Positions 1 to 64,000 of a stretch of DNA of 64,000 nt are shown here, piece after piece. Source of the stretch: Holophagae bacterium (lineage in GTDB: Bacteria; Acidobacteriota; Holophagae; Acanthopleuribacterales; Acanthopleuribacteraceae); contig JAJCXM010000008.1 in assembly GCA_029263455.1 (NCBI GenBank), positions 310,001 through 374,000 on the forward strand, given 5' to 3'. How positions within the stretch are numbered: position 1 is the first letter of the stretch; every line of letters begins with the position of its first letter. Made by a program: the position numbers and the translations under genes. The notes beneath the pieces are model-generated. The model was not told the DNA's origin. It did not search any database and worked only from the letters and a program-made list of their open reading frames with translations.

Positions 1-1
1 G

Positions 2-829
2 TCCTGGTCGATTTGGGCTCAATTGGCTACTGGATTTTGGGTGTTCTTGACGCTCACTGCCATTGTCGCCAGTGGCTGGCATCTTAGTGTGAGAGCCCGC
101 GTGGCCTTGGTTGAAGCCAGTCAACGTTCCAACTTTGTGTCCAACGTGTCACATGAACTCAAGACGCCATTGACGTCTATACGTATGTACGCCGAGCTAT
201 TGAGTGAGAACCGCGTGAAAGATGAAGCTCAACAGAAGAAGTATCTGGGAGTCATTGTTGACGAAGCACACAGATTAACCCGTTTGGTCAACAACGTGCT
301 CACCTTTTCGCGACTGGATAAGGGTAAGCAGCCGGTGAACAAAACGTCCGTAAGCCTGTCCGACTTGATAGCGCGCATCCAATTGCATGCCCAGCCTCTC
401 CTTGAGGATCAGGCCTGCGAGTTACAGGTCGTTATGGATGTGATTTTAGAAGACGATGAGATTGAAAGTGATGCTGACGCCTTGGAGCAAGTGCTTTGGA
501 ACTTGATCGATAACGCGATCAAGTATGGCCGACCAGAACGTCCAAAACCTCACCTCGTCAAGTTATATGTCAACCTTCAGCCAACCATGCTAGAGATGCG
601 AGTTGAAGACCAGGGCCCTGGCTTGTCTGCCGAGATAGCCAAGCACGTATTTGATGCATTCTACCGGGCCGACAACCAACTTGCTTCACCCTTTGCTGGC
701 ACGGGCATCGGCTTGGCTATTGCGCGAGGTTTAATGCGCGAGTTAGGCGGCGAACTTTCTTACAAAGAACTCGACATCGGTGGGTGTTTTGTCTTAAGCC
801 TGCCGCTTGGAACTAGGGTAGCCAAATGA
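2..829 (+). CDS. Sensor histidine kinase, C-terminal part (cut by left edge)
   Basis: This is the C-terminal half of a membrane-bound sensor kinase that phosphorylates the adjacent response regulator. A hydrophobic segment near the start is followed by the H-box SHELKTP (His codon at 152), the N-box LIDNAIKYG, the G1 motif DQGPGL, FYRAD, and the G2 motif GTGIGLA. These are the HisKA and HATPase_c domains in the usual order. The reading frame is open to base 2, and a sensor domain is expected upstream, so a TTG at 23 is probably not the real start. The stop overlaps the next gene by ATGA, which indicates translational coupling. The signal sensed is unknown because the sensor domain lies outside the window. 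Confidence 0.93.
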   Translation, partial: SWSIWAQLATGFWVFLTLTAIVASGWHLSVRARVALVEASQRSNFVSNVSHELKTPLTSIRMYAELLSENRVKDEAQQKKYLGVIVDEAHRLTRLVNNVLTFSRLDKGKQPVNKTSVSLSDLIARIQLHAQPLLEDQACELQVVMDVILEDDEIESDADALEQVLWNLIDNAIKYGRPERPKPHLVKLYVNLQPTMLEMRVEDQGPGLSAEIAKHVFDAFYRADNQLASPFAGTGIGLAIARGLMRELGGELSYKELDIGGCFVLSLPLGTRVAK

Positions 830-1518
830 TAGCTAAGATCTTAATTGCAGAAGACGATCGACGAATTCGTGAAGGTCTCGTAGCCACCTTGGAATCCGAA
901 AAATACGAAGTGCTAGCGTGTCAAGATGGTGCTGAGGCCTTGAGTCGCTGGAAACAAGATCAATTTGATCTTTTGGTACTCGATGTCATGATGCCAGAAC
1001 TCAGTGGCTACGATGTGTGCCGTGAAATACGTAAAACAGATCAGACAACGCCGATCCTCATGTTAACGGCAAAGAGTGAAGAAATTGACAAAGTTGTGGG
1101 CCTCAAGTTGGGTGCAGACGATTACCTGACTAAACCCTTTGGGTTACATGAGTTACTGGCCAGGGTCGAAGCATTATTACGCCGCTGTCGGGCTCAAATG
1201 AATGTTGAGATGGGGTTGCTGTCATTTCGTTTTGGCGTATTGGATGTGGATCCAAAAGCACTCAAAGCGATGCGCCACGGCACGAGTCTAGCCATTAGCG
1301 AACGTGAATTGAAGCTTATGCAGTGTTTTAGACAACATGCAGGCCAAGTCCTCACACGTATCCAACTTTTGGATCAATGTTGGGGGCTTACCTATATGGG
1401 AACGACACGTACCTTAGATCAACACATCGCGCAACTGCGTAAGAAGGTCGAGCCTGCGCCCAATGCTCCTGTTCATGTGGTCACGGTGCATGGCGTCGGC
1501 TATCGCTACGAAGAGTGA
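826..1518 (+). CDS. OmpR/PhoB-family response regulator
   Basis: DNA-binding response regulator of 230 residues, the usual length of the OmpR family. The N-terminal receiver domain has the acidic pair at Asp10-Asp11, the phosphoacceptor Asp-53 in LLVLDVMMPE, and the conserved Lys in LTKPFG. The C-terminal winged helix ends with the typical VHGVGYRYEE. It overlaps the kinase gene by 4 bases, so the two are surely made together and form a cognate pair. Target genes cannot be read from the sequence; the secreted-protein gene at 1691 lies directly downstream but is separated by a 172-base gap that holds its own hairpin. Confidence 0.95.
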   Translation: MIAKILIAEDDRRIREGLVATLESEKYEVLACQDGAEALSRWKQDQFDLLVLDVMMPELSGYDVCREIRKTDQTTPILMLTAKSEEIDKVVGLKLGADDYLTKPFGLHELLARVEALLRRCRAQMNVEMGLLSFRFGVLDVDPKALKAMRHGTSLAISERELKLMQCFRQHAGQVLTRIQLLDQCWGLTYMGTTRTLDQHIAQLRKKVEPAPNAPVHVVTVHGVGYRYEE

Positions 1519-1641
1519 TTCAGGCTCCCTTAAGAATGGCTAGATATTAAACGCACGCATAGTCGCATGGCCTGGTTTTTTCTACTTGATAGTTCAGTGA
1601 GCAAAAAAAGATAAGAGATTTTGAATGCCGTTTGCACTTTA

Positions 1642-1679
1642 ACGATATGAGGCGAATAGGTCGCCACTAACCATATCGT
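1642..1679 (+). promoter_or_regulatory. Two-tier hairpin directly upstream of a ribosome binding site
   Basis: ACGATATG at 1642-1649 is the exact reverse complement of CATATCGT at 1672-1679, and inside it GGCGA (1651-1655) pairs with TCGCC (1661-1665). The outer arm ends one base before the GGAG ribosome binding site (1680-1683) of the gene starting at 1691. No T-run follows, so it does not look like a terminator of the response regulator gene. It could be an operator or an RNA structure that controls initiation. Confidence 0.5.
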
Positions 1680-1690
1680 GGAGTGTCTGA

Positions 1691-2953
1691 ATGAAACTTA
1701 AAGCGTGCAGGAATGTGTTCCTAGTCATATGTCTCTTGATTGGATTTTTGCAGCCAGTCAGGTCCTGTGAGGGACCAGTGGAAACGTTTGCAGAATATAT
1801 CGGTGTGGTTGCGATCAGCAATTTGATCGCCTTTGGGTTTTCTGACGCCAGCCAGCCTCAGTTAGGTGTGGCTTGTACGGGTATGGGCGTTGAAGTGACG
1901 GTGGATCCAACCCAGCCATTGATGATGAGTTTCTTTAGTACAGGACTGCAAACAGGCTACTTCGAACCGGGCGACTTCAACGAATGCCCAAACATGAGTT
2001 TCGGGCCCTTTCCCGGCAACGCTTACTCAGATTACGGCCTATCAGGAGTGGTTGATTTTGTTCTTGAACCCGCGGATCTGCAGAATTTAATTGATCAAAC
2101 GGCTCAATTCGGTGCCGTGCTATTTGGTGTCGAATCGGTGGCATGCGATGTGAACGCGACCGTCATACCCATGTTCTTTTTTCCTCCGCCTTCGCCACCA
2201 ACGATTGAGATCACAAAAACTTGTTTGAGCGGCGATGAGGTTTTCATCGGCCAGCCCGTGAGGTTCGAAATCGATATTTCGCACACAGGTGGTGATACCG
2301 CTCAGCAAGTGGTCATAACGGATACTTTGCCAGTGGAGTTAGATGAGAATGATTTAGCCATCCACTCAAATATTGTTGGCGCCATGTGTACCAGGTCTGG
2401 ACGAACGATTACCTGTCAACTAGGAGATCTTGCATCCGGTTTCTCAGGAAAAGTGTGGATTACCACGCGTACGATGGCCGAAGGGGTGATCATTAATAGC
2501 GTCCAAGCGACAGGCGAAATGTCGGTGGTTTTCAATATGCAAAATGCGAGTTGCGGATTCGAAATTCTTGATCTGAATGTGAGGCAATGTAACGAATTCG
2601 TTTTACTGGAGCCACGACACTCGCTTCGTTGCTCCACAGATCTGCAACCTGTGGTCTTGAATGCCATTGCTGTGGGCGGTACACCACCATACAGCTATTT
2701 ATGGCTGCCTCCCATTGATGGCGGCACATCAAACACGATTTCGGTGACCCCTGCTCAATCGGCCGCTTACAAGGTGACGGTGACCGATTCATTAGGTTGT
2801 CAGGTGAGCAAAGAGGTAGCAGTCCTCGTCAAGACCGTTCAAGAAGCGATTGCGTTGTGGAACCTTACTGGCCCCGAGTTCCTGCCTGACCAAAACCAGG
2901 ACGGAAAGAGTGACATAGGTGATCTGGTCCTGTTTGTGTCCCAATGCAACTAA
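1691..2953 (+). CDS. Secreted DUF11-like protein with dockerin-like tail
   Basis: A 420-residue exported protein. The first 25 residues form a classical signal peptide (basic start, hydrophobic core, cleavage near VRS-CEG). Residues about 165-275 resemble the DUF11/CARDB type of immunoglobulin-like domain, with a phrase like TDTLPVEL. Residues about 300-385 look like a PKD or SprB-type repeat (GGTPPYSYLW, YKVTVTDSLGC). The last 25 residues contain DQNQDGKSDIGDL, an EF-hand/dockerin-like calcium motif. GGAG at 1680 supports the ATG start. It is probably on the surface or in the medium. The function is unknown; adhesion or matrix roles are common for such architectures, but that is inference. 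Confidence 0.85.
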   Translation: MKLKACRNVFLVICLLIGFLQPVRSCEGPVETFAEYIGVVAISNLIAFGFSDASQPQLGVACTGMGVEVTVDPTQPLMMSFFSTGLQTGYFEPGDFNECPNMSFGPFPGNAYSDYGLSGVVDFVLEPADLQNLIDQTAQFGAVLFGVESVACDVNATVIPMFFFPPPSPPTIEITKTCLSGDEVFIGQPVRFEIDISHTGGDTAQQVVITDTLPVELDENDLAIHSNIVGAMCTRSGRTITCQLGDLASGFSGKVWITTRTMAEGVIINSVQATGEMSVVFNMQNASCGFEILDLNVRQCNEFVLLEPRHSLRCSTDLQPVVLNAIAVGGTPPYSYLWLPPIDGGTSNTISVTPAQSAAYKVTVTDSLGCQVSKEVAVLVKTVQEAIALWNLTGPEFLPDQNQDGKSDIGDLVLFVSQCN

Positions 2954-2988
2954 TCACTTTACTGACGAGTAGTTGGCTTTTGTACGGA

Positions 2989-4332
2989 TTAATCAACCGT
3001 AAACATAAGCAAATCGACGGGTAATCCGCTCATGCCTGTATTTGATTCTAAGATTATGAGCTCGCCGTTCTGAGTCGTAACCGCGACGTCGCCAAATGAA
3101 TCTCCGTCAAGACTGCCCTGGGCGTAGGTCACTGCCCGTGGGTCGTTTGAGCCAACGCCGGAACCAATATCAGTTACTAAAAACTGCGCACTCCCAAAAT
3201 TACCGGCGCCAAACCCGCCCACGGTGCCGTCGTGCTCGAAATAGGTGACATAAGCCGAAGTGCCGGTATCGTCGTCAACAGGCAAGTAAAGTTCGAGAAA
3301 CCCATCCGCGTCACGGTCGCCGACGCTGAAGGCAAAAATATTTACACCCGGAGTGATGACGCCTGCTGTACCAGCGTCAGCCGCGTAGGTATTTGCGGCC
3401 GTTGATTCGTATATATACAAGCGATCTGTGACGCTTTCTGTCAAAACAATTTCCGGGCTGCCTGCACCGTCAATATCATAGACTAAGACATTATTGATCC
3501 CGGTCAAACTTGCGGTCGTCGCAATCGCTAACTGTGATTCTTCGGTGAAAGTAGCGCCATCCCAACTGAAAACATAAAAGGCGTCGTTGATACGAGCTTC
3601 ACGGTCTGGAGCAAGTACGATTTCCATCGTCGTGTCGCCATCTAGATCTGCAACGACGCTTAAGCTCGCTGCGCCGCCATCGTCGTTCATATTATCGACG
3701 TCACCAACGGCAGTGGAAACGGCAGCAGCATAAGTGTCATCACCAGTTGTTTCAAAAATGACAAATCCTGCCGTTTCTGACCGTGACGAAATCAGGAGTT
3801 CAAATCGGCCGTCCCCATCTAGGTCTCCAATTTGTACAGCCGTAGGATCGGTCACCGCTGTTGAGAATGAGGGTGTATACGACGGGTTCATACCATCAAC
3901 GATTTGGCCGGCGGCCATTTCGAACACATTAACTGCATCGCTGTTACCATTCACGTGAACGATCTCAAGCAGGCCATCTCCATCGGAGTCTCCCACAGCC
4001 ACGCCTTGTGGGATTAAAGATGCGGTATCCGAATTAATATCGAAACCCCACACGAAGGAGTAACTGTTGTCGGCGGTAGCTTCATAGACGTGGATATCGT
4101 CAGCTGCATTTTTGCTGAGGACAATCACTTCAAATAGGCCGTCCCCGTCCAGATCTATACGTTCATTATTATCTGAACGGTTGGTGATCAGGTGAATACC
4201 CGCCGCATTGTCGTCGTTGTTAAACCCGCTGCCTCCAAGGGCTGTGTCCAGCCGAATGTCAAAACCTGTCCCAGCCGTTTGGGCAATTAAGAAGGTCGCA
4301 AAACTAAGGCACGCAATAAGACGAATTTTCAT
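2989..4332 (-). CDS. Secreted FG-GAP/VCBS repeat protein
   Basis: A 447-residue exported protein with a signal peptide (MKIRLIACLSFATFLIAQ). At least seven repeats carry a calcium-loop motif of the type DLDGDGxxExxxx, for example DLDGDGLFEVIV, DSDGDGLLEIVH, DLDGDGRFELLI and DRDADGFLELYL. These are the hallmark of FG-GAP/VCBS beta-propellers such as integrin-alpha-like bacterial surface proteins. The repeats cover nearly the whole mature chain, and no catalytic domain is visible. It converges with the gene ending at 2953, leaving 35 bases between the stops and no terminator hairpin that I can see. Confidence 0.87.
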   Translation of the reverse strand: MKIRLIACLSFATFLIAQTAGTGFDIRLDTALGGSGFNNDDNAAGIHLITNRSDNNERIDLDGDGLFEVIVLSKNAADDIHVYEATADNSYSFVWGFDINSDTASLIPQGVAVGDSDGDGLLEIVHVNGNSDAVNVFEMAAGQIVDGMNPSYTPSFSTAVTDPTAVQIGDLDGDGRFELLISSRSETAGFVIFETTGDDTYAAAVSTAVGDVDNMNDDGGAASLSVVADLDGDTTMEIVLAPDREARINDAFYVFSWDGATFTEESQLAIATTASLTGINNVLVYDIDGAGSPEIVLTESVTDRLYIYESTAANTYAADAGTAGVITPGVNIFAFSVGDRDADGFLELYLPVDDDTGTSAYVTYFEHDGTVGGFGAGNFGSAQFLVTDIGSGVGSNDPRAVTYAQGSLDGDSFGDVAVTTQNGELIILESNTGMSGLPVDLLMFTVD

Positions 4333-4541
4333 TGTTTGTTCCTCGAACTAAAGTTGAAATGGCTGACTCAATTATTCACATGTTGACCGTTGTTGTCGAT
4401 GAAACCTACATGAAGACCTGAATCTCGCTTTAGAAAACGGAAGATTCAACTTTGTTGACTCATGACGCGCTAGAATAGTGACGTATCGTTTTCATCATCA
4501 CAATAGAACGGTTCTTTATACCTCTTTAGGATGTGGGTTTC

Positions 4542-5558
4542 GTGTTTGAATTGAAGAACCATACGCCATACGCCGCCGAGTTGGGTGTTTACACCGATCA
4601 CGAGAGCCATCAACACGTCTTACTGACATTTAAGGCCTCGTTCGAGATTCCCACAAAAATGGGCCAGCCGTTACGTCAAATAGACGTTCCCATCTACATC
4701 GAGCCTCAGCTTAATGATCCTGAAAATGAGAGTAGTCTGAAATATGACACTGAGATGGGTGCCGCGAATCCTGGTACAGATGTCGCTGTTTTAGCCCAAG
4801 CATGGAATCCCAAAGGCGCGCCTTTTGTGGACAGCGGCATTCAAATAGCTGGCCGCCCGCACGTCGCGCGTGTCTATGGCGAACGACGGTGGCAACGCTC
4901 TATCAGCGGTATGTCGGTCAGTCAACCGCTGCCTTTTGAAAGTAGCCCTTTACAATTTGAAGAGGCTTTTGGTGGTTGGGATAAACGGCACGAAGATAGT
5001 CAGTTTCATGGGTATGAGGCGCGCAATCCCGTTGGCAGAGGCTATTTTGCACCCCGTTCTCCGGGACCGGGAGAGGGTGAACTCTTGCCCAGTATCGAAT
5101 CTTCGGCCCAGGCGATCCGCAGTTGGCGAGACGCCATTGAACCCATTGGCTTTGGTTTTGTGGCGCCGCATTGGCAATCACGTCGCGACTATGCAGGAAC
5201 TTATGATGATGATTGGCAAAAAACACGTAACCCATTGTTGCCCCATGATTTTGACCCCCGCTTCTATCACTCAGCGGTGCCACAGCTATGTTTTGAGCAG
5301 CCTTTTCAGGGCGGCGAAACCGTGCAACTTTGGAACCTCAAGCCATTTGAGTACACAGAATTCAAGTTGCCGCGCTGGCAAGTGGCGGTGGAGTTCTTAA
5401 TAGCCGAACAATGCAAATCCGCAGTGCCCAAACTGGATTGCGTTGTGGTTGAACCTGGAGAGAACCGCTTTAGCCTCCTGTTCAAGGCGAGTCAACCCTG
5501 TACAAGAATGATGCACCGTGTGCGTCGTGTGAATGTGGAGGGATCCTTTGAGCCTTAA
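4542..5558 (+). CDS. DUF2169 protein, T6SS adaptor
   Basis: Matches the DUF2169 family: start FELKNHTPYAAEL, then the conserved EEAFGGWDKR, NPVGRGY and W-rich regions. DUF2169 proteins sit beside VgrG or PAAR genes, and one member (Agrobacterium Atu3641) is reported to help load an effector on VgrG, so an adaptor/chaperone role is likely. A GTG at 4533 is in frame but lies only two bases after the AGG. GTG at 4542, about ten bases after AGGA, starts exactly at the family N-terminus and is preferred. It is the first gene of the plus-strand run DUF2169, TIGR02270, VgrG. Confidence 0.85.
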   Translation: MFELKNHTPYAAELGVYTDHESHQHVLLTFKASFEIPTKMGQPLRQIDVPIYIEPQLNDPENESSLKYDTEMGAANPGTDVAVLAQAWNPKGAPFVDSGIQIAGRPHVARVYGERRWQRSISGMSVSQPLPFESSPLQFEEAFGGWDKRHEDSQFHGYEARNPVGRGYFAPRSPGPGEGELLPSIESSAQAIRSWRDAIEPIGFGFVAPHWQSRRDYAGTYDDDWQKTRNPLLPHDFDPRFYHSAVPQLCFEQPFQGGETVQLWNLKPFEYTEFKLPRWQVAVEFLIAEQCKSAVPKLDCVVVEPGENRFSLLFKASQPCTRMMHRVRRVNVEGSFEP

Positions 5559-5621
5559 CCATGTATGGCTGATATTCATTGTTGCTTTAATGCGATTGTG
5601 GATGACTGAGGCGAGCTGGAA

Positions 5622-6806
5622 ATGCTGAGTAAACACGCTTTCCAGTTAGGGCTCGTTCAAGAGCACCTAGAAGAATGCGGCTTTCTAATGGAGCAGGTCG
5701 AGTATCTGAGAAACGAACCTTGGGGTTTTTATGCAGATGGGAATCCTTTTGAGGCGCGGTTTCTTAGTCACTTTGATGGTCTGATTGCTGTTGGTCGCTT
5801 AGCGGTTGAACCCTGCTTGCAGGGTACCCAATCGAGCGATTGGGGAGAAATTGCAACTGCCATCATGGTTTTGGAGTCACTGAAAGATAGTGAGATCATC
5901 CACAAACTCTTGATCGAGCTATCCGAGGATGAGGACTGTCTGAAAGCTCTGTTTTTTGCTTGGTTGCATCAGCAACCCTGTGAGGGCTGGCTCGCACGCT
6001 GGGATTTTCTGCAAAAATCGAGACCTGCCCTGCTTGCTGCTCTGGTTAAGGCCGGCTGTTGGCGACGCGAACCGACCGTCATGAATCGCTTATTTAGCTT
6101 GCAAGCAAGCTCCGATGAACACGATTACTGGATCGAGGCTCGAGGACGGGCCAAAGCTCATTTGATCAAGCCGATCGATGAAGAAAGAAGTGCGATTCAT
6201 GGTGAAGCGTCGCTATTGAAGGGCGATCGTGCAACGCTCAACTGGTTAAGAGAGGAACCATCTCATCTGCTCTTGCTGGCATTGGCGGGAAATAGGAACG
6301 ATGTTGAAGCCTATATGCAACTTGCCGATAATCACGAAACCTCCATATGGGGAATTTTGGGCGTGGGATTCATGGGACTGCCCCAGTCTGTTCCTTGGCT
6401 CATCAAGCGGCTCGAATCCGCGGAACAGTCAGCAATTGCGGATTTAGCTTTGCAATTGATAGCTGGGCCGCGAACAGATGAACCAGTCAGTGATCAGTCA
6501 CTGTCTGAGTTTTGGCAAATGCGGCTGAATAATTCGAAGGAACAGCTTGACGGACAGGTACGCTTGCGGTGTGGCACGGCATGGGGTTTTGAGGCAATTG
6601 TCGATCAACTGGCGCAACCGGTGTTTCCTAACCTCATCGACCGTTGGTTTAGCTTGGAGATGTCGATTCGTTTTGGGGTCGATACCGGTATTGAATGGGA
6701 ACTGTGGTCACAAGCTCACAATTTGCAATTTAATCGTTGGCATGCTTCCCAAAATCAGCCTCAGACCTGCGGACTCTTCCCTTTAGCGGGGCGATCTAAC
6801 CAATAA
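5622..6806 (+). CDS. TIGR02270-family protein of a T6SS spike module
   Basis: A 394-residue cytoplasmic-looking protein with no signal peptide or membrane segment. The N-terminus (QEHLEECGFLMEQ, then ARFLSHFDGLIAVG and EPCLQ) and the position between DUF2169 and VgrG fit the TIGR02270 family, whose members have HEAT-like helical repeats and occur in T6SS gene clusters. Helical repeat-like stretches run through the middle (IMVLESLKDSEII, VGFMGLPQSVPWLIKRLE). The exact role is not established; assistance in spike or effector assembly is an inference from context. It follows DUF2169 after 63 bases and precedes vgrG by 10 bases, so an operon is likely. Confidence 0.75.
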   Translation: MLSKHAFQLGLVQEHLEECGFLMEQVEYLRNEPWGFYADGNPFEARFLSHFDGLIAVGRLAVEPCLQGTQSSDWGEIATAIMVLESLKDSEIIHKLLIELSEDEDCLKALFFAWLHQQPCEGWLARWDFLQKSRPALLAALVKAGCWRREPTVMNRLFSLQASSDEHDYWIEARGRAKAHLIKPIDEERSAIHGEASLLKGDRATLNWLREEPSHLLLLALAGNRNDVEAYMQLADNHETSIWGILGVGFMGLPQSVPWLIKRLESAEQSAIADLALQLIAGPRTDEPVSDQSLSEFWQMRLNNSKEQLDGQVRLRCGTAWGFEAIVDQLAQPVFPNLIDRWFSLEMSIRFGVDTGIEWELWSQAHNLQFNRWHASQNQPQTCGLFPLAGRSNQ

Positions 6807-6816
6807 GGAGACTCAA

Positions 6817-8817
6817 ATGGTATCCATAAAGCACAATGTGGCCGACGTAATATGGCGTAGCCCCTCGGCTCCGATGGAGGTTGAGGAGTTTAGGTTTGAG
6901 CACACCATTTCAGATATTCCTTTGTTGCGTGTTTTGTTGAAGTCTGAAGACCATAGTCTGCTACCTAAGGATCTTGTCAATCAACAAGCTCATTTAGATT
7001 TGATGTGCGGCGAGATGCTTACCACGCCGCGCAATTTCAAAGGCATCATTACGCGTTTCGCTCAGAAGCGAACGACGTATGGCAACATCAAAAAAGCTAG
7101 CAGACCCAAGGTCTTATACGAATGTGACATCCGCCCCAAGTTTTGGTTGCTCACCAAACGTGTCAATACACGTGTATTCCGCCAACTCAACGTTAAGGAT
7201 ATCGTCAGTAGTGTTCTTGATGAACATGGCGTAACTTTTCAGTGGAAGCTCAACGATACTCACATAGTCAGGGACCACTGTGTTCAGTACCAAGAAAGTG
7301 ACTACCAGTTTGTTTCCAGATTAATCGAAGATGAGGGCATCTATTTCCATTTTGACTACCCAATGGATACGGTCATTTTTGTCGACAATATGAGTGCTCA
7401 CACGGATTGCACGCCCACGGCCAAGTTAGATTATTCTGAAGAGAAAACCATGCATCAAGCGTTTGGGAGCTTCGAGCGCGTGCACGACGTGACCTATGAA
7501 GAGGTGATTGGTACCGGTAAATTCACGGTAGATCATTACAATTATGAAAGCTCTCAAATGGCTTTAAAAAAAGATGATAGCGAAGGGTCTCCGCCTCAAT
7601 TCCCCAGTCTTGAACGTTACGAACATACGCTGGACTATCTGGATTTGGGCCGAGGAACCTTCTACGCCAAAGTACGAAAAGAAGAAGAAACGGCGGGTAT
7701 CAAGGTCATTCATGGACTTTCTTCGGGCAGATCCATCCACGTGGGATTCTTAATGACGATGGCTAAACACTTCCACGGTGCCTTGAATCGCGCCTGGCTT
7801 ATCACTCGAGTGGTGATTGAGTTCAATCAAGGTAGAGCCATGACTTGGTTTGATGGCTTTGAAACCGAAAAACCTTTTCGGCCAGCTCGCAAGACGGAAC
7901 GACCGCAAGTATTTGGCGTGCAAACGGCGGTAGTTACGGGCCCCAGTGGCGCGAAGGTCTACTTGGATAACCTAGGACGCTGTAAGTTGCAATTCCATTG
8001 GGATCGCGAGGGCATGAAAGATGAAAAATCGTCGATGTGGGTTCGCGTGTCAAATAATTACGCCGGCAAAGATTATGGCATTCAGTGGATCCCTCGAATT
8101 GGCCATGAAGTGCTTGTCTCATTTGTAGATGGGAACCCTGATCTTCCGGTTGTGACCGGTCGCGTTTATAACGATCTAAACAAACCACCCTTGGGGCCAG
8201 GGGAAAAATGGCAGAACATTATTAAGACGATTAAGGACAATCACATCTTGTTTGATGATGTGGATGACGGCGAACGGATAGATATCCGCGCTCAAAAAGA
8301 TATGTCGACAACCGTGCTTAATAATGAGTCCTACTCGATTGGTAACGATAAGAGTATTAATGTTAAACATGATCATGGCGAAACGATTGGCAATGATATG
8401 ACCTTAGATGTTGGTAGGGATCTAACTGAATCAGTGGGCCGTAACCAAGTCTTGAACGTTGCCGGCGACCGCACGACCTCGATTGGGAAGAGCCATACGC
8501 TCACGATTGGCAAAGGATCGAGTGTAGAAATTAGCGATAATTATTCGACACAGGTCGGCAAAGCCTACGACCTAAGTGTATCCAAGGCGGGCGCTATGGA
8601 TATTGGCAAGAACCTCACCTTACAAGTCGGTGACAATTATTCGATGAAAGTCAGCAAAAAGACGTCAATGGATTCCGGCGATCAAATAAAGATAACATCT
8701 GGTTCAGCCACTGTTACGATCAAGAAAAGTGGGGATATTACAATTAAGGGCACAAAAATAACCGTCAAAGGTAGTGGTAAAGTCACGCTTAAAGGTTCTT
8801 CGATATCGGTTAATTGA
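6817..8817 (+). CDS. vgrG: Type VI secretion spike protein VgrG (TssI)
   Basis: A 666-residue VgrG, the trimeric spike at the tip of the T6SS tube. Residues about 1-370 are the gp27-like region (DYQFVSRLIEDEGIYFHF is the classic phage GPD-type signature). Residues about 375-460 form the gp5 OB fold (DNLGRCKLQFHWDREG, WVRVSNNYAGKDYG, IPRIGHEVLVSFVDGNPD). The tail from about 490 is a run of short beta repeats (IGNDMTLDVGRDLTESVG and similar) that build the needle. There is no extra C-terminal effector domain; the protein ends in the needle. AAGGAG lies six bases before ATG. Its 3' end overlaps the convergent DUF6484 gene by 8 bases. No other tss genes are in the window. Confidence 0.95.
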   Translation: MVSIKHNVADVIWRSPSAPMEVEEFRFEHTISDIPLLRVLLKSEDHSLLPKDLVNQQAHLDLMCGEMLTTPRNFKGIITRFAQKRTTYGNIKKASRPKVLYECDIRPKFWLLTKRVNTRVFRQLNVKDIVSSVLDEHGVTFQWKLNDTHIVRDHCVQYQESDYQFVSRLIEDEGIYFHFDYPMDTVIFVDNMSAHTDCTPTAKLDYSEEKTMHQAFGSFERVHDVTYEEVIGTGKFTVDHYNYESSQMALKKDDSEGSPPQFPSLERYEHTLDYLDLGRGTFYAKVRKEEETAGIKVIHGLSSGRSIHVGFLMTMAKHFHGALNRAWLITRVVIEFNQGRAMTWFDGFETEKPFRPARKTERPQVFGVQTAVVTGPSGAKVYLDNLGRCKLQFHWDREGMKDEKSSMWVRVSNNYAGKDYGIQWIPRIGHEVLVSFVDGNPDLPVVTGRVYNDLNKPPLGPGEKWQNIIKTIKDNHILFDDVDDGERIDIRAQKDMSTTVLNNESYSIGNDKSINVKHDHGETIGNDMTLDVGRDLTESVGRNQVLNVAGDRTTSIGKSHTLTIGKGSSVEISDNYSTQVGKAYDLSVSKAGAMDIGKNLTLQVGDNYSMKVSKKTSMDSGDQIKITSGSATVTIKKSGDITIKGTKITVKGSGKVTLKGSSISVN

Positions 8818-9307
8818 TATTAACGTGACCGCCCTTTATGCGATTTCCACCCGACGATCGACTCAGCAAATCGGTGCCTTTGATGCGCACTTTACCGTCA
8901 CTTGTGAGTTGAATACTGGCTTTTCCACAACGGATCAGGACCTCGCGTTCGGCAGCAAAGACTAGTTTAGCAGCGTCCATGTCGATGTTCTCGACCTTCT
9001 CGTCGCTGTTCTTAATGGCGGCATGAGCAACGACGCCGATAATGACAGGCCATGCGCTGTTCATGGGAATGCTCACCAAGAGATCGCATTCATGTTTAGG
9101 TAGCGTGATGTGGTCGAGAAGAACCGCCTTGCAGGCTGTCTCCTCACCATGAATATGGACCAACGGCTGTTCACCGGACCATGCTCCGCGCCATGAAGCC
9201 AATACTGTACCGCTCTGTCTTGCAAGCGTGTTGAATTCAACCAATGACTTTAATGACGATTGTGTGTCAGTGGGTGGATCTGGGTTCGTTTCTAATTCGT
9301 GTTCCAT
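8810..9307 (-). CDS. DUF6484-like protein next to VgrG
   Basis: A 165-residue protein on the strand opposite vgrG. Residues about 35-95 look like a small OB-like fold (ASWRGAWSGEQPLVHI ... PVIIGVV). The C-terminus (ASIQLTSDGKVRIKGT, SRSSGGNRIKGG) has the form seen in DUF6484 proteins, which accompany VgrG/DUF2169/TIGR02270 modules; it also resembles the needle repeats at the end of VgrG. This suggests an accessory of the spike tip, which is inference. I see no ribosome binding site before the ATG, but a TATAAT sits six bases upstream, so a leaderless transcript is possible. It overlaps the vgrG 3' end by 8 bases tail to tail. Confidence 0.75.
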   Translation of the reverse strand: MEHELETNPDPPTDTQSSLKSLVEFNTLARQSGTVLASWRGAWSGEQPLVHIHGEETACKAVLLDHITLPKHECDLLVSIPMNSAWPVIIGVVAHAAIKNSDEKVENIDMDAAKLVFAAEREVLIRCGKASIQLTSDGKVRIKGTDLLSRSSGGNRIKGGHVNIN

Positions 9308-9313
9308 GTGTTT

Positions 9314-9319
9314 ATTATA
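9314..9319 (-). promoter_or_regulatory. Candidate -10 box for the DUF6484-like gene
   Basis: On the minus strand a perfect TATAAT occupies 9319 down to 9314. Transcription would begin at about 9307, the A of the start codon, giving a leaderless mRNA. No good -35 is visible at 16-18 bases upstream, so the call rests on the -10 box and the absence of a ribosome binding site. Confidence 0.35.
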
Positions 9320-9390
9320 CGACGATGGGCCGCCGTGGGTGATGGCACAAACGAAAAGCGGTTATGATGATCTAGGAGGATCTTGCATCA

Positions 9391-10878
9391 ATGTGGTTTG
9401 TCTTATGCCTTTGGATGGTTGACTATACAGTGGCTCCAATTGGAGGAGATTATGCACTGATCCAAGACGCTTTGGATATCGCTGTTGCTGGTGATTCTAT
9501 TTATGTAGAGAGCGGAATTTATGCGGAACAAATCCATTTTCCACGCAGCGGTTCCCAAGGGGCAGGTTCCATACGCCTTCTCTCTGCCGCAGGACATGCT
9601 CCTGTGATAGATGGCGCTAGCTTTTCAGGCGGCAACATGGTTTTGATCGAGAATCGCTCATACATTGAGCTGGGTGGATTTGAGATTCGCAATTTGTCGG
9701 GAATCAACGACGGTTCTGGCATACGCATTATTGGAAGCGGCACGCAGTTGTCTATCCACGACAATCACATTCATCATATGTGTGGCGACGATGCCATGGG
9801 CATTACGGTGTATGGCACCGAGCCCGTCGCCATTTCGATGTTATCGATCTCGAATAATTGGATCCACGATTGCGAAGCCGCTCGCAGTGAAGCCCTAACC
9901 CTGAATGGCAATATTGACGGCTTTGAAGTGATTGAGAATCTGGTCACCGATATTAATAACATCGGCATCGATTTCATTGGCGGAGAAACCAGCATCAATC
10001 CCAATTCAGCCTTGGTGGCACGCAACGGCATCTGTAAGGGCAATACGGTGATGCGAGCTCGCTCAATTTATGAAGGTGGGTATGCAGCTGGCATTTATGT
10101 AGATGGTGGTAGGGATATTTTGATCGAAGGCAATAGGGTTACCGAATGTGATCTCGGCATCGAGATAGGTGCCGAGAATGCGGCCGTGACGACCACAGGC
10201 GTCATTGTTCGCAATAATTGGATTTATCTTAATGATAAGGTTGGCCTCGTTTTTGGTGGCTACGAAGCCGCCGTGGGCCGCACCGAGGATTGCCTATTCT
10301 TGAACAACACCTGTTATCTAAACGACACCTTAGGTGAAGGGCTAGGGGAGCTGTGGATCCAATATGCTAGTTCGAACATGGTTGCGAACAATATTTTTGT
10401 CGGTCGACCTGGCGCAGCCATCCACTATTCGGAATTAGGCAACAGCTCAAATAACCTCGACTACAATCTATGGTTTGCGTCGTCCGGATCACCTGAATGG
10501 GTGTGGCAGGGCCAATTCTACCCTAACTTCGCGAGTTTTCAGGTCGGATCAGGACAAGACAGCAATGGACTGTTCACGGACCCATTATTAATTGATCCGT
10601 CAGCGGGTGATGGACATTTGAGTGAAGCTTCGCCAGCCGTTGACCGCGGTGATCCTGCAGCCCTGGTGACTGAGGTGGGAGATCTGGATTTTGATGGGCA
10701 GCTTCGAATCGTAACCCGAGTCGACATAGGCATGGACGAGCTACCTTCACCTTTAACGTGTTTACCTAGCTTGTTTAATGAGTGGCGTGCTCTGCAGTCG
10801 CTTTGTGGGAGTTCGGTGATATCGGTCCTTGAGCTCGTCGGACTTGTGAGCGGCACGTGCCTTTGTCCGACAATTTAA
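9391..10878 (+). CDS. Right-handed parallel beta-helix protein
   Basis: A 495-residue protein with the repeated turn pattern of parallel beta-helix (PbH1/pectate-lyase-like) proteins: IQDALDIAVAGDSIYVESGIY near the start, then rungs such as LSISNNWIHDCEA, FEVIENLVTDINNIGIDFIGG and ILIEGNRVTECDLGIEIG. AGGAGGA at 9374-9380, ten bases before ATG, fixes the start. The N-terminus is short and hydrophobic and may serve as a weak signal peptide. The C-terminus (VISVLELVGLVSGTC) resembles a degenerate form of the dockerin-like tail of the protein at 1691. A sugar-binding or lyase role is possible, but no catalytic residues are recognisable. Confidence 0.85.
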   Translation: MWFVLCLWMVDYTVAPIGGDYALIQDALDIAVAGDSIYVESGIYAEQIHFPRSGSQGAGSIRLLSAAGHAPVIDGASFSGGNMVLIENRSYIELGGFEIRNLSGINDGSGIRIIGSGTQLSIHDNHIHHMCGDDAMGITVYGTEPVAISMLSISNNWIHDCEAARSEALTLNGNIDGFEVIENLVTDINNIGIDFIGGETSINPNSALVARNGICKGNTVMRARSIYEGGYAAGIYVDGGRDILIEGNRVTECDLGIEIGAENAAVTTTGVIVRNNWIYLNDKVGLVFGGYEAAVGRTEDCLFLNNTCYLNDTLGEGLGELWIQYASSNMVANNIFVGRPGAAIHYSELGNSSNNLDYNLWFASSGSPEWVWQGQFYPNFASFQVGSGQDSNGLFTDPLLIDPSAGDGHLSEASPAVDRGDPAALVTEVGDLDFDGQLRIVTRVDIGMDELPSPLTCLPSLFNEWRALQSLCGSSVISVLELVGLVSGTCLCPTI

Positions 10879-10899
10879 GCTCAGATCTGTTGTCGTTGA

Positions 10900-11610
10900 T
10901 TAATCTTCTTCTTTGAAGCTTGTGTTTGGTTCGCCAATGGGTGAAACCTCAAAGAGATAGCCAGGAACGATATCGGGTCGGGTACCGCGCAGCAGTGTAA
11001 CGCCAATGGGTTCGCTGGATTTGATGGCGATCGATGCTGTGTTTTCATCCACGAAATCGTTGAGCAACCATAATCCTTTGTGGCGCGGCTCTAAGCCGTC
11101 ATGTAGGAGTAGTTCTTGCAGGGTCGCGCCACTGGCGTCGCGGACGATGGCCGTAATGCGGGTTGGGAAAAACCCGTAGTTGACCGCTGCCATACCGTCA
11201 AAAATGTATTCCGGTTCGCCTGGATAGATGATGAAGTCTGTGTAGCGATCCGGTGACTCTGCGACATGAGCTGTGGCGCCTTGCCCTTCGTATAGCTGGT
11301 ATCCGATGGTGACATGACAAAAGGAACTGCCCACGATTTGGAAATGGCTAACAGCGTCGGCGCCAAATACATCATCTGATTTTTGCTTGATGGTTTGGAA
11401 GGGTTCCAGCGCAAAAGGGACGTCCTGCAACTGATGCCCGGTACGGTCATATGGCTTAAAGGTAATTTCACAAGGTGAGCCTAAGAAGTTGGTAATGATT
11501 ACGTAGGTTTCGAATGGCTCGAACGTGGGTGTAACATGGTCAATCCAACGCGTGGCATCTTGTGCGCCGAGCGTGCTAGCGATCAACAGAGAAAGCAGGG
11601 TTCTTTTCAA
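10900..11610 (-). CDS. Secreted protein of unknown function
   Basis: Not recognised. Translation from TTG at 11610 gives MKRTLLSLLIASTLGAQ, a clean signal peptide, and GGGAG lies eight bases upstream of that codon. A longer reading from 11649 adds 13 residues that would spoil the signal peptide, so the TTG is preferred. The mature chain of about 220 residues is rich in beta-type segments (YVIITNFLGSPCEITFKPYD, THVA-type motifs, GMAAVNYGFFP) and resembles an all-beta sandwich repeated twice; no active site is visible. It is probably periplasmic or extracellular. It converges with the beta-helix gene, with 21 bases between the stops. Confidence 0.7.
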   Translation of the reverse strand: MKRTLLSLLIASTLGAQDATRWIDHVTPTFEPFETYVIITNFLGSPCEITFKPYDRTGHQLQDVPFALEPFQTIKQKSDDVFGADAVSHFQIVGSSFCHVTIGYQLYEGQGATAHVAESPDRYTDFIIYPGEPEYIFDGMAAVNYGFFPTRITAIVRDASGATLQELLLHDGLEPRHKGLWLLNDFVDENTASIAIKSSEPIGVTLLRGTRPDIVPGYLFEVSPIGEPNTSFKEED

Positions 11611-11876
11611 GGTGTGGTCTCCCAGATAACGTCGATGGACAGGGTTCAAAGGAACGATACATGAAATTAGGGCGTCAAGCCAGCTACAAGCTTAGACATA
11701 TTGTCATCAGCTTCAGCCAGCTGCTGCCAACGGCATGACCGTTTGCTTAATGACGAGCATATCTAGCCACCCAAACGTGGGAATAATGAACGATTGGAGC
11801 TTGTAAACGCCATTACATGAACGTCAAAAGCTGCTATGCTTGCGGCGTCGGAATTGAAGCTCTGGGGGCTAAAAAG

Positions 11877-13109
11877 ATGCATGCGATGAATCACCTTGCA
11901 CCACACGCGATTGGAAAAATTGAAGAAGACAATATCTTCAAGGTAGGCGGAAAAGCACGCCAAGCTAAGGAGCAGTTTGGTGCTGAAAATGTGGTCGATG
12001 GCAGTATTGGTATTTTGCTGGACGACCAGGGTCAATTGGCCTTGATGAGTGCAGTGGATACGGCGACCAACCAATTGAAACGCGAAGAGTATGCGCCCTA
12101 TGCGCCCATTGGCGGCTTGCCTAACTTTAACGAAGACGTGGTTTCTTATCTTTTTGGAGATCATCCGACGCCAAAACGCGCAATTGCGACTGCAGGCGCT
12201 ACAGGCGCTGTTTATCAAACCGTTTGGAACCTTCTCTCTGTGGGCGATGCATTTATTACCCATGACTATTATTGGTCGCCCTATCGGGCAATCGCCCGTA
12301 ACGCATTACGGAAGCTAGCCACGTTTCCTACCTTCACATCTGAAGGTGGATTCAATGTGGCGGGGGCTTTAGATGAGGTTCGACGCTCACTGGCAATCCA
12401 GGAAAGAGCGCTACTGATCATTAATGTCCCTTGCCATAACCCCACCGGCATGAACTTGACGGCTCAAGAAGCACAGGCATTACGCGATGGCCTTGTCGAT
12501 TTGGCAAAGGCGGAACCTAACAAGCCAATCACACTTTTGATTGATGGTGCCTATTGGGAATTTGAGGATGCCCAAAAGAATAAGAAATTACTTGATACTT
12601 TCGTGGGCCTTCCCGAAAATCTTTTGTTTTGTGTGGCTTATTCCATCTCTAAGAGCCTGACCCGTTATGGTTTTCGAGTTGGATCTCTGATTGTCAGTAG
12701 TGACAACCGTGTCATTGTCGATGAATTGATCGGGACACTAACGTCATCCATCCGCGCGACCTGGTCCAATTCGCCTCGTATCGGACAAGCTGTTTTCTCA
12801 AAAATCTATCGGTCGCCTGAGTTGAGTGAGCAACTACTCAAAGAACAGCAAGCTTTTGCGAAACTCTGTAATCAACGTGGCGCTAGCTTTGTCGCACAAG
12901 CTGATGCGGCAGGTCTCCCTCATACGCCATACCAAAACGGATTTTTCACTATCTTACCTACGACGGAACCCCAGCGGATCGCCGATAAATTGGCCGCCGA
13001 TGAACGCATATTCTTAGTGCCCATGAAGAAAGGCATACGAATCGCTTTTTGTGCGCTGCCGACGCACCAAATTGATGGGCTCGCGAAGCGTATTGCAGCT
13101 TACTTTTAG
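11877..13109 (+). CDS. Class I/II PLP-dependent aminotransferase
   Basis: Fold-type I aminotransferase, probably acting on aromatic or dicarboxylic amino acids. Landmarks are NPTGMN (substrate and PLP-binding Asn), IDGAYWEF (PLP pyridine Asp), the Schiff-base lysine in SISKSLTRYGFRVG, and the C-terminal substrate Arg in KKGIRIAFCALP. The frame is open from ATG 11817, but the first 20 residues (rich in Cys and Gly) do not fit the family, whose members begin near HLAPHAIG; I chose ATG 11877, while ATG 11886 is also possible, and no clear ribosome binding site decides it. The ferredoxin gene follows after 12 bases. The exact substrate is not determined. Confidence 0.85.
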   Translation: MHAMNHLAPHAIGKIEEDNIFKVGGKARQAKEQFGAENVVDGSIGILLDDQGQLALMSAVDTATNQLKREEYAPYAPIGGLPNFNEDVVSYLFGDHPTPKRAIATAGATGAVYQTVWNLLSVGDAFITHDYYWSPYRAIARNALRKLATFPTFTSEGGFNVAGALDEVRRSLAIQERALLIINVPCHNPTGMNLTAQEAQALRDGLVDLAKAEPNKPITLLIDGAYWEFEDAQKNKKLLDTFVGLPENLLFCVAYSISKSLTRYGFRVGSLIVSSDNRVIVDELIGTLTSSIRATWSNSPRIGQAVFSKIYRSPELSEQLLKEQQAFAKLCNQRGASFVAQADAAGLPHTPYQNGFFTILPTTEPQRIADKLAADERIFLVPMKKGIRIAFCALPTHQIDGLAKRIAAYF

Positions 13110-13121
13110 ATCGAGGAATCG

Positions 13122-13727
13122 ATGACCGAAGAGGTCAAAAACCCAGAGAGAAAGCAGTTTTTTCGGGAATCATTGGATGCCTTAAAAGCCGGTGTATCCC
13201 TTCACATTGATCGATCACTGGCGAAGCGGCTGGATGGGCCATTGCGGCCGCCCGGCGCCTTGGACGAAGTTGAGTTTTTGGCCACATGTACACGATGTGA
13301 GGCCTGCGTAACAGCTTGTCCTTACCAGGCAATACAGATACTGCCGCAATCGTCTGGTCTGGCTGCAAAAACGCCATTCATCGACCCTCAAATTCAACCC
13401 TGTTTCTTGTGTCCTGATACACCCTGCATAAGCGCGTGCGAACCAAGGGCTTTAGTGGAGGTGAACCCGCTAGAGATCCATATGGGCCGAGCATTTGTTG
13501 ACGAAAAACATTGCCTTACCTACAAAGATCGCGTGTGTACGTTGTGTTACGATGCGTGTCCCTACCCTGAGCGGGCGATCGTCATAGATTCAGACTTTCA
13601 TCCTCAGGTTTTAGACGCGTGCGTAGGATGCGGACAGTGCCAGTACCATTGCCCAACCGCACCTGTTTCAATCGAATCATTGAGCCCGGTACGTATACGC
13701 AAACGTGAATTAATCGATTGGCCATAG
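13122..13727 (+). CDS. Four-cluster ferredoxin of MauM/NapG type
   Basis: A 201-residue iron-sulfur protein with four cysteine sets: CTRCEACVTACPY, CFLCPDTPCISACEP, CLTYKDRVCTLCYDACPYP and CVGCGQCQYHCPTAP. The arrangement fits the MauM/NapG/NapF group with four [4Fe-4S] clusters, used as electron-transfer or assembly partners. The N-terminus RKQFFRES looks like a Tat signal that lacks the second arginine and has no hydrophobic stretch after it, so the protein is likely cytoplasmic. GAGGAA lies five bases before ATG. It sits 12 bases behind an aminotransferase gene, an unusual pair, and no oxidoreductase that would need this ferredoxin is nearby. Confidence 0.87.
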   Translation: MTEEVKNPERKQFFRESLDALKAGVSLHIDRSLAKRLDGPLRPPGALDEVEFLATCTRCEACVTACPYQAIQILPQSSGLAAKTPFIDPQIQPCFLCPDTPCISACEPRALVEVNPLEIHMGRAFVDEKHCLTYKDRVCTLCYDACPYPERAIVIDSDFHPQVLDACVGCGQCQYHCPTAPVSIESLSPVRIRKRELIDWP

Positions 13728-13811
13728 CCAAACGCCGTCGCCATAGAAGATGGTGAATGAAATTAGACAGTTAGAATTGAAACCACAGATCATTAATATC
13801 GGACGGAAATT

Positions 13812-16800
13812 ATGACGCAAGCAACCCAATCGAAGATGAAAGACCAAAAGCCAAGTAGTCCGGCCTTCAAACACAAGATTCGCTTTGTGACGGCAGCTTC
13901 GTTGTTTGATGGTCACGATGCATCGATCAACATTATGCGACGCATCTTGCAATCACTTGGTGCCGAAGTGATCCACTTAGGCCATAACCGTTCGGTTGGG
14001 GAAGTCGTGGATGCAGCTATCCATGAAGATGTCCAAGGCATTGCCATTAGCTCCTATCAAGGTGGCCATGTTGAGTACTTTAAGTACATGGTCGATTTGT
14101 TGAGACAACGCGGGTGTGGGCATATCAAAGTGTTTGGCGGTGGCGGCGGAGTTATCTCACCTCAGGAAATCGAGGAACTTGAGTCATATGGGGTCGCGAA
14201 AATATTCTCACCTGAAGATGGCGCTCAGCTCGGTTTGACCGGCATGATCCAAATGATGCTTGAATCATGCGATTTTTCTCCTATCGAGGTGGCGGGCTCG
14301 TCCGATGAGATCAAACAAAACCCTAACCGTATTGCTCGCCTAATAACGGAAATCGAGCTGGGCCTCAAGTCGGTGGAACCAAACCTGACGGGAACCCCGG
14401 TTTTGGGTATCACAGGCACAGGTGGCGCGGGAAAATCAAGTTTGACAGACGAGATCGTGCGTCGCTTCTTAACCCACTATCCCGACAAGAAGTTAGCCAT
14501 TATTTCGGTAGATCCGTCGAAACGGCGCACCGGTGGTGCCTTGTTGGGGGACCGCATCCGTATGAATGCGATCGCTTGGCCTGAGGCTGAAGGTCATCCA
14601 CGAATTTTTATGCGCTCGTTAGCGACTCGAAGTTCGAATCGTGCCACGAGCAAAGCGTTAACCGAGGTGATTGCGGCCGTAAAAGACGCAGATTTTGATC
14701 TGGTGATCGTGGAAACGGCCGGCATTGGTCAATCGGACTCGGAAATAGTCGATCTAGCAGATTTTTCGGTGTATGTCATGACTTCGGAGTATGGCGCTGC
14801 CACTCAACTCGAGAAAATTGACATGCTCGACCTAGCAGATATGGTGGTGCTCAATAAGTTTGAGAAACGGGGAGCTGAGGATGCCCTGCGCGACGTATGC
14901 AAACAGGTCAAGCGCAATCGCGGGTGGTTTGACCGTGCGGACGATGAGCTGCCCGTCTATCCGACCATTGCCTCGCAATTTAATGACAAAGGAACCAACC
15001 GCTTTTTTCGCGAATTGATTGGACAACTTAACCAAAGCTGTTCCCTCGATTGGCCATTGCCTGAGTACGCGCTAGCCGGTCGTCCAAATAAAGCGCCAAT
15101 CATTCCCGGTGAGCGTCAAAGGTATTTGGCCGAAATTTCGGATTGTGTTGAGCAACATGTAGATTTCGCCCGCTCGCAAGCGGCGATTGCGCGCACTTTG
15201 TATCAGTTACGCGGTTCAATTGACGCGCTTACTGGCCGTGCTCAAGAGAAACGCATACGCTTTAGTAGTGATGAGGGACAAGCTGAATTAGACTTGACCC
15301 CCAAAGATCACGCCCACGTGTGTGATGAATTGGAGCGTGAATTCAATCACATTGCTCGACTCCTCGATCCTGAATGTAAACAGTTACTTGAAGCATGGCC
15401 TGGCGCAAAAAAGGCTTATCAACAAGACGAATTGGTCACAAAAACTAGGGATCGCGAAATTCGCAATACGCTCTATACACAGTCCTTGTCAGGTACACGA
15501 ATTCCCAAAGTCGCGTTACCTGAATTTGCGGACTGGGGTGACCAGTTGTTTTGGTTACTGACCGAAAATGTACCGGGCGCTTTTCCGTTTGCGGCAGGTG
15601 TATTCCCCTTTAAGCGATCAGGTGAAGATCCAACCAGGATGTTTGCAGGCGAGGGAACACCTGAACGCACCAATCGGCGTTTCCACTACGTATCTCAGGG
15701 CCAGCCAGCTGCGAGGCTTTCGACGGCTTTTGATTCAGTGACGCTTTATGGGGAAGACCCAGATCGCCGTCCGGATATATACGGGAAGATCGGTAATTCT
15801 GGTGTGTCCATTTGCACCCTTGATGACATGAAGAAACTGTATAGCGGGTTCGACTTAGCGGCCGCGACCACCTCCGTCTCTATGACGATCAACGGACCTG
15901 CGCCCATCATCTTAGGCTTTTTCCTTAACACGGCGATTGATCAGCAAGTGGAACGATATCTAAGGGAACAGGGCAAATTGGAGCAAGTGCGCAAGTCTTT
16001 TGCGCTGAAGAACGGTCAAGACCGGGCTATGCCAGAATATTCGGGTATGTCGTTTGATGCCGCCGATGAACGTTCATTTGGTTTGGGTCTATTGGGTATG
16101 AATGGGATCGACGTGGTCGATGGTGAAACTTACGCGCGTATCAAAGCCGATACCCTAAATCGTGTCCGTGGAACCGTGCAAGCCGATATCTTAAAAGAAG
16201 ATCAAGCTCAAAACACGTGTATATTTTCAACGGAGTTTGCTTTGCGCATGATGGGTGATGTGCAGGAATACTTCACCCATAATAAGGTTAGGAATTATTA
16301 CAGCGTTTCCATTAGTGGCTATCACATCGCAGAGGCAGGAGCGAACCCCGTCACGCAAGCGGCACTTACTTTGGCGAATGGCTTCACCTATGTTGAATAC
16401 TATCTTTCTCGTGGGCTCAAAATCGATGATTTTGCGCCTAATCTTTCTTTTTTCTTTAGCAACGGCCTTGATCCAGAATATGCCGTAATTGGGCGCGTGG
16501 CTCGCCGAATTTGGGCCGTAACCATGAAGAAACGCTACGGCGCCAACGCTAGGAGCCAAAAACTCAAGTATCATATTCAGACATCTGGACGCTCGCTGCA
16601 TGCTCAGGAGATCGATTTCAACGATATCAGAACAACGCTGCAGGCGCTGTACGCGATCTACGACAATTGCAATTCACTTCATACCAACGCGTTTGATGAG
16701 GCAATTACAACACCCACCGAGGACAGCGTACGTCGCGCATTGGCGATTCAGCTCATTGTCAATCGCGAACTGGGTATGACCCAGAATGAGAACCCGTTAC

Positions 16801-17270
16801 AGGGCTCATTTATTATTCGCGAACTGTCGGATTTGCTTGAGTCAGCGATCCTTAGCGAGTTCCGCAGCATTTCTGAGCGTGGCGGCGTATTGTCAGCAAT
16901 GGAGTCCATGTATCAACGAGGAAAGATCCAAGACGAATCGATGCTTTATGAGACCCTTAAACATGAAGGCAAAATCCCGATTATTGGCGTCAATACATTC
17001 ATTAATCCACGGGCCTCCGATCGCTCCGAAAGCGCGTCCGAACTCATTCGCTCGACGACGGATGAAAAAGAGCAACAAATCCATAACCTTGAAGCCTATA
17101 AAGCTGTCAATGACACAAAGAGCCCTGCGCAGTTGCAGATCGTGAATAAGGCGGCCGAGCGTGGAGAAAACATCTTCGACGCATTAATGTCGGCCACGCA
17201 AGTATGCTCATTAGGTCAACTTTCTCGGGTGTTATACGCCGTTGGTGGTCAGTATCGACGTAGCATGTAA
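13812..17270 (+). CDS. icmF: Fused isobutyryl-CoA mutase IcmF
   Basis: This 1152-residue protein is an adenosylcobalamin enzyme that interconverts isobutyryl-CoA and n-butyryl-CoA. Three modules are visible. A B12-binding domain near residues 20-150 has [22 protein letters not shown] and FGGGGG. A MeaB-like G-protein chaperone at about 190-420 carries the P-loop GTGGAGKSS. The large mutase barrel fills the C-terminal half, with [19 protein letters not shown] and [10 protein letters not shown]. This order (B12, GTPase, mutase) defines IcmF and excludes methylmalonyl-CoA mutase. The gene stands alone in its transcription direction, with 84 bases upstream and no sign of a B12 riboswitch there. 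Confidence 0.95.
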
Positions 17271-17345
17271 GCTTTGGCTATCAGGAGTGCCTCAATATAA
17301 GGGTATGCTGCTTGCGTGATTTGCCCTTTTATCTTGGCTCGGCAT

Positions 17346-17379
17346 CTTTTATGATGAGGAGCAAGTATTTTCATAAAAG
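17346..17379 (+). repeat. 9-bp perfect inverted repeat in the icmF-FHA gap
   Basis: CTTTTATGA (17346-17354) and TCATAAAAG (17371-17379) are exact reverse complements, separated by 16 bases that contain GAGGAG. The element lies in the 151-base gap between the icmF stop and the FHA gene. It may be an operator or a hairpin in the FHA leader. The following bases are CCTTTTC, too weak for a confident intrinsic terminator. Confidence 0.4.
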
Positions 17380-17421
17380 CCTTTTCATGGCACTGAATTT
17401 GATTGAGTTGCGAGGGTAAAG

Positions 17422-18735
17422 ATGATCGAAGAAATGCCGAATATCGACCTGTCTGGCATCGAATCATTGCGAGACGTTCGAGACGAACAATCAACGTTGC
17501 ATGATCGCGTCGAAAAGATGGAAGCGAAAAAGGGGAAAGTTTCCAAGGCGGTTTTTCAGAAAGTCTTCTCAGACTATCAGACACGTTTACATGAGCTCGA
17601 AGAGATTGCTGCGCCGCTTAAGAATTCCGTTCGTGCCGAATACGCCAAGCTATCTGAACTCATTGAGTCGCTGACGGGTGCCATGGAGTCCGTGCAATTT
17701 GAAAAAGAGGAATTAGAGTTTCGTCATGAATTGGGTGAATATGAAGGCGACGATTTCTCTGAAGCGCATGCAGAGTGCGAGAAACGATTAACCGAGCGCC
17801 AAGCGGATTTAGACGAAGCGGACCAGTTAAAGGCCAAATTTCTTGAAGTTTTTGATTCAGAAGAAGACTTGAATGCTGGCTTTGAAGAGCCTGAGCCTGA
17901 GCCTGAGCCAGAACCTGAACCTGAACCAGAGCCAGAGCCGGAGCCAGAGCCTGAACCTGAGCCGGAGCCAGAACCGGAAGACGAGCTAGAAGACGAGCCG
18001 GAACCAGAGCCAGAACCAGAGCCAGAAGAAGCTCCTGAACTCGAGCCCGAACCGGAAGAAGAGTCGTTTGCGGTGCCACCTCCTCTGGAAAGCACGCCGG
18101 CGGCCAGTGATTATGAACTCGATGCGGAACCTGAGCGCGATTTTACGGAAGAGGATCTTGAGGACCTCGATGGCGAGGACGAAGGCATCGAAGAACTCGG
18201 CGAGGACGAACTCGTCGAAGAAGAGAGCGATGATGTCCCTATATCGCCGGACGATGAAACTATGGCTGGCGTGCCTGCTAGCTCATTTCTCAATGCCGAT
18301 GTGGGATCCGATACGATAGAACCTACGCCTCCTTTGCCGCCGCCGGTCCCTTCTTTGGGTGAACCTGCCACCATGAAACTGGACAAGTCACAATTTGATT
18401 GGAGTTCGCCGCCTGAAGATGAAGTCGATGGCACGATGATCATTACCAATCCAAAAATTGTTTCCATGGTGGATGGTAGGGAATCGCAAGTTTATGCGTT
18501 AGGCATGGGCACCACCTCCATTGGGCGTTCGCCTGACAACGATATTCATATTCCCGAAGAACGAGTTTCACGTAAGCACGCTCAAATTGCATTTGGGCCC
18601 GGCGGTTATGCGATATACGATCTCAACTCCGAGAATGGGACGTACGTGAATGGGAATCGAGTGCGGGAACATTTTCTGATGGATGGCGATGTTTTACTGA
18701 TTGGAACCAATCAGTTCACATACCGCGAAAGGTAG
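17422..18735 (+). CDS. FHA-domain protein with Glu-Pro repeat linker
   Basis: A 437-residue protein in three parts. Residues 1-150 are highly charged and helical, probably a coiled coil. Residues 156-202 are a tandem Glu-Pro tract, followed by an acidic, disordered stretch to about 290. The C-terminus from about 345 is an FHA domain, with [19 protein letters not shown] and [15 protein letters not shown] domains bind phosphothreonine, so the protein should be a scaffold for Ser/Thr kinase signalling; no such kinase is in the window. GAGGG precedes the ATG by about six bases. The stop codon lies nine bases before the inferred start of the UbiD gene, which suggests coupling. Confidence 0.9.
17887..18027 (+). 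repeat. Hexanucleotide tandem repeat coding for Glu-Pro
   Basis: GAR-CCN codon pairs repeat from 17887 to 17979 and again from 17995 to 18027, interrupted by an acidic DELEDE segment. Third-base variation (cct, cca, ccg; gag, gaa) shows that the array is not freshly expanded. The antisense frames of this tract give long serine-glycine open frames that are not genes. Confidence 0.85.
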
Positions 18736-18743
18736 GTCCATCC

Positions 18744-20510
18744 ATTCGCAACCTTCGTCTCTTTGTTGACGCATTAGAACGAGAAGGCGAACTCGTCGTC
18801 ATTGACGAAGCCTTAGATAGTAAATGGGTGATCCCTGAGATTCAACGACGAACGGTCGCCCAAAATGGACCAGCGCTGTTGTTCCGTAATGTCATAGGGT
18901 CATCTTTTCCCGTTGCCTGTAATCTGTTCGGATCTGCTAAGCGTTTGGAAATCGCCTTTTCAGGAAAACCGGAGCAATTCATTAGGAACCTGGTGAGCTT
19001 GGTCGAGACGATGCCTCCAAAACCAAGAGACCTTTGGCACAAACGTGGCTTTGTGAGAGATGCATTACGGATAGGGCTGAAAAAGAAGCGGCGTGGTCCG
19101 GTCAATGATCTAACTTTAGAAAACCTTGAGGCGCTTCCAGCGCTGACGTGTTGGCCAAAGGACGGCGGTCCCTTCATTACGCTACCGTTGGTTTATACCC
19201 AAGATCCATTAAGCGGCCAGGGAAATTTGGGCATGTATCGGATTCAGATTCAGGGACCGCGCCAAACAGGCATGCACATTCAAATCCATCGTGGTGGCGG
19301 AAATCACTATGCGAAGGCAGAATCGATGGGTCAAGGATTGCCGGCGGCCGTCTTTGTTGGTGGTCCTCCTGCATTGATTATTGCTGCAGTTGCTCCATTA
19401 CCTGAGGATGTACCAGAACTGGTGTTTGCTTCGATGTTGCAGGGTCAGAAATTAGATATGGTGCGCCCGCGTGGATCGATCAAGTTACCCTTGGTTGCAG
19501 AAGCTGATTTCTGCATTTACGGCACTATTCCGCCCACGAGACGGGAAGATGAGGGGCCATTTGGCGACCATTACGGTTACTACTCTCTGAAACACCCATT
19601 CCCGGTCCTGGAGGTTGAACATATATCGCATCGTAAGGATGCAATCTTTCCTGCCACCGTTGTGGGGAGACCGCCCCAGGAAGACCACTTCATCGCTATC
19701 TATTTGCAGGACCTTTTGCGACCGCTTTTCCCCTTGGTGCTCAAGGGAATCAAAGATGTTTTTGCTTTCGAAGAATCGGGCGTGCATTCGGCTGCAGCTG
19801 CCATTGTGCAAGAACGATATTATCGAGAGTCATTTACGGCTGTAATGCGTGTATTAGGGGAAGGCCAACTGTCATTGACCAAGGTCCTCTTCGCCACCGA
19901 TCAGGCGATCGATATACGCGACATCCGTGAGGTGATGACAACAGTACTCCAGCGCTGCCGATTTGAAAGCGATCTCTTTGTCTTTTCGAATATCTCGTTA
20001 GACACCTTGGACTACACGGGTCCCGAAATTAATCGCGGCTCCAAGGCCGTATTTTTAGGGACGGGCGAGATTAGATACGAATTGTGTCAGCATGTGCCCG
20101 AGCGCTTTGACTCGACTGATTTTGGAGAGGCCCATCTATTTGTGCCGGGCTGCCTAGTGGTCAAAGGGCCCGCTTACCAAAGAGCAGACGGCGTGCCACA
20201 AAGACTACTGGAAATGGAAGAAATACAGCCTTTTAGGCTTGTATTTCTGCATGACGATCCTGCTGATGCGGTGCACAGCGCCGCGTCCTTCTTGTGGCAT
20301 ATTTTCACCAGGTTTGAACCCGCCTCCGACATATACGCGCAGCAACGAATCGAGCGCAATCATATTGCCTATACGGCCCCATTAGTGATTGATTGCCGCA
20401 TGAAGCCTGGCTATCCGGATGTTTTGGAACCAGACCCGCAAACCGTGGCCACAGTCGATGCGCTTTGGGACGGATTGGGCATTGATGAATGGTGCACTCA
20501 ACACGCATGA
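18744..20510 (+). CDS. ubiD: UbiD-family decarboxylase, probable ATT start
   Basis: Prenylated-FMN-dependent decarboxylase of the UbiD family. Family landmarks are GPALLFRNV, GMHIQIHRGGG, VGGPPALI and the EGPFGDHYGYY catalytic region. The only canonical start in the frame is GTG 18828, but the 28 codons before it encode LRLFVDALEREGELVVID, which is the conserved UbiD N-terminus. No ATG, GTG or TTG lies between the frame's preceding stop at 18573 and 18828. ATT at 18744, six bases after AGGTAGGT (18730-18737), is therefore the best start. The protein would have 588 residues. It ends by overlapping lpxK at ATGATGA. No UbiX is in the window, and the substrate is unknown. Confidence 0.82.
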   Translation: MRNLRLFVDALEREGELVVIDEALDSKWVIPEIQRRTVAQNGPALLFRNVIGSSFPVACNLFGSAKRLEIAFSGKPEQFIRNLVSLVETMPPKPRDLWHKRGFVRDALRIGLKKKRRGPVNDLTLENLEALPALTCWPKDGGPFITLPLVYTQDPLSGQGNLGMYRIQIQGPRQTGMHIQIHRGGGNHYAKAESMGQGLPAAVFVGGPPALIIAAVAPLPEDVPELVFASMLQGQKLDMVRPRGSIKLPLVAEADFCIYGTIPPTRREDEGPFGDHYGYYSLKHPFPVLEVEHISHRKDAIFPATVVGRPPQEDHFIAIYLQDLLRPLFPLVLKGIKDVFAFEESGVHSAAAAIVQERYYRESFTAVMRVLGEGQLSLTKVLFATDQAIDIRDIREVMTTVLQRCRFESDLFVFSNISLDTLDYTGPEINRGSKAVFLGTGEIRYELCQHVPERFDSTDFGEAHLFVPGCLVVKGPAYQRADGVPQRLLEMEEIQPFRLVFLHDDPADAVHSAASFLWHIFTRFEPASDIYAQQRIERNHIAYTAPLVIDCRMKPGYPDVLEPDPQTVATVDALWDGLGIDEWCTQHA

Positions 20511-21547
20511 TGACTTGGCTCATGAGGGTCCTGTTGCCACTCACTTGGGTTTTTGCATGCGCCGTTGCCATACGTAATTGGCTATTTGATATAGGTTGGT
20601 GTAGGCAGCACAAATTGGACAAACCCGTTATATCGATAGGGAATTTGTCGATGGGCGGAACGGGCAAAACGCCTATTTCAATTGCACTCTTACAGTGGTT
20701 GGTTGACTCGGGTTTACGTCCAGCATTGCTCAGTAGGGGCTATGGCCGACGACAATCGCAGCGTTGCTTGATCGTCTCGCCGACTTCCGATTGGCGAGAT
20801 AGCGGCGATGAACCCCTCATGATTGCCAAACGTGTACCTCGGGCCTTAGTTATCGTGGGTCCAAGTCGTGCAAAGGCCGCAGCCTTAGCTCGATCTGAAC
20901 AGGTAGACGTATTTGTCCTTGATGACGGCTTCCAGCATCGACAACTCAAAAGGGACTTGGATGTGGTACTGCTTGATGTCACCCAAGAGCGACCGGTGCT
21001 GCCGCCGCTTGGCAAGTTCAGAGAAGGCTTTGAGGCACTCCGCCGCGCTGATGTCATTGTTTTGACGCGCAGCCATGACCTGGAAAAGACACAAGCGATG
21101 CAGCAGATGATCACCTCGAAATTTCCAGATTTACCCATCTTAAAGGTGAAATTTAGGTCGCAACACCCGTTATCGCTAGATGGTGTGCCCTTACAACTTG
21201 AGCCACGCTCAAAGGTGGCAGCTTATGCCGGTATCGCCTTTCCTGAAAAATTTTTTCGAGAAATAGGCCGATTAGGATTTGAACTAGTTGACCAACTCAG
21301 TTTGAGCGATCATGGTGTACTCGACAAGGGCAGGTTGAAGTCATTCTGGCAACATGCTCAGCGCGCGGACGCCTGCATCCTGTTGACAACCCACAAGGAT
21401 GCGGTGAAGCTTGAAACCCCGATGGATTCTGATATACTAATAGGCTTTCTGCCACTGGCTGCCCTTTGGGAAGATGAGTCCCGCGCACGCCAAGTCTTAC
21501 TCAAACAATCGAGGAAACCCATCACCCATGACCAAAAAGTTACTTGA
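20507..21547 (+). CDS. lpxK: Tetraacyldisaccharide 4'-kinase LpxK
   Basis: Inner-membrane kinase that phosphorylates the 4' position of the lipid A disaccharide precursor, the sixth step of the Raetz pathway. The start is a membrane segment (LMRVLLPLTWVFACAVA) followed by SIGNLSMGGTGKTP, the Walker A variant typical of LpxK, and DDGFQHRQLKRDLDVVLLD, the family signature. An ATG at 20489 is also in frame, but ATG 20507 overlaps the ubiD stop in the ATGA manner and gives the usual N-terminus. The 3' end overlaps the GreA-like gene by 20 bases. The neighbours are not other lipid A genes. Confidence 0.93.
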   Translation: MMTWLMRVLLPLTWVFACAVAIRNWLFDIGWCRQHKLDKPVISIGNLSMGGTGKTPISIALLQWLVDSGLRPALLSRGYGRRQSQRCLIVSPTSDWRDSGDEPLMIAKRVPRALVIVGPSRAKAAALARSEQVDVFVLDDGFQHRQLKRDLDVVLLDVTQERPVLPPLGKFREGFEALRRADVIVLTRSHDLEKTQAMQQMITSKFPDLPILKVKFRSQHPLSLDGVPLQLEPRSKVAAYAGIAFPEKFFREIGRLGFELVDQLSLSDHGVLDKGRLKSFWQHAQRADACILLTTHKDAVKLETPMDSDILIGFLPLAALWEDESRARQVLLKQSRKPITHDQKVT

Positions 21548-22007
21548 ACGGCTCACCGCAAGTTGCAGAGAAATGGAGCACGAGCTTAAAGCCGTGTTGC
21601 CCGATGAGATTGGCAAGGCAGCTGCGCTTGGTGATCTTTCTGAAAACGCTGAGTATGAAGCAGCCTTAGATCGACAGCGCTTACTACAGTCAAAACTGCG
21701 TCAACTAAAATCAAGAATATCGGATATTTCGGTCATCGACTTGCACCGCTTACCAGTAGACAAAATCGGCTATGGCTCCATTGTCACGATCTTTGACCTG
21801 GACAACGATAAGGAGATCACTTATCAATTGGTCCTGCCAGAAGATGCGGAAGCATCTCGGAACTGTATCTCGATAAGTTCGCCGATTGGCCGAGCGTTGG
21901 TTGGTCGAACCGAAGGCGACGAAGTGACTGTCCCAATCCCCAGTGGCATTAAGAACTTTGAAATTTTATCGATGACGCCTTACTCAAAAACTGAACAAAA
22001 CCTGTAA
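21528..22007 (+). CDS. GreA/GreB-family transcript cleavage factor
   Basis: Binds RNA polymerase through the secondary channel and stimulates cleavage of backtracked RNA. Residues from ATG 21528 begin a coiled-coil domain whose tip GDLSENAEYEAA carries the Asp and Glu that hold the catalytic magnesium. An FKBP-like C-terminal domain follows (YGSIVTIFDL, ISSPIGRALVGRTEGDEVTVPIPSG). The frame is open from 21474, but those 18 residues lie inside lpxK and do not fit the family. At 159 residues it has the normal length. It shares one base with the next gene in a TAATG junction, and so belongs to the ubiD-lpxK-greA-MTHFR run. Confidence 0.88.
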   Translation: MTKKLLERLTASCREMEHELKAVLPDEIGKAAALGDLSENAEYEAALDRQRLLQSKLRQLKSRISDISVIDLHRLPVDKIGYGSIVTIFDLDNDKEITYQLVLPEDAEASRNCISISSPIGRALVGRTEGDEVTVPIPSGIKNFEILSMTPYSKTEQNL

Positions 22008-23830
22008 TGCAGCGATCTGATCTAGATCTGCTCCTGCGACAGAAGGTTCAGGTAGTCGAGGGCAGTCTAGGTTCAGAACTGGCTCGAAGGCGAGCCTCAA
22101 GTGATGTTCTTTTGGCTCGTGTGCTATTGGAGTCGATGGATGCAGTGGGTGATATCCATCGTGACTTCGCCAATGCGGGCGCCACGCTCCACGTTTCAGG
22201 TAGTTCTGACTGCAACCGATTGGCGCTTAAGCGCGTAAAGTTGGCGGCCCAGTTCGCAGAGATCAATCAACGTTCTGTTTCAGTTTGTCGGGACGCGGTT
22301 GGCACCCACCATCTCGTATTTGGCGGACTTGGGAGCACGGGCGCATTGCTTAAGCCTTATGGACCGTTTGTTGAAAGTGACTATAGAGAGGTTTATGCGG
22401 AACAGGGTGAGATACTCTTGGACGCCGGTGTCGATGGCTTTTTTCTAGAAGGATTTAGCAGCTTAATCGAAGCAGAACAATGCTTGCTGGCTTTGCGCAA
22501 GTTGAGTTCTGTACCCGTCATTGCAACGATGACATTCTTGGAAGATGCCTGTACCAAGTTTGGCGATACCATGATCGACTGTTTTCGGTCACTTAAAGAT
22601 AAGGGCGCCGATGTGGTAGGTGTGCAGGGGACGTTGGGTCCGCTGGAAATAGATACCTTTTTACATCAACTGGATCGACCTTTCCCTCTCTGTGTACGGC
22701 CTAATGCTGGCTACCCAGTTCGGGTTGGCGGTGTCATGACCTATTTGTCGTCGCCCGAATATGTGGCGGAATTCGCCGATCACTTCTTACAGAAGGGCGC
22801 CGTGGTTATCGGCGGAGCGGCGGGATTTACGCCAGAACATATTGCAGCGGTCGCAAATCGGGTACGAGGCCGCAAGGTTCCTTCACTCAGTCCACAGCAT
22901 CGCGTCTCGTTCACGCAGACTGCTCAAGGATCAGATCAACGAGAAAAGAGCAAGAATACGTCGGAATTGAGTCAAAACCTTGGTCGCAAGCCGCTTTTGA
23001 CTGTGGAGTTGGAACCTCCTAGAGGCTTGGATGTGGCCGAGATCTTAACACTCATTAAACGTCTCATTCCGCTTGGTGTTGAGGCCGTCAATATTCCCGA
23101 GAATCCATTGGCTCGTGCACGTATTTCATCGATCGCTTTGGCGCGTGTGATACGCGATGAAACCGGGCTGGACTCGATTGCGCATGTAACTTGTCGTGAT
23201 CGCAACCTTATCAGCCTACAAGCCGAACTCTTGGGTGCTCATGTCTTAGGTGTGCATAACGTGCTTGCGTTGACCGGCGATCCGGCCGGTATCGGCGACT
23301 ATCCTGCGGCGACCTCAATCTTCGATCTTGATAGCCTTGGTCTAGTAGAAATGATGACACGCATGAACATGGGCAAAGATTTCGGCATGAATGAACTTGG
23401 TGATGCCACCCAATTTAATATCGGCGTCGTGTGTAATCCCTTAGCTGAGGACCTTGACGATGAGATCGCGCGACTTGAGCGTAAAGTCGCTCGCGGGGCT
23501 AGCTTTGTGCAAACGCAACCCATCTTTGACGTCCAAGCCGTGATGCCGTTTGTGCGCGCTTGTGAAGCTTTACAAGTTCCCGTCCTATTTGGAGTCATGC
23601 CTATTCGAGACTACCGTCATGCTCGATATTTGGTTAACGAGTATCCCGGGATCCTGGTTCCTGACGAAGATATGGAACGTTTCCGCACGACTTCTGAAAG
23701 CGCGCAGAAAAAGTTGAGCTTGGATTTTGCCAGGCGTCTGATTTCCGAATTGAAGCCCATTTCCGGAGGTGTCTATTTATTGCCGCCCTTTGGCTTGGGT
23801 GATCAATTAATTGAAATCCTGGAAATTTAG
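22007..23830 (+). CDS. Homocysteine methyltransferase-like/MTHFR fusion lacking zinc ligands
   Basis: Two-domain protein of 607 residues. Residues about 1-300 have the homocysteine S-methyltransferase barrel fold; residues about 315-607 are 5,10-methylenetetrahydrofolate reductase, with ELEPPRGLD, THVTCRDRN-like HVTCRDRN and LALTGDPAGIGDYP. The fusion resembles YitJ-type enzymes that make methyl-THF and pass the methyl group to homocysteine. However, all three zinc cysteines are gone: the usual GxNCxxGP reads GVQGTLGP and the usual GGCCGTTPEH reads GGAAGFTPEH. The reductase half looks intact; the first half probably cannot perform zinc-dependent methyl transfer. The start shares one base with the greA-like stop. 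Confidence 0.9.
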   Translation: MQRSDLDLLLRQKVQVVEGSLGSELARRRASSDVLLARVLLESMDAVGDIHRDFANAGATLHVSGSSDCNRLALKRVKLAAQFAEINQRSVSVCRDAVGTHHLVFGGLGSTGALLKPYGPFVESDYREVYAEQGEILLDAGVDGFFLEGFSSLIEAEQCLLALRKLSSVPVIATMTFLEDACTKFGDTMIDCFRSLKDKGADVVGVQGTLGPLEIDTFLHQLDRPFPLCVRPNAGYPVRVGGVMTYLSSPEYVAEFADHFLQKGAVVIGGAAGFTPEHIAAVANRVRGRKVPSLSPQHRVSFTQTAQGSDQREKSKNTSELSQNLGRKPLLTVELEPPRGLDVAEILTLIKRLIPLGVEAVNIPENPLARARISSIALARVIRDETGLDSIAHVTCRDRNLISLQAELLGAHVLGVHNVLALTGDPAGIGDYPAATSIFDLDSLGLVEMMTRMNMGKDFGMNELGDATQFNIGVVCNPLAEDLDDEIARLERKVARGASFVQTQPIFDVQAVMPFVRACEALQVPVLFGVMPIRDYRHARYLVNEYPGILVPDEDMERFRTTSESAQKKLSLDFARRLISELKPISGGVYLLPPFGLGDQLIEILEI

Positions 23831-23833
23831 GTT

Positions 23834-24877
23834 TTACGACAACAGAGCGTCAACAAATTGTTCGGCATCGAATGGCAACAAATCTTCCATTTTTTCGCCA
23901 ACCCCGACGAACTGGATGGGCAATTGCAACTCGTTAGCAATTGCCACGGCCACACCGCCTTTAGCGGTTCCGTCAAGTTTAGTGACGATAAGGTCACTGA
24001 CCCCAATTTTTTCAACGAACTGTTTGGCTTGATGTAATCCGTTTTGTCCTGTCACCGCATCAAGGATGAGGACAACATGGTGAGGTGCACCTGCGATTTC
24101 GCGTTCGGTAATACGACGAATCTTTGCTAATTCATTCATTAAATTTGGGTTGTTATGTAAGCGACCAGCTGTGTCTATCAGCAATATATCTGCGGACGCC
24201 TGTTTGACGGTGTTTAAAGCGTCAAAGACAACGGCAGCCGGATCATTGGAATCATCTTTCTTGACGAGGATTACGCCGGCGCGTTGAGCCCAAATCTCTA
24301 ATTGTTCCGTGGCCGCGGCTCGGAATGTATCTGCTGCGCACAACACAACCTTCTTGCCCTCGCTCGTGAATCGGTGGGCTAGCTTACCAATGGTGGTCGT
24401 TTTGCCAACGCCATTCACGCCTGTCACCAAGACGACCATAGGTTTATTTTCAAGCTGCCAGGGGCGAGCTTTGATGCTCGTTAGAATGCTTTGAAGTTCA
24501 TCATGGAGTAGTTCACGCAAAGCGGCAACATCTTGCAATCGTTGTTTCTTGGCCTGTTCGCGAATGCGATCCATCAGGGTCATCGTTGTTTGAACGCCTA
24601 AATCAGCGCCAATTAATAGCTCTTCTAATTCTTCTAGAACCGCGTCATCGATGTTTCGGCCGCCAACCAAGCTTTGAAGACGATCGCTTAGCTGTGTGCG
24701 CGTCTTTTTTAACCCTTCTTTTAGTTGGGTGAAAAAACGTCGTTTTGGCACATCGGCTTCAGGTTTTTCGACCGTATCATCTTGAATAAGCGGTGTTTCG
24801 GGCGTTTGCTCGACCGTTTCAGCTTGATCGGCTGTTTCGTTTTGACGCTTAAACAACTTCTTGGCTTTTTCAAACAT
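23834..24877 (-). CDS. ftsY: Signal recognition particle receptor FtsY
   Basis: GTPase that docks SRP-bound ribosomes at the inner membrane for co-translational insertion. The N-terminal 60 residues are charged (the A region). The NG domain carries the P-loop GVNGVGKTTT, DTFRAAATEQL, DTAGRLHNN and TKLDGTAKGG, the canonical G motifs of the SRP GTPase family. At 347 residues it is a normal length. It is the last gene of a minus-strand run that starts with the cyclase at 29485, five bases behind the Roadblock gene, and it ends three bases from the convergent MTHFR gene. Confidence 0.96.
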   Translation of the reverse strand: MFEKAKKLFKRQNETADQAETVEQTPETPLIQDDTVEKPEADVPKRRFFTQLKEGLKKTRTQLSDRLQSLVGGRNIDDAVLEELEELLIGADLGVQTTMTLMDRIREQAKKQRLQDVAALRELLHDELQSILTSIKARPWQLENKPMVVLVTGVNGVGKTTTIGKLAHRFTSEGKKVVLCAADTFRAAATEQLEIWAQRAGVILVKKDDSNDPAAVVFDALNTVKQASADILLIDTAGRLHNNPNLMNELAKIRRITEREIAGAPHHVVLILDAVTGQNGLHQAKQFVEKIGVSDLIVTKLDGTAKGGVAVAIANELQLPIQFVGVGEKMEDLLPFDAEQFVDALLS

Positions 24878-24882
24878 GTCGT

Positions 24883-25236
24883 TTATAGGATTTCCTTGTT
24901 GAATTGTACGGCGAGTTCGTGCAGGTGATGACAGATCAGGCGTTTCTCAAACATGCTGTTACCCATGGCTGTTAGAGAATACTGCTGAATGAGTCGGACA
25001 TGCACGAAATAACGGTTGTCGCACTCAAGCACGATCATTTCAGGTAAATCGTCCCCGTCAATTTCCTCAAAACCACGAAGCAGAATAGGCAACTTTGCCC
25101 CAGTTAAGCGAACTTCGAATGAGCCCATGTTAGGCGCTTCATAAATAATCATTTCGCCATCTGGATCGACGAAAATAATGCCTTCAAGCCCTTTGAATTT
25201 GGACACGCTGTCTTCAAGCGCCTTGTGGAAATCCAT
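24883..25236 (-). CDS. Roadblock/LC7-like small protein
   Basis: A 117-residue protein that resembles the Roadblock/LC7 fold: an initial helix (FHKALEDSVSKFKGLEGIIFVD) then DGEMIIYEA, a long middle strand-helix region and a final helix (CHHLHELAVQFNKE). Bacterial members include MglB, the GTPase-activating partner of MglA. An MglA-like GTPase is encoded at 32168, about 7 kb away, so a partnership is possible but unproven. The gene begins one base before the TPR lipoprotein stop and ends five bases before ftsY. Assignment is from overall pattern and context, so it is moderate. Confidence 0.6.
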   Translation of the reverse strand: MDFHKALEDSVSKFKGLEGIIFVDPDGEMIIYEAPNMGSFEVRLTGAKLPILLRGFEEIDGDDLPEMIVLECDNRYFVHVRLIQQYSLTAMGNSMFEKRLICHHLHELAVQFNKEIL

Positions 25237-26016
25237 TTATCTATACTGCTCCGAGATGATACTGAGCATTTCTTGGGTCGGCCGATCGATTTCCTGGGGG
25301 GGAAAAAGAATAGATACTTGAGTCAGGTACTTCTTGGCGTTGTCATAATCACGGGTACGAAAATAGGCGTATCCAATTTTGAAAAGCACCTCCACTTCGT
25401 TCGTGAATCCGGCCTCTGCTTTGAGGAAATATTCTAGGGCCTTTTTGTAGTTGTCCTGACCGGAGTATATTTCAGCGATATATAAGAAGGCGCGATGAAA
25501 TTTAGCGTCGAAACGGGCAGCTTGTTCAAAGGCTGCGATCGCCTGTTCTGCCTGGTTCTTGTTCATCAGGCACACGCCTAAATTAAAGTAGGCGAGTTGC
25601 GGTTGGCCATAATCCTTGTCTTTGATCACTTTCTTTAGGTACTCATAAGCTTCGTCGTAGTTTCCACGATCAATAGCCATAATAGCGAGGTTATTGAGGC
25701 TGTCGGAGGACTCGGGGTTCAGCTCAACAGCCGTTTTGAAAGAAGTCACGGCTTCGTTAAACTGGCCATTTAACATATAGGCAAGACCGAGCCAATGGTG
25801 GTATCGGTAGTTGTGGTCTTCGATTTCTATCGCCTTATTGAGGTAGCGGATCGCCTCAATATAGTTATTGTCGTTTATGTAAGTGCAGCCGATTTTGAAA
25901 TGGTTTAACCCAATCTCGTAATTTGCTTCGGCGTCTGTTTGGGTCTTGGTCTTTTTTGTACTGGATTGACATCCGGCGAGGATTATCAAAAGGATCAACC
26001 CGATCCGTTGATGCAT
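25237..26016 (-). CDS. TPR-repeat lipoprotein (PilF/NlpI-like)
   Basis: Lipoprotein of 259 residues with lipobox LAGC (Cys-16) after a hydrophobic signal. Six or more tetratricopeptide repeats follow, such as AIRYLNKAIEIEDHNYRYHHWLG, AVTSFKTAVELNPESSDSLNNLA and AIAAFEQAARFDAKFHRAF. Such lipoproteins (PilF/PilW, NlpI) act as pilotins or adaptors at the outer or inner membrane; which of these applies is open. A strong GGAGGTGAT sits three bases before ATG. Its stop abuts the Roadblock start, so the two are co-translated. Confidence 0.85.
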   Translation of the reverse strand: MHQRIGLILLIILAGCQSSTKKTKTQTDAEANYEIGLNHFKIGCTYINDNNYIEAIRYLNKAIEIEDHNYRYHHWLGLAYMLNGQFNEAVTSFKTAVELNPESSDSLNNLAIMAIDRGNYDEAYEYLKKVIKDKDYGQPQLAYFNLGVCLMNKNQAEQAIAAFEQAARFDAKFHRAFLYIAEIYSGQDNYKKALEYFLKAEAGFTNEVEVLFKIGYAYFRTRDYDNAKKYLTQVSILFPPQEIDRPTQEMLSIISEQYR

Positions 26017-26117
26017 ACCATCACCTCCGATATAAATTCGTCATAAACAAAATCTTACCATTTAACGGTCGTCAGGGAAACGCCGCTGCCTTTGATTACC
26101 GGCGTATGTAAGGTCCA

Positions 26118-27860
26118 TTATTTGGGATTCAAGCGACCTGCATAATAAGCCTCGGCTAACGACCTCACAATGTCCGGGTCAAAACGTTTGCCGGCCAGCT
26201 CCTGCAGTCGGCTAACTGCCTGGTCATAGCTCATGGCGATTTGGTAAGGGCGATTAGTAGTCATGGCGTCGAAGGCGTCAGCCACCGCAACGATACGGGC
26301 CTGTAGCGGAATATCTGCGCCTTTTAGTCCTTGTGGATAACCCTTGCCGTCCCAATTCTCATGGTGGAAATGCATGCCGTCAGTTATCTCTCTAAGTTCG
26401 TCAATCGTACCAAGAATGGCCATGCCTTTGTCTGGGTGCTTCTTCATAATATTGTATTCGGCGGCCGTCAGCGGGGCGGGTTTCTTCAATATTTTATCGT
26501 CGATGCCGATCTTGCCGACGTCGTGGAGCAAGGCGCTCAATTCCGTTTTTTCCAAATCTTCCTGGGCTTGTCCTATTTCGCGGGCAATGATGCCGGCGTA
26601 TCGACTTACCCTCTGTGAATGGCCCTTTGTATACGGATCCTTCGCGTCAATGGCGTTGACTAGCGCCTGCAGGGCGCGCATGAACGTTTCTTTGTTTTTT
26701 CGCGCAGCTGCCTGAATTTGGATGAGATACGAGAGTATAGAAACACGCATTTCGTCGAAAGTTAGGGCCAAGCGTCCAAATTCGTTGGTCGCATTGACCT
26801 CGATCTTATGTTCAAAATCGCGCTCAGAAATGTGGTGGGTTGCGTCAAGTAACTGCAACAATGGCAACCGCAATCCAAACAACATCAAGAGGGTCAAAAT
26901 GAGCGAGCATACGAAGGTAATCACGACCCAGAATTTCAATTGACGTTGCATGCTGAATATCGAAGCAAAGGCGTCTTTGTGGGGTATTTCGGCACCCACA
27001 AGCCACGGGAGACGGTCACATAGGGCATAGGTGCCCAAGTGATCTATGTTTCCGTGTCGTTGATATGAGATGACTTCGTGGATACGGCCACCGGACGTCA
27101 TGAAATTACGCACCAATGGATGAAAGGTGTAGTCGGAGCCCGGAAAGAGATCCGCTGTGGCGTCAGAGTCGCCCGACATCGAATGGGTGATCAAATAACC
27201 GCGATCATCGCAAAGGAACAAATTGTGTTTTGTTGGATTCAGTTTCAATAGGTAATCCAACATTTCGCCCAATGAAATAACCACACTAATTGAGGCCACG
27301 TGTGTACCGCCATTGTCGGTAACTGGGTCTGTTACAACCACGAATGGTGCAGGTTGGCCGACGATTCGGATAATAGATGAAAGCGCGTGTTGGCCTTGGA
27401 ATGCGGACCGCGCCCCTTGCTCAAAATATGACTGAAAATCTTCAGCGGTGACATCCACTAATTGTTGGTCGACCAGTTGGCGGCCTAAGCCATCGATAAT
27501 GGAAACGGCCACAATTTCCGAATTCACGCTCATGTAGCGGTTGAGCGTTCCTTGGTTGAGGTAGTAGCGGTATGCGCCCTCAAGTCCGGTGAGCTGCATC
27601 GCTGTAGCCGTGAAGACGGTGAAATTATGGACCTTGGTCAAATAGTTCCCAAAAACGGTATCCACTTCACGGGTCAGGCGTTCTACCATTCTTAATTGGG
27701 TTTCTTCTTCTTGAGTCCGTAATACGCGATAGCTTTGCCTTATGTTGGCGTATGAAAAGTAATAACCAGCACCAAGCAATAATGAGGTGAAGATAAAGAG
27801 ACTTAATGCAATAGGCAGATGTCGAAACGGCCAGGATAAGATGTTGAGCAGATGTCGCAT
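26118..27860 (-). CDS. Membrane HD-GYP phosphodiesterase with sensor domain
   Basis: A 580-residue protein that probably hydrolyses cyclic di-GMP. Residues about 18-38 and 302-325 are membrane segments, and the region between them is a Cache-like periplasmic sensor (AVSIIDGLGRQLVD, FLCDDRGYLIT). A HAMP region follows (ISERDFEHKIEVNATNEFG), and then the HD-GYP domain with HDVGKIG, KHPDKGMAIL and HHENWDGKGYPQGLKG, which holds the metal-binding residues and the GYP motif. GGAG precedes the ATG. It lies 14 bases downstream of the cyclase gene, coupling two second-messenger activities. Confidence 0.92.
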   Translation of the reverse strand: MRHLLNILSWPFRHLPIALSLFIFTSLLLGAGYYFSYANIRQSYRVLRTQEEETQLRMVERLTREVDTVFGNYLTKVHNFTVFTATAMQLTGLEGAYRYYLNQGTLNRYMSVNSEIVAVSIIDGLGRQLVDQQLVDVTAEDFQSYFEQGARSAFQGQHALSSIIRIVGQPAPFVVVTDPVTDNGGTHVASISVVISLGEMLDYLLKLNPTKHNLFLCDDRGYLITHSMSGDSDATADLFPGSDYTFHPLVRNFMTSGGRIHEVISYQRHGNIDHLGTYALCDRLPWLVGAEIPHKDAFASIFSMQRQLKFWVVITFVCSLILTLLMLFGLRLPLLQLLDATHHISERDFEHKIEVNATNEFGRLALTFDEMRVSILSYLIQIQAAARKNKETFMRALQALVNAIDAKDPYTKGHSQRVSRYAGIIAREIGQAQEDLEKTELSALLHDVGKIGIDDKILKKPAPLTAAEYNIMKKHPDKGMAILGTIDELREITDGMHFHHENWDGKGYPQGLKGADIPLQARIVAVADAFDAMTTNRPYQIAMSYDQAVSRLQELAGKRFDPDIVRSLAEAYYAGRLNPK

Positions 27861-27874
27861 GGATATGACTCCAT

Positions 27875-29485
27875 CTAGGCTTTGGAGATGACCCGGTAAA
27901 CGTGGGACTCTTCAGTAATGCCCTTAAGACGCATGGGTCCCAAATCTTCAAGCACGAAGCTGTCCCCGATACGCTGTTGCGTGACGGCACCAACGCAAAC
28001 CTGATTTGCCTTACAAGCCATTGATTCAATGCGGGAAGCAATATTGACGGTATTGCCAAGCACGGTGTAGTCCATACGTTTGATTGATCCGATGTCGCCC
28101 GCTACAGCACGGCCTGTGTTTATACCGATACGAATTGCGAATTTCTCGCTCTCGGAACGTCTTTGATTGATGCTCTGTAATCGATCAATCATTTCAAGTG
28201 CGGTCTCAACGGCACGCGAGGGGTGGTCCTTCATACGTGTAGGAGCGCCAAAAATTGCCATGATGGCGTCACCAATATATTTGTCTAGTGTGCCTTCAAA
28301 GCGGAAAATGATATCCGTCATTTCGGAAAAATAATCGTTTAGCAATAACGCTACACGGCTCGCAGACATCTTTTCAGCCATGGATGTGAAGCCAACAATG
28401 TCCGCAAATAGTACGGTCACATCGCGTTCTTGCACCGTTAAGGTGAATTCATTAGAAGCACCTGCATCTGTGCTGTTAATGATTCGATTCACGATGGCTG
28501 GCGAGTGGTAGCGCTCAAGTCGATGGCGGATCCGGCTCTCTCGTTGAACCTTTTCACCTAATTGCGCTTGTTCAATGCCAACAGCGGCGAAGTTACCCAT
28601 CGCCGTCAATAGATCTAGGTCGGATGGTCCGAAGACGGCCGCTGAGGTAGGCGAGTCTAAGTAAATGATGCCGATGGTCTTTTCTTTATGAAAGAGCGGG
28701 ACGCACATGGCAGATTTGATACCCAGGAAACGAATCGATTCTCCGGCCGAAAATCGTGGATCAACCTGGGCGTCGGTCGTGAGGATGGCGACATCTTCAA
28801 AAAAGACCTTTTCTGCAATGGTTTTTGAGATTTCTATATTGTCCGCTTTGCTGGGGTCTTTGTGTTTGATTACGCGTGGTTCTAACTGGTTGAGTTCATT
28901 GGCTAACATTAAGAAACCGCGGTCGGCTGGTAGGTGTTCGAATATTAGATCCATCACGCGTTGAATAATTTCGTTTAGCGATTTGACGGCGATAAGCGCT
29001 TTGGCGACTTCAATAAGTACCGTCATGATTTTTTTCGAACGATCATGAGCGTCTGCCACGTCAGTAGGCACAACTTGTTCATTCTCGTACTGTGCAATGA
29101 TGTCTTTAAGTTCGTTGACGCGCCGAATAATGGTGCCAGCCTCTTCGTAGAGGCCTTTATCTTCGGAAAGCACAACTTTTTGTTCGCCTGTCCCGTCAGA
29201 GACTGGCGAAAACTTGATGTCGTATTCGCCTAGCTGAATAAGGTCGCCCGCTTCAAGGTTCACGGTTTTGATATAAATCCCGTTGACGCGGGTACCATTT
29301 TTAGAGTTTAGGTCTTCAACGGTGAAACGATGACCGTTGGCCACCAACTTACAGTGGTGTCTGGATATACCTGCCTGTGCAAGCACGAGGTTACAATCTG
29401 GGGCGCGACCCATGATCAACTCAAGCTCGACGACTTCCACTCGTTTGTCGATGCCATTTTCCTGGTACTGAAGGATATATGGCAA
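27875..29485 (-). CDS. FHA-GAF adenylate cyclase
   Basis: A 536-residue cytoplasmic protein with three domains. The FHA domain is at residues about 5-100 (IMGRAPDCNLVL, ISRHHCKL, LNSKNGTRVNG). A GAF domain follows at about 160-310 (ADRGFLMLANE, SAMCVPLFHKEKTIGIIYLD). A class III cyclase domain is at about 345-536: the metal-binding Asp residues lie in LFADIVGF and YIGDAIMAIFG, and Lys in LDKYIGD with Asp in RMDYTVLGN point to ATP rather than GTP. TTG 29485 is the start, preceded by GAGAGG at nine bases. It should make cAMP in response to a ligand or phosphoprotein. Confidence 0.9.
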   Translation of the reverse strand: MPYILQYQENGIDKRVEVVELELIMGRAPDCNLVLAQAGISRHHCKLVANGHRFTVEDLNSKNGTRVNGIYIKTVNLEAGDLIQLGEYDIKFSPVSDGTGEQKVVLSEDKGLYEEAGTIIRRVNELKDIIAQYENEQVVPTDVADAHDRSKKIMTVLIEVAKALIAVKSLNEIIQRVMDLIFEHLPADRGFLMLANELNQLEPRVIKHKDPSKADNIEISKTIAEKVFFEDVAILTTDAQVDPRFSAGESIRFLGIKSAMCVPLFHKEKTIGIIYLDSPTSAAVFGPSDLDLLTAMGNFAAVGIEQAQLGEKVQRESRIRHRLERYHSPAIVNRIINSTDAGASNEFTLTVQERDVTVLFADIVGFTSMAEKMSASRVALLLNDYFSEMTDIIFRFEGTLDKYIGDAIMAIFGAPTRMKDHPSRAVETALEMIDRLQSINQRRSESEKFAIRIGINTGRAVAGDIGSIKRMDYTVLGNTVNIASRIESMACKANQVCVGAVTQQRIGDSFVLEDLGPMRLKGITEESHVYRVISKA

Positions 29486-29602
29486 TTTCTTGGACCTCTC
29501 GTGAATTCAAAATCATGCTATCACAAATGGGAAATGCTTGTCAGGATACGGATGGTGAGATATCGCACAGTGTATGATAGTCGATCGATTGAGGGAGCCG
29601 AT

Positions 29603-30460
29603 GTGAGCGACGTTTGGGAACGGTGTGGAGACATTTTACGTTGCGTGGGTTGTGACCAAGTTCTGGTGAAGAGTTGGTTGGGTCGCCGCTGTGAAGCCTG
29701 TGGTCTTCGTCTCTCAATGCGCGGCGAGGCGCTGGTTCTTCTTGACGATTCCGAGGCCATTAAGCCCCTTATGTCGTCGAGCGACGCCCAATCTATGGCT
29801 CAAGCCTACCGACACCCCGTCCGTTGGCAAAAGGCGTTACGCAGATGGGTGACTTCCGAATATTTTCCTGGCCGCCAGTGGCGTCAACGTAAGGATGCCG
29901 TTCTTAACTCAGGTCGCCTATTAGTTATTGGCAGCGGCACCACCTGTTACGCAAATGCAATTCACCTTGATCTCGACAACTTTCCTGGTGTCGATATCGT
30001 GGCTGATGCTCAAAAACTACCCTTCATTAACGATTCGTTTGATGGGGTTGTTTGTGAAGTCGTGCTTGAACATGTGGCTCAACCACTGGCAGTTATCGAT
30101 GAGATCAACCGTGTGTTGAAGCCTGGCGGTTGTGCTTTTTTGCTGGTCCCTTTCTTGTTTCCCTTTCACGGTCATCCCGCCGATTACAGACGCTGGTCCA
30201 AGCAAGGGTTGCAAGAAGAATTCAATTCTTTTTCAGAGACCGAGGTCGGCCTACATGCTGGGCCAACTTCAGCCTTAATAAACATCCTTACGGAATGGTT
30301 GTATGTTGCTAGCGGGCTGACGTTTCCGCGTGGATATACACTTATTAAAGGCGCCGCCACGGCTCTTAGTTTTCCGGCCAAGTTTCTCGACTACTGGATA
30401 AACCGCATGCCGGAGGCACACCGGCTGGCGGCGACATTTTATGTTTACGCCAAAAAGTGA
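29603..30460 (+). CDS. Class I SAM methyltransferase with zinc-ribbon N-terminus
   Basis: Type 11 methyltransferase of about 285 residues. A short CxxC...CxxC zinc ribbon (CVGCDQVLV ... CEACGLRLS) opens the protein. The Rossmann fold follows, with GRLLVIGSG, VADAQKLPF, DGVVCEVVLEHV and INRVLKPGG. The frame is open back to 29330, but those codons lie inside the divergent cyclase gene; GTG 29603, five bases after GAGGGAG, is the sensible start. The substrate is unknown; members of this group often act on cell-envelope or lipid-linked molecules. It stands between two minus-strand genes. Confidence 0.85.
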   Translation: MSDVWERCGDILRCVGCDQVLVKSWLGRRCEACGLRLSMRGEALVLLDDSEAIKPLMSSSDAQSMAQAYRHPVRWQKALRRWVTSEYFPGRQWRQRKDAVLNSGRLLVIGSGTTCYANAIHLDLDNFPGVDIVADAQKLPFINDSFDGVVCEVVLEHVAQPLAVIDEINRVLKPGGCAFLLVPFLFPFHGHPADYRRWSKQGLQEEFNSFSETEVGLHAGPTSALINILTEWLYVASGLTFPRGYTLIKGAATALSFPAKFLDYWINRMPEAHRLAATFYVYAKK

Positions 30461-30478
30461 ACGCTACGCATTCGAGTC

Positions 30479-31402
30479 TTAGTGGGCTAAAAATCGCTCG
30501 GCTTCTATGGCTGCCATACAGCCAGTTCCTGCGGCAGTGACGGCCTGACGGTAAACGGCATCTTGTACATCGCCGCAGGCAAACACGCCTTCAACGTCTG
30601 TCGCGGTTATGTCGGGCTGCGTTATGAGGTAGCCTTGCTGGTTCATGGCAAGCTGATCGACGAACATTTCGCTGTTGGGACGATGCCCTATGGCAATGAA
30701 CAGCCCTTCGATGGGCATTTCACGTTGTTCTTTGGACTGAGTGTCTTGAACCATTAGCCCCTGTATGCCTGTTTGTGAGGAACCAAGTACGTCGGTTACC
30801 ACCGTATTCCACACGAATTCAATTTTTGGGTGATCTAAGGCGCGCTGTTGCATGATTTGTGATGCTCTTAATTCTTGGCGGCGGTGGAGGACAGAAACCT
30901 TCTTGGCAAACTTGGTTAGGAAAAGCGCTTCTTCCATGGCCGTGTCCCCACCACCAACGATGGCAACGTGTTTGTCGCGGAAGAAAAATCCGTCGCATGT
31001 GGCGCAAGCAGAAACACCGTAGCCCATTAATTTGCTTTCGTTTTCCAAGCCCAGTAACCGAGCGCTGGCGCCAGTGGCAATAATTAGCGAGTCCGCACGA
31101 TACTCGTCATCCCCAATCCAGACGCCAAATGGGCGACTGCTTAAGTCGACACGATCCACGTGTTCAAATTCGCATTGTGCACCAAACCGGGTAGCCTGCT
31201 TGCGGAAGAGCTCCATCATTTCTGGGCCCATGATGCCGTCTGGAAACCCTGGGTAATTTTCCACATCGGTGGTAATCGTCAATTGGCCTCCGGGCTGAAT
31301 GCCTTCAAAAACCAATGGCTTAAGATCCGCTCGGGCTGCATAGATAGCGGCGGTGAGGCCTGCGGGTCCACTACCGATGATAATTACTTTATGATGGTTC
31401 AA
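30479..31402 (-). CDS. trxB: Thioredoxin reductase TrxB
   Basis: NADPH-dependent flavoprotein that reduces thioredoxin. The FAD site [18 protein letters not shown], the redox pair in [11 protein letters not shown], the NADPH site [12 protein letters not shown] and the C-terminal FACGDVQD are all present; 307 residues is the standard length. The start is TTG at 31402, six bases after AGGAGG. The 175-base gap upstream holds a palindrome and separates it from a divergent lipoprotein gene. No thioredoxin gene is adjacent. Confidence 0.96.
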
Positions 31403-31461
31403 AGAGTCCTCCTGAATGGGGCGTCGACAAAGGGGTCATTTTAGAGAACTGCCTGCAAATC

Positions 31462-31474
31462 GGCAACTGTTGCC
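31462..31474. promoter_or_regulatory. Palindrome between divergent trxB and lipoprotein genes
   Basis: GGCAACTGTTGCC is a perfect dyad of two 6-base arms around one T. It lies 60 bases upstream of trxB and about 104 bases upstream of the divergent gene, a fitting place for an operator. The regulator is unknown, and chance occurrence is possible at this length. Confidence 0.35.
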
Positions 31475-31577
31475 TGCTTGGCTTCCCACAAAAGTTGAGA
31501 GATTGAGGCGGTCTGGAAACATAGGCTTTTGATTTAGCGTTTGTATGGTGTAGGTTGAAGCAACGAAGGGAATCAAT

Positions 31578-32006
31578 ATGATACGTGGCTCATTCATCAT
31601 TCTTTTACTCTTGAGTGTCTCGTGCGCCAAGAAAACGGATGCGGATCTATTTTCGGAAGGTGCCGTAACCATCGATCTCACGGTCAATCCCAAAGTCGGC
31701 TATCGGCCGTTGGCGGTAGACGTATCAGGATACTTGCAAACCGAAGAGAGAAGCGTGGAACGCGTCATCGAAGAGGCAAAATGGCTCATTAAAGGGCCAC
31801 GCGGGTATGAACGGGAAATCATTGAAGGTTCGTCCAATTTCCAAAATAAAGACGAGAACCATGAAGGTTTTTTCTATTTGGAATATGAATTCAATATTCC
31901 AGGTCGCTACACGATTCAGTTGCTATTGAATAATGGCGAATATGCATCACGAAAAATGCGGGTTAACGTTCTTGATCGACAGGACGAAAATACAGGGCGC
32001 TTTTAA
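31578..32006 (+). CDS. Small lipoprotein with immunoglobulin-like fold
   Basis: A 142-residue lipoprotein of unknown function. The signal ends in lipobox SVSC (Cys-16). The rest has the strand pattern of a PKD-like domain: VGYRPLAVDVSGYL, a middle region that refers to a polypeptide such as AKWLIKGPRGYE, then GRYTIQLLLNNGEYASRKMRVNVL, which is typical of the last strands of a PKD or Ig fold. GAAGGGA lies before the ATG. It is not clearly linked to its neighbours: trxB is divergent, and the MglA-like gene is 160 bases downstream with its own promoter-like element. Confidence 0.7.
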   Translation: MIRGSFIILLLLSVSCAKKTDADLFSEGAVTIDLTVNPKVGYRPLAVDVSGYLQTEERSVERVIEEAKWLIKGPRGYEREIIEGSSNFQNKDENHEGFFYLEYEFNIPGRYTIQLLLNNGEYASRKMRVNVLDRQDENTGRF

Positions 32007-32128
32007 TGCCGAATCGAAAACACAATTCTGCAGTCGTTGTCCGACAAACGCTCGTTCAAGCAGAAAGCTTTTCGTAGCAAACCATTGAAAGACTGAACAT
32101 TGGGCCATTGGTGGTGCTGTATTTGCTG

Positions 32129-32137
32129 TGGTATTCT
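32129..32137 (+). promoter_or_regulatory. Candidate extended -10 promoter for the MglA-like gene
   Basis: TGG followed by TATTCT (32132-32137) has the TGn extended -10 layout and lies 30 bases before the start codon at 32168. A GGGAG ribosome binding site at about 32157 completes the leader. No clear -35 is present, which is common for extended -10 promoters. Confidence 0.35.
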
Positions 32138-32167
32138 TAAGCCTACCTGCCTTGACGGGAGAGACTG

Positions 32168-33490
32168 ATGGTCTTCTTCAATTATTCGACCATGCAGATG
32201 GTGGCCAAAGTTGTTTACTACGGCCCTGGTCTGTGCGGAAAAACCACCAATTTAAACCATATCTACGAAAAGACTTCGCCGAAGTCTCGTGGTGAAATGG
32301 TTAGTTTGGCGACCGAGACCGATCGAACCTTGTTTTTCGATTTGTTGCCCTTGGATGTTGGGTTGGTGGGTGGCTTTAAGACAAAATTTCAGCTTTATAC
32401 GGTGCCCGGTCAAGTTTTTTACAATATGACGCGGAAACTCGTGCTTAAGGGCGTAGATGGAATTGTGTTTGTCGCCGATTCTCAAGTGCCAATGTTGGAT
32501 GCCAACGTGGATAGCTTTGAAAATTTGAGAGAGAACTTAGAAGATTTAGGGCTGGGTTTCGACACGATCCCCCTGGTGTTTCAGTACAACAAACGCGATT
32601 TGCCCAACATCACAGCACTAAACAAAATGAATGCCGCTATGAATCCCCTTGGCAAACCTTTTGTTGAAGCCTCGGCGCTGAATGGGGAAGGCGTCTTTGA
32701 GACACTAAAGGAAATATCAAAGCTGACTTTGGTAAAGCTAAAAGCCAAAGTGGTTGGTGACGAACTTAAACAGAGTAAGGCTTCTGTTGAGTTCAAAGTT
32801 CAAGGCAGCAATATCAAAAAGCAAATAGAAGAAGAGACACAACATAGCGAAGAGACTGGCTCACTTGAAAAAACCGTGGTCGGTGAAGGCGATGAAGCGG
32901 CGCTGCCAGTGGCCGCAGACGAGAGCCTACCCGGTCTTAATGCCCCCGTTCCTGAGGTGGTTAGTTTTGAGGATTACACGGCCCCTGCTGAACATGAACG
33001 CGATCTAGACTCATCTCTGTCATCGATTAACTTTGACATGATCGAATTGGATGAGTTTGAAGATGAAATCGATAAACTCGATCAGATGCCGGATGTACCT
33101 CAAATGGACGATTCAGAGTCCATGGACGAGATCGCCTTTGAAGAAGAACCTGAAGTCGTTGCCAAAGCTCCCTCCCCTGATGGGGACGATGCATTGAAGT
33201 CGCTAGATTCAATTGCGTCCATGTCGCGTTCTACCAGTACTACCTCGAATGTGAAGACACAATCGGTTGATGCCATGTTGGGGGATCTGTTTTCCAATGT
33301 TGGAGCAAAGAAAAAGAAGAAGGGTGACCGCTTCCAGATACAGGTACCCGAATTTAGTCAAGCGCAAGTCAACTGCATCTTTTTAGACGACGCGGGAAAT
33401 GTAGTCCATTCCAAACTCTTCAAAGTGACACCGATCAGTGCCGACAAGGGCCGCGAAATTCGTCTGGTCCTGGAGATAGACGAGGGCTAA
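32168..33490 (+). CDS. MglA-like small GTPase with long acidic extension
   Basis: Residues 1-195 form a Ras-like GTPase closest to MglA: P-loop YYGPGLCGKTTNL, TETDRTLFFDLLPL, the TVPGQVFYN switch and NKRD. In MglA the protein acts as a polarity switch in gliding or twitching motility, with MglB as its GAP. Here the protein has another 245 residues: an acidic, low-complexity linker (about 215-370) and a basic-then-beta tail (KKKKKGDRFQIQVPEFSQAQVN ... LVLEIDEG) that looks like a separate small domain. MglA alone has about 195 residues. The LolA-like gene follows one base later, so they are probably co-transcribed. Confidence 0.87.
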   Translation: MVFFNYSTMQMVAKVVYYGPGLCGKTTNLNHIYEKTSPKSRGEMVSLATETDRTLFFDLLPLDVGLVGGFKTKFQLYTVPGQVFYNMTRKLVLKGVDGIVFVADSQVPMLDANVDSFENLRENLEDLGLGFDTIPLVFQYNKRDLPNITALNKMNAAMNPLGKPFVEASALNGEGVFETLKEISKLTLVKLKAKVVGDELKQSKASVEFKVQGSNIKKQIEEETQHSEETGSLEKTVVGEGDEAALPVAADESLPGLNAPVPEVVSFEDYTAPAEHERDLDSSLSSINFDMIELDEFEDEIDKLDQMPDVPQMDDSESMDEIAFEEEPEVVAKAPSPDGDDALKSLDSIASMSRSTSTTSNVKTQSVDAMLGDLFSNVGAKKKKKGDRFQIQVPEFSQAQVNCIFLDDAGNVVHSKLFKVTPISADKGREIRLVLEIDEG

Positions 33491-33491
33491 T

Positions 33492-34070
33492 TTGATTTGG
33501 GTTTGGTTATATTTATGGCAACTGGACCCTGCCGTTCGCATGCAAGTACTGGATTCGATCGCTTCATTGAGTTCGTTTCAAGTCGAATTTGAACAAGAAA
33601 CCTACAGTGACTATTTCGACCCAACCCAAGCCGCAGGTAGCTTAATCGTTCAGCGGCCTGGAAAAATGAGGATGGAATACACGATGGGTGAACGCCGTCT
33701 TGCGATCAGTGATGGTGATGTCTTTAAAGAGTACGACTACGACGCCGAAACACTGAACGAAATGGATCAAGCCGATTTACAAGAAGAGCCGCTTGTTCGC
33801 ATCTTCCTGTACGGCGATTCCATCGAGGAATTCTTTTTGATTGATAGGTTTCAGGATGAGCAGGGTGAGGATATTTTCAGGTTGAGACCACGCAACGCGA
33901 CGTCCTATACAGTGGAATTACAGTTTGACAAGACATGGCAGCCACGAGTGATGCATGTGCTGGGCGAGGACGGAGACGGCACGCGATTCATTTTCTCAAC
34001 ATTTAGGCTACATCCACCGTTGAATGCCGACACCTTTATCATGCCTGCAGATCTGAAGTCTTTGGAGTAG
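33492..34070 (+). CDS. lolA: LolA-like outer-membrane lipoprotein carrier
   Basis: Periplasmic chaperone that ferries lipoproteins to the outer membrane. The protein has a short hydrophobic N-terminus (IWVWLYLWQL) and then the LolA pattern: LSSFQVEFEQETYSDYFDPTQAAGSLIVQRPGKMRMEY and a C-terminal FIFSTFRLHPPLNADTFIMP. At 192 residues the length fits. The start is TTG 33492, one base after the stop of the MglA-like gene. The signal peptide is unusually short. The 3' end overlaps the convergent pabB gene by 32 bases. Confidence 0.85.
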   Translation: MIWVWLYLWQLDPAVRMQVLDSIASLSSFQVEFEQETYSDYFDPTQAAGSLIVQRPGKMRMEYTMGERRLAISDGDVFKEYDYDAETLNEMDQADLQEEPLVRIFLYGDSIEEFFLIDRFQDEQGEDIFRLRPRNATSYTVELQFDKTWQPRVMHVLGEDGDGTRFIFSTFRLHPPLNADTFIMPADLKSLE

Positions 34071-35406
34071 CCGAAACCATCTGCATAGCTTCAATCATGG
34101 CCTGCATTTTGTGCAGCGTTTCTTCGTATTCGCAGATGGGGTCAGAATCGGCGACGATTCCACCTCCACCATGAAGGCAGACACGATTCTGGTGGTAAAT
34201 GATCGTGCGGATCAGAATGTTGAAGTCCATGTCGCCGTGTGGGCGGATGATTCCTATTGAGCCTGTGTAGGGCCCCCTTGCTTCTTGTTCAAGCTTTACC
34301 AAGGCTTGCATGCACGCGATCTTAGGAGCGCCCGTGATGGTACCGCAGGGGAACATGGCGCGCAGGATCTCCAGATTCTGCACGCCCTTGCGTCGTTGGG
34401 CTAATACATGAGAAACCAAATGATGCACGTGCGAGTAGCTTTCAACGGTGCGGAACTCATCCACCCGGACACTGCCGGAAGTTGCGATTCGTCCTAGGTC
34501 ATTTCTTGCGAGGTCGACCAACATCAAATGCTCGGCTTGTTCTTTTTCGCTGGTTTCTAGCTCATTGATCGAGTTCTGGTCCTCGGTAAGATCGTCAAAT
34601 CGAGGACGAGTGCCCGCTATAGGACGGGTAGCCAGTTCGTCGCCGCGTCGTGAGACCAATAATTCGGGCGACCCCGATAGAATCCAATGGTCGTCCCAGC
34701 GAAATACGCCCATATAGGGGCTGGGATTGAGCTGGCGCAGTTTCATATAAAGATCAAGCGGCAAAATGTCACATTCACCCACAAACCTTTGACTGAGATT
34801 CGCTTGATAATAGGCACCTTCATAAATGTCAGCTTTAATTAGTTCTATCTTTTCGATATAAGAATCACGATTGTCACGCCAGCCCGTGTGCTTGACCGGG
34901 ACAGCTTTGGTGACGCATGCGAGTCCGTTATTCGAGTGTTCTGGGCCCGAACATTTAGCTGATGTGCGATCGTAGGTCCAGAAAGATTCGGCAACGAACC
35001 ACAAAACTAATGGACCGTTCCAGAGTGGGTGTGCCTGGCTGGGTTTGACCCAAGAGTTCAGCCCTTCGTAGGTAAGTAGCGAAAAGACAGCCGCCTTCTT
35101 GGCATGGCACTCAACCGCTACCAGAATCTCGGTGACGTTATCTATTTCGTAGCTTGAGTCTTCCATTACCAATGTCTGTCGATCGCCCCAATCTTCAATG
35201 ATTGCGACGACAGGCCCACTCAGGTAACTTTTTCCTGCTTGGGCGCTGATGGGTCCCGCGGAATCCAGCCACACGGCATGCTGGTGTTGCTGCAAGGTAC
35301 GCAGAGCGAACTCGTTGAATTCGGACTCAGTGCAATGGCTATTTGTGTTGGGCGTGTCGTTTTTTGAAAGGGCGACCAGTAGGCGATCGATGACCTCAGA
35401 CGGCAT
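34039..35406 (-). CDS. pabB: Chorismate-binding enzyme, probably PabB
   Basis: Aminodeoxychorismate synthase component I (folate pathway), or a related anthranilate-type enzyme. The chorismate-binding domain fills the C-terminal two thirds: YYQANLSQRF, LSGSPELLVSRRGDELATRPIAGTRPR, VDLARNDLGRIA, MFPCGTITGAPK and GGGIVADSDP. The Lys of the E. coli PabB PIKGT motif is Ala here (PIAGT), as in TrpE and in many PabB proteins outside enterobacteria, so sequence alone does not fully separate the two. No glutamine amidotransferase partner is adjacent. The polyprenyl synthase gene ends one base upstream, so the pair is co-transcribed. Confidence 0.85.
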   Translation of the reverse strand: MPSEVIDRLLVALSKNDTPNTNSHCTESEFNEFALRTLQQHQHAVWLDSAGPISAQAGKSYLSGPVVAIIEDWGDRQTLVMEDSSYEIDNVTEILVAVECHAKKAAVFSLLTYEGLNSWVKPSQAHPLWNGPLVLWFVAESFWTYDRTSAKCSGPEHSNNGLACVTKAVPVKHTGWRDNRDSYIEKIELIKADIYEGAYYQANLSQRFVGECDILPLDLYMKLRQLNPSPYMGVFRWDDHWILSGSPELLVSRRGDELATRPIAGTRPRFDDLTEDQNSINELETSEKEQAEHLMLVDLARNDLGRIATSGSVRVDEFRTVESYSHVHHLVSHVLAQRRKGVQNLEILRAMFPCGTITGAPKIACMQALVKLEQEARGPYTGSIGIIRPHGDMDFNILIRTIIYHQNRVCLHGGGGIVADSDPICEYEETLHKMQAMIEAMQMVSATPKTSDLQA

Positions 35407-35407
35407 T

Positions 35408-36415
35408 TTACTTGACGCGATTTAGCATGAGTTGAGGGACCTGCATCAAGATATCGCGAAAATGATTGTCAGGCATCGCCGCTAAAAAGCCTTGGGCTTT
35501 TTGTGCGTAACTCTGTCCAAGCTCCCAAGTTTCGTGCAGCGTTTCTTGCTCCGTAACTGCGGCTCGCAATTGTTCAATAATGGCATCGTCGTGTTGCTGC
35601 CAAACTTGTTCGATCATGGGTTTAGTGATGTCTCGACTACGTTCCAGCAGGCGAATGATGGGCAGCGTTACTTTTCCTTCGCGTAGGTCACTCAAGACAG
35701 GTTTCCCAAGCGTTCGCTCGTCACCTGCATAATCAAGATAATCATCAATGAGTTGAAAAGAGACGCCCAAATGATATCCATATTCGTAGAGTTGGTGACG
35801 GTGCTCTTTATCCAGACCTGCCATATAACCGGCCGTTTCCATCGTGGCAGCGAATAAGAGCGCTGTTTTTGATATCAATATTTCGAAATAATCTTGTTCT
35901 TGGATGTCCAAATCGAAATTCCAGCGCTCTTGCAGAATCTCGCCTTCAATCATCCGTTGCGTCACTTGGCATATTTGGGCCAGGACCTCAAAATTACCCG
36001 CTTCGACCGCCAATGAATTGGCCTTGGTGTAAAGCAAGTCTCCATAGAGTACGCTGATCGTATTACCTTTGTTGTGGTTAAGAGAATCTAGGCCTCGCCT
36101 TTTGACCGCTTCGTCAATGACATCGTCGTGAATGAGCGTCGCGGTGTGGATCAATTCGTAAACCATCGCGTAGGTTACGGACGTTTCTTGATTGCACGCT
36201 AGCATGCGACTAGACAAAAAGAGTAAAGCCGGCCGCAAACGCTTGCCTGGGTTTGAGAATACGTATCGGTTTAATTTGCTGAAGTAAGGATGTTCTGTTT
36301 GCAAAGCTTCGTCGAGCGCCTGATCAAGCGATCTCAAGTCGCCCTCAATTGCCGCGTAAATCGTGCCTGTGCTGATCTTTTCCATATCGAAAGTCATGGC
36401 GGCTAGGGCGAACAT
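35408..36415 (-). CDS. Long-chain polyprenyl diphosphate synthase
   Basis: Trans-isoprenyl diphosphate synthase that builds the quinone side chain. Aspartate-rich motifs HDDVIDEA (first) and LIDDYLDYAGD (second) carry the magnesium-binding residues, and the N-terminal GKRLRPALL region matches the family. 335 residues suit the octaprenyl/heptaprenyl class (IspB-like), but the chain length is not readable with confidence. Several ATGs near the start are possible (36415, 36397, 36385); the last, MEKISTG, fits the family N-terminus, and no ribosome binding site settles it. It runs into pabB with one base between. Confidence 0.88.
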   Translation of the reverse strand: MFALAAMTFDMEKISTGTIYAAIEGDLRSLDQALDEALQTEHPYFSKLNRYVFSNPGKRLRPALLFLSSRMLACNQETSVTYAMVYELIHTATLIHDDVIDEAVKRRGLDSLNHNKGNTISVLYGDLLYTKANSLAVEAGNFEVLAQICQVTQRMIEGEILQERWNFDLDIQEQDYFEILISKTALLFAATMETAGYMAGLDKEHRHQLYEYGYHLGVSFQLIDDYLDYAGDERTLGKPVLSDLREGKVTLPIIRLLERSRDITKPMIEQVWQQHDDAIIEQLRAAVTEQETLHETWELGQSYAQKAQGFLAAMPDNHFRDILMQVPQLMLNRVK

Positions 36416-36549
36416 CCTTCTTTGATCTGAAACCTATACCGGCGACAAAGAGTCCCGCGGCAATCGGCTCGCCATCTTATCATAGGAACCAAGGGAGACC
36501 GCCGTGGCTTGATAAATAATCAGATTCAGATGGTCATTAAGCACATGAC

Positions 36550-37101
36550 CTAAAAATGCCAACCTACGGTGACCATGTAACCTTGAATATCGCTGTCATC
36601 TAAGCCTTCAATGGTTTCAACGGCGCCGTCTTTGACCGCGTTGGGTGTATAAAGAATCTTGCCTTGAACGAGTAGCTTGTCAAAAAGGCTAAGTCCAGCT
36701 CCGATCTCAAATCCCAATTCGTTGTCTAGCACTTCTTGATCAATATCATGAACGTCATAATTGATTAAATTCACGCCCCCTTGGGCGAAAAACGTGGTTC
36801 CAATAGGAAACCACATGAAATCAGCGTTGAACATGCTATCGACGTCAATTTGGGCTTCTCCAAAACTGGACCCCAACTGGTCTTCTAATGCGCCTGAACT
36901 ATCGACATAGAAACCTTCAATCTTAAGACCGACAACCGTGAATTTGAACCAGATGTCACCGCCAATGATTAGCCCATTATCATTGTCTTCAATACCTTTT
37001 GTTGGAGAATATGCGCCAGCTTGGATGCCAAAACGTAAGCCAGCCTGAGCGGAGGAGGCTAACACGATTGCCATGGCGATCAATATGATGAAACGTTTCA
37101 T
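36550..37101 (-). CDS. Outer-membrane beta-barrel protein
   Basis: A 183-residue protein with a signal peptide (MKRFIILIAMAIVLASSAQA). The rest alternates strands of the OmpA/OmpX type with amphipathic pattern (GLRFGIQAGAYSP, WFKFTVVGLKIEGFYVDSSG, TTFFAQGGVNLINYDVH, LGFEIGAGLSLFDKLLVQGKILYTP) and ends in HF, the C-terminal aromatic that targets barrels to the BAM complex. A specific function is not evident. AAGGAG lies seven bases before ATG. It follows kdtA after ten bases, so the LPS gene and this barrel probably share a transcript. Confidence 0.8.
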   Translation of the reverse strand: MKRFIILIAMAIVLASSAQAGLRFGIQAGAYSPTKGIEDNDNGLIIGGDIWFKFTVVGLKIEGFYVDSSGALEDQLGSSFGEAQIDVDSMFNADFMWFPIGTTFFAQGGVNLINYDVHDIDQEVLDNELGFEIGAGLSLFDKLLVQGKILYTPNAVKDGAVETIEGLDDSDIQGYMVTVGWHF

Positions 37102-37111
37102 TAAGGGCTCC

Positions 37112-38344
37112 TTAGGAAGGGTCAGATAGAACGCCCAAGTCTAACAATTGCTGATTGGTCCGGGCAAGGGCACCTTGTTGGGCGGTGATGAAACCCATTG
37201 TTTTTGTTGCTATATTTGCCAATTTCTCTGGACTTGACAAGAGCCGATCCAATACGCTCCATAAGTGACGTACGCTTTTGACTTGGATGACCGCTCCAGC
37301 CTTTACTGCTTCGGCTACATCAATTCTAAAATTGTCTGTGGAAGGTCCAACAATGACAGGTGTACCTTGCATTAAGGATTCCAAGAAATTTTGGCCGCCC
37401 CTGCGATTGAAAGACCCTCCTACGACCGCCAACCTTGCTTGCTTGTAACAAGCCGCTAATTCCCCATAGCTGTCCAAAACAACGCATGGCGCCGTGTCAC
37501 CAGTCTCTAAGAGGCTGCGAACACGGGGTCGCAGATCAGATAGTACTTGGAGATGTGTATCAAGACGATCAAGATGTCTGGGGACCCAAAGGATTCGGTG
37601 TCCACGGTCAATTAAATATTCGGCGCATTTTGCCAATAGGACCACTTCGTCAGCCGAGATCGAAGCAAAGATAACTAGACTCTGGTCGCGCTCAAGCCAC
37701 TCAGTTAGCTCTTTCGGCAATATCGAGGGCAATGGGTAGTCATACTTGATGTTTCCGGTAACCAGAATCTTTTCTTTTGCCACACCCATAGCTTGAAACA
37801 GCGTCCCATCAGCCTGGCTGCGTGCGCATATGCGGTCGACCCTCTCCAGTGACCTTCTCAACAATGGCAACCATCGCCAGCGCGTGGTTTTTACACTCAA
37901 TCTTGCGTTGATGATCACGATCCCTTGGCCTACCTCATCGGCGAAGCGAAACATTTCTGGCCATATTTCGGTTTCGATGACCACCAGACGCGGTACCTGG
38001 AATTCTGCAAATAGGGTTCGATAGGCGTCCAAGCGATCGAAGGGCAGAGGACGAACCTGATCGCTTTCAAAATGCTTGCAAAGAACCTCGTATCCGCTAT
38101 GCGTGGATGTGGTTATTAATGTTCTTGATTGCAGGTTTTTGGCCCATGAATTGATGACAACTTGGGCCAGCCGTGCTTCACCGACACTGACCGCATGCAC
38201 CCAAACAAGCGGTTCTTGACTGATGGGATGAGCAGTCAACCTGGCGCGTAACCACGTCTTGCTGTCGCTCTTGCGACGAGGAGAGAGCCAGAGTGCCATT
38301 CGCAGCAAGGTCGTAATCGAACGAACCACTATGCGATAAAGCAT
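37112..38344 (-). CDS. kdtA: 3-deoxy-D-manno-octulosonic acid transferase
   Basis: Inner-membrane glycosyltransferase (WaaA) that adds Kdo to lipid IVA. Landmarks are the membrane-anchor start, VWVHAVSVGEARLAQVV, VIETEIWPEMFRFADEVG, LVTGNIKYD, WVPRHLDR, and the LAVVGGSFNRRGGQNFLESLMQGTPVIVGP donor-site region. At 410 residues the length is normal. The gene diverges from lepB and is followed by the barrel protein. Together with lpxK and the lpt genes it shows that the organism makes a Kdo-containing lipid A. Confidence 0.94.
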   Translation of the reverse strand: MLYRIVVRSITTLLRMALWLSPRRKSDSKTWLRARLTAHPISQEPLVWVHAVSVGEARLAQVVINSWAKNLQSRTLITTSTHSGYEVLCKHFESDQVRPLPFDRLDAYRTLFAEFQVPRLVVIETEIWPEMFRFADEVGQGIVIINARLSVKTTRWRWLPLLRRSLERVDRICARSQADGTLFQAMGVAKEKILVTGNIKYDYPLPSILPKELTEWLERDQSLVIFASISADEVVLLAKCAEYLIDRGHRILWVPRHLDRLDTHLQVLSDLRPRVRSLLETGDTAPCVVLDSYGELAACYKQARLAVVGGSFNRRGGQNFLESLMQGTPVIVGPSTDNFRIDVAEAVKAGAVIQVKSVRHLWSVLDRLLSSPEKLANIATKTMGFITAQQGALARTNQQLLDLGVLSDPS

Positions 38345-38411
38345 TTGAAATAAACTCTTTGTGTATTTGTAAACGCGATTTTGATTAGGGAGTCACTTGC
38401 TGTACGGGCTT

Positions 38412-38420
38412 TGGTATAAT
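38412..38420 (+). promoter_or_regulatory. Extended -10 promoter of lepB
   Basis: TGG at 38412-38414 followed by a perfect TATAAT (38415-38420), the TGn extended -10 form. Transcription would start near 38427, 28 bases before the chosen start codon. A -35 at the usual distance is weak (GTCACT); TTGCTG at 38397 is too close. Confidence 0.55.
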
Positions 38421-38454
38421 GCCTGCTCTTGTGGGCTAACTCGTGGAGGATCCT

Positions 38455-39486
38455 GTGGCAAAAAAGAAGAAGAATCGCGACGATGATGTTTCGTCTATTC
38501 AAAGCTCTGAAGGTGAATCCAAAAAAGGTGCCGAAAACTCGGGTGAGGGGCCTGTGCCAAACAGTAAACGCCCGTTCAGGAAGAGTCAGGTCAGGGACTG
38601 GTTTGAAGTCTTGATGTATGGACTTGGCCTGTTGATGTTTCTCAAGAGCTTTGTTTTTCAAAATTTCCAAATACCCACCTCATCGATGGAGAACAGTTTG
38701 TTGATTGGCGACCATTTAATGGCCAACAAATTTGTTTTTGGCCATACACAATGGGATTGGGAGCGCAATATAATGCCGTTTCGCGATGTGAAGCGCGGTG
38801 ACGTTTTGGTGTTCAAATATCCCGACGACATTCGCCAAGACTATATTAAACGTTGTATCGGTCTACCTGGCGAGAGAATAAATATTTATGATGATGTTGT
38901 TTACATCGATGGGCTTCCGCTTGATGAAACTTATACGTTCTACAAGACTCCGGGATTGTCAGGTAATCGGGACCCCGACAACAAGAATCGTCCAATGGAC
39001 TATGACCAATTAAAGCCAGGTCTTGGGCACGGCTATCACGTAGATGGCGAACAATTGGCGAACTATGTGAAGGCAGAGAAGTCAAGAGGTAATTCTGGAC
39101 CGCAGAAGCCTGTTAATTTCGTACGCGTGACAACAGATGAATTGGTGAGCCGAACCAAGGGAACCTTTGCTTACAGTGCTGCGGGTCGCACGAAAGCGGA
39201 ACAAGAATTTTGGCAATCATTGTCCAAAGCCGAGCCGACGGTTGTTCCCGACGGTTTTTACTTCATGATGGGCGATAACCGTAACAATTCTCTTGATTCG
39301 AGGTTTTGGGGACTTGTGCCTCAGGCCTATGTGGAAGGTCGCGCATATACAGTTTGGTGGTCGTATGGAGAAGACGAGGGCAGCCATCAATTGCGAGGCA
39401 AGGAATTGCTTTGGAGTTATGCGAGAGTCCCGCTCAGATTCCTAACCCATACACGTTGGAACCAGAGTATGTCGCTTATCAAATAG
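38455..39486 (+). CDS. lepB: Signal peptidase I
   Basis: Membrane serine protease that cleaves signal peptides. The N-terminal 45 residues are basic and disordered, then one membrane segment (LMYGLGLLMFLKSFVFQNF). The catalytic Ser-77 in PTSSMENSL and Lys-132 in DYIKRCIGLPGE are in place, and MGDNRNNSLDSRFWG closes box E. A central insertion (about 175-260) makes the protein larger than the E. coli minimum, as is common outside enterobacteria. GTG 38443 is in frame, but GGAGGA at 38445-38450 sits ideally before GTG 38455, giving MAKKKKNRDDD. Confidence 0.94.
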   Translation: MAKKKKNRDDDVSSIQSSEGESKKGAENSGEGPVPNSKRPFRKSQVRDWFEVLMYGLGLLMFLKSFVFQNFQIPTSSMENSLLIGDHLMANKFVFGHTQWDWERNIMPFRDVKRGDVLVFKYPDDIRQDYIKRCIGLPGERINIYDDVVYIDGLPLDETYTFYKTPGLSGNRDPDNKNRPMDYDQLKPGLGHGYHVDGEQLANYVKAEKSRGNSGPQKPVNFVRVTTDELVSRTKGTFAYSAAGRTKAEQEFWQSLSKAEPTVVPDGFYFMMGDNRNNSLDSRFWGLVPQAYVEGRAYTVWWSYGEDEGSHQLRGKELLWSYARVPLRFLTHTRWNQSMSLIK

Positions 39487-39522
39487 CTAATTTTGTGGCC
39501 TTTGCGTGGCGATCAGGTAAGC

Positions 39523-39552
39523 TTGACGCCTTTCTAGAGCCTCCTGTAGACT
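39523..39552 (+). promoter_or_regulatory. Candidate sigma-70 promoter of accA
   Basis: TTGACG (39523-39528) and TAGACT (39547-39552) are 18 bases apart in the 98-base gap between lepB and accA. Transcription would start near 39559, 26 bases before the start codon. Both boxes deviate from consensus only slightly, so this is plausible but not certain. Confidence 0.45.
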
Positions 39553-39584
39553 ATCCCCTATTAAGGTATGTGTGACGCACCGAA

Positions 39585-40541
39585 ATGAGCCGAATCGCTA
39601 ATGCATTTGAAGAGCCAATTCTAGAAGTCAAAGCGGCTATAGAAGGTTTAAGGGCGCAGCCCCATAACCCAAGAGTCGTGAAGGACATTCAGAAGCTTGA
39701 ATTGAAGTTAGCTAAACTTCAGCGCGATATCTTTGCCAACTTAACAGATTGGCAGCGATGCCTTGTGGCCCGTCACCCCAGTCGTCCGTTCACCCGCGAC
39801 TATGCGGAGCAGTTATTTGAGGATTTCGAAGAACTGCACGGAGACAGGAGGTTTGCCGATGATCCGGCTATTATGGCGGGATTTGCCACCTTCAAAGGCA
39901 AGACGCTGGCTTTGATTGGTCATCAAAAAGGCCGCGACATGAAAGCCAAGTTATACCGCAACTTTGGCATGCCGAGGCCTGAAGGCTATCGTAAAGCAAT
40001 CCGTATTATGAAACTGGCTGAGAAGTTTGGTCGCCCAATCGTTTGTTTTATCGATACGCCGGGTGCTTATCCGGGCATTGACGCTGAGGAACGTGGGCAA
40101 GCCGAAGCCATTGCAAATAATTTGGCCGTCATGGCACGCATTCGTGTTCCTATCATGGTGTATGTCATCGGTGAAGGCGGGTCAGGTGGTGCCTTGGCTC
40201 TAGGTGTCGGTGATCATGTGGCTATGTTGGAGAACGCGATTTATTCGGTGATTTCTCCAGAGGGTTGCGCATCGATATTGTGGAAAGACGCAGGGCAAAT
40301 GGAGCAAGCTGCTGAGGCACTTCATTTAACTTCGCGTAAGTTGATCAAGCTCGGTGTGATTGATAGTGTCATCGAGGAACCGCCCGGCGGGGCCCACGAT
40401 GATCCTGAAGAGATGATTCGCCGTTTGGGCACTCATTTGGAGAATTGGTTAAACAACTGCTTCGGGGTAACCGAATCGGAACGAATCGCGACACGCTACC
40501 AGAAGTTCCGATCAATGGGGATCTACTCCGAAGTGAGTTGA
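39585..40541 (+). CDS. accA: Acetyl-CoA carboxylase carboxyltransferase alpha subunit
   Basis: Half of the carboxyltransferase that makes malonyl-CoA for fatty acid synthesis. Typical features are DWQRCLVARHPSRP, GHQKGRD, GMPRPEGYRKAIR, FIDTPGAYPGIDAEERGQAEAIA and EGGSGGALALGVGD, all strongly conserved in AccA. At 318 residues it is standard. AccD is not in the window. The next gene, recJ, begins one base after the stop, so accA and recJ form one transcript. Confidence 0.97.
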   Translation: MSRIANAFEEPILEVKAAIEGLRAQPHNPRVVKDIQKLELKLAKLQRDIFANLTDWQRCLVARHPSRPFTRDYAEQLFEDFEELHGDRRFADDPAIMAGFATFKGKTLALIGHQKGRDMKAKLYRNFGMPRPEGYRKAIRIMKLAEKFGRPIVCFIDTPGAYPGIDAEERGQAEAIANNLAVMARIRVPIMVYVIGEGGSGGALALGVGDHVAMLENAIYSVISPEGCASILWKDAGQMEQAAEALHLTSRKLIKLGVIDSVIEEPPGGAHDDPEEMIRRLGTHLENWLNNCFGVTESERIATRYQKFRSMGIYSEVS

Positions 40542-40542
40542 G

Positions 40543-42225
40543 ATGGGAAAACCCTGGCTCGTATGCGCTGAACATCAAGACATAGTAGAAAAGATATCCC
40601 AGCAATTTGGCATGGCGGATATTGTTTCGCGCTGCTTGGTGAACCGCGGGTTACAAGATTTAGACGATCTAGATGGCTTTCTGTTACTCGAGGAATACGT
40701 GCCTCCTAGCCCTTTCCTCATGCCCGACATGGATATTGCTGTTGAGCGCGTTTCGAAGGCTATCGAGAACAATGAACGTATTTGTATTTACGGGGATTAT
40801 GACGCCGACGGCGTATCCTCAATCGCTATCCTTTCACAAGCGATCCGTTCTTTAGAGGGCGATGTATTTCACTATATCCCAGACCGCTTTTTTGAGGGCG
40901 TAGGGCTGAACTGTGATCGCTTGAAGCTGCTCAAAGAAGAGGATGCCGTAGACTTAGTGATTACGGTTGATACTGGGAGCCGTGCCTTCGCCGAAATGGA
41001 TTTCGCCAAAGAAATAGGATTGGACATCATCGTCACCGATCATCACACACCTGATGATCAACGACCCAATGCGCTAGCCGTGCTCAATCCCAAACTCAAG
41101 TATTCAGCTTATCCGGGACCATCTCTAGCCGGAGCAGGGGTTGCTTACAAGTTAGCTGCTGGTTTGGCTACACGTTATCCAGGGCAAATAAACCTGAACG
41201 AGCTGATCAAAATAGCCGCCATTGGCACCGTTGCCGACATGGTGCCTCTGCGGGGCGAGAACCGCTGGATTGTACACCGTGGTCTGCAGGAAATCGATCG
41301 TGAAGAACGCGGCCCAATTCGTAGTCTTCTGCGGAAGGTGGGCGTTCGCGGTCGGGCGCATTCGCTGGATATCAGTTTTCGCGTGGCACCGAGGATCAAC
41401 GCGCCCGGTCGCTTAGGTGATCCGGACACGGCCATCCGATTCTTTGAGACCGAGTCACCACGAGACATTCACCGCATCATCGATATTATGGAAGGCATGA
41501 ATCGTGTCCGCCAAACCATCGAGAAGGACATGACCGATCGCTTGGAGTCTCAGATCCAGGCGGTCCTGGCAAATGAACTGCCGACCTTTGTATTAATGGC
41601 AGGACGCAACTGGCATCGCGGTATTCTTGGCATTATGGCGTGTAAAATGCTAAGGCGTTTGTCGAGGCCTGTTTGCATTCTCTCTTATGGCGAGGAAGAA
41701 GCTCACGGGTCGATACGGGCACTTCCCGGTATGGATGTCATGAAAGCACTTAACGAATTAGGCTCGCTCATGCGAAGTTTCGGTGGACACGCTGAGGCTG
41801 CTGGCGTTTGTCTGCCCATCACAAATATCCCTCTTTTCCGTGATCGTATGAATGAGTTATTGGCTGACCAAGTACGCGAACAGATTCCCCATATTTCTCA
41901 GTTTGTCGATGCTGAGGTCGAATGGAAAGACGTTAATCAACGCATGTTTGAAGGGATTTACAAACTAGCTCCATTTGGTGTGGGCAACCCGATTCCGGTT
42001 TTCTTGTCGAGAAACCTGATCCTGGAATCCAACCTAAGCCGCAAGGGCCCCTGGTACCATTTTGAAGTCTCAGACGGAGCTACGTCCCGCAGATGTACGT
42101 TTTACCAGCCGCTTGAGCTGGAGGAACCATTTGAACGATTCGATTCGATTGATTTGTTATTTTCGGTGACTCCATTCAAAGATGATTTTCAGATCCAGGT
42201 CGTGGAAATCCGATTGAGCCGCTAA
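40543..42225 (+). CDS. recJ: Single-strand DNA exonuclease RecJ
   Basis: 5'-3' single-strand exonuclease for recombination and mismatch repair. DHH-family motifs are intact: YGDYDADGVSS, VITVDTGS, VTDHHTPDD, GAGVAYKLA, and the DHHA1 motif SFGGHAEAAG. The OB domain completes the C-terminus (ASLAPFGVGNP-like LAPFGVGNPIPVF). 560 residues is normal. It follows accA by one base and precedes the lpt genes by 40 bases. Confidence 0.95.
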   Translation: MGKPWLVCAEHQDIVEKISQQFGMADIVSRCLVNRGLQDLDDLDGFLLLEEYVPPSPFLMPDMDIAVERVSKAIENNERICIYGDYDADGVSSIAILSQAIRSLEGDVFHYIPDRFFEGVGLNCDRLKLLKEEDAVDLVITVDTGSRAFAEMDFAKEIGLDIIVTDHHTPDDQRPNALAVLNPKLKYSAYPGPSLAGAGVAYKLAAGLATRYPGQINLNELIKIAAIGTVADMVPLRGENRWIVHRGLQEIDREERGPIRSLLRKVGVRGRAHSLDISFRVAPRINAPGRLGDPDTAIRFFETESPRDIHRIIDIMEGMNRVRQTIEKDMTDRLESQIQAVLANELPTFVLMAGRNWHRGILGIMACKMLRRLSRPVCILSYGEEEAHGSIRALPGMDVMKALNELGSLMRSFGGHAEAAGVCLPITNIPLFRDRMNELLADQVREQIPHISQFVDAEVEWKDVNQRMFEGIYKLAPFGVGNPIPVFLSRNLILESNLSRKGPWYHFEVSDGATSRRCTFYQPLELEEPFERFDSIDLLFSVTPFKDDFQIQVVEIRLSR

Positions 42226-42265
42226 GGCTGAATGAGGGCCACATGCTTGCCATATTGGATGAATT

Positions 42266-44233
42266 TTGAGATCTAGATGGGCTTTTCGCGCATTTTTGTT
42301 TGTTGGGGTGGTGGGCGTGTTGTGGTTGGCGGCTTGGCTGACACAATCGCCCCAGCTAGTCATTTCGGAAAGGGATCGCGACGCGGACGAACGCGCCGAT
42401 GAGAGTATGGCTGGCGAGAACGTCGTTTATCGTGAATATGATTTGCAAGGCAACCAAAAGATAGCGGTTGATGCCAGTCGCGGCCGGCAATTGCTCAATG
42501 AAGGATGGCAGCTTGAGGGCTCGAAGGCGCAACTGACCACCTCAAATGGCCGAGTGATTTCGTTCTATTCTGATCGCTTTCGCGAGGAAGCTGACGGAAG
42601 CCGTGTGATCGAGTCCACCAGTGAAAAACCGATTCGGGTGGAGGAAGAACAGGGGATGGCCTTTCGCACGATGGGGCCCATGTTCTTGGATCATGATGAA
42701 TTTCGTACGCATGTTCGTACCGACTTCGAATGGGGTCTGTCGTTTGGTCATGCTGCAGCCATGATTTACCGTCCTGGAGCGTTGCTGGAGTTGCGCCACG
42801 ATGTCCTGTTTCAGGTACAGTTGGATCGTCAAGAGTTAAGGATTCTAGCCAACACCATTATCATCGATTTGAAATTGGGCTTGGCGGAAATCCAAAATGG
42901 CGTCATGACCGTTCTCTCTGAATCGGGGGCAGACGTTAGTCTACGGGCAGACCGCATGCTCTTCTTATTTAAAGGCGATGAACGTGGCTCACCCAAGCAG
43001 ATCCAAGAATTTCACGGATTGGGCGCCGACAGCCTATTAGATTGGCGTTCGGGGTCCATGCGATCCAATCGCTTTGTATTGTGTTTCGGCCCCCAAGGTC
43101 GTTGGGTCGAGTGGGCAGAGTCGACGGGAGCTACTCAGTTTTCTGTCATGACCGAAGATAAATACCGCTTGCAGGGTAGAACCGGCTCCATTGAGTTGGA
43201 ATTCCAATTCGGTGAACCCGATACCATGACCAGTCATGACGTTGTTGAGGCTCAGGGCATTGACGCCCAAGGTTCCATTTTTCAATTAGACGGCCAAGGC
43301 GGCTTGGTATCTATCTTCAGGCAAGGTCGCGCCGTTGACACCTTAATTTTGGGTGATCCCAACTTTTCTTATTTGGACCTTAAGGGAAAGGCGGGGCTCA
43401 TTCGATTGCTACATCAAGAAGCCCGCATCTTATTGAGTGCAGGTGCCTCGTTAAGGCAGGGAGAAGGCACTTTAATTGAAGGTGAAGACATTCTCATAGC
43501 CAACTGGAACTTAGAGCAGAAAGAGGTGTTTGCGCGTCGTTTTGTACGGTTTACGGTGCAGGATGAGAATGGCCTTGATGTCGTCGGTGAGGGCGATCAA
43601 GTGACATTACTCTTGCCTGGGCGAGATGTGACGCTTTTAGGTACTCCTGCCGAATTTAGGCAGGGCTCCGATATCTTACGTGCCCAACGTGTTGATGTAA
43701 CGCAAAATGCCGAAGGTGGTCGTGTCTTGAAAGCCAGCCACGAGTTGGTATTTGAAGTTGAGGTAGGTGGCCAAATGGCTCGCGCGGAAGCCAATGATTT
43801 AGTTTTCGATGAAGGACTAGGTACCGCGATTTTCAAACAGGTGCGTAAAGCCGAGCTACCGGGAATGGGTGAAGTTGCGGCGCGCGAGATGACGCTGGTT
43901 CTGTCGGAATCTCGGGAATTGATGGAGGTAAGAGGACAGGGTGAAATTGTGATCCAGGGCCAATTTGAACGCAACGGCAAGTTACAGCCATTTTCATGTC
44001 AGGCGGATAGTTTTGTTTATTTTGATGAAACAGGCATTGTTAACCTAAATGGCAGTGATGGCGAGGTTGTACTGCACTTTGATGAGGGCCAAACCCATCG
44101 TAGCCGTCAATTGACCTTCAATCTGCTCGATGGTAGTATGCACGCCGGTTCTGACACCCACGAATTCAGTAAAACTATCCTCAATATTAAAGATAAAAAC
44201 CAAGGCGACAAGGATCGCCGTTCACCTTTATGA
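42266..44233 (+). CDS. LptC/LptA-like LPS export protein (large fused form)
   Basis: A 655-residue protein with one N-terminal membrane segment ([18 protein letters not shown]) and a periplasmic body of repeated beta-jellyroll units. The first 190 residues match LptC in layout ([27 protein letters not shown]). The later part holds further OstA/LptA-like units ([55 protein letters not shown]). LptC alone is about 190 residues and LptA about 185, so this one chain could supply both bridge parts. The start is TTG 42266. The stop overlaps lptB by ATGA, fixing it in the LPS export system. Confidence 0.8.
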
Positions 44234-44970
44234 CCCTGCAACTATCTACCACGCTGCGAGCGCATTCACTCACCAAGAGCTACAAAGGCCGTAAAGTCGT
44301 CCGTGGTGTGAGCATGCATGTGACGGCTGGAGAGGTCGTTGGATTGTTGGGGCCAAATGGGGCTGGGAAAACGACCTCTTTTTATATGGTAGTGGGTTTG
44401 ATCAAACCTGATTTCGGTTCCATTCTTTTGGGTAACCAAGAAATCAGCCACCTGCCCATGTACAAAAGGGCGCGCATGGGTATCGCTTACTTGCCGCAAG
44501 AGCCAAGCATCTTTAAGCGCATGTCGGTGGAAGAGAATTTGCTAGCGGTACTGGAGATTATGAACCTAACGCGCGAAGAGCGGGTTGATCGCATGGAAGA
44601 ACTGTTGGTTGAATTTAATCTTGAGCATATTCGCCGTGGCAAGGGATATGCGTTGAGTGGTGGTGAGCGAAGACGTGTCGAAATCGCCCGTGCCTTGACC
44701 TCTAACCCCAGCTTCATTCTACTGGATGAACCCTTTGCTGGAATTGACCCTAAAGCCGTCGGTGACATACAATTGATCATTGAGAAGCTCAAGGCCAAGA
44801 ATATCGGAGTTTTGATTACCGACCATAGCGTTCGCGAAACGTTAAGGATCACAGAACGCGCTTATATCTTGAACAACGGGGAGATTCTTCGCGAAGGAAC
44901 ACCGGAAGAGCTTGCGGGAGATGAAACCGTACGTGAAATTTATCTTGGAGACCAATTCAAACTTGATTGA
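44230..44970 (+). CDS. lptB: LPS export ABC ATPase LptB
   Basis: Cytoplasmic ATPase that powers LPS extraction by LptFG. Walker [13 protein letters not shown], the signature [15 protein letters not shown], Walker [14 protein letters not shown] and the H-loop TDHSV are all intact; GLLGPNG and [17 protein letters not shown] are characteristic of LptB. 246 residues is the family length. It overlaps the upstream LptC/LptA-like gene by four bases and lies ten bases before rpoN, the conserved arrangement in Gram-negative bacteria. Confidence 0.97.
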
Positions 44971-44979
44971 TCGGTTCTT

Positions 44980-46401
44980 ATGGCACTTGAACAACGTCTC
45001 AACTTAAGACTATCCCAAAAGCTAGTCATGACGCAGAGTCTGCAGCAAGCTATCAAGCTATTGCAGATGTCGCGCCTTGAATTGGTCGATTCGGTTCAGC
45101 AAGAACTGCTTGAGAACCCCATGCTCGAGGAAGCTGAATACGACGATGACGGCTCTAAGGACGAAGAACCCAAGAAAGAAAAGTCGGATGATCCATTAGA
45201 GAATGCAATGGACCAGATCGACGTCGACGAGTACTTTCAAGACTACTTGGGCGACTATCAACCCCAGTATCAAAAAGGGACATACGACTTTGCTGACCAG
45301 CCTCCATTCGAAAACATCGTTACCAAAGCGGAGACGTTACACGAACACCTTGAGAAACAGCTGGGCCTTTTACCGCTGAATGACATTGGCTACGGCATTG
45401 GTTTTGAGATCATTGGTAATATCAATGACGACGGCTATTTGATCTCTGAGTTAGAGGAAATTGCCGAAGATACCAAAGTCAGTCTCGATCTGGTGACTGA
45501 AGTTTGGACTGCCATTCGTGAGTTTGATCCAACGGGCGTGGCTTCTCGTAATTTGCGCGAGTGCATGGAAATGCAACTTGCCTATTCGGAATGGTCGGGC
45601 TCGGATGTAGAAACAATCTTACTCGAGCACTTTGAGCTGTTGGCGAAAGAAAAATACAAAGAATTGATGGCCAAACTGTCGATCGATCGAGAGCAGCTGA
45701 TTGCGTACTTAGAGGTGATCAAGACATTTGAGCCTAAACCGGGCCGAGCGTTCGCTCCCACGCCAACCCGCTATATTGAGCCCGATGTTTATATTCAAAA
45801 AGTAGATGACGAATACGTGATCCAACTCAACGATGAGGGCACACCTAAATTACGTGTTTCATCACGTTACGCCAAGATGGCCGGAAAAGCGCGTAAAGAC
45901 GATAAGGAAGCTGCCGCTTACATCAAAGACAAGTTCAAGTCGGCCATGTGGCTTATTAAGAGTCTTGACCAAAGAAATCGCACTATTTACAAGGTGGCAG
46001 AATCGTTGGTACGCCACCAGCGAGACTTTTTCGAGTATGGTGTTGAGTACATGAAGCCTCTTGTTCTTCGAGAAATTGCCGATGATATTGGTATGCACGA
46101 ATCCACGGTATCCCGTGTCGTCAACAATAAATATGTTCATACGCCTCGTGGTGTTTTTGAACTGAAGTATTTTTTCCGCTCTGGAATTAGCTCGGCGTAC
46201 GGAGACGACGTTTCGTCACTTGCGGTGAAGGAGAAGATCCGCAAACTGACCGCCGATGAGTCACCTACAAAACCATTTAGCGACGCGACAATCGTCAAGA
46301 TCCTGACACGAGAAGGGATCGAAATTGCTCGTCGCACCGTTGCCAAGTATCGCGAAGAATTAGGCATACCTTCTTCGTCAAAAAGGAAACGGAAACTTTG
46401 A
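44980..46401 (+). CDS. rpoN: RNA polymerase sigma-54 factor
   Basis: Sigma-54, which directs polymerase to -24/-12 promoters opened by AAA+ activators. Region I begins LRLSQKLVMTQSLQQAIKLLQMS with its glutamine-rich pattern. An acidic linker follows, then the core-binding region, the helix-turn-helix MHESTVSRVVNNKY, and the RpoN box ARRTVAKYREELGI near the C-terminus. 473 residues is normal. The gene sits between lptB and hpf as usual. No sigma-54 activator is in the window. Confidence 0.97.
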   Translation: MALEQRLNLRLSQKLVMTQSLQQAIKLLQMSRLELVDSVQQELLENPMLEEAEYDDDGSKDEEPKKEKSDDPLENAMDQIDVDEYFQDYLGDYQPQYQKGTYDFADQPPFENIVTKAETLHEHLEKQLGLLPLNDIGYGIGFEIIGNINDDGYLISELEEIAEDTKVSLDLVTEVWTAIREFDPTGVASRNLRECMEMQLAYSEWSGSDVETILLEHFELLAKEKYKELMAKLSIDREQLIAYLEVIKTFEPKPGRAFAPTPTRYIEPDVYIQKVDDEYVIQLNDEGTPKLRVSSRYAKMAGKARKDDKEAAAYIKDKFKSAMWLIKSLDQRNRTIYKVAESLVRHQRDFFEYGVEYMKPLVLREIADDIGMHESTVSRVVNNKYVHTPRGVFELKYFFRSGISSAYGDDVSSLAVKEKIRKLTADESPTKPFSDATIVKILTREGIEIARRTVAKYREELGIPSSSKRKRKL

Positions 46402-46421
46402 TTTGAATTGTGGAGGAACAC

Positions 46422-46964
46422 ATGAAGATTGATTTTACCGGACGTGGTGTCGAATTAACTCACAACATCAAAGAACATACCGAGTCGAAGTTAGATCGTT
46501 TGAACAAACATCTAGATGACATTCAGGACGTGGCCGTAGTGCTTTCCACCGAAAAGTACAGACACAGGGCTGAAATCAACTTCCTCTCACATAAACATTC
46601 ATTTCACGGTCATGAAGAGACCGCTGATATGCTGGCTTCCATTGATCGCGTCGTCGAGAAGCTTGAGAAGCAAGCCCGTCGCTTCAAGCAGAAGCGCCTG
46701 AAAATCAAACGCAAATCCAATGAGTCCATTCGTATTAATGTGATAAGCCTCGACGATGAGTCAAACGATAACCCTGAGCCCGAGGTGAAAATTATTCGCA
46801 CCGAAAACGTGGTGGTAAAACCGATGGGTCTTGAGGAAGCTGTTGAGGAACTCAAGAAAATGGACAATGAATTCTTGATTTTCCAGAACTCTGAAAGTGA
46901 AAGCATGAATGTGATTTACAAGCGTAAGGACGGTCATTATGGATACATTGAGCCGGTCTACTAG
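46422..46964 (+). CDS. hpf: Ribosome hibernation promoting factor, long form
   Basis: Ribosome-binding factor that blocks translation in stationary phase and dimerises 70S into 100S. The N-terminal domain (IDFTGRGVELTHNIKEHTESKLDRL ... KYRHRAEINF) binds the A/P site region. The C-terminal domain (VVVKPMGLEEAVEELKKM ... RKDGHYGYIEP) is the dimerisation part of long HPF. An in-frame GTG lies at 46410, but GGAGGAA at 46412-46417 clearly serves ATG 46422. It follows rpoN in the standard cluster. Confidence 0.95.
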   Translation: MKIDFTGRGVELTHNIKEHTESKLDRLNKHLDDIQDVAVVLSTEKYRHRAEINFLSHKHSFHGHEETADMLASIDRVVEKLEKQARRFKQKRLKIKRKSNESIRINVISLDDESNDNPEPEVKIIRTENVVVKPMGLEEAVEELKKMDNEFLIFQNSESESMNVIYKRKDGHYGYIEPVY

Positions 46965-46972
46965 ACAAAAAG

Positions 46973-48007
46973 ATGGGTAAAGAAGCCGACAAGCCCGGTG
47001 CCTATTTAGAACATCTTCACAAAGCCTTTGCTCGGGCCGATGCCGTTTCTCCTCGAAGCGTCACCGTGGCCGAGTTCATTGAAGATAGTCATGGGCTCGA
47101 TTTACGTGTCGTCAGTGGACGCGGGGGTTTGGGTAATAAACTGACCTCAACGAAGATTCAGAAGCCCGGTCTGGCTTTGGCCGGTTACCTGGATTATTTG
47201 GAGTACGGTCGCTTTCAAGTGTTGGGTCGAGCGGAGATTAGCTTCATAAGTCAAACCGATCCAGCTCAACTAGAACCAGCATTGCAGGGCATATTTGAGA
47301 AGGGCATTGCCTGTGTTTTGGTGACACGCGGACAGGAAGCGCCAGCGTTGTTAGTAGAGTTTTCTGAACGATTTGATGTGCCAATTGTCGTTTCCGACCT
47401 CGAGGGTGGCGATCTGGTTGAGGGCGTGGTCGCCGCACTGGAACGTCGCCTTGCACCACAAGTTAGTTTTCACGGCAATTTTATTGCCGTTTACGGCCTG
47501 GGCGTCCTTGTTTTGGGGGATTCGGGCGTCGGCAAGAGTGAATGTGCATTGGATCTGATTTTACGCGGTCACCAGTTGGTTGCAGACGATGTGGTTTACG
47601 TGTGGCGCAATAGTTCCGGACAACTTTGGGGTAAAGGCGACGAACTGTTACGCGACCATATGGAAATCCGTGGGCTTGGGATCCTTAATGCCAAGGATTT
47701 ATTTAGTATTCGTGCCGTCATGGACGAGCATCAGATTGACTTCGGCATCTATCTAGAAGGCTGGGACCCGCACAAAAATTATCAATGTTTAGACGTGGAT
47801 GTGGAGCACCTAAAAATCTTAGGCGTCAAGATACCGATCATTCGTCTACCTGTAGCGCCAGGCCGTAACATCGCCAATTTGATTGAGGTTGCCGTTCGTA
47901 ATCAACTTCTACGCCGCAAGGGACAACGGACCGCCGAAGAGATGAGCCAGAAACTCGACGAACTTTTGGCGCAGCGCCGGGCGACTGACCTTGGGCTTGG
48001 CGTTTAA
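46973..48007 (+). CDS. hprK: HPr kinase/phosphorylase
   Basis: Bifunctional enzyme that phosphorylates HPr on serine and reverses it. The N-terminal domain contains KPGLALAGYLDYL. The C-terminal kinase has the P-loop VLGDSGVGKSECALDL, RGHQLVADDVVYV with the catalytic acids, and DEHQIDFGIYLEGWD. At 344 residues it is slightly longer than usual, with about 26 extra residues before VTVAEFIED; no clear ribosome binding site supports the ATG at 46973. ptsN, which normally lies between hpf and hprK in Proteobacteria, is absent here, and no HPr gene is in the window. Confidence 0.95.
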   Translation: MGKEADKPGAYLEHLHKAFARADAVSPRSVTVAEFIEDSHGLDLRVVSGRGGLGNKLTSTKIQKPGLALAGYLDYLEYGRFQVLGRAEISFISQTDPAQLEPALQGIFEKGIACVLVTRGQEAPALLVEFSERFDVPIVVSDLEGGDLVEGVVAALERRLAPQVSFHGNFIAVYGLGVLVLGDSGVGKSECALDLILRGHQLVADDVVYVWRNSSGQLWGKGDELLRDHMEIRGLGILNAKDLFSIRAVMDEHQIDFGIYLEGWDPHKNYQCLDVDVEHLKILGVKIPIIRLPVAPGRNIANLIEVAVRNQLLRRKGQRTAEEMSQKLDELLAQRRATDLGLGV

Positions 48008-49370
48008 AGGCAGCGATCGTCTTTTTTTGAGGCGGTCTCGAATCGGGCCCGTGATCCTGATAGGCCTGCTCATTTGGTCCCTTTGTTGTCGCCAGAACTT
48101 GTCGAATTTCGCTGCGGTTATCGATGGCCATATTGCCTTGGATGCGGCAGAGCAGGAGGCGCTCTCAAGGCTGACAGAGCAATTGGGATTGGATCCCCGC
48201 GATTTAGATGTCAGCGGCGATCTGTTTGCGCCGCAATCGGCATGGATTCTCGATGGACACGTGATTGCCATAAAGTTTTCGGGTCTACCATTGGAGAGCC
48301 TGCAAGGATTCCCGCAATTTTCAAAACTGGAAAAATTAGAGATCAAATCGGCCAAGCTGATTTCTTTGCAGGGGTTGCAACCCAAGAATGCGATCTCACA
48401 AATTTCTATACAGGACTCCGGATTGCAGCAAGTGGATGGCCTGGATGGCTGTCTCTTGTTGCGGGACTTGAATTTACGCAATAACCGCATCGAATCGCTG
48501 GAATCATTGGCTTCGCTGCCCAAGCTGCAATCGTTGGACGTTGCGCATAATCTCATTCAGGAAGCGGTAGGTTTGACGGCCGTTATGAGCCTAGAGTCTT
48601 TAGACATTAGTGACAATCATCTCAAGACCCTGGAGCACATCGCCTACTTGCCTAAACTTAAGCACCTAAACGTGGCTCGTAACCAATTGTCGACTTTACA
48701 AGGTCTGGAACAACTGTCGTCAATAAATGCGGTTTTTGCGGATCAAAATAAGTTACAAAATGCATCGGCCTTGGATCAATTAAGCCAGCTGCAACAATTA
48801 AACTTGAACGATAATCAACTCATGAACTTTCCCGTCTGCGTGAGCAGGTTTGAGAATATTTGGTGGAGCAGTAATCCGGGTTATGCAAATCGTCTAGCTA
48901 GTGACTTTGACGAACATCGCAAAGCGTTACTGGAAAAGGGCTGGTCGCAGCAATTGCCAGAGGCGAAGACGAATGAGGGCGACTGGAGTCTTGGGTCCGT
49001 GACATGGTCGGGTAATCGTCCAAGCTCAGAATCACGATTGGCACTTCTGGAATCACCGAAAAAGATCTACTTGGCACGCTACAAGAGCAACCCTTTGAAG
49101 ACAGATAAGCGCCGCTTTGGTGTTTCAGGTGTTGTCGTTCAACTGAGTTGTGACACAGGGCAGGTGCGTATTTATTTGGCGCAACAAGCGATTGTTGAGG
49201 ACGGACAGACGCGGATCGCTTATCCCTATATTGAAGCAAATGCGAGTCAGGACAAAGCCATGGCAGGTCAGCTATTTAATGATGGCTTAGGTGTCTGGTT
49301 CATAATCGAACCTGTAAATGGGCCTGCGGCCGGAGTCCGTTACCGTATCACCCCAGGATACACGCCGTAG
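47991..49370 (+). CDS. Leucine-rich-repeat protein, membrane-anchored or secreted
   Basis: A 459-residue protein with a hydrophobic N-terminus (GPVILIGLLIWSLCC) that is a signal or a membrane anchor. Residues about 75-310 are leucine-rich repeats of the SDS22/internalin type (LEKLEIKSAKLISLQGL, LRDLNLRNNRIESLESL, LKHLNVARNQLSTLQGL), about nine units. The last 140 residues form a separate beta-rich domain with no known match. TTG 47991 lies inside hprK, overlapping it by 17 bases. Such proteins bind partner proteins, but the partner is unknown, and its place behind hprK has no obvious meaning. Confidence 0.8.
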   Translation: MGLAFKGSDRLFLRRSRIGPVILIGLLIWSLCCRQNLSNFAAVIDGHIALDAAEQEALSRLTEQLGLDPRDLDVSGDLFAPQSAWILDGHVIAIKFSGLPLESLQGFPQFSKLEKLEIKSAKLISLQGLQPKNAISQISIQDSGLQQVDGLDGCLLLRDLNLRNNRIESLESLASLPKLQSLDVAHNLIQEAVGLTAVMSLESLDISDNHLKTLEHIAYLPKLKHLNVARNQLSTLQGLEQLSSINAVFADQNKLQNASALDQLSQLQQLNLNDNQLMNFPVCVSRFENIWWSSNPGYANRLASDFDEHRKALLEKGWSQQLPEAKTNEGDWSLGSVTWSGNRPSSESRLALLESPKKIYLARYKSNPLKTDKRRFGVSGVVVQLSCDTGQVRIYLAQQAIVEDGQTRIAYPYIEANASQDKAMAGQLFNDGLGVWFIIEPVNGPAAGVRYRITPGYTP

Positions 49371-49426
49371 ACGAATGCAATCGATAACTGACGATGCCTG
49401 TTAGGAAAGATACGTTGAAAGTAAGG

Positions 49427-51037
49427 TTAGGCGTTGGTCTTGGCTACGTAGCGCTCACTTAGATACTCATCGAAGGTCTTAACGTAGTCGTGGGTTCGTC
49501 CGTCCTCGGTTATTTCAATCACTCGATCGGCTACGGTCTGTGCCAGTTCATGGTCATGAGTGGTGAAAAGGATCGTTCCAGGAAAGGTTTGCAAGCCTTT
49601 GTTGAGCGCCGTGATTGACTCTAAATCGAGGTGGTTAGTAGGCTCATCAAAGATCAAAACATTGGCTTCCATCATCATCATGCGCGAAAACATGCAGCGC
49701 ACCTTTTCGCCACCACTGAGAACGGACGCCTTTTTGGTCGCTTCTTCACCTGAAAACAGCATGCGTCCTAAGAAACCACGTAAGTAGTTTTCATCTTCAA
49801 AGCCTTCTTTTGCCCATTGTCGTAACCATTCGACCAAGTTCATATCAACATCAAAAAAGTGATCGTATTCACTAGGGAAGTAGGCTTGAGTTATGGTTTG
49901 GCCCCAATTCACGCTGCCCGAAGTAGCGGTCGATTCACCAGCTAGAATATCGAAGAGATGGGTAATCGCAGATCCGTTTTGACCCACAAATGCGATTTTT
50001 TCGCCTTTATGAATGCGAAAATTAATATCTGTAAGTAGTGCTTGGCCATCTTGTTCGTAGTTCAAATCCTCAACGTGCAAGATATCTTTACCAGCTTCTC
50101 TTTCTGGTTTGAAATTGATGTACGGGTATTTACGAGAGCTTGGTGTCAAATCGTCTAACGTAATCTTGTCCAGCATTTTCTTGCGTGCAGTCGCTTGTCT
50201 TGCCTTGGAAGCATTGGAGCTAAAGCGCTGGATAAATGCTTTCAAATCGTTGATCTTTTCTTCCTTTTTCTTGTTGGAATCCCGGGACTGGTTCAAAGCC
50301 AACTGGCTAGACTGGTACCAGAAATCGTAGTTACCCACATAAAGCCTAATCTGTTTATGATCAATGTCAGCGGTATAACTGCAAACGCGATTTAAGAAAT
50401 GGCGATCGTGTGAAACTACCAGCACGGTATTGTTGAAATTGAGAAGAAACTCTTCTAACCAATCGATGGACTGGATGTCTAAGTGGTTAGTAGGCTCGTC
50501 GAGCAAGAGTATGTCGGGATTGCCGAATAGAGCTTGTGCCAACAGAACACGAACTTTTACCGTGTCCTCTAGATCTGTCATGGGTTTCATGTGCCATTCT
50601 GTGTCGATCCCCAAACCGTTTAACAGTGTGCCGGCTTCGGATTCAGCTTCCCAGCCGTTGAGATCCGCAAATTCGCCCTCTAGCACCGAGACTCGCATGC
50701 CGTCGTCGTCATTGAAGTCGGGCTTCTCGTACAAGGCATCTTTCTCAACCATGATGTCGTACAAGCGCTTGTGGCCCATGATCACCGTTTCAAGCACTTT
50801 GAATTCGTCGTATAAATTATGATCCTGCTTCAGCACGGCCATTCGCTCGCCTGGCGTGATAAATACGTCGCCTGTTTGAGGTTCGATGTGGCCCGACAAT
50901 ATCTTTAGGAATGTGGATTTTCCGGCACCGTTGGCACCTATCACGCCATAACAGTGGCCTGGCGAAAAAGTGATATTGACGTCCTCAAATAGCGTTCTTC
51001 CTCCGTATCGGAGACTTACATTGTTGGCTGAAATCAA
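49427..51037 (-). CDS. ABC-F family ATPase (YbiT/YkpA-like)
   Basis: A soluble ribosome-associated ATPase with two ABC domains and no membrane part. The first domain has GVIGANGAGKST and LLLDEPTNHLD; the second has LSGGEKVRC and LIFDEPTNHLD. ABC-F proteins rescue or regulate stalled ribosomes or give antibiotic resistance; the sequence groups with the YbiT/YkpA type. The second Walker A reads GQNGSAITH near residue 352, with the essential Lys replaced by Ile, and the first signature is MTDLEDTVKVRVLLAQAL rather than LSGG. Similar degeneration is known in this subfamily. TTTCCTTTT on the plus strand corresponds to an AAAAGGAAA ribosome binding site. Confidence 0.92.
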   Translation of the reverse strand: MISANNVSLRYGGRTLFEDVNITFSPGHCYGVIGANGAGKSTFLKILSGHIEPQTGDVFITPGERMAVLKQDHNLYDEFKVLETVIMGHKRLYDIMVEKDALYEKPDFNDDDGMRVSVLEGEFADLNGWEAESEAGTLLNGLGIDTEWHMKPMTDLEDTVKVRVLLAQALFGNPDILLLDEPTNHLDIQSIDWLEEFLLNFNNTVLVVSHDRHFLNRVCSYTADIDHKQIRLYVGNYDFWYQSSQLALNQSRDSNKKKEEKINDLKAFIQRFSSNASKARQATARKKMLDKITLDDLTPSSRKYPYINFKPEREAGKDILHVEDLNYEQDGQALLTDINFRIHKGEKIAFVGQNGSAITHLFDILAGESTATSGSVNWGQTITQAYFPSEYDHFFDVDMNLVEWLRQWAKEGFEDENYLRGFLGRMLFSGEEATKKASVLSGGEKVRCMFSRMMMMEANVLIFDEPTNHLDLESITALNKGLQTFPGTILFTTHDHELAQTVADRVIEITEDGRTHDYVKTFDEYLSERYVAKTNA

Positions 51038-51344
51038 AGTTGTTTCCTTTTCGAATACTACAGTTACATCGTAAGCAAGGGTCGCAGTGACCCGTTTTCG
51101 GCTTGCGATTAGGTTCGGTGCAAATGAGCGAAACCCGCAAAAGCTCGGATGATAGCATGATCAGAGTCAATGGCCAAACAGTTCGTTGGCAATGGTTGAT
51201 TAGCGCCGAATTGGCGAGAGCAGCCTACTACTTTCAGGTGCTGATCTACCTATCGGGCCCGATCGCGGTTCCAGGGTCCGAGACCGCCTGATAATCGCTG
51301 TTGCCAACCATCGCAATTCATCAGAGAGAGACTGGCTGTCTCTT
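51038..51344. other. 307-base structured intergenic region
   Basis: Lies between the start of the ABC-F gene and the stop of the DUF5916 gene, both on the minus strand. Read on the plus strand it holds a nested hairpin (ATCGTAAGC 51068-51076 with GCTTGCGAT 51101-51109, inner GGGTC/GACCC), CGCC/GGCG around 51205, the palindrome ATCGGGCCCGAT (51252-51263), GCGGT/ACCGC (about 51265-51286) and a terminator. A 55-codon plus-strand frame (51124-51291) lies within it; its coding status is doubtful. The segment might encode a small RNA or a very small gene. Confidence 0.4.
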
Positions 51345-51346
51345 TT
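51327..51346 (+). terminator. Plus-strand intrinsic terminator-like hairpin
   Basis: AGAGAC (51327-51332) pairs with GTCTCT (51338-51343) around a five-base loop, followed by TTT to give four T in a row. The T-run lies on the plus strand, although both flanking genes run on the minus strand. It therefore points to a plus-strand transcript ending here. The stem is short, so strength is moderate at best. Confidence 0.45.
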
Positions 51347-53555
51347 AGCGCTGATAGGCGTAAGACAATTTAAGGAACCAATTGCGCGCTTCCGTTTGCC
51401 ATTCGCTGAAGTTATCTAAGGATTGGGCATCTCCGTAGCCGACAAACATGACTGATTGCCAATTGAGTTTGTATGCCCAAAGTAACGATCCGCTCCAAGC
51501 ACCTGTGCGATCATTAACCACCGAGCTGTATAGTTTTGGGTCGCGCTTCGTATTTGAGTATTGCGTGATGGCTCTAATAAACATACGAGCTGTGAAGTTG
51601 TAATTGAGTCGAGCGCGACCGATGGTGGCGGTGAAAAGACGTTGATTGCCCTGACCAATATCAACGTCCAACCATCTCTGAGCTGCGGCTAGTTGCAAAT
51701 CTAGATGGTCTGACAACAAGAAGGTCGCATCGGATGACGCCGAAAAGGCATCGCCCAGACGACCGTTAGCGAAATCCACCTCTTCACCCACATAACCATC
51801 AAGCCTCAAAAACCCAACACGCCGGCCCGGATTGGCCTGTGCGGTGAAATAGAAACGGTCTCGGTCAAATGTGTCGGCCTCTACGCGCACCGTATCTCGG
51901 GCGTATCGAAATCGAAAGAAACTATTCTTTTTGCCACTCATACCAGCGCCGTAACTGAACAACCGATACAATACTTCGTGTTGCTCATTGGTTGTGTATT
52001 CACTAAAGAAGAAACTGCGTAAGCGGTGCAAAAACCGATTCTCGTAACGCCAGGTTCGTCCTACCTCTGAGGTAGCAGTCGTGTAGCCGACTTGAGGTAT
52101 GAAGCCATTATCAGCGCGGAACTCATTGCCCATACGCTCGCCACGTGCATAAAAGTCAAATGTGGACGTTTGGTATTGGTAAGCAAGATGGCCGGCCCAG
52201 TCTTCCAACGATCTGCCGTCCCATGTTTCATGTGCTTCTGGTCGCATGGGCGTTTCACTTTGGCTGAACAATACTTGACCAATTACGTGGTGCGCTTTGC
52301 TGGGTCGCCAATCGAAATCAGGACCCAAAACGCGATTATATCCACCGCCCTCCAACTCGCGGTCTGATACCAAGAAACTGCCGAATCCAGTTCCCATGTC
52401 GCGTCGCAGTCTGGCGAGCCAAACTTGCGAGCGGCCGTCCTGGTCTGCAAAACTGGAATTTTGCGGACCCGGGATGATGATGGATCCGCCGCCTTCGTCA
52501 AGCGCGCCTAATACGGTGTAAGAGGTCTTACCTATTTTTCCTGTAGCACGAGCGCCGATAGAAGGGTCCGTGATTGAACGCGTATGTACGGCATTGAAAG
52601 GCGTTGAAAACAGGTCGGCTCCTTCAAGGAAAAAGGGCCTCTTTTCTTGAAAAAACAAGGCGAATCGTTCGTTGGTGGTTATTTGTGCCGTGTCGGATTC
52701 AATTTGAGAAAAGTCGGGGTTTGCCGCCAAATCTAGAATAAGAGAAGGCGTTGGCGTCCATTTGAGGTCGAATCCTGGCTCGCCGTCAGGTGATTCCGTG
52801 GCAAGGTCATTATCGCGAAACTGCGATTGGCTACCAAAAACGTAAGGGGCGAATGTGAGATGTCCGCCTTGCGGAAGATCTCTAAGTCCCGTAAAAGGAG
52901 TTAGGTTGCAAATGAAGCAGCCCAGGTCTCGAGGCAATGGGTTAGAAAACATCTGAAATCGGTAGTCGCGTGGATAGTTTCGGTAGAGCATGAAGCGCCA
53001 AGTTTGGACCTCGCTATCTTTGTACCGCAGCGACGAGAATGGGATGCGTATTTCTGCGCTCCAGCCTTGATCGGAAATGTCTGTTTCGACTTCCCAAAAA
53101 TAATCCGGTGAAGGATCCTCGCCAGATGCGTCTCCACTTACAGCGTCGTATTGCACGCCTCGAGGATTGGTCAGGAACATTTGCGCAACGCGACCTTCGT
53201 TGGCTGTGTCGAGGAAAATACCTGCGTAGTCCGTAAAGCTGGGAACTTGATCACGATCAGCCAGCGGCGCAACGATTTTTTTGGGATCCGGATCTTCGAG
53301 CACTAATGCCACGTAAAAGTATTGATCGTCATAAGTGATGTAACCCGTGCTCTTGACGCTAGGCGTGATGTTATCGCCCGGGTTGGTCTCATACCAGTTG
53401 TCGATGACGAGCGCACTGGCCCATTCGTTGCTCCCCACTTTGCCGTCAATCTTGATGTGAGTTTGGGTAGGAGCAACCTCCAGCGGCACTGGTGTTGGGT
53501 TAAGTAAAACTAAACAGGCGGATGCAAGAGCGCTCAAAAAGGGTGCCCCTTTCAA
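51345..53555 (-). CDS. DUF5916 protein with carbohydrate-binding-like N-terminus
   Basis: A 736-residue exported protein. After a signal-like N-terminus, residues about 30-210 form a family 9 carbohydrate-binding-type module (IKIDGKVGSNEWASALVIDNWYE, FYVALVLEDPDP, WSAEIRIPFSSLRY). The rest, from about 225 to the end, is DUF5916, a predicted outer-membrane beta-barrel (FFQEKRPFFLEGADLFST, repeated strands to the C-terminal YAYQR). A role in uptake of an external substrate has been guessed for the family but is unproven. The start is TTG at 53555 or at 53537; neither has a perfect ribosome binding site. Confidence 0.87.
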   Translation of the reverse strand: MKGAPFLSALASACLVLLNPTPVPLEVAPTQTHIKIDGKVGSNEWASALVIDNWYETNPGDNITPSVKSTGYITYDDQYFYVALVLEDPDPKKIVAPLADRDQVPSFTDYAGIFLDTANEGRVAQMFLTNPRGVQYDAVSGDASGEDPSPDYFWEVETDISDQGWSAEIRIPFSSLRYKDSEVQTWRFMLYRNYPRDYRFQMFSNPLPRDLGCFICNLTPFTGLRDLPQGGHLTFAPYVFGSQSQFRDNDLATESPDGEPGFDLKWTPTPSLILDLAANPDFSQIESDTAQITTNERFALFFQEKRPFFLEGADLFSTPFNAVHTRSITDPSIGARATGKIGKTSYTVLGALDEGGGSIIIPGPQNSSFADQDGRSQVWLARLRRDMGTGFGSFLVSDRELEGGGYNRVLGPDFDWRPSKAHHVIGQVLFSQSETPMRPEAHETWDGRSLEDWAGHLAYQYQTSTFDFYARGERMGNEFRADNGFIPQVGYTTATSEVGRTWRYENRFLHRLRSFFFSEYTTNEQHEVLYRLFSYGAGMSGKKNSFFRFRYARDTVRVEADTFDRDRFYFTAQANPGRRVGFLRLDGYVGEEVDFANGRLGDAFSASSDATFLLSDHLDLQLAAAQRWLDVDIGQGNQRLFTATIGRARLNYNFTARMFIRAITQYSNTKRDPKLYSSVVNDRTGAWSGSLLWAYKLNWQSVMFVGYGDAQSLDNFSEWQTEARNWFLKLSYAYQR

Positions 53556-53565
53556 TAATCAGCAG

Positions 53566-53588
53566 TTTTTTTAACGAACGTAAAAAAA
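53566..53588. repeat. AT-rich hairpin upstream of the DUF5916 gene
   Basis: A run of seven T followed by AACG pairs with CGTAAAAAAA, giving about ten base pairs with one bulged A and a two-base loop. It lies eleven bases before the TTG start of the minus-strand DUF5916 gene, inside its likely leader. It could act as a terminator on either strand or as a leader control element. Confidence 0.35.
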
Positions 53589-53818
53589 TCGTGATTGTTG
53601 ACCAGAGATACTACAGGAGACTTTGTGTTTTCTTCATAAATGGCTTTCGACAAACGGTTTACCGATAGAATTGACGAAGTAGATTATTTACAGCAATTCA
53701 CACTCTGAAACCAATGCCTCAAGCCAGGCGTCTTTATTGAGAGCAATATGCTTGCGACAATACGCAGTGAAATCGACTGAAGTCGTGGTTAGATAGGACA
53801 AGGAATTTGGAGGACATT

Positions 53819-55459
53819 ATGGATCACCGGAAGCTATGGTTTTGGTTATTGGTCACCTCAACTGGCTGGAGTTTAGGACAAGCTAATTATCAATCAATTT
53901 TAGAGGCGGCTTATCCGGCGGTTGGTCCTGGTGCCGTGGCAATAGTTGCCCGCGGTGATCAAGTCTTGTTTCAAGGTGCAAGAGGGATGGCCAATGTTGA
54001 GTTAGGTGTGCCATTGGAAGTGGACAGTGTCTTTCGCTTGGGTTCCATCACCAAGCAATTCACGGCTGCCGCCATCATGAAACTTGTCGACCAAGGCAAA
54101 TTAGCTCTATCTGATCCGCTGACAAAGTTCCTTCCAGACTACCCTGGTGGCGATAGCGTTCATGTCGAACATTTATTGACACATACATCCGGAATCGTCA
54201 GTTACACCGGTATTCCTGGGTATATGGCTACTGAGATAACTAAGGACCTAAGTGTCGACCAATTGATTGCTGTGTTTAAAAATTTGACGGTTGAATTTCA
54301 ACCAGGCAGTCAATTTAGATACAACAATTCAGGGTATATCTTACTTGGCGCCATCATCGAAAAAGTCTCTGGCAAGACGTACGCCGAGTATGTTGAGGAT
54401 ACGTTTTTTAAGCCTTTGGAAATGAATCAATCATATTATGGCAGTCACTCGATGATCATTCCAAAGCGGGTCCAGGGCTACCAGGTAAATGATAACGAAA
54501 TCACGAATGCGCCCTACTTAAGCATGAGCCAGCCTTATGCCGCTGGTTCGCTGCTGTCGACCGTTGGCGACTTAAACAAATGGAATCGCGCCCTTTTCGT
54601 TAACGGCTTGTTGAAAAAACCTTCACTTATCCGTATGACGAGCCCTTACCGCTTAACGGATGGCAGTGAGACAAGTTACGGCTATGGTTTAGCTTTTGGT
54701 GACATAAAAGGCCACAAGGTCATTAGCCATGGAGGCGGCATACACGGATTTACAACACAAGCCACCTATCTGCCAAATGATGATGTGTTTGTTGCGCTCT
54801 TAAGTAATGGACCGGGCGGGGCTCGACCACAGGTTGTTGCTACTGAGTTGGCTGCTTTGGCGGTCGGTGATCCATTTGAAAAACGAGTTGCAGTCGACTT
54901 ATCTAGTGAAACCTTGAGCAAGTATGTTGGCGTTTACCAGATTAGTGAAAACGATCAGCGCAAGGTGATATTGGTCGAAAATCAATTGTTTACCCAGCGA
55001 GCAGGGGGCCCCAAATCTGCGATCTTACCCTTCTCCGACATTGGCTTCTTTTATCCCGACTCACATACCTACCTTGAATTTGCCTTCGACGATCAGGGCC
55101 AAGTCAGTGGCATGAACATGCACCACGGCGGCAGTGCTAAGGCCGAATATGCGGCACGCTCCGACGAGCAGGTTATGGAAGCGGTTGAAATCGAACTTGC
55201 CGTGGAAGTGCTGCAACGCCATGTGGGCGTCTATGAGTTAGCACCCGGGTTTCAATTGACAGTGAGCCTACAGGACAAGCAATTAATGACGCAGGCGACT
55301 GGGCAACCGGCCGTGCCGGCATTTGCGACCTCAGAGGACGAGTTCTTCTTGAAAGTGGTTGATGCTCAATTGAGCTTTCACCAGGGCGAAGACGGTCGCA
55401 GCGAAAAAGTTGTGTTACACCAGGGTGGGCAGGATATGAGTGCCAGCCGCGTGAAATAG
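53819..55459 (+). CDS. Secreted serine hydrolase, beta-lactamase class C-like
   Basis: A penicillin-binding-protein/esterase-type serine hydrolase with signal sequence (MDHRKLWFWLLVTSTGWSLGQ). The catalytic triplets are present: SITK (Ser-76, Lys-79), the tyrosine motif YNNSG (Tyr-168) and HGGGIHG (His-304). A C-terminal DUF3471-like part follows from about 360, with two related halves (KYVGVYQISENDQ and RHVGVYELAPGFQ). TTG 53807 is in frame, but ATG 53819, five bases after GGAGG, is the real start. It may act on D-peptides, esters or lactones; the true substrate cannot be read. It converges with the propeller kinase gene, 17 bases apart. Confidence 0.9.
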   Translation: MDHRKLWFWLLVTSTGWSLGQANYQSILEAAYPAVGPGAVAIVARGDQVLFQGARGMANVELGVPLEVDSVFRLGSITKQFTAAAIMKLVDQGKLALSDPLTKFLPDYPGGDSVHVEHLLTHTSGIVSYTGIPGYMATEITKDLSVDQLIAVFKNLTVEFQPGSQFRYNNSGYILLGAIIEKVSGKTYAEYVEDTFFKPLEMNQSYYGSHSMIIPKRVQGYQVNDNEITNAPYLSMSQPYAAGSLLSTVGDLNKWNRALFVNGLLKKPSLIRMTSPYRLTDGSETSYGYGLAFGDIKGHKVISHGGGIHGFTTQATYLPNDDVFVALLSNGPGGARPQVVATELAALAVGDPFEKRVAVDLSSETLSKYVGVYQISENDQRKVILVENQLFTQRAGGPKSAILPFSDIGFFYPDSHTYLEFAFDDQGQVSGMNMHHGGSAKAEYAARSDEQVMEAVEIELAVEVLQRHVGVYELAPGFQLTVSLQDKQLMTQATGQPAVPAFATSEDEFFLKVVDAQLSFHQGEDGRSEKVVLHQGGQDMSASRVK

Positions 55460-55476
55460 GGTACTCGACTCAGGAT

Positions 55477-58400
55477 TTAGCCATCGTTTTTGTTGGCAGG
55501 TTCTATTTGTTTGCTGGCATCGAAGGCTAAGGTGAAGGTAGCTCCCCTTTGGGGTCCATCACTTTGAGCTTCAATTTCGCCGTCCATTTCAGCGATGGCG
55601 TTGGCACACGAATGCAGTCCCAGCCCGCGACCTCGCGGCTTGGTGGTAAAGCCATATTGAAATATCTTCTGTCCTTGGTCTTTGGCAAACCCGGAACCAC
55701 TGTCTCGAATTTGTATTTTGATGAGATCCGATTGGTCTTCAAAAACACTTATGTGTATGGTTCGGTCTGCATTTGCAGATGTAATGATTGAATCGATAGC
55801 GTTGACTAAGATGTTGGCTATCACGTGAGCGAGCTTAAACCTTTGAATCCAAAGTTGGGGAACTGGTTGAAAGTCGGTTACCACGGTGATTTGGTTCTGC
55901 TCGAGTTTGGTGCGCTGTAGGGAAATCATGTCTTGGACAATAGTTTGAATATCAACTTGTTCCCTAAAAGCATAACTGCGGTTGGCATAGTCTTGTTGCA
56001 TTTGCACGGTTTCGCGCATCATGTCGATGGCCTTTATCATTTGGTCCAGGTCCTCATGTGATTGCGTCGTTTCCATCTGTAGTTTTTCACTTAACATTTT
56101 CAAATAGGGAATCAGTTTTTTTCCACGCTCATCATGTTCAATGAACTGGGTTAAGTCGCTTTGGTTGTCATCCAATAGCCTAAAAACTTTTTTGACAGCG
56201 TTGGTATGCGATTTTCCAAGACTCGATTTCATTGTCTCTGCTGTGATCCCAAGGCCATTCAAAACATTGCCAATATTGTGGACGACTTCAATGGCGACCT
56301 CCGCCATACCTGCTTCATGGGCACGGTGCACTAGTTGGTCTTGAGCGTCTTTCAGTGCGACATTGGCGTGTTCTAGATCATGATTGGATACAACTAAGGA
56401 CTCCGTTCGCTGGGTTATGACCTCTTCCAATGCTTGTTTTTGCCGACTCAAGACCCGCATCCGGCCATAAATGAACGAAGCACCTAAACCAAATAGCAAT
56501 ACTGCAAACCAGCCTGTTTGATAAAAATGGGGTCTGAGATAAAGGTCAACAGTCGCAGCTCCAGAGCTCCATACACCTTCGCTGTTGGCAGCCCGCACCT
56601 GGAATTGGTATGAGCCTGGAGCTAGGTCTGGATAGTTGACGTAACGTCTGCCTGACGGCGTACTCCAGCTATCATCGACTCCTTCCATGCGATATTGGTA
56701 GAGGTTCCTTGACGGGTTACTGAAATCTAGGGCGGCAAACTCGAAAGAAAAGAAGTTTTGTTTTGGCGAAAACTCGAGAGAAGGTGATTGCCCCATGCCA
56801 ACGTGGATGGGGAATACTTCGTCTAAAACTTTGATTTCGTTAATGGCAACAAGGGGTTCCTGGACGTGAGGTTCGAAGGACAGAGGGTGGAAATAACTAA
56901 TGCCATTCGTCCCACCGAAGAACAGTTGGTTGTCGTCTAGGGCAAATGCTGCACCCGAATTGAATTCGCTCCCCTGTAGGCCATCGTCCACATAAAAATT
57001 GAGAAATGTTTGTTTTTCGGGGTCAAACCTTGAGAGTCCGGCATTGGTGCTGACCCACAGCCGCCCGGTTGCTACCTCTTCTAAGATGCCGTAGATGACG
57101 TCGTTGGCTAGACCCTGTTTTTCACCAAACACCTTAAAACTTCTGCCATCGAACAGGTCCAGACCTGCTGACGTGCCAACCCAAACGCGTTCCCGTGAAT
57201 CGACGAAAATGGCTCGGACCGTATTGTTACTGAGACTGCCTTTCTTCTGGCGCTCGGTTTGGTAAAGTTTGTATTCAAACGTCTTTGAATCGATCATCGT
57301 AAAACCATCATGGCTCGCCACATAAATCGTCGACCCTAGTCCTGGCTCGATGGCACGAATGCGCGACCTACCGGTAGTCTCGATTCCTATGTCGATTCGC
57401 TGATAGCTCTTGTCTCCAGTATTCAGTAGGAGCAGGCCCCCAACTGTACCAAGCCATAGTCTTTGCTGGTCATCTAGGTAGCCTGCATCAATCCACAGGT
57501 AAGGTTCTGGCCATTCATCGGATAGGCGTTCGAATTGCCCGTTTCTTGTCATTTTGTTTAGGCCGTTGCCGAAAGTGCCTACCCACAAATGACCTAGCGC
57601 ATCGTCCTCGATGAAACGCACATAATCTGAACTAATGCTTTGTAGGTCATTAGGGTCGTGGTCAAAACATGTGAATGTGCGGTTCGTCATGTCATAACGC
57701 GTCAAGCCGCTGTTGCCCCCGATCCACATGATGCCTTGCTTATCCATATGGATACCTTTAACAAAGTTACTGCATAAGCCGCCCGGTTCTGTGTTCTGAT
57801 CGACTACTTGAAAGACAGGTGTATTGACGTCGAACTTGCTGACACCCCCACTCAGAGTGCCTATCCAAACGATCCCACCACGGTCTTGAAAGATTGAGCG
57901 TACATAACTGTGGGCTAGCCCGCCTGGTTTGCCAGGCTTAACCGCGCAATACCTAAACTCACCGTCTTGATAAACGCAAACACCATAGCGACGTGTGCCA
58001 ATCCAGACACGCCCGTTTTGGTCCCGTAATAGGCGCGTAACCATGACCCGATAGTCAATTTCATCGCGAAACCTGTCTGGCACCTTGAATTCCACCTTTT
58101 CAGTGTTCAAGTCGTAAACATAAATGCCATGACTGGTGCCAAACCACAGTGTTTCGTCTACTTGAATCCCACACCAAACCTGACGATCATCGTAGCGTTC
58201 GTCTATGACAGGAAAATCGATGTGTTTGGTACAGCCCTGCATGGGATCAACACGGCAGATGCCGCCGCCGCCGTCTCCCGCCCAAATCTGACCGTGTGAA
58301 TCCTCGATCACACTCAGTGTAATGTTGTTGTGAACTTCTTGAGCACGGTGCCTGAACCAAGTGAAACGAAGACTTTTACGGTCGAACTTGGCGAGTCCAC

Positions 58401-58884
58401 GTTCACATCCCAACCATATGTTGCCGCTTCGGTCTTGCAACATGGATTCTATACGTACGCCAGTTGGCTCCATAGGGTAATGGGTAAAGCTGCCTTTTTC
58501 CGGGTCAAGAACGCTTAATATCCCTTCTCGACTAGCAACCCACAGCATGTGGTCTTCGTCTTCAGCCAAGCCTTTCACCCAATTTCCTGCGAGACTCGAT
58601 GGATCGTCTATGTCGTTACGATAACCAACCAGTTGATAACCGTCGTAGCGCCACAAGCCGTCTTGAGATCCAAACCACAAATAGCCGATGTGATCTTGTA
58701 AAACGGTGCTCACATTTAGGAGACGTGAATTTACGACCGACGGGGGCGTCGCAAAACGCATGTGATCCAGTGGCACGGATGTATAGATATACAGCAGAAT
58801 AATAAACATAGTTAAGGAGTTGGTTTGGTCGTCGGAGTTTCTAACGAGTCCAAGTCTATCAAGATGAAGTGAAAACACCCACAA
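55477..58884 (-). CDS. Two-component propeller histidine kinase
   Basis: A 1135-residue hybrid-type sensor without receiver domains. About 14 Reg_prop repeats (IGYLWFGSQDGLWRYDG, RVWIGTRRYGVCVY and similar) build two seven-bladed propellers in the periplasm. A Y_Y_Y domain follows (SRNLYQYRMEGVDDSW, GSYQFQVRAANSEGVW), then a membrane segment (WFAVLLFGLGASFIYG), a coiled coil, and a kinase part with HNIGNVLNGLG as the histidine box and DSGSGF and GRGLGLHS for ATP. Such proteins usually sense polysaccharides in Bacteroidetes. Several starts are possible (TTG 58884; ATG 58809 fits a signal start MFIILLYIYTS better). No response regulator lies nearby. Confidence 0.9.
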   Translation of the reverse strand: MWVFSLHLDRLGLVRNSDDQTNSLTMFIILLYIYTSVPLDHMRFATPPSVVNSRLLNVSTVLQDHIGYLWFGSQDGLWRYDGYQLVGYRNDIDDPSSLAGNWVKGLAEDEDHMLWVASREGILSVLDPEKGSFTHYPMEPTGVRIESMLQDRSGNIWLGCERGLAKFDRKSLRFTWFRHRAQEVHNNITLSVIEDSHGQIWAGDGGGGICRVDPMQGCTKHIDFPVIDERYDDRQVWCGIQVDETLWFGTSHGIYVYDLNTEKVEFKVPDRFRDEIDYRVMVTRLLRDQNGRVWIGTRRYGVCVYQDGEFRYCAVKPGKPGGLAHSYVRSIFQDRGGIVWIGTLSGGVSKFDVNTPVFQVVDQNTEPGGLCSNFVKGIHMDKQGIMWIGGNSGLTRYDMTNRTFTCFDHDPNDLQSISSDYVRFIEDDALGHLWVGTFGNGLNKMTRNGQFERLSDEWPEPYLWIDAGYLDDQQRLWLGTVGGLLLLNTGDKSYQRIDIGIETTGRSRIRAIEPGLGSTIYVASHDGFTMIDSKTFEYKLYQTERQKKGSLSNNTVRAIFVDSRERVWVGTSAGLDLFDGRSFKVFGEKQGLANDVIYGILEEVATGRLWVSTNAGLSRFDPEKQTFLNFYVDDGLQGSEFNSGAAFALDDNQLFFGGTNGISYFHPLSFEPHVQEPLVAINEIKVLDEVFPIHVGMGQSPSLEFSPKQNFFSFEFAALDFSNPSRNLYQYRMEGVDDSWSTPSGRRYVNYPDLAPGSYQFQVRAANSEGVWSSGAATVDLYLRPHFYQTGWFAVLLFGLGASFIYGRMRVLSRQKQALEEVITQRTESLVVSNHDLEHANVALKDAQDQLVHRAHEAGMAEVAIEVVHNIGNVLNGLGITAETMKSSLGKSHTNAVKKVFRLLDDNQSDLTQFIEHDERGKKLIPYLKMLSEKLQMETTQSHEDLDQMIKAIDMMRETVQMQQDYANRSYAFREQVDIQTIVQDMISLQRTKLEQNQITVVTDFQPVPQLWIQRFKLAHVIANILVNAIDSIITSANADRTIHISVFEDQSDLIKIQIRDSGSGFAKDQGQKIFQYGFTTKPRGRGLGLHSCANAIAEMDGEIEAQSDGPQRGATFTLAFDASKQIEPANKNDG

Positions 58885-59234
58885 CCATTCATTCAGTCGT
58901 GCTCATACCAAGGACGGTTTTATCCGTAAGATGAGGATAATGACCGCAACGAGACGTCAATTCATCGCACAAATTGCGTAAGGTTTAAGCGCCATCAATG
59001 GCATCTTTTCGCTGTCGCAATCGACAGCTTCGGCAACTGAGGTACTCGCTTGTCAATTGGCCAAGAGCGCAGGATGACGGGCGATGTCGGCAACTATTGC
59101 TGCAATTCGGTCCTGTTTTTTAGCTAACAACATTTTTGCTTCCGATTTTTAGCTGGTGTCGCCGTGGCACATTTTTTTGTGAGTGTTTGGGTGCCGTTGC
59201 GTTATGACTATAGGCTCGTCGATGGGGGACAAGA
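58885..59234. other. 350-base gap with remnant of a Tat-exported gene
   Basis: Between the divergent propeller kinase and beta-propeller genes. It contains the decayed reading frame at 58940-59077, a perfect 7-bp hairpin GCTGTCG/CGACAGC (59011-59028), and a direct repeat TTTTTAGCT (59117-59125 and 59146-59154). No intact gene was found in it. Promoters for both flanking genes should lie here, but I could not assign them. Confidence 0.5.
58940..59077 (+). pseudogene. Remnant of a Tat-signal gene with in-frame stop
   Basis: ATG at 58940 opens MTATRRQFIAQIA, then a TAA at 58979, and the same frame continues GLSAINGIFSLSQSTASATE to a TGA at 59075. Read through the TAA, this is a twin-arginine signal (RRQFI plus a hydrophobic stretch ending AxA-like), typical of Tat-exported proteins. 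The downstream mature part is gone. I take it as the 5' remnant of a broken gene; a functional readthrough is unlikely. Assignment rests on this short pattern alone. Confidence 0.45.
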
Positions 59235-60263
59235 TTGTATTTTCTAATCGTGTTATTGCTGCATGATTTTCGTTTGATTGATGATGTGAGATTGCAAGTT
59301 CCGGGAACTTCTGGTGCCCAAATTGTCAATCCCAATTCATTTGATCTGGATGAGTCATTTGTTTACTTGCTTGACCTCAGCGAGCGCGTTGTTCTTGTAT
59401 GGCGTCACGATGGTCAGTATCACGGCATCATTGGTACTCCTGGAAATGGGCCGGGCGAATTGAATTTGCAAGGGCATAGCGGTCCCCTGGGATTTGTGAT
59501 GGCTAACAACCAACATGTTTATGTATACGACGGTGGCAAGAACGCGATTTTGCAGTACGATCAGAGCGGCAATTTTAAAGGAGACTTTCCGTTTAACTTT
59601 TCAGGCGGGGTGGTCGACCGAATGTGTATAACCAATGAGGGCGCTTTCTTGACCTTGTATAAGAAGTTCATGTCGTCTCAGCCTAGTTATGAGTTAGCGC
59701 TCTGGGAACCTGAAGCTAGCGATTTGAAGATCCTTGCCAGTGAACCGGATCGAACCTTCAAGCGAGTGGGAAGCGGTGGTGCTCGATTCGACTACTTCCC
59801 TTATGTGCCGAAACTAACCATGAGTTATGACTGGACAACAGGTGACCTTGCCTTCGGGTCCGGGGAACAACCGATTGTTGAACTGCTCACCAATAAACTG
59901 AGCCAATCAAGCTCTTTTCGGTTTGCGCTGATTCAACGTGATGTCACGTCGGCTGATAAACACGAATTTGGCGATCAAAAGTGGGTGCAAGACATGCCAT
60001 TTAATTTCATTTATCCAAAACAAATGCCCTACTACAATCGACTATTGGTGCTGAAAGACTATTTGCTGGCTTTTCAGCAGTCACCGGTTGCGGCCAGAAT
60101 ATCAGGCCACGTCATACGTCGCTCAGACGGTGCAGGGGCCCACTGGAAGACCCAATTCGGAGAAGGCGGTGGCTTGTACCAGGCGAAAGACAAGTTGTTA
60201 TTGATTGAACTCGACGACGAGGGCTCATTCTTGCTGCGATTAGTGCGACCAAGTTTTCAATGA
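59235..60263 (+). CDS. 6-bladed beta-propeller (NHL-like) protein
   Basis: A 342-residue protein with a hydrophobic N-terminus (YFLIVLLLHDF). The body has NHL/6-bladed propeller traits: FDLDESFVYLLDLSERVVLVW, IIGTPGNGPGELNLQG (a phrase diagnostic of the family) and NNQHVYVYDGGKNAILQYD. This family occurs in many exported proteins, often lipoproteins; no lipobox is present here. TTG 59235, after GGGGGAC, is the start. It shares seven bases with the convergent membrane protein gene. No function is known. Confidence 0.82.
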   Translation: MYFLIVLLLHDFRLIDDVRLQVPGTSGAQIVNPNSFDLDESFVYLLDLSERVVLVWRHDGQYHGIIGTPGNGPGELNLQGHSGPLGFVMANNQHVYVYDGGKNAILQYDQSGNFKGDFPFNFSGGVVDRMCITNEGAFLTLYKKFMSSQPSYELALWEPEASDLKILASEPDRTFKRVGSGGARFDYFPYVPKLTMSYDWTTGDLAFGSGEQPIVELLTNKLSQSSSFRFALIQRDVTSADKHEFGDQKWVQDMPFNFIYPKQMPYYNRLLVLKDYLLAFQQSPVAARISGHVIRRSDGAGAHWKTQFGEGGGLYQAKDKLLLIELDDEGSFLLRLVRPSFQ

Positions 60264-61714
60264 GGGTCGCTGTCCGATGATGTGTCTTGTGTTTTTTGCA
60301 CAAGCGGCGAAAGGTATGTCAGATAAACGACTAGCGGCATGGTGACCAAGATAAGTCGCGGGATGGTGAAGTCCATTAAACGTTTGCAAACATCATCGTC
60401 TAATTGCCCCCACCATGCTGACAACATGAACGTTAAGCTGTAGAAACAAAAAAAGCCAACAAGGGTAATGAGCAAGAACCACTGGGTCCAACCCAATCGG
60501 CGTCGAATGCCCAGCGCAATCAGGCCTGCATAGAACAGGATCCAGCTGATGTGATAGCGGGTATAGTCAAGCCCTTCTAACAAGAGTCTCGGTAACACAA
60601 AAATCAAACGCGGTATTTTTGCTAGGACATAGGAAAGAGTCAATTGATGCGGAAAATTGGCGTGTTCAAACTCAATATTTAGCTGTTTGAATGCGAGCCA
60701 TGGCGCCAAAGCGATGCTGCCAACCAAGGAGACAACTAGTAGCCTCTTAATGTAGTTCCGCATCCTAGACCGGTCCGCCAGCAAGCAGGCTGATACAAAG
60801 GCGATCAACATGATAAATGCATAATGCAAACCCTCTGCTTTAGTGAAGCCACAAGATGCCAAACACAAACCAAGCACTATCGCTTGCCCTACTCGCTGAT
60901 TCCTTTTCAGCGCAATAAATAAGATACAGGTCAAGAGGACAAAAAATGCCAAGGGTACATCTGCCATCATCGAATTTGCGCTGCCTTCGTCGAATGTATA
61001 GCGTGGAATGGTTGCAAGCATGGCAGTGAAAAGCCAGGCATGAAAGTCAGGTCCGGAATGGCGTAAGAGATCGAAAAAGGCCATCAACATGAAAATGAAA
61101 AAGATCGCGCCCAGGGGTCTAACAGCGCTTTCATTGAAATCACCATCAAGGACCGTGATGTGTGCCATTTGCAGCGGAATCATTAACGGATAATAAGGGT
61201 GGCTGTGGGAAAAGTGAGGGTCGATGAAATAGTCCGACTTCAGGCTTCGCTCGTGGCTCAAGACCTTGGCCTTTAATCCCCAACGAGCTAATCCGTCATC
61301 ACTGTTTTCAGGCATATAAGTGACCGCTACTATTAAGGCGACCACTTGTACCAAAATAATCAATTGACAAAAGAGCGTCATGGATTTGATTAGCTTCGTA
61401 TCTTTGTCCAGTCCCAGAGTTGCTGGCGGTCGCAATAAACGCCAAGTGGAACGACGAGGACAAAGGGCTCGAATAATCAGCCAGGACAATATCGTCGGTA
61501 GTGCAGCTAGCAGCGAAGTGGTGATAGTAAGTTCAAAACCGAGAATCAAATAGATGAACAGGATAAGTGAGTGGCATCCGACTCCTAGCCCAAATACAAG
61601 ATAAGGACGCTTGACCATGTCTTTGAATTCGTAATTGGTGCTCAAGAGCAGTGTGCATCCAACCAGGAACCAAACGCATGTCGCCCACAAGAGCGAAAGG
61701 TAACCGTCGATCAA
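60257..61714 (-). CDS. Multipass membrane protein, GT-C glycosyltransferase-like
   Basis: A 485-residue protein with about twelve hydrophobic segments. A periplasmic-type loop after the third segment has acidic residues and the phrase DDGLARWGLKAKVL, and a little later HFSHSHPYYPLMIPLQ, a layout of the dolichol-phosphate-mannose/ArnT-like GT-C superfamily, in which a membrane sugar lipid donates to an outside acceptor. No exact family can be named. The 3' gene end overlaps the propeller gene by seven bases. The small gene upstream overlaps by ATGA, so the two proteins may act together. Confidence 0.7.
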   Translation of the reverse strand: MIDGYLSLLWATCVWFLVGCTLLLSTNYEFKDMVKRPYLVFGLGVGCHSLILFIYLILGFELTITTSLLAALPTILSWLIIRALCPRRSTWRLLRPPATLGLDKDTKLIKSMTLFCQLIILVQVVALIVAVTYMPENSDDGLARWGLKAKVLSHERSLKSDYFIDPHFSHSHPYYPLMIPLQMAHITVLDGDFNESAVRPLGAIFFIFMLMAFFDLLRHSGPDFHAWLFTAMLATIPRYTFDEGSANSMMADVPLAFFVLLTCILFIALKRNQRVGQAIVLGLCLASCGFTKAEGLHYAFIMLIAFVSACLLADRSRMRNYIKRLLVVSLVGSIALAPWLAFKQLNIEFEHANFPHQLTLSYVLAKIPRLIFVLPRLLLEGLDYTRYHISWILFYAGLIALGIRRRLGWTQWFLLITLVGFFCFYSLTFMLSAWWGQLDDDVCKRLMDFTIPRLILVTMPLVVYLTYLSPLVQKTQDTSSDSDPH

Positions 61715-62112
61715 CGTTCGATCCTCGTTAATGTAGGTTTACCCGATGAGTTGTAACGGATTATTAAATCGAATTCTTGATATGGGTTGGTATTCAGCGG
61801 CTCGTCGCCGCTGGGTTGGAAGCTTAATCTCCTTGGATAGGCGAAGTAGTCCAGCCTAAATGTCTTTTCGAATGGGCAATCAAGCAACAAAATGCGCGCG
61901 TCTTCATGTGATTCGCAAATCAATGCGACCGTAGAACTCAGCTCTCCGAAAAGCAAGTGCCGCTTCTGTGCTTCACTCTTATCTGTGAAAAGCTTGGTAA
62001 CGGTCAAAGAGCGTTTCGTTGTTTGTGATAGTTGCAAAAGAGCGAAGACCATCCAAACGCCAACAGTCAAGTATGTTAAAGGCTTAGTGAAAAAAGCTTT
62101 GAATTTCTCCAT
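61711..62112 (-). CDS. Small protein with N-terminal membrane anchor
   Basis: Not recognised. A 133-residue protein with one N-terminal membrane segment (LTYLTVGVWMVFALLQL) and a short extracytoplasmic part with strands (LLFGELSSTVALICESHEDARILLLDCP, FDLIIRYNSSGKPTLTRIE). It overlaps the GT-C-like gene by four bases, so both are probably made as a pair. Glycosyltransferase partner proteins of this size exist, but the role is inference. Confidence 0.6.
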   Translation of the reverse strand: MEKFKAFFTKPLTYLTVGVWMVFALLQLSQTTKRSLTVTKLFTDKSEAQKRHLLFGELSSTVALICESHEDARILLLDCPFEKTFRLDYFAYPRRLSFQPSGDEPLNTNPYQEFDLIIRYNSSGKPTLTRIER

Positions 62113-62276
62113 GCTTTTGTGGGTGTCCCTTGGGTCTGTTAATGACGCAGTCTAACACTGGCAGGCTGTATTTTATGAATGTTGAGGTCAGGTAACCGGG
62201 CGCGCATCGGGCATAGTTCCAGCCGCTTGTTTTTGATTCGTTCTGCTAATTAAGCGCCTGGCGATGCGGACTGGTG

Positions 62277-62798
62277 TCAATGTGAATTGATTGGATGCAA
62301 ATCTATTTGCCCGCCATGATTAAGGTGAGGGCATGATTGGGCAACGTCGATAGCGGCCTTTTCGTTCTTCGCCTCAATAAGGAAAAATCCCGTTACCCGG
62401 TTTTTGCTTTCGAGATTGGAAACGGAAGACCATACCGACATGTCCAACTCTTCGCCCATGAGCACATTTTCACGTCGGTCTTTCGCCCAACTGGCATATT
62501 CCTGAACGACTTCGGCCTGAGTTTGGCCGTGGTAGGTGAATGACTCGTCTTCCATGAGCAACATCAAATATTTCTCTGCAGAATTAGTTGATTGCGGTGC
62601 CAACGATACGACCCAGCCAAGTGCAAATCCTCCGATGAAGATGGCTGCCCAGGAGACCAAACGCAGTCGTGCGGGCGACTTTCGCAGCAAGTGGGCCCGA
62701 TTTAGTGCCTTCAAGGTCGATGCCTCCAGATGGTCTGGTGGTTTGAGCTCTGTGGGTAAATCGCGAAGCAGATATGATCTCTTCTTTTCGTCGTTCAT
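62277..62798 (-). CDS. Membrane protein with anti-sigma-like N-terminus and YCII domain
   Basis: Starting from ATG 62798 (ribosome binding site AGGAG, about nine bases away), this 173-residue protein begins LLRDLPTELKPPDHLEASTLKALN, a pattern of cytoplasmic ends of anti-sigma factors. A single membrane segment at residues about 47-66 (SWAAIFIGGFALGWVVSL) follows a basic region, so the N-terminus is inside. The C-terminal 100 residues (EKYLMLLMEDESFTYHG, EYASWAKDRRENVLMGEEL) match the YCII/DGPF fold. YCII proteins are often encoded near ECF sigma genes, but fused to a membrane anchor is unusual. The start overlaps the sigma gene stop by ATGA. Confidence 0.72.
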   Translation of the reverse strand: MNDEKKRSYLLRDLPTELKPPDHLEASTLKALNRAHLLRKSPARLRLVSWAAIFIGGFALGWVVSLAPQSTNSAEKYLMLLMEDESFTYHGQTQAEVVQEYASWAKDRRENVLMGEELDMSVWSSVSNLESKNRVTGFFLIEAKNEKAAIDVAQSCPHLNHGGQIDLHPINSH

Positions 62799-63337
62799 GA
62801 GGAACTCTCCTGGGAGCAAGCAGATCGATTCGTTGGTTCGAGCCATTGGCGTGCGCGCGCTAGACGGCTCTTTGATGTCCCGATGCTTATGTCTAACAAC
62901 GCAGAGATTTGTTTGTGATCCATGCCCTCAAGCTCAAAAAGCAACAAGACTGCGCGGTAGTGGACGGGAACCTCAGCCAACTTACGTTCGAGGTCGATGA
63001 AAGACTGTGAGGGCTTGGCTTTGGGTTGTTTTGAGGAAGGGATCGATTCTAAAGTCGAGGTAGACGGGTTCTTTCGCATCAATTCGCGATACACATTAAT
63101 CAAGATGCCCATAATCCAAGTCTCGAACTTACTCTGCTGTTGATAGCTCTCGATGCCGCGAACAGCACGTAGCCAAGTCTCCTGGACCATATCTTCCGCA
63201 TCATGCTGGCTGTTTGCCAGCAAACGAACGGACATGGCATAGAGGCGGGGCGTACATTGACGATATAGAGCCTGGAAGCTAGTGTCGTCACGCGCCCGCC
63301 TAAAATTTTCGAGAAGTGTTTGGTTTTCCAAGTTCAA
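62795..63337 (-). CDS. ECF-type RNA polymerase sigma factor
   Basis: Sigma-70 family extracytoplasmic-function factor of 180 residues. Region 2 includes YRQCTPRLYAMSVRLLANSQHDAEDMVQETWLRAVR; region 4 is a helix-turn-helix (VLLLFELEGMDHKQISALLDISIGTSKSRLARAR). It has no C-terminal extension of the SnoaL or TPR type. It is flanked by ATGA overlaps on both sides, so the sigma factor, the membrane YCII protein and the upstream DUF1579-like protein are translationally coupled. The regulated genes are unknown; sigma ECF genes are often autoregulated. Confidence 0.93.
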   Translation of the reverse strand: MNLENQTLLENFRRARDDTSFQALYRQCTPRLYAMSVRLLANSQHDAEDMVQETWLRAVRGIESYQQQSKFETWIMGILINVYRELMRKNPSTSTLESIPSSKQPKAKPSQSFIDLERKLAEVPVHYRAVLLLFELEGMDHKQISALLDISIGTSKSRLARARQWLEPTNRSACSQESSS

Positions 63338-64000
63338 TCGCTTAGTTTTGTGACTTTTGATTGGGATTTTGGTTTTCGTCGCAGCTCAATTTCTTCCATC
63401 CAACTTTCCTGGCCGTTTTGATACCAACTCCATTTGGCCTTGACGAGATCGTCAGACACAAATTCATAAATTACGTGGTCCATATGGCCCTTGTCTCGAA
63501 CTGCGATGTTACTACCTCCGGCATACTTGAACTCCATGATTCGCATATCCTCTGAAATGGATTCTATTTCTAATCGAGGTTGGTTACGAGCCGCGCAGTA
63601 ATGGATGAGAACCAAATTGTCGCCATCTAGATGGTATGTCGTCATCATAGCTGAATCGTGGTGGTCGTCGAATGTCGTTTCAATGACGACCGAGTTTCGG
63701 GCGATGGTTCGAAACCCAATGTCCGAGGTCCAACCTGCGGTGCTGGTGCCAACCCACTCACCGGCAAGCGATGCTAATTGATTAAAGGCTTGCACATATA
63801 GTTCACGTGGTTTCTCTGGGTTGAGCGCTTTAGCATTGAGCCACTTGACGTCAAGTCCGCCCAGGGACAGCCAGGGTCCGCAGTTTACGCCGCGTGTCTC
63901 AACCGTCATAGAACCGAAGAGGCGTTCCAGATTGACTTGGCAGGATTTAATGTCGTCTGTATCAAATAGCAGGAAAGCATTGGGCAAGCCGTCAAATGTG
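63334..64000 (-). CDS. DUF1579-like protein (5' end beyond right edge)
   Basis: At least 222 residues are visible. The frame is open to the right edge, so a TTG at 63987 is only a possible start. The last 150 residues look like the lipocalin-like DUF1579 family: LASLAGEWVGTSTAGW, SVVIETTF, MMTTYHLDGDNLVLIHYCAARNQPRL and FKYAGGSNI. The first 65 visible residues (FLLFDTDDIKSCQVNLERLFGS) may be another domain, possibly a VOC-like unit, with low certainty. The stop overlaps the sigma factor start by ATGA, so it may be the source or target of the signal. Confidence 0.7.
   Translation of the reverse strand, partial: TFDGLPNAFLLFDTDDIKSCQVNLERLFGSMTVETRGVNCGPWLSLGGLDVKWLNAKALNPEKPRELYVQAFNQLASLAGEWVGTSTAGWTSDIGFRTIARNSVVIETTFDDHHDSAMMTTYHLDGDNLVLIHYCAARNQPRLEIESISEDMRIMEFKYAGGSNIAVRDKGHMDHVIYEFVSDDLVKAKWSWYQNGQESWMEEIELRRKPKSQSKVTKLSD

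Follow-up and report, generated by a model that had tools for sequence, protein, structure and literature searches.

A YitJ-type MTHFR fusion whose homocysteine methyltransferase barrel lacks the three zinc cysteines

The closest described relatives of the fusion reported here are the proteins of the YitJ type (NF006396), with which it shares domain order, length, profile score and MTHFR residues; unlike them, it has lost the zinc cysteines and the homocysteine-binding loops. The N-terminal barrel of MetE offers a second comparison. As presented in PMC539065, that barrel also descends from a zinc- and homocysteine-binding barrel, has both sites disabled and is retained as a partner, but it arose from a duplication inside MetE and partners its own sister barrel rather than an MTHFR. 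In the MesB-like proteins of the Chloroflexales, as far as the account in PMC7857596 goes, the zinc residues of the homocysteine barrel are not conserved either; these proteins are, however, MetE-related and in that account apparently carry no MTHFR fusion. Searches of the open-access literature listed none that deals with YitJ-type fusions lacking the zinc site. In MetH and BHMT, homocysteine is held by carboxylates that contact its amino group and by backbone amides after beta1 that contact its carboxyl group (PMC539065, section 13). Human MTHFR is inhibited by S-adenosylmethionine, as stated in PMC6414673.

The fusion gene and its altered sites

The gene lies in the window, i.e., the whole stretch of 64,000 nucleotides of Holophagae bacterium DNA that was analysed, and its features are listed in Table 1. 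In Pfam, PF02574 covers aa 16-286 (144 bits, against a cut-off of 22) and PF02219 covers aa 327-582 (107 bits). The NCBIfam model NF006396, named bifunctional homocysteine S-methyltransferase/MTHFR, matches with 540.8 bits, above its cut-off of 453, and six relatives that are likewise without zinc cysteines score 541-663 bits. The first half belongs to the PF02574 barrels by profile and fold, the second to the MTHFR family (PF02219) by profile and by the catalytic residues E334, D425 and Q504. An AlphaFold2 model of the fusion, built with 38 sequences, has a pLDDT of 87.9, with values below 50 in the linker (aa 296-315), and the arrangement of the two halves in it is uncertain because the pTM is 0.53. 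The best solved matches in Foldseek are the homocysteine-folate module of Thermotoga maritima MetH, BHMT, MmuM and MTHFR.

Table 1. Features of the fusion gene and its neighbours (nucleotide positions in the window; aa and codon numbers in the fusion)
Feature	Position in window	Strand	Position in fusion	Remark
lpxK	20489-21547			precedes greA
greA	21474-22007	+		ends on the first base of the fusion start codon
Fusion gene, barrel and MTHFR	22007-23830	+		ATG start, 607 aa
Barrel of the homocysteine methyltransferase type, without zinc cysteines			aa 10-290	
Last part of beta1 with the first residues of its loop	22052-22075	+	aa 16-23	VEGSLGS-type replaces (F/A)DGAMGT
First zinc cysteine position	22628-22630	+	codon 208	Gly
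Second and third zinc cysteine positions	22817-22822	+	codons 271-272	Ala-Ala
Linker			about aa 291-325	
MTHFR half	22982-23806	+	aa 326-600	
ftsY-like gene (name presumed from its sequence)	23834-24877	-		converges on the fusion in each of the four genomes carrying the window-type fusion

Orthologs of the fusion are present in three genomes of the same family as the window genome (G000), with 74 % (G001), 61 % (G004) and 58 % (G003) identity. In these four genomes, whose fusions are called window type below, the gene order lpxK-greA-fusion-ftsY is kept, with an extra predicted frame in between in G003. In G002, G005 and G006, greA is present and the fusion is absent from that place, and a tblastn search of those stretches found no remnant of it. 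A sequencing error or pseudogene was considered and rejected, as the three orthologs share the zinc loss. An Rfam search of the window gave no matches. The window also encodes an FHA-domain protein with a long Glu-Pro repeat run (17422-18735, + strand), with a relative in the corresponding position of related genomes, and IcmF, the fused isobutyryl-CoA mutase (13812-17270, + strand; 1739.6 bits), a second B12-dependent enzyme type near the fusion.

The original prediction, made from the sequence of the locus, held that the barrel half has lost all three of its zinc cysteines. This is indeed the case: G208, A271 and A272 stand in the columns where NF006396 members carry the three cysteines of their methyltransferase half. 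The motifs that it named were read in the translation: the barrel has GVQGTLGP and GGAAGFTPEH, the MTHFR half HVTCRDRN and LALTGDPAGIGDYP. The alignment to MetH that it had proposed agrees, since phmmer places G208 opposite C207 of T. maritima MetH (1q7m) and GGAAG opposite GGCCG. The zinc columns are lost in all four window-type fusions. It could be argued that the protein still holds zinc or another metal through C94, C159, C192 and C229 or through other residues, as the four window-type proteins all have these cysteines, which are almost absent from zinc-intact fusions (0, 1, 2 and 8 of 88, respectively). Yet three of them lie in helices (alpha2, alpha4 and alpha5) and the fourth in beta7, outside the beta6 and beta8 loops (DSSP of the model), and two of the four replace alanine, a change to cysteine that is common in packed helices. 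Metal binding of this kind is very improbable.

The amino-acid pocket is changed as well. The residue numbers given for the pocket in the fusion family (D18, T64-N65, E148) are our own reading of the alignment. All 115 zinc-intact fusions have D at position 18, where the four window-type proteins read E/E/S/E; in the latter, position 148 likewise reads E/E/S/E, T64-N65 is not kept (position 65 being G/A/G/A), N207 is replaced by Q/Q/H/Q, and G22 and T23 are not kept. The acidic residues and the beta1-alpha1 loop that serve the amino-acid part of homocysteine in NF006396 members are not found in that form. With neither the zinc cysteines nor the homocysteine-binding loops left, the NF006396 name seems doubtful for the first half of the protein. 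Some binding of an amino acid by the window-type barrel may persist, as positions 18 and 148 are E in three of the four members.

The MTHFR half is well kept, as had been predicted, and its catalytic residues are retained in all four window-type proteins. Kept throughout are E334, H393, R397, D398, N400, T423-P426, K493 and T503-P505, among which E334, H393, D425, K493 and Q504 lie opposite E28, H88, D120, K172 and Q183 of E. coli MetF. In the latter, E28, D120 and Q183 are catalytic residues.

Zinc-poor fusions in other genomes

The survey of relatives covered 141 full-length fusions (114 plus 27 from a search of the phylum), of which 115 have all three zinc cysteines (CCC), four are of the window type (GAA in three, GAS in one) and 22 are of a second, Holophagaceae type (GCS in 14, GCA in seven, GDA in one). 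The 22 comprise 21 fusions of Holophagaceae and L063, which is labelled as coming from a Proteobacteria bacterium. A further 40 fusions of the Holophagaceae (f2), chosen as previously unread, are all zinc-poor (33 GCS, four GCA, two ECA and one DSA); unread matches in f2 include those in G075, G081, G084 and G088. In all, 62 of 62 fusions in the second clade, 61 of them from Holophagaceae, are without at least two zinc cysteines. The counts leave out identical proteins and matches that do not span both halves (e.g., those in G012, G024, G062 and G066 and a split pair in G010), and the cysteines are intact in G012, G024 and the G010 pair. Since CCC is found in 115 of the 141 fusions and the rest fall into two types, the absence of the zinc site is, judged by these sequences, not a matter of chance or ordinary variability.

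The phylum search covered 396 genomes and found no further window-type fusion among the matches listed. The best listed match beyond G000 and G001 has 41 % identity, in a sample without G003 and G004, and the 27 new loci are all zinc-intact. One fusion, L043 (G093:C2:165415-167178), is a mirror case, with three zinc cysteines and an altered MTHFR half (PSDP for TGDP, TPP for TQP). The split pair in G010 (L038, G010:C1:614956-616766) is made up of two adjacent frames, 330 and 314 aa long.

A tree of 37 rows, from which the zinc columns were excluded, needs two changes at the zinc site. In this tree the window clade sits on a long branch and is grouped with the zinc-intact L007 (100/99). The f2 fusions form one clade with the Holophagaceae bacterium fusions L087 and L097. 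One loss shared with the Holophagaceae was rejected: a tree constrained to unite both groups is worse by 128 log units (p-AU 1.2e-165), in a test that has long branches in play and shares the model's pull between them. On this phylogeny, the zinc site was lost twice, independently.

The Holophagaceae fusions resemble the window type in having a fused MTHFR and in having lost zinc cysteines, but differ in the independence of the loss, in mostly keeping cysteine 271, in keeping D18, N65 and E148 (22/22 and 40/40), in being the sole MTHFR in most genomes and in adjoining metH. Among 45 f2 genomes, 40 have exactly one PF02219 protein, which is the fusion, three have none, and G044 and G047 have more; G047 has a more distant fusion, L045, in which the three cysteines are present. 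In all 40 single-MTHFR genomes the fusion is without at least two zinc cysteines, the zinc state of G048 being read via the identical or near-identical L087. In 39 of these 40, a MetH barrel match follows 11-1073 bases downstream on the same strand, and in G042 it lies on a different contig from the fusion. None of the 22 neighbouring MetH proteins that were aligned lacks a zinc cysteine, and homocysteine methylation is presumably supplied by this neighbour. E334, H393, D425 and Q504 of the MTHFR half are kept in all 40 further f2 fusions. Because these catalytic residues and D18, N65 and E148 are retained, the MTHFR half of the Holophagaceae fusions presumably works and their barrel may retain amino-acid binding in the absence of zinc. 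In genus g14 the first zinc position is occupied by an acidic residue, in L198 (G042) and L224 (G071), both ECA, and in L231 (G090), DSA.

Constraint on the window-type barrel

The earlier statement that the frame is not simply decaying holds: the loss is common to three orthologs and aa 105-290 are strongly constrained, as expected of a frame kept under selection. Between the window and G001, where synonymous sites are saturated and dN/dS is not usable, pN is lowest in aa 105-290 (0.082), compared with 0.184 in the MTHFR half and 0.225 in aa 1-104. Residues 105-290 are the best-conserved part of the fusion in this comparison, under a constraint at least as strong as that on the MTHFR half.

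The four window-type proteins were also compared with 150 quartets of zinc-intact fusions matched for MTHFR identity, using the share of invariant positions. This share is 0.33 in the beta1-alpha1 loop, against 0.66 in the matched quartets, and 0.27 in the beta2-alpha2 loop, against 0.57, with no quartet as low in either loop. It is 0.69 in the beta5-alpha5 loop, against 0.27, and 1.00 in the beta6-alpha6 loop, against 0.51, with no quartet as high, while the MTHFR halves are alike (0.54 and 0.52); since the quartets are phylogenetically linked and one clade of four was tested, these fractions are not probabilities. As the four window-type sequences found share one ancestor, the test counts as one independent case. 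Constraint on the barrel looks changed rather than lost.

The original prediction saw in the barrel either a structural or regulatory partner of the reductase or a zinc-free enzyme for another methyl acceptor. It is partly supported, and the analysis adds to it the changed amino-acid pocket and a loss that is clade-wide and occurred twice. The pattern of constraint bears on two other accounts of the barrel. In one of them the barrel is a relic with a structural task only, stabilising the MTHFR half or making it dimerise, which agrees with the fold and core being kept in the AlphaFold2 model. A relic should not, however, show mouth loops under tighter constraint than in zinc-intact relatives, and the relaxed beta1-beta2 loops together with the tighter beta5-beta7 mouth argue against a purely passive structural role, so that this account is decidedly unlikely. 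In the other, the barrel is a zinc-free enzyme that acts on another methyl acceptor, or catalyses another reaction, linked to the attached MTHFR. The beta5-beta7 mouth loops, more conserved than in matched zinc-intact fusions, fit such an enzyme, as does the invariance or near-invariance of GTLGPLEI, LCVRPNAGYPV and GGA(A/S)GFTP in the window type, and non-metal relatives of the fold exist, e.g., uroporphyrinogen decarboxylase (PMC539065, section 13). Yet there is no candidate methyl acceptor, and the beta1-beta2 side, which seats the amino acid in MetH and BHMT, is the relaxed one; an enzyme of this kind is considered unlikely, if somewhat less so than a relic.

Other one-carbon proteins and the possible role of the barrel

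The window genome (6.2 Mb in 40 contigs) has a separate MetH, such as the original prediction had suggested looking for in relatives, and this MetH is zinc-intact (GLNC and GGCC). It also has a stand-alone MetF of 286 aa, whereas a search for the MetE family (PF01717) gave no hit. A search for the GcvT family, as a possible methyl-donor enzyme, returned one GcvT and one weak match. That the fusion is the sole MTHFR or methionine synthase of the window genome was rejected, given MetH and MetF. All four window-type genomes encode a MetH-sized PF02574 protein and another MTHFR, which is MetF in G000 and G001 and a zinc-intact fusion in G003 and G004.

A divergent MTHFR-like protein was found in these four genomes only; in G000 it has 376 aa (G000:C38:305626-306753; L049:1108-2235, + strand), with the motifs EFNPP, HLTR, TGDP and VTQP, in which PF02219 covers positions 73-209 only (33.7 bits). 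In 100 relatives, other matches to it were short and weak and lay inside fusion-sized frames. Among 297 phylum genomes it was found at E <= 1e-20 only in G000 and G001, G003-G006 possibly being outside that sample. In a tree of five shared proteins, G003 groups with G005 and G006 (100/100), so that the simplest account is a joint loss of the fusion and the divergent protein on the branch leading to G005 and G006, the sister genus of G003; this is one event, and for a link between the two proteins it is suggestive only. It is tentatively proposed, as a doubtful possibility, that the barrel has been neofunctionalised, with a new ligand or substrate at its beta5-beta7 mouth, and works with the divergent protein in a small unrecognised one-carbon module beside the MetF-MetH pathway.

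On balance, the fusion is probably an MTHFR with its catalytic residues joined to a selected barrel that is not a zinc-dependent homocysteine methyltransferase and most likely has a ligand-binding or regulatory role. In the course of events that this suggests, the zinc site and the loops for homocysteine would have disappeared from a bifunctional fusion copy in some ancestor within the family of the window. The present protein would pair an MTHFR domain that keeps its catalytic residues with a barrel that is folded and under strong selection, and methionine synthesis would be carried by other proteins, namely MetH with MetF or with a zinc-intact fusion. The barrel would then serve the attached reductase as a ligand-binding or regulatory partner through the beta4-beta8 side of its mouth. 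The sequences show the loss itself, its two independent occurrences, the pattern of conservation and the accompanying genes; an active MTHFR, the absence of homocysteine methylation and a regulatory or ligand role of the barrel are what we infer.

Fusions in which an MTHFR is joined to what was once a homocysteine methyltransferase barrel have arisen at least twice. Given two independent losses, the automatic name 'bifunctional homocysteine S-methyltransferase/MTHFR' overstates function across whole families. A further suggestion from the two losses is that a barrel which binds an amino acid and is joined to MTHFR can be reused as a sensor or partner. In human MTHFR, inhibition by S-adenosylmethionine acts through the enzyme's own regulatory domain, and a homocysteine barrel that has lost its zinc site could be the counterpart in bacteria.
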